DNA from: a virus
DNA: 21,535 nucleotides
Direction: 5' to 3' (one strand)
IMG/VR virus record: IMGVR_UViG_3300041809_000683
Span: 1 to 21,535 of that record
Part shown: in pieces, positions 1-21,535 of the stretch
Numbering within the stretch: position 1 is the stretch's first letter
Layout of the letters: each line of letters opens with the position of its first letter
The notes under the pieces: generated by a model
Databases searched by the model: none
What the model saw: the letters and a program-made list of their open reading frames with translations, nothing else
What the model was told of the DNA's origin: nothing
Position numbers and translations under genes: made by a program

Positions 1-1
1 G

Positions 2-2824
2 GCTTCTCTGCTCAACAATGTTCTGACTCTGTCGGCAGGGTACATCCTGGTCGCTTCTGCTTCTACCACACCGGCAACTGCTGTCTCAGCCACTCCTTTC
101 GTTGGTGGAACTGGTCAGAGCACCAACACGACTTTCTCCGTATCTCACCTTCCCATCACCGACGGATCGAACGCTGGAGCCGCAACCACTACTCCTGCCG
201 ATGTGACGGTTTTGGTGAACGGCACAGCAGCCTCAGTCACGGCAGTCAATGGAGCAGCAGGACAGTTCACTCTGGCGACTGGCGTCACCACTGGCCAGAC
301 TCTGGAAGTCTCCTACTACACCAACACCTACCAGAGAACCTTCGACGTCATTCCTTCTCCGAATGTCAGTTCGATCATTGAAGTGGGCCTTGGTCCTGAC
401 AGATCTGACTATATTCAGGGAATTGACTACGTTCTCAGTGGCAACACCATCTCCTGGGGAGCAGCGGTCACCACAGAACAGGGAGCAGTGATCGGCACAA
501 CCGCTCCTTTCAACGGTCTTTACATCATCACGACCTTGAAGGACGATCATGCGTATCTTCGTCAAGCCACCGGCGGAGTGAGCAACAGTGTCAACCTGAG
601 CTTCACTCTGGCCGATGTGCCGGTCGACGGATCTGGTTTGGGTAATCCGACCAACGATCCTACCCTTATCAATGTGTATGTGGGACCGGATCCAGTCACG
701 GCTTTCAATGCAGGAACTGTGACTGTTTCGAGCCTTCGTGGAGATTCAGCGACGGTGGTTCTCAAGAATCCTCCGGCAATCGGATCTTTCGTGTACGCTT
801 CCTACTATCGCTCTGTGTTGAACGATCACACCCTTTCACTGACGGCCACGAATCCTGCCATCAGTGGGTACACTATCACTGATGAGAATGGTGTTGTCGT
901 TCCGACAGCACAGATTTCTACAATCATGACTGGGGGCGGTATCACCCCAGCTTCTGAAGATGACACAGTGGTTTGGCCCTATGACTTCTCCGATCTCAAG
1001 GCAGCGATTGAAGGACCGAATGAAGTTGTAACCATCACTTTTCAGAACGACAATCTATATCTCACAACTACTCCTGGAAATCAGGCGTCTGCCACTATCC
1101 AAGGTCTTACTGTCACGGCTCACAACATCGGCACTGCTCCAAACAGTGTGACCAATATCACTTTCGTGGCAGGTTCAGCAGTTGCAGACAGCCTTGCTCT
1201 CACGAAGCTGGGAGAAGCAATCTCGGTGAACATCACTACTGCTTCTTCTGGTGTTCGCACTATGGGAGACATCCTCTCTCTGTTCACTTCAACCCCAGTA
1301 GCCACAACGATTGCAGGTCCCATCACAGCTACCCTCACTTCGGGTATCGCGGGAAATGCTGCTGTAGCTGGAGGTCCGACTAACTTTTCTGGAGGTACTG
1401 CCACTGTCAATACTGGTCCTTACGCAGATCGCTTCATCGTGACTTCTTCACTTAGCAGCGGTGGATCAGCGGGTACAGGTTACCTGGGACAGACCTATGT
1501 CGATGCCACAACGGGACTGAAGTTCACCCTGGTCAATCCCACGGATTCTCTTAGTTACGGTTACACGATCCTCCAGACTGGCTATACTTGGGTTGCTCTA
1601 GACACGATTGCCATCACGGTGTCTAATACAACAACTCGCCATGCTTCACAGATTCCCACCATCGACGTTCCGGGAGTCTGGACTGAAGTCGAGCAGTTCT
1701 TCAATGTGGGCACCGGCAACACGGCCATCATCACGACCTTCAATGGATCCGGCAATGGACCTTCGGTGGGTGAGTACTACTACATCACCTACACGGTCGC
1801 AAAGCAGGCCAGCGACTACGCTCTGAAGTTGTACACCAGCGCGGCGGATGCCTATGCGGCATACGGACAGCCTTCTGCTATCAACCGTCTGTCCTTGGGC
1901 ATCTATCTCGCGACTCTCAATGGTGCTCAGACCTTTGGTTGCATCCAGGTACCACAGCAGCTTAACTCGAACCAGGCCGCCGACTCCGAGTACATCGCGG
2001 CTTTGCAGACTTTGACCACAACTCTACCAGGAAGCGATTCCAAGGTCAACGTGATCGTGCCTCTCAGCACTTCGCTGACGGTACAGCAGGCACTTTCTCG
2101 CCAGCTGATCACTCAGGCTCAGGTTCGTAATCGTGGAGAGGCAATCGGATTTGTGGGCTTCAATCAGTTCACCACTCCGACTCTAGCTCGCCAGTATGCT
2201 CAGTCTCTTGCCAATTCCCGCATCGTCGCGGTGGCACCGTTCTATGCAGCGCTGCAGCTTCCAACACAGGATGCTAACGGAGTCTACGAAGTCATCGGTG
2301 TGACGGGCGAATTCATTGCGGCGGCTCTTGCCGGCCTGAACCTCAACACGGCAAACGACGTTGCAACCTCGCTCACCAACCAGAACCTGGTCGGATTCAC
2401 TCAGCTTCTGCAACGCTACGACGATCCCACCAAGGATCTCATGGCAGGAAGCGGAATCACGGTCTTGGAAGAGAACAACGGAGCACTGTATGTTCGCGAC
2501 TACCTGACCACTGATCCTTCGAACCCGATCACCAGCGAGCCGACTTCCACCACTATCGTCGACTACACTCGCCAGCAGTTCCGCCTTGGACTCAAGCAGT
2601 TCATCGCTCGCAAGTTCACGGCTCAACTCCTGAACGACATCACGATCGTCTCCAACTCGATCTTGACGTCACTGGTTGGCAACGAAATTCTATCGGCTTT
2701 CGCAAATCTGTCGGTGATTGCAAGTCCGACCAATCCAACCGTTGCTCTGGTCACTGTGGCCATCAAGCCTATCTTTGCTATGAAGTATATTCTGGTCACC
2801 TTCTCGGTGGCTACACAGCTGTAA
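2..2824 (+). CDS. Tail sheath protein, 5' end outside window
   Basis: The frame is open from base 2, so the true start lies left of the window and at least 940 residues are visible. The product is expected to form the contractile sheath around the tail tube. The last ~110 residues carry the pattern typical of sheath C-terminal domains: YVRDYLTT, then an arginine-containing helix (DYTRQQFRLGLKQFIARKF), a stretch on the end of the ring-forming domain, and a final beta strand ending in YILVTFSVATQL. The N-terminal two thirds are rich in Thr, Ser, Gly and Val and look like stacked beta domains, which makes this protein larger than T4 gp18 (about 660 aa) and suggests extra surface domains. A GTG at 203 is in frame but is not credible as a start because the frame is coding-like upstream. 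A hairpin terminator follows immediately, and the tail tube gene lies downstream. Confidence 0.9.
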   Translation, partial: ASLLNNVLTLSAGYILVASASTTPATAVSATPFVGGTGQSTNTTFSVSHLPITDGSNAGAATTTPADVTVLVNGTAASVTAVNGAAGQFTLATGVTTGQTLEVSYYTNTYQRTFDVIPSPNVSSIIEVGLGPDRSDYIQGIDYVLSGNTISWGAAVTTEQGAVIGTTAPFNGLYIITTLKDDHAYLRQATGGVSNSVNLSFTLADVPVDGSGLGNPTNDPTLINVYVGPDPVTAFNAGTVTVSSLRGDSATVVLKNPPAIGSFVYASYYRSVLNDHTLSLTATNPAISGYTITDENGVVVPTAQISTIMTGGGITPASEDDTVVWPYDFSDLKAAIEGPNEVVTITFQNDNLYLTTTPGNQASATIQGLTVTAHNIGTAPNSVTNITFVAGSAVADSLALTKLGEAISVNITTASSGVRTMGDILSLFTSTPVATTIAGPITATLTSGIAGNAAVAGGPTNFSGGTATVNTGPYADRFIVTSSLSSGGSAGTGYLGQTYVDATTGLKFTLVNPTDSLSYGYTILQTGYTWVALDTIAITVSNTTTRHASQIPTIDVPGVWTEVEQFFNVGTGNTAIITTFNGSGNGPSVGEYYYITYTVAKQASDYALKLYTSAADAYAAYGQPSAINRLSLGIYLATLNGAQTFGCIQVPQQLNSNQAADSEYIAALQTLTTTLPGSDSKVNVIVPLSTSLTVQQALSRQLITQAQVRNRGEAIGFVGFNQFTTPTLARQYAQSLANSRIVAVAPFYAALQLPTQDANGVYEVIGVTGEFIAAALAGLNLNTANDVATSLTNQNLVGFTQLLQRYDDPTKDLMAGSGITVLEENNGALYVRDYLTTDPSNPITSEPTSTTIVDYTRQQFRLGLKQFIARKFTAQLLNDITIVSNSILTSLVGNEILSAFANLSVIASPTNPTVALVTVAIKPIFAMKYILVTFSVATQL

Positions 2825-2829
2825 CCCAC

Positions 2830-2852
2830 GGGGAGGAGAATCCTCCCCACAT
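2830..2852 (+). terminator. Intrinsic terminator after tail sheath gene
   Basis: Perfect 8-bp stem GGGGAGGA (2830-2837) with TCCTCCCC (2841-2848) and a 3-base loop, followed by ACATTTT. It starts six bases after the sheath stop codon. Confidence 0.8.
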
Positions 2853-2874
2853 TTTCTCGTCTGGTGAAGACAAA

Positions 2875-3654
2875 ATGAAATCAAAGATGATCGCACGTCG
2901 CAAGCAAGCAGCACCTTCGGTAACTCCTGCGGCTCCGGCTCCTCCAAAGCCTGTGGCTGCTCCACCTCCGGTTCCTGGTGTTGGTGCACCTCCAGTTCCT
3001 ACGGCTCCTCAGGAATACCAATCCACTGATGAAGCTCTCAAGGCTGTCAGCACTGACGTCCTGGCTTCAATGGTGAAGGCTCTCGTGGGTGGCAAGGAAT
3101 TTGCGAACGACAAGGCGGCTCAGTTCTTGATCGAAACCATGACGGCTGAACTCAAGACTCGTCCGGTCCAGGTCGAGGATGGCGAACCTCGTCTCGCCTC
3201 CAACAAGAAGAAGGCTGGTTGGATTTCCGTTAACGACAAGACCATGGATCTCGAAGAAGGCGGCGATCGAGTTCCGGAAATTGCTGAAGCTCACGGAAAG
3301 CTGGAAGATCACACCGGCATCGTGAAGACCAGGGTGGTTCTCCCTGAGAAGCTCGCTGCTGCTGAAATTTCTACGGCTTCTGCAGTAAAGAAGGCTGAAG
3401 GATACGTCGCCAGTCTGAAGAACACATACCTCGAATCCAAGGTTCTGAGCACTGTCAATGGAACTCGTCCAGTTCGCGAAGCGGTCGAGTCCATCTATGC
3501 TGCCTCTCTTCGGATGGCCGATGCGACAAAGACACTTGTCAAGCAGCAGGAGCAGGAAGAAGAGGAATCTGAAAAGGCCAGGAAGGCTCTTGAAACTAAG
3601 AAGTCAAGCGCGAAGTACAAACTGGGTGGTTTGATGATCGCGGCGGCGGAATAA
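2875..3654 (+). CDS. Proline-rich, charged structural-region protein, unrecognised
   Basis: 259 aa. I do not recognise a family. Residues 1-10 are basic, residues 13-45 are a proline/alanine-rich stretch (repeated PAPPKPVAAPP-like text) that would be extended, residues 50-90 look helical, and residues 215-250 form a strongly charged helix with runs of Glu then Lys/Arg, likely a coiled coil. No signal peptide or membrane segment is visible. The ATG at 2875 is preceded by a weak ribosome site (GGTGAAG). It sits between tail sheath and tail tube, where a virion or tail assembly role is plausible, but that is inferred from position only. The proline-rich plus acidic-helix style resembles the scaffold-like protein at 6562. 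Confidence 0.7.
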   Translation: MKSKMIARRKQAAPSVTPAAPAPPKPVAAPPPVPGVGAPPVPTAPQEYQSTDEALKAVSTDVLASMVKALVGGKEFANDKAAQFLIETMTAELKTRPVQVEDGEPRLASNKKKAGWISVNDKTMDLEEGGDRVPEIAEAHGKLEDHTGIVKTRVVLPEKLAAAEISTASAVKKAEGYVASLKNTYLESKVLSTVNGTRPVREAVESIYAASLRMADATKTLVKQQEQEEEESEKARKALETKKSSAKYKLGGLMIAAAE

Positions 3655-3713
3655 CTACTTCCGATTTTCTCACTACCGGGCACCAGAGTTAGAAGCACAC
3701 AGGAGATTGAATC

Positions 3714-4364
3714 ATGGTAGATTGGTCAGATTGCGGTGTGTATGCAATTCGCAACACTGTGACTGATCAAGTGTACGTGGGAAGTGCCTATTCCTTTAAG
3801 AATCGCTGGAGTAGACATCGTCAGGAATTGATTTTGGGAACTCACTGCAATCCTAAGTTGCAGGCTAGCTGGAATAAGTATGGAAAAGACGCTTTTGTAT
3901 TTGAAGTGCTTGCCTACTGTTCCAAGGGTGACGTGCTGATTTTTGAACAATTGGGAATTGACGCATTTGATTCATACAACAAAGGTTTCAATCTTTGTTC
4001 CAAAGCAGGCAGTAGAGCAGGAACTACTCAGTCTTCAGAGGCTAGAGAGAGAATTCGGCTATCAATGATGGGAAAGACCAATCGAAAAGGTCAGTCCAAC
4101 TCTGAAGAACATAGTCTTGCCATAGGGATAGCCATGAAGGGAAATCAGTACGCTAAGGGACATTGTCGTTCCGGCTATACTCTTAGCCCTTCTCACTTAA
4201 CAAACTTGTCCGAGTCTCACAAAGGATATGTGTGGTCTGAAGAATCCAAGGCTAGGCTGAGAGCCAACACTAAGGGCAGACCAGGACGGAAATCCACAGT
4301 GGTCACTAGACAAGCGATGCGTGATGGTTGGGCAAAGCGGAAACTGAAGCTACAGGCCTTCTAG
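3714..4364 (+). CDS. GIY-YIG homing endonuclease (free-standing)
   Basis: 216 aa. The N-terminal nuclease domain shows GVY at residues 8-10 and YVG at 21-23 (the GIY-YIG pair), Arg31 in KNRW, and a Glu at 78 in FEQLGID that fits the metal-binding glutamate. The C-terminal half has several NUMOD3-like DNA-binding motifs (SSEARERIRLSMMGK, SEEHSLAIGIAMKGN, WSEESKARLRANTKG). Such enzymes cut DNA at a homing site to copy their own gene into phages lacking it. The gene stands between a structural-region gene and the tail tube gene, is visibly richer in A/T than both, and has a good ribosome site (AGGAG, 9 bases before the ATG). No intron features were seen around it, so it is best viewed as a free-standing mobile gene. 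Confidence 0.92.
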   Translation: MVDWSDCGVYAIRNTVTDQVYVGSAYSFKNRWSRHRQELILGTHCNPKLQASWNKYGKDAFVFEVLAYCSKGDVLIFEQLGIDAFDSYNKGFNLCSKAGSRAGTTQSSEARERIRLSMMGKTNRKGQSNSEEHSLAIGIAMKGNQYAKGHCRSGYTLSPSHLTNLSESHKGYVWSEESKARLRANTKGRPGRKSTVVTRQAMRDGWAKRKLKLQAF

Positions 4365-4380
4365 GCAAAGGAGATTCACA

Positions 4381-5064
4381 ATGGCAACGGGCGCATATCT
4401 TTACCAAGAGGGAGCAACGCCACAAACATCTACGGTGCTTTCAACTCGCTTCCGCATCTTTTCACATGCGGTGGGCAACGGCAAGTTCACGAAGTTGGGA
4501 GTGACGTCTTCTTTCAACATTCAGGAACAGCGCAATGTCGAAGCGGTGCGTGGCTTGGGATTTGGTGATCAGGTTGCTGAGCTTGTGCCCGGAGTGACGG
4601 CCCCGATGTCAATCTCTGTGAATCGCACCGCTCTGTACCTGGCAAATCTTCAGCAGATGATGGGATACAAGGCTGGCGTTTCCGGCCTGGTCCGTTCACT
4701 GCGTCACCACAAGTGGCCCTTCGATATCAAGACCGAGATTGCCTTCTCGGAACTGGTGTCCGAGCTTGGCAGTGGTGCAGGCCCCGATGCAACAGTGGCC
4801 TCATACTTCAACAATGAGGGCGGTCTCAACAACTATGGCAACACCGGAATCTACGCTGTGGCCACAGTTTACGAGGGATGCTGGATGGAGTCCTACACAT
4901 CCAACTACCAGGTCGAGCAGGCAGCGGTAACTGAAGATTGCCAGATTGTGGTGACGGATATCTTTGATTGTTCGGGGAGCGTGTACGGTGAGTTCATCGA
5001 CGCAGGACTCAATAAAAACGATCCCACAGGCAGAAGTCTCTTGTTTTCTTTGGTTGGAAGCTAA
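4381..5064 (+). CDS. Tail tube protein
   Basis: 227 aa. Expected to polymerise into the inner tail tube under the sheath, the role of T4 gp19. The N-terminal region, with SSFNIQEQRNVEAVRG followed by a GDQVAELVPG segment and SISVNRTALYL, matches the usual layout of myovirus tube proteins, in which an early strand pair and a loop mediate ring stacking. It is longer than T4 gp19 (163 aa), mainly through residues ~130-185. No cleavage signal or membrane segment is visible. The ATG has a strong ribosome site (AAAGGAG, 7 bases upstream). In a T4-like order it would directly follow the sheath gene, but here it is separated by the proline-rich protein and the GIY-YIG gene. A strong terminator lies 20 bases after the stop. 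Confidence 0.85.
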   Translation: MATGAYLYQEGATPQTSTVLSTRFRIFSHAVGNGKFTKLGVTSSFNIQEQRNVEAVRGLGFGDQVAELVPGVTAPMSISVNRTALYLANLQQMMGYKAGVSGLVRSLRHHKWPFDIKTEIAFSELVSELGSGAGPDATVASYFNNEGGLNNYGNTGIYAVATVYEGCWMESYTSNYQVEQAAVTEDCQIVVTDIFDCSGSVYGEFIDAGLNKNDPTGRSLLFSLVGS

Positions 5065-5085
5065 TCTTCCAACTCCACAGCAAGG

Positions 5086-5122
5086 AAAGGGCGAGAGAGC
5101 TAGACTTTCTCGCCTTTTCTGT
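5086..5122 (+). terminator. Strong intrinsic terminator after tail tube gene
   Basis: Stem of 13 bp (5086-5098 with 5106-5118, core GGCGAGA/TCTCGCC, two G-T wobbles) around a 7-base loop; the stem's 3' arm ends in TTTT and is followed by CTGTATTTT. The A-run on the left arm could also make it work weakly on the other strand. Confidence 0.88.
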
Positions 5123-5151
5123 ATTTTACAGTCCATATAAGAGGCACTAAG

Positions 5152-5622
5152 ATGCACAGCAAACTTCTTCAACGGAAAGCAACCGGATACAAATGTCCTG
5201 ACTGTGGACATGAGCAAAATCACAATGAAAGTTGTGATGAATGCGGAAATTGCTGTGGCATCGACAAGACTGCAACACCATTCTATGGACCTATTCCCAG
5301 AGGGGTGGGCGGTGCAGATCTTGACGGTATTCCGGACTCTCCGATCAACAACAAAACTCCTGAATATGCTGAGGAGTCTCGCGGGTACAAGAACCCTCTG
5401 GCTGAGAAGGGAACTGAGAACAAGGATGAGGATGCCAACTTGGTGGAAGGAATTCCTCCCGGTTTGATTGTAGCAGGAGTGGATATCCACGAGTCTCCGA
5501 CGAAGCTCCCACCGCGCAATGATCTACGCAGACACCTCGACAAAGATGCTCTGGAAGAAGATGAAGAGCCTGAGATGAGGCATCTGATCTCATGTTTAGT
5601 AGTTGCTGAGAAGGAAATCTGA
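5152..5622 (+). CDS. Small zinc-ribbon protein, function unknown
   Basis: 156 aa. Residues 15-35 carry a zinc-ribbon-like cluster: CPDC (15-18), then CDEC (28-31) and CC (34-35). The rest is polar and low in hydrophobic residues, with Pro/Gly-rich text in the middle and an acidic stretch (EEDEEPE) near residue 140. I do not recognise a family. It starts the gene block behind the tail tube terminator, with a ribosome site AAGAGG 7 bases before the ATG. Its neighbours are virion assembly genes. In T4 the portal gene lies at about this place, but this protein is far too small to be a portal. Confidence 0.75.
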   Translation: MHSKLLQRKATGYKCPDCGHEQNHNESCDECGNCCGIDKTATPFYGPIPRGVGGADLDGIPDSPINNKTPEYAEESRGYKNPLAEKGTENKDEDANLVEGIPPGLIVAGVDIHESPTKLPPRNDLRRHLDKDALEEDEEPEMRHLISCLVVAEKEI

Positions 5623-5648
5623 CTAAGAGACTCTCTATAGGAAGCACA

Positions 5649-6569
5649 ATGACGAAACTGCCTTTTGGACACAAAATCTCGCAGGCTACATTAGCCAATC
5701 CCGTTGTCTCAATTGATGACTGGGGAAAGATGTATGCCAATCGTGCGTTTGGTTTTGGACAGAAAAGGGCGTCACTGAGCAAGATCGCGGAGTCCTCTCA
5801 GTATCTCCTGTCACACTGCTGCATCATGAGCAGCGTGATGGTTGAGAACACTCCGTTCGATTACCTCATCAAGCCGGAATGCAGTCACCTCGTCAACAAC
5901 AACGACGATGCTTGGTCGAACGAGGTCCTGCGGATGTCTCACAAGACTTTCGTTGGAGCCTTCAACTTCCTCGAACACTTTCAAAATTCCAAGCATGCCA
6001 AGGGTCACATTCTTGACGCACAACTGCGCAAAGTGTCGATCTCTCCTCCCGATGTATGGGTCTGGTTCTGTGACATTCTAGTTGCCACTGAGATGGTTCA
6101 CGAGCAGTTGATCGGGGACATCCGGAGTGGCAAGGTCAAGTACATGTCCATGGGATGCGTGACGGATCTGGTGATCTGTTCCTTCTGTGGTGCACGTGTA
6201 ACTGACGCCAACACATACTGTCAGCATCTCAATTTTCAGAAGGGAATGTTCATGCCGGACGAGGATGGTATCCCTCGTCGCATAGCTGAATTGTGCGGGC
6301 ATCCTTCACTCCCCAACGCAGGCGTGAAGTTCATTGAAGCCAGCTGGGTTGAGACTCCGGCCTTCCCTGGCGCGGAACTTCGTGGTATTGTATCTGATGA
6401 AAACGGCAATGATACATGGACCGGACCCAAGACCAAATTCACTCATTCGATTGCTGCTGGATACCAGAAAGTCGCTTCTTTACAAAATAGCGACTCCCTG
6501 ATTCTTAATTCGAATGGTGATGATGCTGCTTTAGAAGCAAATCTTCACTGGAGACTGCGCAATGCGTAA
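5649..6569 (+). CDS. Probable prohead (capsid maturation) protease
   Basis: 306 aa. The likely role is cleavage of scaffold and capsid proteins during head maturation. The segment from residue ~95 to 175 fits the serine-protease fold of phage prohead proteases: VGAFNFLEHFQ with a candidate catalytic His, KGHILDAQLR, a WVWFCDILVATE strand, and IRSGKVKYMSMGC, where the Ser before MGC is the candidate nucleophile. Directly after it comes a C-x2-C...C-x2-H cluster (CSFCGARV...CQHL), which looks like a small zinc-binding insert and is unusual for the family. The position upstream of a scaffold-like gene and the capsid gene agrees with the T4 order of protease, scaffold, capsid. The stop overlaps the next ATG by eight bases. 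The residue assignment is inferred by eye. Confidence 0.6.
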   Translation: MTKLPFGHKISQATLANPVVSIDDWGKMYANRAFGFGQKRASLSKIAESSQYLLSHCCIMSSVMVENTPFDYLIKPECSHLVNNNDDAWSNEVLRMSHKTFVGAFNFLEHFQNSKHAKGHILDAQLRKVSISPPDVWVWFCDILVATEMVHEQLIGDIRSGKVKYMSMGCVTDLVICSFCGARVTDANTYCQHLNFQKGMFMPDEDGIPRRIAELCGHPSLPNAGVKFIEASWVETPAFPGAELRGIVSDENGNDTWTGPKTKFTHSIAAGYQKVASLQNSDSLILNSNGDDAALEANLHWRLRNA

Positions 6570-8613
6570 ACTTTCTCAACTGAAACAGGCTCTCTTGAAG
6601 AAGGAAGCTGATCTTGACATGCTTGACGACCAGATCATGTCTCTGCCGACTTCTTCAGTCAAGTTTGACTCCCTTGCCCAGAAGCGTGAGGACATGGAAA
6701 CCGATATCCGTCAGCTTCGCGAGGGCATCGAGGTTCTCAATGCTTGGGACACTCTCAAGGGCGGCGATTGGTCAGATGAGATGAAGCAGTCTCTTGGCGA
6801 AATCGATCCGTTGGTCGTGGAAATGGCGACCGGCGAGGCTGATGAAGGAATGGGCATGGATGATTTGGGTATGGGTGCTCCTCCCATGACCAACTTCGCA
6901 CCTGAAGCTCCCCTGCCTCCTCCTGCACCAGCTGTTGAACCTCCTCCCCTGGAAGAGCCTGTAGCACCTCCGCCTGTTGAAGAAAACACCATGGATGAAA
7001 TTCCTTCCGGTGATGAACTTGCCGGCGAAGAGCCACCGGCGGAAGAGCCACCTGTCGAGGAAGAGCCACCTGTCGAGGAAGAACCTCCTGCTGAAGAGGC
7101 ACCGATTACGGCATCAAGCAAGAAATCCAACTTCCCGACTCCAAGTAAGAAAGGCACTCCGGTGCCTACCGCTCAGAAGAAAGGCAACACAACCATGGCG
7201 ACTGCGACCGAAACCACGAAGTCTTCTTCTCTTAAGGATAGAATCGCTGCTATCAAATCAAAGAGAGCAGAAGCGATCAATAAGGAAGCACAGACTAGAG
7301 TCGCTTCCGCTTGGACTGTTGCTAAGACTCTTTTGCCCACAGCCCCTGCAACCATTCAACAGAAGCTAGCAGAATCTCTTCTGGCGAATACCACCAAGGC
7401 TCTCAAGGCCATCTGCCGGCAGACAGCGAGAAATGCTGCTTTCCAGAAGACCTGCGAGGCGATCGCGTCGGTCACCAAGACCACGATGAACGACCTCATG
7501 GAGAACCCAAGCATTCTTGCCAGTGAAGAGAGTGCTGTGAAGTCTGAATTGAAGGGTGATCCCAAGAGTGCCACCACGAAGAAGGCTGACGACCGCAAGG
7601 ACGCTGGCCCGGTGCCTCCTGCTTATCCCGAACCCATCCGCAAGGAACCTGCTGAGATCGATGCCGGCAAGGCTGGCGATCGTGAAAAGGACACCGTCGA
7701 CAAGACCATGAGCGACCAGAAGGTCACGCCCAAGGAAGCAGCCAAGACCAAGAAGGCCTGCTCTGCCTGTGGCAAGGATCACCTGGAAGGCGAATGCTCG
7801 ATGGCGACAACAGCGTCCAAGAAGACCAAGAAGGCCGGTCCTGAGGACATGGCTCCCCCGGCTGCAGGCCCCACGGCTCCTCCAGTTGAAGAAGGCGGCG
7901 ACATGCCTCTACCTCCTCTGCCGGAAGAGGGTGAAGGCGAAGAGAAGCCTGAAGGTGAGTCCGAGGAAGTGGTTGGCGACGAAGAGAAGCTCGAAGTTGT
8001 TGAGCAGATCGACGAAGTCATCCAGGACATCGAACAGATCAAGGATGACATCGAGGAGAATTCCGAAGAGCTCAACCTTGAAAGCATCTTCGACAACGAC
8101 AAGCTCGAGGACAAGGAAGCATCTCTCGCCAACAATGGCAACGTCACTGCCGGCGAAGACGACAATGACTTCCTGCCCAGTTCAGCCCAGAACATGGAAG
8201 CCAGCATGGAAGAGTCTCCCATCGGCGACATGTTCGACCTGACTGCCTCCGATGCTGACCCGATGGCTCGTCTCTTGGGCAGCACCAAGTATGCCGAAGT
8301 GGATGCGTCTCTGTCCAAGGTCGTGAAGCCTGGGGATATCGCTCAGACCTTCAAGACTGATGCCGTTGGCAAGGATCCTCGTGACAACGAAACCGATCAC
8401 GAAGATTCTCTGCTGACTGACATCCTCAAGAGTCTCGACCAGGACGACTACGACACCACTCGTGATCAGACTTCGCACCAGGAAGAGCCCACCGAGGCCA
8501 ACACCAAGGTCGGCACCAAGAAGTCCATCACCAAACTGAAGACTGTGGTTGCGGCGGCTCCTGCTGCGGAATCCAATCTGGCGTCTCTGCTGTTCAGCGA
8601 CGACGACATGTAA
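6562..8613 (+). CDS. Acidic scaffold-like / prohead core protein
   Basis: 683 aa, extremely acidic and proline-rich, with helical segments. Residues 1-70 look like a coiled coil; ~105-185 are Pro/Glu-rich with short tandem repeats (EEPPVEEEPPVEE); ~215-310 form an Ala/Lys-rich helical domain; a C-x2-C-x3-H-x4-C cluster (CSACGKDHLEGEC) lies near residue 400; ~440-530 are again acidic with a long helix; and the end is SDDDM. Composition and place between a probable protease and the capsid gene suggest a scaffold or core protein removed during head maturation. The start overlaps the stop of the protease gene by eight bases, which suggests coupled translation. An in-frame ATG at 7195 (MATATETTKSSS), with AAAGG about 10 bases upstream, could give a shorter second product. 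The identity is inferred, not recognised from sequence. Confidence 0.6.
   Translation: MRKLSQLKQALLKKEADLDMLDDQIMSLPTSSVKFDSLAQKREDMETDIRQLREGIEVLNAWDTLKGGDWSDEMKQSLGEIDPLVVEMATGEADEGMGMDDLGMGAPPMTNFAPEAPLPPPAPAVEPPPLEEPVAPPPVEENTMDEIPSGDELAGEEPPAEEPPVEEEPPVEEEPPAEEAPITASSKKSNFPTPSKKGTPVPTAQKKGNTTMATATETTKSSSLKDRIAAIKSKRAEAINKEAQTRVASAWTVAKTLLPTAPATIQQKLAESLLANTTKALKAICRQTARNAAFQKTCEAIASVTKTTMNDLMENPSILASEESAVKSELKGDPKSATTKKADDRKDAGPVPPAYPEPIRKEPAEIDAGKAGDREKDTVDKTMSDQKVTPKEAAKTKKACSACGKDHLEGECSMATTASKKTKKAGPEDMAPPAAGPTAPPVEEGGDMPLPPLPEEGEGEEKPEGESEEVVGDEEKLEVVEQIDEVIQDIEQIKDDIEENSEELNLESIFDNDKLEDKEASLANNGNVTAGEDDNDFLPSSAQNMEASMEESPIGDMFDLTASDADPMARLLGSTKYAEVDASLSKVVKPGDIAQTFKTDAVGKDPRDNETDHEDSLLTDILKSLDQDDYDTTRDQTSHQEEPTEANTKVGTKKSITKLKTVVAAAPAAESNLASLLFSDDDM
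7024..7095 (+). repeat. Tandem repeat coding for EEPPVE units
   Basis: Two exact 18-base copies of GAAGAGCCACCTGTCGAG (7042-7059 and 7060-7077) are flanked by two degenerate copies. They code for a Glu/Pro linker in the scaffold-like protein and keep the frame. Confidence 0.8.
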
Positions 8614-8642
8614 ACCCAGTAAAACCAGTTACATCACAGGGT

Positions 8643-8674
8643 CGGCTCAGATTAACCTCTGAGCCGATTCTTTT
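8643..8674 (+). terminator. Intrinsic terminator after scaffold-like gene
   Basis: Perfect 8-bp stem CGGCTCAG (8643-8650) with CTGAGCCG (8659-8666), 8-base loop, then ATTCTTTT. The stop codon of the antisense HNH gene lies inside the loop. This terminator implies that the capsid gene downstream needs its own promoter, which I could not identify. Confidence 0.82.
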
Positions 8675-9593
8675 GACAAGTTCCTCTGTGTCGATTGAAT
8701 TCGCCTAGTCCTACAATTATCTCCTGACAACCAGAACAATTGAATCTCATCTTGGAACGATCCACAGCTTCCTCGGCTGGGGTGGGTTTGTGTTTGGTGA
8801 GGAAGCCGGTGAAGAGAAATGTTAGAAGAGAGGATTTTGTGGTTCCAGAAACGGATCCGCAGAACCAGGTTTTGTCATTAGTAGAGTTGTAGGTTACTTC
8901 AATCACACGAGAATCAACTGAATGTATGTACTTGTAGTAAGCACCTATATGAGAGGAAATTATCCATTCTTGATTCTGTAGAATTTCGTGGTATGGGTTT
9001 ATAGCAGGTTTGGTGGCCAAGCAGGCTTTGCGATGACCTGCAAATACAGATTTACGAATTTGCTTGAATTCTCGGTTACAGTTGCCACAGGTATAGTTTC
9101 GCTCAATCCTATTATCATACTGATTTACTCTACGCTGAATTTCGGCTTGTTGGGCCCGTTGTCTAGGACTCCAAAACTTGGCAAGAACAGTTAGATTCGT
9201 TTCCTTGGCTTTCTGGTATGCTTCTGATATTTTTTCAACTCCGCTTTCTGAAATCATCAGATCTTTGCTTGCTTGCCATCTATTTTCATACTCAGCAAAC
9301 ATGAAGCAAAAAGACTGAACGACTGATCTTACTCCTGGGAAAGCTCTGAATAGAAAGTAGTGTGCCCATACATGGTCTTTAGGAGTAAACACTCGCTTAT
9401 TCCATGGATTTTTCTTGAATACAGAATATTCTTTGAATGGATATCGAGGAAGAATATGGTGTCTCTCTACTACCAATTCAGTCGAATCCTCATGAGAAAA
9501 TACCCAGTCTAAGTATTTATCTAGGTACTCTTCTGATCCTAGATTGTTCACCAGCTTGTTCAAAAATGCTTGCTTTACTTCACACTTGTTCAT
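8652..9593 (-). CDS. HNH homing endonuclease with two zinc fingers
   Basis: 313 aa, read opposite to all virion genes. The HNH core is seen as ERHHILPR (His45-His46), PWNKR (Asn65), and DHVWAHYFL (His74, His78). The C-terminal half holds two C2HC zinc-finger-like clusters: CGNC...HRKAC around residues 170-190 and CSGC...HRGTC around 285-305, probably for DNA recognition. The core spacing is the same as in the second HNH protein at 16827-17531, so the two are related. The gene is A/T-rich relative to its neighbours and has no clear Shine-Dalgarno site; GTAGTAT stands 9 bases before the ATG. It lies directly beside a group I intron core, just upstream of the capsid gene. Confidence 0.88.
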   Translation of the reverse strand: MNKCEVKQAFLNKLVNNLGSEEYLDKYLDWVFSHEDSTELVVERHHILPRYPFKEYSVFKKNPWNKRVFTPKDHVWAHYFLFRAFPGVRSVVQSFCFMFAEYENRWQASKDLMISESGVEKISEAYQKAKETNLTVLAKFWSPRQRAQQAEIQRRVNQYDNRIERNYTCGNCNREFKQIRKSVFAGHRKACLATKPAINPYHEILQNQEWIISSHIGAYYKYIHSVDSRVIEVTYNSTNDKTWFCGSVSGTTKSSLLTFLFTGFLTKHKPTPAEEAVDRSKMRFNCSGCQEIIVGLGEFNRHRGTCQKNRLRG

Positions 9594-9601
9594 ATCTATA
9601 T

Positions 9602-9628
9602 GATACTACTACTCGGTCAAAACTATGG
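9602..9628 (+). repeat. Left copy of imperfect direct repeat flanking the intron
   Basis: Bases 9602-9628 align to 10040-10061 with 20 of 22 paired positions identical and one 5-base gap. In the frame of the ATG at 9600 the left copy reads GQNYG, and the right copy reads GQNDG in the frame of the 3' exon. The two copies bracket the intron core. Confidence 0.6.
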
Positions 9629-10040
9629 TTAGGATAAAAATCGTTCTAGATAGAGAATTCATCCCCCTTCTTTGTAGGAGTACAGGTGATCTATAGACTT
9701 TGTCCTTGCTAGACTGGTCTGGTGATTCTGTAAAATCAAGCTCCTACAAGGAAGCAAGGAATCCAATGTTGAAACTGGATTGACTGCTCGTGAGCGAATA
9801 GTCCAGGATAAATCCTCTCTTATTGACTTGGAAGCTGAGATGGCCAACAGGGGGCAAGCGGATCAGTAAATGATCTTGGCAGCCTGAGAGACTAAGCGAG
9901 AGGACGTCAGAAAATAAAGAATGACGATGCGATAGTCCGCTCTCATGGGAATCAGCAAAGAACCATGAGTGATAAGTCAGAACAGAAATGGCTTATCTTT
10001 CAGTAACAGGATAAGACGTAAGTTACTGAAATCACAAAAG
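9629..10040 (+). ncRNA. Group I intron (ribozyme core), borders approximate
   Basis: The region fills the gap between the HNH gene and the next coding frame and carries pairings expected for a group I intron in the right order: P3 (9813-9819 with 9898-9904, 7 bp), P7 (GACTA 9890-9894 with TAGTC 9933-9937), P8 (9905-9909 with 9922-9926), P9 (9942-9948 with 9963-9969, 7 bp) and a 9-bp P9.2-like hairpin (9999-10007 with 10022-10030). GATAGTCC is close to the conserved S element of phage introns, and GAGAGACTA is close to the R element. A nested hairpin between P3 and P7 (GCCAA/TTGGC, GATCA/TGATC) fits P4-P6. Upstream, 9674-9680/9741-9747 and 9703-9709/9754-9760 interlock like a pseudoknot. The 3' splice site is probably after a G near 10040; the 5' splice site could not be fixed. 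No protein is encoded inside. Confidence 0.8.
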
Positions 10041-10509
10041 ATACTACGGTCAGAACGATGGAACCACGGTTCCAAACGTCACCCTCACAGGTGACCCCGG
10101 TACTGACCAGCTCACGTTGACCAATGCAGGTTACTTGGGCGGAAAGATCATGGCGGTCGTAGGCACTTACTCCGACGGCTCTGCTCTTATCGCTCCCTGC
10201 GATGGCAACACCATGTCGCCCTATGGGACACTCATCAATGGCCCCGGTGAATTTGCCGGCGCTATCGGTCCCTCTGGCTCCAAGAAGGCCCCTGTCGTCC
10301 GCTCCATGTGGAAGGGTTCGGTCGACAATCAGGCTTATGACACAACCAAGCAGTACGTGGTCGGCACTCCGCTGTACGCGGGTACTGGCGGCGCGGCTGG
10401 ACTCTACACCAATGCAACACCTGGTGGAGTTGCCAAGATCGTTGGACTTGTCACAGCAGTCCCAACTCAGCAGAACTCTTTCCTGCTGGGCGTCGGATCA
10501 CTGATCTAA
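10041..10509 (+). CDS. Probable capsid decoration protein, 3' exon
   Basis: At least 155 aa are readable, starting YYGQNDGTTVPN and ending FLLGVGSLI. The frame is closed upstream by a TGA at 10027 that lies in the intron, so the start codon must be in an upstream exon I could not identify. A TTG at 10117 is in frame but has no ribosome site and would cut off clearly coding sequence. The Gly/Thr-rich beta composition and the segment VVGTPLYAG...VAKIVGLVTAVP resemble small capsid cement proteins encoded next to phage capsid genes. The capsid gene begins 40 bases later, which supports this role. The assignment is by style and position, not by a firm family match. Confidence 0.6.
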
Positions 10510-10549
10510 CCCAACGCTGCTCTTAAAGAGAGAAATCGGAGAAATTCAA

Positions 10550-11683
10550 ATGGCTACTCTTTCGAGAACTCAGCAGCAGACAGCGCAGTTGGGTCAGTTG
10601 CTGAAAACCGCAGGCGGACGTCAGAAGCTCGCAGCTTCTCTCGGACCCTCCCTGAGACGCCGCCGTGACTATATGTCGATTGCCCGCAAGGCACTCATGG
10701 TGGAAACCCTTCCGGATGGCGCACTTCCCATCTACGACAAGGAATTTGACGCGACTGGTAAGTCGTTCGTCGAGGCCTTTGTGGTTGGTGAAGAAGGCGG
10801 CGACATTGTCCGGGTAACCAAGCCCATTCGTGTGACGGTTCCGACGTTCGAAATCGTTGCCAATCCCATGATCCCGATCACCCAGATCAAGGAACGTCGC
10901 TTCGACCTCGTTGCCCGTTCTCTCAATCTGGCCAAGGCAGAAGTGGGCGCGACTGAGGACGGCTATGTGTTTGGCCTGTTCGACGCCGTCGCAACCGCAG
11001 CCACAGCGGCGACCCTCGTTGCCGGCACTGGCTCGACGGACTACGTTTTCAACGAAGACCTCAACATCTTCGTGGCGACGTCCGGCATCACCACTCCTCC
11101 CAGTGCTTGGGTCAGCGGCGGACCCTTTGCTGTTGGTGCTTACACGACGGGTTCCGATGGAAACCTGTATGTTTGCATCAAGGCGGCAACCACGCAGAAT
11201 CCGGTAGTGGGCGGCGGCGGTTATGCAGCTGGCTACTGGCTGTTTGTCGGCACCGACACCTTCGCTGTCAAGGGAATTGACGTGGACTCGATGGCTGATG
11301 CATTTGGCCAGGTTCAGCGCCATGACCTTTCGGTGGCCTATGTGTTCTTCAACCCGCGCGACTATGTCGACCTGTTGAAGTGGACCGATGCGAACATCGA
11401 CCGTGAGACGCAGCGCAAGCTGTTGAAGACGGGCGTGATGGGATACCTCTGGGGCGCCACTCTGCTCCAGTCTCGTAAGATCAACTATGGTGAAGTGTAC
11501 GTTCTGGCCGATGCCGAGTTCTTGGGCGTCATCCCCGAGCGTATTCCGCTCACGGTCATGTCAGCCGACCGTCCGGACCTCCGCCAGATCGGCTTTTCGA
11601 TCTTCGAGAACCTGGGCTTCCTGGTGTTCAACCCCTCCGGCGTGCAGCGCATCAACGTGGTTCGTGGCACCGGCAACGTATAA
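10550..11683 (+). CDS. Major capsid protein
   Basis: 377 aa. Expected to build the icosahedral head. The basic N-terminal segment (LRRRRDYMSIARKAL around residues 35-50) could be the part processed by the upstream protease. It is followed by LPIYDKEFDATGKSF, the strand VRVTVPTFEIVANPMIPI, and the long helix RRFDLVARSLNLAKAEVG..EDGYVFGLFD, a layout typical of HK97-fold capsid proteins of large myoviruses. The C-terminal domain has DVDSMADAFGQVQRHDLSVAYVFFNPRDYVDLLKW and a strand-rich end. Residues ~183-238 look like an inserted surface domain. The ATG is preceded by CGGAG at 9 bases. Protease, scaffold and decoration genes lie directly upstream. Confidence 0.85.
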   Translation: MATLSRTQQQTAQLGQLLKTAGGRQKLAASLGPSLRRRRDYMSIARKALMVETLPDGALPIYDKEFDATGKSFVEAFVVGEEGGDIVRVTKPIRVTVPTFEIVANPMIPITQIKERRFDLVARSLNLAKAEVGATEDGYVFGLFDAVATAATAATLVAGTGSTDYVFNEDLNIFVATSGITTPPSAWVSGGPFAVGAYTTGSDGNLYVCIKAATTQNPVVGGGGYAAGYWLFVGTDTFAVKGIDVDSMADAFGQVQRHDLSVAYVFFNPRDYVDLLKWTDANIDRETQRKLLKTGVMGYLWGATLLQSRKINYGEVYVLADAEFLGVIPERIPLTVMSADRPDLRQIGFSIFENLGFLVFNPSGVQRINVVRGTGNV

Positions 11684-11709
11684 CCTGACCCTCACAGTTA
11701 GGCCAACAA

Positions 11710-11738
11710 ACAACACCCTCTCAAAAGGAGGGTGTTGT
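11710..11738 (+). other. Long hairpin after capsid gene, no U-tract
   Basis: Perfect 11-bp stem ACAACACCCTC (11710-11720) with GAGGGTGTTGT (11728-11738) and a 7-base loop. It is not followed by a T-run, so it is a poor intrinsic terminator; it may instead stabilise or process the capsid mRNA. Confidence 0.65.
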
Positions 11739-11776
11739 GCTGTAAGAGAGTATTGAACCTTTTGAGGAGATTGAAC

Positions 11777-12319
11777 ATGGCTCAGAAATCCTACTTGGCA
11801 AAGAGACAGATCTACTTTTCAATTGGAGCAACTTATGTTCGCCCTGGTGACATCCTAACCTACGAAGAGAGCGTGTCAAGGATGACCATCTTCCGTGGTG
11901 GAGTTCTGGTCGGCTCAGTTCGTCAGACAGCGACCGGCATCAAGAGTCTCCTAGCACAGAAGGTTCCTCTGATTGAAGAGATCAAGCCAACTCCGGTTGC
12001 TCCGGTTGTGGTGAAGGAAGAGCCCAAGGTTGATCCCGCTGTGCCAGAAAGATACGTTGGCCATGAGGCAGAATACTTGGCGGACACACAACAGGCACAG
12101 ACCATGGACCCAGTGGTGGTCCCTGTTCCTGTGGAGAAGCCGATTGTCCTGGCTGATCTGACCAAGGCCAAGATTGCGGCTCATGCCAAGACCTTTGGTC
12201 TGGAAATTGATCCGGAGGCTTATACCAAGATTGATCTGATTGCTCGTGTGGAAAAGCACAAGGAGTCACTCAACAATCTGCCGACTATCGCCGATGATAC
12301 GAGCCAAACCGACTCTTGA
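11777..12319 (+). CDS. Small protein with SAP/HeH-like C-terminus
   Basis: 180 aa from the ATG at 11777, which has a strong ribosome site (GAGGAG, 8 bases upstream); an in-frame upstream extension to 11732 overlaps the hairpin and is not preferred. Residues 1-65 look like a small beta barrel (YLAKRQIYFSIGATYVRPGDILTY). Residues 70-115 are a Pro/Val/Glu linker. Residues 125-165 (LADLTKAKIAAHAKTFGLEI...KIDLIARVEKHKE) resemble the helix-extended-helix or SAP-type fold that binds nucleic acid in other proteins. Such tails are also found in head-completion proteins encoded beside capsid genes. The position after the capsid gene supports a virion or assembly role. The exact function is unknown. Confidence 0.7.
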   Translation: MAQKSYLAKRQIYFSIGATYVRPGDILTYEESVSRMTIFRGGVLVGSVRQTATGIKSLLAQKVPLIEEIKPTPVAPVVVKEEPKVDPAVPERYVGHEAEYLADTQQAQTMDPVVVPVPVEKPIVLADLTKAKIAAHAKTFGLEIDPEAYTKIDLIARVEKHKESLNNLPTIADDTSQTDS

Positions 12320-12345
12320 GTTCTTAAGAGAGGGCATTGTGCTCG

Positions 12346-15204
12346 ATGGCAACTGTTGACACCAACCTTGATTCCGCCATATTCACTGGCAACTCTCAGT
12401 TTGTTTTCAGTGGATCCAATCTGTATGTGGTAGGAAACACCACAACGACTGGAAGTCTAGATGTATTCCTTTCGACAGATTACGGATACACCTTTACAAA
12501 CGTCGGTTCTGTGACCGTTGCTGGAGATACAACCAAGGGATTTGATCCTGCTGTGTGCCTTGACTCCGGCGGGATTCTTCGCATCGTTGGAACTATCTAT
12601 GGCTCAGATGGTTCCACCTCCCTAGGAATCTACTTCTTCAACATCAGCACACACACGTTTGCCAGCAACTCTCCATTCATCATTGTAGCAGGATCTCAGA
12701 TTGGCCGCGACTACGATGTCGCGATGCTGCCTGACTTGACGGTGATGGTTGTGTCCTCCTTGCTGAATCAGGGAGGTTTCTACGGAGAGACTGTGATGGC
12801 CTATTTCCTAAGTACCAGCACTTCTTCTCCTGCAGTTTTGAGTTCGCATGAACTCACTTCAAGTCCGTTCAGATCTGGAAACACTTTCGGAACTGTCTCG
12901 ACTTTGGCAAATGCAACTGGAGTGGAAGTCTATCTAGGATCTCACAACAAGGTCTTCACCTTCACTCCGTTCCCAGCATCCATCACTCTTTACAAATACA
13001 CCCAGAGCACCACAACCTGGGCAACCAGCACCTTGACTACCATAATGTGTCAGTACATCGATGACAGAATGACCATCATTGGTGATGGTACAAAGCGGTA
13101 TCTGAGTCAGTGTTTCTTCACTCAGACCAGGTACAGTCTTGTTGGAAATGCTCTGCTGGGATACAGTGCGGATTCAGGAGCCACTTGGTCATGGGAATCC
13201 TATCTTGGAACAGGACTGCAATCGATCACTGATCCTGTGATCAGTGTCGCGCCTGAAGGATTGCGTTTTTCTTATGTGGAGAAGAACTTCACTTCCACCA
13301 ACACTGGTAATGTGATGAACGGAACGCTCCGTGTCAAGCTCCTGGGTGTCGCTCCTTGGTCCATCACGATTGATCCGACTTTCTACAATGTCATCACCAC
13401 TTCACGCCTGAGAGGAACCAAGGACAAACTTCTTGCAGGAATGCTCTATGCCCTGATGGGAGAAACCACCTCTGGAGATGGTCAATTCTACACAGGATAC
13501 AGCGTTCCACCAGTAGCTGCCATCGCTCCTTCCACGATTTCTCTTCCAAGAGGAAGCACTCTTGTTTTGGACGCATCTGCGAGCTACGATCTAAACGGAA
13601 GCCCTCTACGTTTCACCTGGTCCACCGACAATGCGGTTGTACATGTAACCCCGATTCCTGACATTACTGGAGCAGCGAACACAGCCACCATCTTCACTCC
13701 AACGAATACAGCTGCTCCTCTTCAAACAGCCCATGTGAGCGTGGTTGTAGAAGATCTCGATTTGAATGGCAATCCTATCCATCCCTGGGATCCAGTTCAT
13801 CACACACCTGCAAGTGAATTGGCAACATGTACGGTCACTATTCCTCTTCTTCTGGCCCCGGTTATCGGATATCTGTCTCCGTTCAATGTCTCCAGAGGAA
13901 CAATTGTAAGGATCGCTCCAACAATCACTGACGATGCTGTTGGAGTGACTCTCAGCTATGCTTGGACTCAGGTGTCTGGCACCACGATTGCTCTGAGTGA
14001 CACAGATTTTCCATTCCTGAATGTTCTAACTCAGGCGGCTCTGCTAACAGGTGAAAGCCTGGTGTTCTCTCTATCTGTAAGTGATGGAATCAATCTTCCA
14101 GTTTTCAGAAATTTCACCATCAATGTCGCTGCTCATGCTTTTGCTGAGCCAGATACTTTCATCAGCAGAGGAGTCTGGAGCGGCAACATCGCCCAGCGTA
14201 ACACAGCTGGTTCCTATCTCTCTGATGAGAGTTGCCTTGCATCTTCTCTGAACAATTACAAGAAGTACACCATGATTGATGGCACTGAAAGAACTCTGGT
14301 TGTCACACCAACAGACATCATGGTGTTTAATTACAGCGGTGCCACTGACACCACTCCACAGCAGGTGATTCTTCGCAGATTCTTTCCTCCTGGATTTCTG
14401 ACAGTAGTTGACGGTGTTCAAACTGAAGACGACTACACGATCATGTTGGCAAGTGACGGGAATCTCTACAAGTACACCACAGCCCCGGCCATCAACACTG
14501 ACAACTATGATTCCATAATCTACTTGCCCTCTTTGACCTCCATGACCTTTAACAAGTTGCTTTGCACTTACAATTTCAACAACACTCGAGTTCTAGCACT
14601 CAGTGGACCTCAAGGATGCTATCTGCTCCAGATCGACAATGCCTACTTTACCACGACCATTGGCATGGCAATTTCTCCTTCATCCAAGCTCCTGTTTGGA
14701 GGATCGAATGTAGTCTGGATTCGCACCAACAACGTAGAGTCAACCATTCAGGGGAAGGTTCTGCTTGGAACTGTCCAAAATGGCAACACCTACGAAACTC
14801 TGATCGATTTGAGCAAGAGAATTATCCTTGGAACATGGGAATCGGCCAATTTGAGCAACGCAATCGTAGACTCAGGGGAAATTCTTTTCAATGCAGAGTC
14901 GAGCTACATGGGATTCCCATCTCCTCCAGTTCTGGTTTCTGCGTTGGTTGGAACCATTTCGCATTTTATCGCTCCTGTGTGGATCACCTGGACACAGAAT
15001 CGCCCAGACCTGATTTCACTGTACAACCTCTTTACCTCGAATGATGGAGGAAGTTCTTGGAGTGAAGCTCTCACAGTGACCAACGGCAACCAGTTGTCTG
15101 CTATTCTCCCAATGACTCAGGGTTACACCTACCAGCTTCGAATGCGAGCAATTAACACTGATGGAGTGAGTGGATGGTCAAATGTACTGTCCGTGTCCAT
15201 CTAG
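12346..15204 (+). CDS. Multi-domain virion surface protein (Asp-box, PKD, FN3)
   Basis: 952 aa from the ATG at 12346; a TTG at 12337 is in frame but sits too close to the purine-rich site at 12328-12334. Residues 1-350 are beta-rich with Asp-box motifs as in sialidase-like propellers (STDYGYTF near 43, SADSGATW near 273). Residues ~385-495 look like a PKD domain (LVLDASASYDLNGSPLRFTW), and ~502-596 a second one (YAWTQVSG...FSLSVSDG). Residues ~600-850 are again propeller-like. The last ~95 residues resemble a fibronectin type III domain, with another Asp-box (SNDGGSSW) and ending WSNVLSVS. No signal peptide is seen. Such domains often bind sugars or cell surfaces, so a head fibre or receptor-binding role is plausible but inferred. 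It lies between the head genes and the replication genes. Confidence 0.75.
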   Translation: MATVDTNLDSAIFTGNSQFVFSGSNLYVVGNTTTTGSLDVFLSTDYGYTFTNVGSVTVAGDTTKGFDPAVCLDSGGILRIVGTIYGSDGSTSLGIYFFNISTHTFASNSPFIIVAGSQIGRDYDVAMLPDLTVMVVSSLLNQGGFYGETVMAYFLSTSTSSPAVLSSHELTSSPFRSGNTFGTVSTLANATGVEVYLGSHNKVFTFTPFPASITLYKYTQSTTTWATSTLTTIMCQYIDDRMTIIGDGTKRYLSQCFFTQTRYSLVGNALLGYSADSGATWSWESYLGTGLQSITDPVISVAPEGLRFSYVEKNFTSTNTGNVMNGTLRVKLLGVAPWSITIDPTFYNVITTSRLRGTKDKLLAGMLYALMGETTSGDGQFYTGYSVPPVAAIAPSTISLPRGSTLVLDASASYDLNGSPLRFTWSTDNAVVHVTPIPDITGAANTATIFTPTNTAAPLQTAHVSVVVEDLDLNGNPIHPWDPVHHTPASELATCTVTIPLLLAPVIGYLSPFNVSRGTIVRIAPTITDDAVGVTLSYAWTQVSGTTIALSDTDFPFLNVLTQAALLTGESLVFSLSVSDGINLPVFRNFTINVAAHAFAEPDTFISRGVWSGNIAQRNTAGSYLSDESCLASSLNNYKKYTMIDGTERTLVVTPTDIMVFNYSGATDTTPQQVILRRFFPPGFLTVVDGVQTEDDYTIMLASDGNLYKYTTAPAINTDNYDSIIYLPSLTSMTFNKLLCTYNFNNTRVLALSGPQGCYLLQIDNAYFTTTIGMAISPSSKLLFGGSNVVWIRTNNVESTIQGKVLLGTVQNGNTYETLIDLSKRIILGTWESANLSNAIVDSGEILFNAESSYMGFPSPPVLVSALVGTISHFIAPVWITWTQNRPDLISLYNLFTSNDGGSSWSEALTVTNGNQLSAILPMTQGYTYQLRMRAINTDGVSGWSNVLSVSI

Positions 15205-15218
15205 AGTATTAGAGGCCC

Positions 15219-16217
15219 ATGGGATTGCTAAACAAGAGCGAGCTTCTCAAAACCCTGCGCGCAATTATGGGTTTCGATGTGAATGCTTCGCCCTTTGCGG
15301 CCTTGGAACTGAAATCCGATGAACCCTGTTTCTATCGTAGTAGCCACACCGGCTTCATTCAATCCAAGAACTATGGATCTGGAAATCACACCCACATACT
15401 TCTTTCTCACCTGAGAGACTCTCTGCAGGTTCTCAAGGATGAAGCTGTTGAGCTTTCCTTGGACGGATCTGGGGTGTTGAAACTCTCGAGCACAGACAAC
15501 GTCTATGAATCTGAGATTCGGGTTCACACAGTTCGTCCTGAACAGGCTGGACTGAAGACTCACAACATTGGCGACATCGTTCACCGGCTTCCTGCTCATG
15601 TATTCCAGGACTTTGATGCCAGACCGTTCATCTGTGCTGCCCAGCCAACTCTGATTGACGGAAGAATCATGATGCCTACTCAATCAGGAATTGTCGTATG
15701 GCAGGGTCCACAAGATCTCATTCCTCTCTCGCTGTATCCAAGAGAGACCATGCTCAAGTTCATTTCGAGCTCTCAAAATTTGGAGAAGGTTGTGGTCTCT
15801 TCCAAAGGATACTGGGGTGCGGTGGCTGGAGGTCTGATCTCGTTTATTTCTGGACACACTACCGGAGACACCCTCTACAAGAGTTACAACGTCTCTGGAA
15901 AGCCTTTGGACACCTTGCCGGCTGAACGTCTGATTGTGTCGCTCGAAGCGGCGGCTGGTATGTGTGGAGACAACAAGATCGAGATCGACCCGTTGCTGGG
16001 TGTTGTAACCCGAGACACCACTGGGAACCAAAGCAGATTTGCCTTCGGTAGCCATCAGGGTTGGAGCAAGTTCGCGATCACTGGAAGAACGGCCAAGGTC
16101 ATTGCTGATGCCTTGCGTCAGTCATCGGACACAGACACTGCACTGGTCTATGTTCCTACCAATCAGTCTATGCGACTGGTTCGAGGTAATTGGCAAGTGA
16201 ACTTCCGAACCTTCTGA
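15219..16217 (+). CDS. Possible sliding-clamp-like protein
   Basis: 332 aa. I do not have a firm family match. Two regions read like DNA clamp domains: a helix followed by strands near residues 63-100 (HLRDSLQVLKDEAVELSLDGSGVLKL) and a similar module near residues 235-332 ending in FRTF. The intermediate region is also strand-rich. The next gene encodes a gp46/SMC-type ATPase; in T4 the clamp gene (45) lies close to genes 46 and 47, which gives some support from context. The start has AGAGG at 7 bases. Alternatives are an unrelated beta-rich virion protein. A structure prediction with a ring-forming clamp fold would settle it. Confidence 0.4.
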   Translation: MGLLNKSELLKTLRAIMGFDVNASPFAALELKSDEPCFYRSSHTGFIQSKNYGSGNHTHILLSHLRDSLQVLKDEAVELSLDGSGVLKLSSTDNVYESEIRVHTVRPEQAGLKTHNIGDIVHRLPAHVFQDFDARPFICAAQPTLIDGRIMMPTQSGIVVWQGPQDLIPLSLYPRETMLKFISSSQNLEKVVVSSKGYWGAVAGGLISFISGHTTGDTLYKSYNVSGKPLDTLPAERLIVSLEAAAGMCGDNKIEIDPLLGVVTRDTTGNQSRFAFGSHQGWSKFAITGRTAKVIADALRQSSDTDTALVYVPTNQSMRLVRGNWQVNFRTF

Positions 16218-16237
16218 ATGACAGTATTATCAATCAC

Positions 16238-16954
16238 ATGGACACTGTCTTGCTTACTCGTCTGGCCACTATAAGAGGTCGGCACAGTCATCTTGGAACT
16301 CAGATTCTCTTCGAGGACAGGAACATTGCTCGACTCCATGGGAAGATTGAGCAACTTGAGAAGGACAAGATCGAACTGGTCAAGGTTCAGACTCTCATTG
16401 ACCGAGCCATAACGACAATCAGCGCAAATGGGATCGGGAAGATCGAGCAAGTTGTGACTGCTGGACTTCATCAAGTCTTCGGAAACAGAGGGAATCTGCG
16501 TTTCGTAGTTGAGAAGAAAGAGGGCAAACGCGGCAACATCTACAAGCTCAAGGTCCAGAAGACTCGCAAAGATGGTCTCGTGATCCAAGGAGATGTTCTC
16601 AAGTCCTTCGGCGGCGGCCTGGCAAATGTCATCAGCTTTCTTCTCCGAGTCATGATGATCAAGAAGTTCCGCTTAACCCCATTTATAGTTCTGGATGAAA
16701 GTTTCTCAAACGTCAGTGCAAACTACTTGCCACAGGTGAGTGCTATGCTAAAATCTCTCACGTCAAAACATGGATTTACAGTACTGCTTGTTACTCATCA
16801 GGCAAGAGTAGCTGAAGAGGCAGATGCTATTTACCAAGCAGTTCCCAGTGATGACGAGAATGGTTCACCTCAACTTGTGAAGACAGAATTTTCGGAGGAT
16901 CTTTTTGCTTCAGTTGTTCCTTTCGATCCTCCCATAGCTGATGAATCGATTTAG
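16238..16954 (+). CDS. SMC/Rad50/gp46-like ATPase, C-terminal half only
   Basis: 238 aa from ATG 16238. Residues 25-62 form a charged coiled coil. The ABC signature-like SFGGG is at 123-127, the Walker B FIVLDE at 149-154 (Asp153, Glu154), and the switch histidine in VTHQ at 187. No Walker A is present, so the protein is only the second half of the usual head domain; the first half would have to come from another gene. Related proteins work with a nuclease in recombination and end processing. An in-frame TTG at 16190 with GAGG three bases upstream is an alternative start overlapping the previous gene; the ATG has no clear ribosome site. Residues ~197-238 are encoded opposite the end of the HNH gene and may not be original. 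Confidence 0.72.
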   Translation: MDTVLLTRLATIRGRHSHLGTQILFEDRNIARLHGKIEQLEKDKIELVKVQTLIDRAITTISANGIGKIEQVVTAGLHQVFGNRGNLRFVVEKKEGKRGNIYKLKVQKTRKDGLVIQGDVLKSFGGGLANVISFLLRVMMIKKFRLTPFIVLDESFSNVSANYLPQVSAMLKSLTSKHGFTVLLVTHQARVAEEADAIYQAVPSDDENGSPQLVKTEFSEDLFASVVPFDPPIADESI

Positions 16955-17531
16955 ATATCTTCTTTTTGGTTTCCTCAGAAAGAGGATGACGAACTCTATT
17001 TCTAGCTGATTTTGACATTTTCCTTCGATGTTCTTTGGTAAGTGTTTTCCCAAGGCTAGATTCCTTAATCCTGCATTTAACTGCTTCTGAAATTACATGT
17101 CCTCTAAGAGATTCTGATATCCTTCTCTTGGTTTCTTTAGAATGTACTTTGTTCTTGTTCCACTTCGAGAATTCGAGTTTAGAACGCTCATACTCTTGGG
17201 CATATTCATCCAAGAGAGATATGTCTAGTTTCTTATAGCGATCAGCCCACATTAGTCTCCAGGCAATAAGTACACTTGGCTCGTTAGGCAGGATTTGCCA
17301 CAAAAGATAATGACTCTTGAAATGATCCCGAGCAGCAAGGGATTTTCTATTCCAGGGAAATTCTCTCATTTTACGGTACTCTGAGAAGAGAGCCTGAGGT
17401 AGAATGTGATGATTTTCTCTGTATTCATTGACTGAAGGTGAAGTGCACTTTTCAACAAAGGAAAGATATAACTCCAAAGCAGGTTTATCAGCATTGGGAA
17501 ATTTCTCTAAGAAAAGTTGAGGTAATGACAT
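16827..17531 (-). CDS. HNH homing endonuclease with NUMOD3 repeats
   Basis: 234 aa, antisense to the operon. The HNH core is ENHHILPQ (His41-His42), PWNRK (Asn61) and DHFKSHYLL (His70, His74), with the same spacing as the HNH protein at 8652-9593. Residues ~130-195 contain three NUMOD3-like DNA-binding motifs (SKETKRRISESLRGH, TKEHRRKMSKSARNR, SEETKKKISKS). The last ~42 residues are encoded inside the 3' end of the ATPase gene on the other strand. There is no clear Shine-Dalgarno site; GTAGTAT stands 10 bases before the ATG, as in the first HNH gene. The gene is A/T-rich compared with its neighbours, as expected for a recent mobile insertion. Confidence 0.88.
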   Translation of the reverse strand: MSLPQLFLEKFPNADKPALELYLSFVEKCTSPSVNEYRENHHILPQALFSEYRKMREFPWNRKSLAARDHFKSHYLLWQILPNEPSVLIAWRLMWADRYKKLDISLLDEYAQEYERSKLEFSKWNKNKVHSKETKRRISESLRGHVISEAVKCRIKESSLGKTLTKEHRRKMSKSARNRVRHPLSEETKKKISKSIHQLWEDRKEQLKQKDPPKILSSQVEVNHSRHHWELLGK

Positions 17532-17598
17532 GTTAAGTACAATACTACTTCAGCGACTAAAGCTAAAATCAATGGAGGAAGTAGTATCTAGAATTAAC
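17532..17598. promoter_or_regulatory. Inverted repeat at divergent starts
   Basis: ATACTACTT (17542-17550) is inverted exactly at 17579-17587 (AAGTAGTAT), and the outer GTTAA (17532-17536) pairs with TTAAC (17594-17598). The repeat lies between the HNH start and the next gene's start and could be an operator, a promoter pair or an endonuclease target; the role is unknown. Confidence 0.45.
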
Positions 17599-17904
17599 GA
17601 ATTGATACATCGACACTGCAGGAAGTATCTCAAGAGAAATCTCAAGCCTTGCCCCTACAATTGCAGCAAAGCCAAGTGGAACGGACCTCGGCTTATTTGC
17701 TGTGAGGGTCGTAACAGCCTAGACCCAGAGAAATGCTTCAGACCAGAGAAGTTCGTGCCGATATTCACCAAGTCCGAACTATACGAGCAATTCAAGAACG
17801 ATCTTCGAGATCCAGAGACTTTGGTTCGTGAATACCGAGACCTGGCGATTCTTTTTTGGTGCGTGGGCGCTGACGGAGACATCATAGAGGAAACCAAGAA
17901 ATGA
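17572..17904 (+). CDS. Cysteine-rich small protein, function unknown
   Basis: 110 aa from ATG 17572. The frame extends up to an ATG at 17530, but that overlaps the HNH start and adds an atypical Leu-rich leader, so the inner ATG is preferred although neither has a strong ribosome site. Cysteines at 27 and 31 (CPYNC), 43-44 and 55 (RLICCEGR, EKC) could hold a zinc ion. The start is helical and basic, the end acidic. I do not recognise a family. The stop overlaps the next ATG (ATGA), the first of a run of overlapping small genes leading to the primase-like gene. Confidence 0.65.
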   Translation: MEEVVSRINELIHRHCRKYLKRNLKPCPYNCSKAKWNGPRLICCEGRNSLDPEKCFRPEKFVPIFTKSELYEQFKNDLRDPETLVREYRDLAILFWCVGADGDIIEETKK

Positions 17905-18092
17905 CAGAACCTGCTCAGTTTACCGATATCGAAGTTGAAGAATGCTGGCCTGAAGATTTGGACAGAATCGTACAACAGCTTGGGCCAGCGTCCTGGAATG
18001 GTAAATCCTGTAAGGTGCGTTGTTTCGCCAATTCAGTGGGATTCATCAAGTTTGCTATCAATCGCCAAGGCTACGGAAAGGTTGTCGAATGA
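17901..18092 (+). CDS. Small hypothetical protein
   Basis: 63 aa. The start overlaps the previous stop as ATGA and the stop overlaps the next ATG the same way, which supports a real, coupled gene. The protein starts acidic (DIEVEECWPEDLDRIVQQL) and ends basic (FIKFAINRQGYGKVVE). No known motif was seen. Confidence 0.6.
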   Translation: MTEPAQFTDIEVEECWPEDLDRIVQQLGPASWNGKSCKVRCFANSVGFIKFAINRQGYGKVVE

Positions 18093-18277
18093 AGATTAAT
18101 CGCATGACCATCGAGGTTGAAGTTCCGGTTCGGACTGTGAAGTCTCGAGACTTACTGGCAGCTGTAGTAGACTATCTGAACAAGCAGGACATTCCTCATC
18201 AAGCCCAAATGGGATTGGAGATAATAAGTCCCAACACTCAGATTGGAAAGTACACAGAGTGGCCTCCTCATGATTAA
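18089..18277 (+). CDS. Small hypothetical protein
   Basis: 62 aa from ATG 18089; the frame is open further upstream but the ATGA overlap with the previous gene decides the start. It reads as a strand (INRMTIEVEVPV), a helix (SRDLLAAVVDYLNKQ) and a strand, a small alpha/beta domain. No family is recognised. The last eight bases overlap the next tiny gene. Confidence 0.6.
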   Translation: MKINRMTIEVEVPVRTVKSRDLLAAVVDYLNKQDIPHQAQMGLEIISPNTQIGKYTEWPPHD

Positions 18278-18365
18278 AAAGAAGTTCAAGTGTCCCAGTC
18301 GTAACTGTCGTAGAAGTACGAGTCACTTCGGGAAATACTGCAACAAACACAAGGATGATCAATGA
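18270..18365 (+). CDS. 31-aa zinc-finger-like mini-protein
   Basis: 31 codons plus stop. The product is strongly basic with a metal-site pattern: Cys8, Cys13, His19, Cys24 and His27 (KCPSRNC, then YCNKHK). The start overlaps the preceding stop (ATGATTAA, eight bases) and the stop overlaps the ATG of the primase-like gene (ATGA), so it fits exactly into the chain of coupled genes. This context is the main reason to accept such a short gene. It may bind DNA or RNA; a role with the primase-like protein is only a guess from position. Confidence 0.6.
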   Translation: MIKKKFKCPSRNCRRSTSHFGKYCNKHKDDQ

Positions 18366-19165
18366 CGGGAATTGAATGGTACCAGTCTTGGTGGCAAGAT
18401 GTTCCCTTACTGATTTCTGAAACGAATGTCATCTATCGCAAGAAGGTAGCCAAGGGTCAATCAGACAAGGTCACGGCCACCAAAAAGAAGATCATCTCCG
18501 AGCGTGGATGGGAGCCCTGTGCTCATTTGATTGAGAAGAACTTCAATCAGATTCTCGAGGAACTGAATTTCTTTTATGTGCCCAAGGGATTCCTCCCTGG
18601 ACCATGCTTTGTCTTCCCTCAGAGAGATCTGACGGGTGCTTTCACCCGAGCTCAAACACGACCCTTGTACCAAGTGTTCTTCAATTCTGATGAAGGCGAG
18701 AGTATTGCCAAATACTGCGTTGCCGGTTGCAAGAAGGACGACTTCAACGGACCAATCTGGTTGGGCAATGATCCACGAACTTTACAGATGATCGTGGAAT
18801 TGGGATGGGTTATCATTGTAGAAGGACCCTTCGATCTCTTGGCCTGTCGTCTTCTGTGTCCAGATATTCCTTTCCTTTGTTCCATGACCAAAAACATCGG
18901 CGAGAGACATGAAGACTACCTTCGCATGATGGGCGTCACCAAGATATTTCTGATGTATGACAACGAAGCTCCCAAAGTAGGCAAGGACGTGGGAGCCGGA
19001 AACCTTTCGATGTGGAAGATTCAGAATCACATCAAGTGGTGCCAGGTAGACGTTATCCTTTCCCCGGCGGAAGATGCTTCGGCTTGCCTTAAGAGCCCTG
19101 TCAAGGCTAGACTTCTCAAATCTCGAATTCTTTCAGCAGTTCCGGTATCAGTTAGTCATGAATGA
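18362..19165 (+). CDS. DNA primase-like TOPRIM protein
   Basis: 267 aa. Residues 60-105 resemble the N-terminal part of the DnaG catalytic core (LNFFYVPKGF, CFVFPQRDLTGAFTRAQTR). The TOPRIM domain shows IIVEGPFDLLA with Glu154, and FLMYDNEAPK with Asp200, where DnaG proteins normally have DND; here the second Asp is replaced by Glu202 one step on. Members make RNA primers for lagging-strand synthesis. The N-terminal CHC2 zinc domain and any helicase domain are absent, so this is a core-only primase or a TOPRIM protein of other use. It is coupled to the small genes upstream by an ATGA overlap. Confidence 0.72.
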   Translation: MTGIEWYQSWWQDVPLLISETNVIYRKKVAKGQSDKVTATKKKIISERGWEPCAHLIEKNFNQILEELNFFYVPKGFLPGPCFVFPQRDLTGAFTRAQTRPLYQVFFNSDEGESIAKYCVAGCKKDDFNGPIWLGNDPRTLQMIVELGWVIIVEGPFDLLACRLLCPDIPFLCSMTKNIGERHEDYLRMMGVTKIFLMYDNEAPKVGKDVGAGNLSMWKIQNHIKWCQVDVILSPAEDASACLKSPVKARLLKSRILSAVPVSVSHE

Positions 19166-19198
19166 GTGGCAATTCTTTGAGGAAATGGACAGGGAGAC

Positions 19199-19474
19199 AT
19201 GCTGCTAGCTGTTCCAGGCATCATACCGGGTCGTCCTCGATTCGGGTACCCCAGTACAGAACCATGCTGGGTTTGTGGCCGACACAATAACAACCAGGCT
19301 GAACCCAGATTCCTCTATGTGGTCTGTGAAGATCACCAGAATGTTCCATCAACAGAGATAAACCGGAGATTCAGAGACCATAGTGAGTGTCTACGTCGAT
19401 CCGCTCTTCGAGTACGGAGGCAGTGCGACCTTCAAATGGAAGCACAGTTGTCACATGTATGCCGACACCCTTGA
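19199..19474 (+). CDS. Small zinc-finger-like protein
   Basis: 91 aa. Residues 23-46 show a C-x2-C ... C-x2-H pattern (CWVCGRH, then VVCEDH), typical of a small treble-clef or HNH-like zinc site, after a Pro/Gly-rich start. The last ~30 residues (from CLRRSALRVRR) lie opposite in frame to the start of the DUF4031 gene and look less natural, with many Arg codons; they may reflect a lost stop codon or frameshift. The ribosome site is AGGGAG, 3 bases before the ATG. No family is assigned. Confidence 0.5.
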   Translation: MLLAVPGIIPGRPRFGYPSTEPCWVCGRHNNNQAEPRFLYVVCEDHQNVPSTEINRRFRDHSECLRRSALRVRRQCDLQMEAQLSHVCRHP

Positions 19475-19641
19475 AGAACTTCACGCCATGGCGAAGAAGA
19501 TCGGGATGAGAAGTGAGTGGTTTCAGAACAAAGAGAATGGTGACCTGCCCCATTCTGCCCCATTACGATTTGGTTGAGAGCAGAAGAGTGAAAGCAATAA
19601 TGTTTGGAGCCGTGGAACACACCAGACATCAGATGGTTTGA
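19383..19641 (+). pseudogene. DUF4031 family gene, frameshifted by 10-bp duplication
   Basis: From GTG 19383 the frame gives MSVYVDPLFEYGG, then HSCHMYADTLEELHAMA and IGMRSEWFQNKENGDL, the pattern of DUF4031 proteins (VYVD ... H.LAD..EELH.FA..IG..R.WFQ). At this point CTGCCCCATT is present twice in tandem (19545-19554 and 19555-19564). Removing one copy restores one frame: DLPHYDLVESRRVKAIMFGA, ending HTRHQMV at the TGA 19639-19641, 82 aa in all, which is the expected end of the family. As written, translation stops at 19577 after PLRFG. The function of the family is not known. It is either a real pseudogene or an assembly error; the underlying family call is firm. Confidence 0.82.
19545..19564 (+). 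repeat. 10-bp tandem duplication
   Basis: CTGCCCCATT occurs twice without spacer and breaks the DUF4031 frame. Confidence 0.95.
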
Positions 19642-19667
19642 GTATCGAAGAGCAAGGAGAGAATCGA

Positions 19668-21062
19668 ATGTATAAGCGTGGAAATTGGTCTGTGCTGGGA
19701 GTGAAGAAAAACGACAAGCTGCTGGAAGCCATCGGTCAGCCAAGGATGATGCTGGAACTGTCGGCTCTGGTTGCCCTGGTGAGTTGCAAGATGAAGGAAA
19801 TCACGACGTCAGGCATCAATCCATTTGCTCAGCCTCGTTTGGATGAAACTATCTATGCGGTGACCAGTGATTCCACGGACGAGCCTTCGGTATTCCTGGA
19901 GAACCTGTACCACTATGCCAAGGACACCCCGGCTGACCGGGCGATCGCGGACATCGATCCCTACCTCCCATTCGTCGGACTCAGTGAATCCGACTACAGT
20001 CTGGGCGACGAGAAATTTGCCTTCTGGTATGTCATCAATCAGTGGAAGGACTCGAACGACGCGGCGAGTTTCAAGGAGAAGCTCTGCTACGAGAGGTTCG
20101 AACGTCCCTATGCGTTCATCAGTGGTGACGACAAGAAGCACGTCGATGCAGAAGCCTCCTCGCAGACAGCCATCCTCCGCCGGCAGTTTCCGGTCTTCAT
20201 TGATTTCCGGGCGGGACTGATCTTCGCTGAGACCACTGCTGGCCCTGAGATTGAGATTCTACTTGACACTTTCAAGACCATCGGACTGGAAATCGAAGGT
20301 CGTCACTGGGAGTTTGACAACGATCCTCTCTGGATGTTCAAGTTTCTGAACTTCGCGGCAGAGAACACCAAGTACAAGGAAGAATTTGCCAAGCGTGCCG
20401 AAGAACTGACCATGTTCTCCAAGGGCAACATTGCGAAGCTCGAGAACAAGGCCATGGAGGCAATTGTCTCGAACTACTATTCCTTGGCCGAACTTCCCAA
20501 CGCTCTGTGGGCTGGCTTGAAGGCACCGGCTCAGTTCCGGCTACACCCCGCGAGCGACACCCCTATTGGCGCCACGACACCGAGCAATGCGTGGACCGTG
20601 CTCAATTTCACGGACGATGCTCAAGTGTTCGCTTCGGGTGTGGTCATCCAGGAACTTTACACCAGGATCAATAAGGCTGACCAGAGCGAGAAGATCATCC
20701 GCAAGGATCTCTTCACCCTCACCATCGACCCGTCCATCAACAACTTGGACTTGGGTGTGGCCTTCCTCAAGGGATTCGATCTTCCCAAGATCAAGACAGA
20801 GATCAATCGTGAAGTGAAGAAGACCAAGACCAACCTGGCAATCTCTCAGTACTGGATGCGCTGGCTCCAGGAAATGGAAGAGGCCGTCCTCACCTTCATC
20901 AGTTGTGTTCGAGACACCCTCGAGCTTTCCGGCAGCGCCAAGGCTGGTATCCTTCCCATGGATCTCGACGATGACAAGAGCGGAACTTTCGTGATGGGCA
21001 CGGACGTGAGTTCCGTCAGCGATTCGCCAGCTGTGGTGTTCATCGACAAGAAAACGGCATGA
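19668..21062 (+). CDS. Unrecognised 464-aa protein of the replication region
   Basis: 464 aa from ATG 19668, chosen because AAGGAGA lies 7 bases upstream; a TTG at 19638 is in frame but lacks such a site. The protein is soluble-looking, acidic and mixed alpha/beta, with no membrane segment. The segment FPVFIDFRAGLIFAETTAGPEIEILLDTFKTIGLEIE (about residues 180-215), followed by a long helical part and a C-terminal helix (EEAVLTFISCVRDTLEL), faintly recalls the layout of RdgC-type DNA-binding proteins, but the likeness is too weak for a name. The acidic end (DLDDDKSG) is unusual. It follows the broken DUF4031 gene and ends just before a 27-aa ORF. Confidence 0.7.
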   Translation: MYKRGNWSVLGVKKNDKLLEAIGQPRMMLELSALVALVSCKMKEITTSGINPFAQPRLDETIYAVTSDSTDEPSVFLENLYHYAKDTPADRAIADIDPYLPFVGLSESDYSLGDEKFAFWYVINQWKDSNDAASFKEKLCYERFERPYAFISGDDKKHVDAEASSQTAILRRQFPVFIDFRAGLIFAETTAGPEIEILLDTFKTIGLEIEGRHWEFDNDPLWMFKFLNFAAENTKYKEEFAKRAEELTMFSKGNIAKLENKAMEAIVSNYYSLAELPNALWAGLKAPAQFRLHPASDTPIGATTPSNAWTVLNFTDDAQVFASGVVIQELYTRINKADQSEKIIRKDLFTLTIDPSINNLDLGVAFLKGFDLPKIKTEINREVKKTKTNLAISQYWMRWLQEMEEAVLTFISCVRDTLELSGSAKAGILPMDLDDDKSGTFVMGTDVSSVSDSPAVVFIDKKTA

Positions 21063-21068
21063 GGACTT

Positions 21069-21152
21069 ATGACCGCCAAAGAAGAAGTGATTGAAATCCT
21101 CAACAGGATGAGATTCAGGCAGCACTGGATTGAAATGGGAATGAAGCCGTGA
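21069..21152 (+). CDS. 27-aa mini-protein
   Basis: 27 codons with a GAGG site 5 bases before the ATG; the stop overlaps the next start (GTGA). The product is an amphipathic basic helix (AKEEVIEILNRMRFRQHWIEMG). It could be a real small gene or a leader for translational coupling of the next gene. Confidence 0.45.
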   Translation: MTAKEEVIEILNRMRFRQHWIEMGMKP

Positions 21153-21535
21153 GAGTTACCTTTACCTGCATATCCGACACTCATGGATTCCAAGGCCACA
21201 TGAGGTTGCCAGATGGAGATCTACTCATTCATGCTGGTGATTTTTCCATGAATGGAAATCCCATCCAGGTCCTCAATTTCCTAGCCTGGTTTGAAGAGGT
21301 GTGTTCGAAGTTTAACAGTGAGGACTTTACTCCTGAGACCATTGCTGATGCCTTGGAAGCAGAAAATCTCATCTCAATGAACGCTCATCTCGAGGCTCTG
21401 CGTCGCATCAGTGAGGCCCTGGGCCATCCGTATAGAGGCGACACCACCAAGTCCTGTCTCGACCTGGCAGACCTTGCTGTCATCAAGATTGGAATTGGTC
21501 TTGGGAAAGAAGAGGATCTAAAGAACAATCCGTTC
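21149..21535 (+). CDS. Calcineurin-like phosphoesterase start, possibly fused, 3' end outside
   Basis: 129 codons are visible from GTG 21149 to the right edge with no stop. Residues 1-45 are the clear start of a metallophosphoesterase: TCISDTHG (Asp and His for metal 1), LPDGDLLIHAGDFS (the GD motif) and VLNFLAWFEEV. Normally the GNHD motif follows within about 15-25 residues, but here the text changes to a polar helical segment (NSEDFTPETIADALEAEN, then LRRISEALGH and LADLAVIKIGIGLG) with no GNHD in the window. This is either an in-frame join to another gene after a deletion, or a large insertion with the missing motifs further right. The start overlaps the previous stop (GTGA). Confidence 0.65.
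   Translation, partial: MRVTFTCISDTHGFQGHMRLPDGDLLIHAGDFSMNGNPIQVLNFLAWFEEVCSKFNSEDFTPETIADALEAENLISMNAHLEALRRISEALGHPYRGDTTKSCLDLADLAVIKIGIGLGKEEDLKNNPF

Follow-up and report, generated by a model that had tools for sequence, protein, structure and literature searches.

The window (the entire IMG/VR virus record, 21,535 bases) contains a DUF4031 gene whose reading frame is broken, and this gene lies together with a small upstream ORF between two intact genes; the coordinates of the region are given in Table 1. The families PF13223 (Pfam DUF4031) and phrog_4887 comprise small proteins of phages and bacteria of unknown function. The two DUF4031 halves were used as separate profile queries, with the frame left unrepaired. 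Residues 3-51 of the 64-aa ORF match PF13223 with E 1.1e-10 (42 bits, above the curated cut-off of 25.6) and its first 51 residues match phrog_4887 with E 8.7e-16, and the final residues SAPLRFG fall outside the family frame. The out-of-frame stretch 19555-19638 matches positions 44-70 of 76 in PF13223 (E 4.6e-4, which taken alone is under the curated cut-off) and positions 56-82 of 97 in phrog_4887 (E 4e-5). Compared with these families, the N-terminal two thirds are in frame and the next third is in another frame, the matches being consecutive; the frame is broken at the PHYDL motif and the tail is shifted too. A full-length DUF4031 in one frame was not found, the H-Y-D and R..A...GA segment being out of frame past the duplication.

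Table 1. Features of the DUF4031 region, with positions in the window
Feature	Position	Strand	Evidence
Toprim/primase-like gene left of the insert, intact	18362..19165	+	phrog_47 DNA primase, E 7e-8
-1 indel, one A fewer than in the near relative	19195..19196	+	Alignment
Small upstream ORF	19199..19474	+	ORF list, alignment, homologue comparison
+2 indel, AGAG versus AG in the near relative	19373..19376	+	Alignment
Broken DUF4031 ORF, GTG start, 64 aa	19383..19577	+	ORF list and profile matches
12 bp in frame, shared by the window and more distant homologues but missing from the near relative	19429..19440	+	
Exact 10-bp tandem duplication, CTGCCCCATT x2	19545..19564	+	One copy in the near relative
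Displaced 3' part of DUF4031 (LPHYDL...HQMV, then stop), other frame	19555..19641	+	Profile matches
+1 indel, TTT versus TT in the near relative	19637..19639	+	Alignment; ORF of the relative
Gene right of the insert, intact	19638..21062	+	Tunturi_5 homologue annotated as exonuclease recombination-associated protein

The break is located at an exact tandem duplication, in which the two copies of CTGCCCCATT (19545-19554 and 19555-19564) stand head to tail and shift the frame by +1. The earlier note had described this duplication inside the DUF4031 gene, and the profile matches of both halves in different frames bear it out. The unit is not flanked by microhomology and the match run is exactly 20 bp. 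Exact tandem repeats with a period of at least 10 occur with a mean of 0.025 per window in dinucleotide-model shuffles, so the 10-bp repeat is not a product of chance. It breaks the frame just ahead of the conserved PHYDL motif, and most of the invariant family positions after this motif (D58, R64, A67, G71 and A72 in the numbering of L004) lie past the break; the 10-bp insertion is therefore the lesion of consequence among the indels described below. In the predicted structure of an intact homologue (mean pLDDT 82.4), the part lost in the window comprises one strand (56-59) and the two final helices (61-69, 77-88).

Homologues of DUF4031 were found in over 300 phage records, most of them with enterobacterial hosts, and also in genomes of Acidobacteria and other bacteria; of the 337 phage records with a DUF4031 match, 317 span 80% or more of the relative's intact protein. 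A sequence search of the DUF4031 alignment against PDB found nothing, and a Foldseek fold search with the model of the intact homologue gave no match at E<=0.001. The best VIA-align match, the TrmE N-terminal domain (Z 6.8), was rejected, as it is under the level that would mean more than a common arrangement. With no fold match above a meaningful level, we claim no function for DUF4031, and in the literature searched it is mentioned in one paper, where it appears only within a domain table.

Next, we compared the region with related phages. The window derives from an uncultured myovirus with kinship to Tunturi_5, a jumbo phage of Acidobacteriota, and its source is probably a giant soil phage. 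Tunturi_5 (Tunturiibacter phage, PP885688.1) is a 309-kb myovirus-like jumbo phage isolate (PMC11924767). The major head protein of the window agrees with its Tunturi_5 counterpart at 76% over the matched pieces, with Bacillus phage G as a more distant match, and the product of the Toprim/primase-like gene agrees with the Tunturi_5 DNA primase at 36%. A nucleotide search of the region against named phages gave no match. Tunturi_5 and the window share homologous major head, primase and exonuclease genes; however, in Tunturi_5 the primase gene (ending at 22669) adjoins the exonuclease gene (starting at 22744) with 74 bp between them and without the DUF4031/upstream pair, and neither of these two genes has a match in the whole 309-kb record at the sensitivity of the search used. 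We therefore regard DUF4031 and the upstream gene as an accessory insert, which is probably dispensable, also for the phage of the window.

The closest sequence is found in two IMG/VR contigs, IMGVR_UViG_3300049728_000159 and 3300049729_000226 (187 and 112 kb), which are identical over the 26 kb compared and represent the sole close relative found. This near relative has the same gene order as the window and 92% DNA identity over 19000-19700, but it carries a single copy of CTGCCCCATT and an intact open DUF4031 of 89 aa. We observed four frame-changing indels relative to this sequence (-1, +2, +10 and +1) within 444 bp (19196-19639), and no others in the ~15 kb of coding DNA aligned elsewhere. 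This count leaves aside the small indels of the tail sheath ORF's hypervariable middle (1102-1576), which keep its 873-aa frame open. Under uniform scatter, four indels within such a span have a P of about 1e-4, which is a rough guide because the span was picked post hoc. The other coding indels that separate the two sequences keep the frame (+18 at 7065 and +6 at 21162). Across 1050-1600 the tail sheath ORF is hypervariable compared with the near relative, and the window keeps the frame and both ends.

The remaining three indels lie at the 3' end of DUF4031 and in or next to the upstream ORF. In the near relative, DUF4031 continues with ...MVEYRRARRESNV to 89 aa and its stop overlaps a likely start of the gene that follows. 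The +1 indel at the 3' end in the window removes the 11-residue tail EYRRARRESNV, so that a one-copy version would still stop at HQMV, about 11 residues before the end in the relative. The claim that deleting one copy restores an 82-aa protein following the family to its end therefore fails, as does the picture of a single clean slippage event, given the four clustered indels. In the upstream ORF, the core FGYP..CWVCG..NNQ.EPRF.YVVCEDHQ.VP is intact and appears zinc-finger-like by eye. The +2 indel in its last codons extends the 3' end by about 30 residues into DUF4031 and abolishes the stop overlapping the DUF4031 start, an overlap that is present in the near relative. The -1 indel falls at the likely start of this ORF or ahead of it and may be harmless because the homologues (L021-L023) have only the core from FGYP/NGYP onward in common. 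The DUF4031 of the near relative (L002 3001-3270) is without four residues (TFKW region) that are common to closer family members.

We then analyzed the substitutions in the two small genes and counted 14 synonymous and 3 non-synonymous changes relative to the near relative, where about 53 non-synonymous changes would be expected without selection at the observed synonymous rate. Given this pattern, four frame-changing indels accompanied by almost no amino-acid change are odd, and the excess of indels also fits sequence error. An old pseudogene in neutral decay would explain several frame-changing indels in one place, but with 3 non-synonymous changes instead of about 53 we consider it highly improbable. 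The very recent break proposed in the earlier note fits both the substitution counts and the presence of one close intact relative.

Our preferred explanation, to which we assign a probability of roughly 0.55, is a recent and ordinary inactivation or loss of an accessory DUF4031 gene by a real lesion. The DUF4031 gene and its small upstream neighbour would have been inserted between the primase and exonuclease genes, and in the sequenced haplotype the 10-bp tandem duplication would recently have inactivated DUF4031 by shifting the frame just before PHYDL; the residues after about 56 would therefore be lost or replaced, with the protein ending at 64 aa. The +1 near the DUF4031 3' end and the +2 at the last codons of the upstream gene would have arisen later or simultaneously, and we infer that the indels are true phage mutations. 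The region has the signature of a recent frameshift pseudogene, namely an intact orthologue in a close relative, a low dN/dS and a broken frame. A real inactivation is further supported by three observations: the cluster coincides with a gene that is probably dispensable and with the borders of that gene, frame errors are absent from the remainder of the contig, and the near relative carries its own 12-bp deletion in DUF4031. Against it stand the substitutions, which are unlike those of neutral decay, and the origin of the sequence from a metagenomic fragment with a chimera-like end.

The close rival is an assembly or sequencing artefact, which the earlier note had named as one option and which stays a serious possibility, although we favour it less. 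According to this explanation, a stretch of low coverage towards the end of the contig contains several false indels, the 10-bp duplication among them, and the true gene is intact. Both small genes have been under strong purifying selection until now, which is hard to reconcile with four genuine frame-changing indels. In addition, the contig end (21114-21535) is rearranged compared with the near relative, reading A-B-C and not A-C-B, and terminates precisely on a block boundary; we suspect a chimera or a graph loop. This rearranged end of a metagenomic fragment lies 1.5 kb downstream of the indel cluster. Both the A|B junction and the two-copy 20-mer are absent from all other viral contigs searched, among which no second record of the window haplotype was found, and the duplicated unit lacks flanking microhomology. 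However, no such errors are seen in the 1.4-kb gene that separates the cluster from the rearrangement or in 15 kb of coding DNA elsewhere. The errors would need to have struck precisely a dispensable gene and its borders, and the near relative likewise has an indel in DUF4031. Within the rearranged end, a 222-bp in-frame block (NSEDFTPETIAD...KNNPF) is gone from its own ORF and re-appended ~200 bp later, in frame, within an ORF that by eye resembles a metallophosphoesterase gene; the end of this block is exactly the end of the contig. An in-frame 6-bp tandem duplication of TTACCT (21156-21167) is located at the start of the metallophosphoesterase-like ORF (VRVTFTCISDTHG versus VRVTCISDTHG).

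A reversible on/off switch, in which DUF4031 is turned on and off across the phage population as one 10-bp copy is gained or lost, had also been proposed, and in its favour stands an exact tandem repeat inside the gene with a length not divisible by three. We found no support for it and consider it very unlikely. There are two copies only and no long slippage-prone tract, the near relative has one copy, homologues are without a repeat at the corresponding place, and the independent +1 at 19637-19639 truncates the tail in either copy-number state. A multi-copy tract of variable copy number among relatives, which would mark a phase-variable (contingency) gene, was not observed, and a literature search on tandem duplication as a means of phase variation in phages returned nothing relevant. 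Also very improbable is a real and polymorphic duplication at which low-level +1 slippage at CCC-C, or copy gain and loss, yields some DUF4031 and thereby tunable expression. Judged from the sequence, the CCC-C run that lies in frame at the repeat might permit an occasional +1 slip to the family frame, but the run also occurs in the near relative and is therefore not a special device.

Taken together, the frameshifted DUF4031 most likely stems either from a recent gene break of an ordinary kind or from a fault in the assembly, and not from an on/off switch. Of the interpretation given in the earlier note, the recent break agrees with the data, the artefact stays a serious rival and the switch finds no support; the three other frame-changing indels and the absence of the insert from Tunturi_5 had been overlooked. 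The finding is ordinary in kind, being a further case of a disrupted accessory gene, here on a fragment of an uncultured phage, or else an assembly flaw, and it teaches that the whole neighbourhood should be checked against a relative before a lone tandem duplication is called a switch. The comparison also places the contig among jumbo-type phages with a relative infecting Acidobacteriota.

Elsewhere in the window, we noticed an ORF at 3714-4364 that resembles a GIY-YIG homing endonuclease by eye and has no counterpart in the aligned segment of the near relative. Two HNH-type endonuclease-like ORFs with an HHILP motif (by eye) are located on the - strand at 8652-9593 and 16827-17531, opposite to the direction of the other genes, at sites that are mostly unalignable with the near relative. 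Finally, an 18-bp tandem repeat of GGAAGAGCCACCTGTCGA, encoding residues of the PPVEEE type, was observed at 7041-7082 in a 683-aa ORF, where the window carries an extra unit compared with the relative and the frame is preserved.
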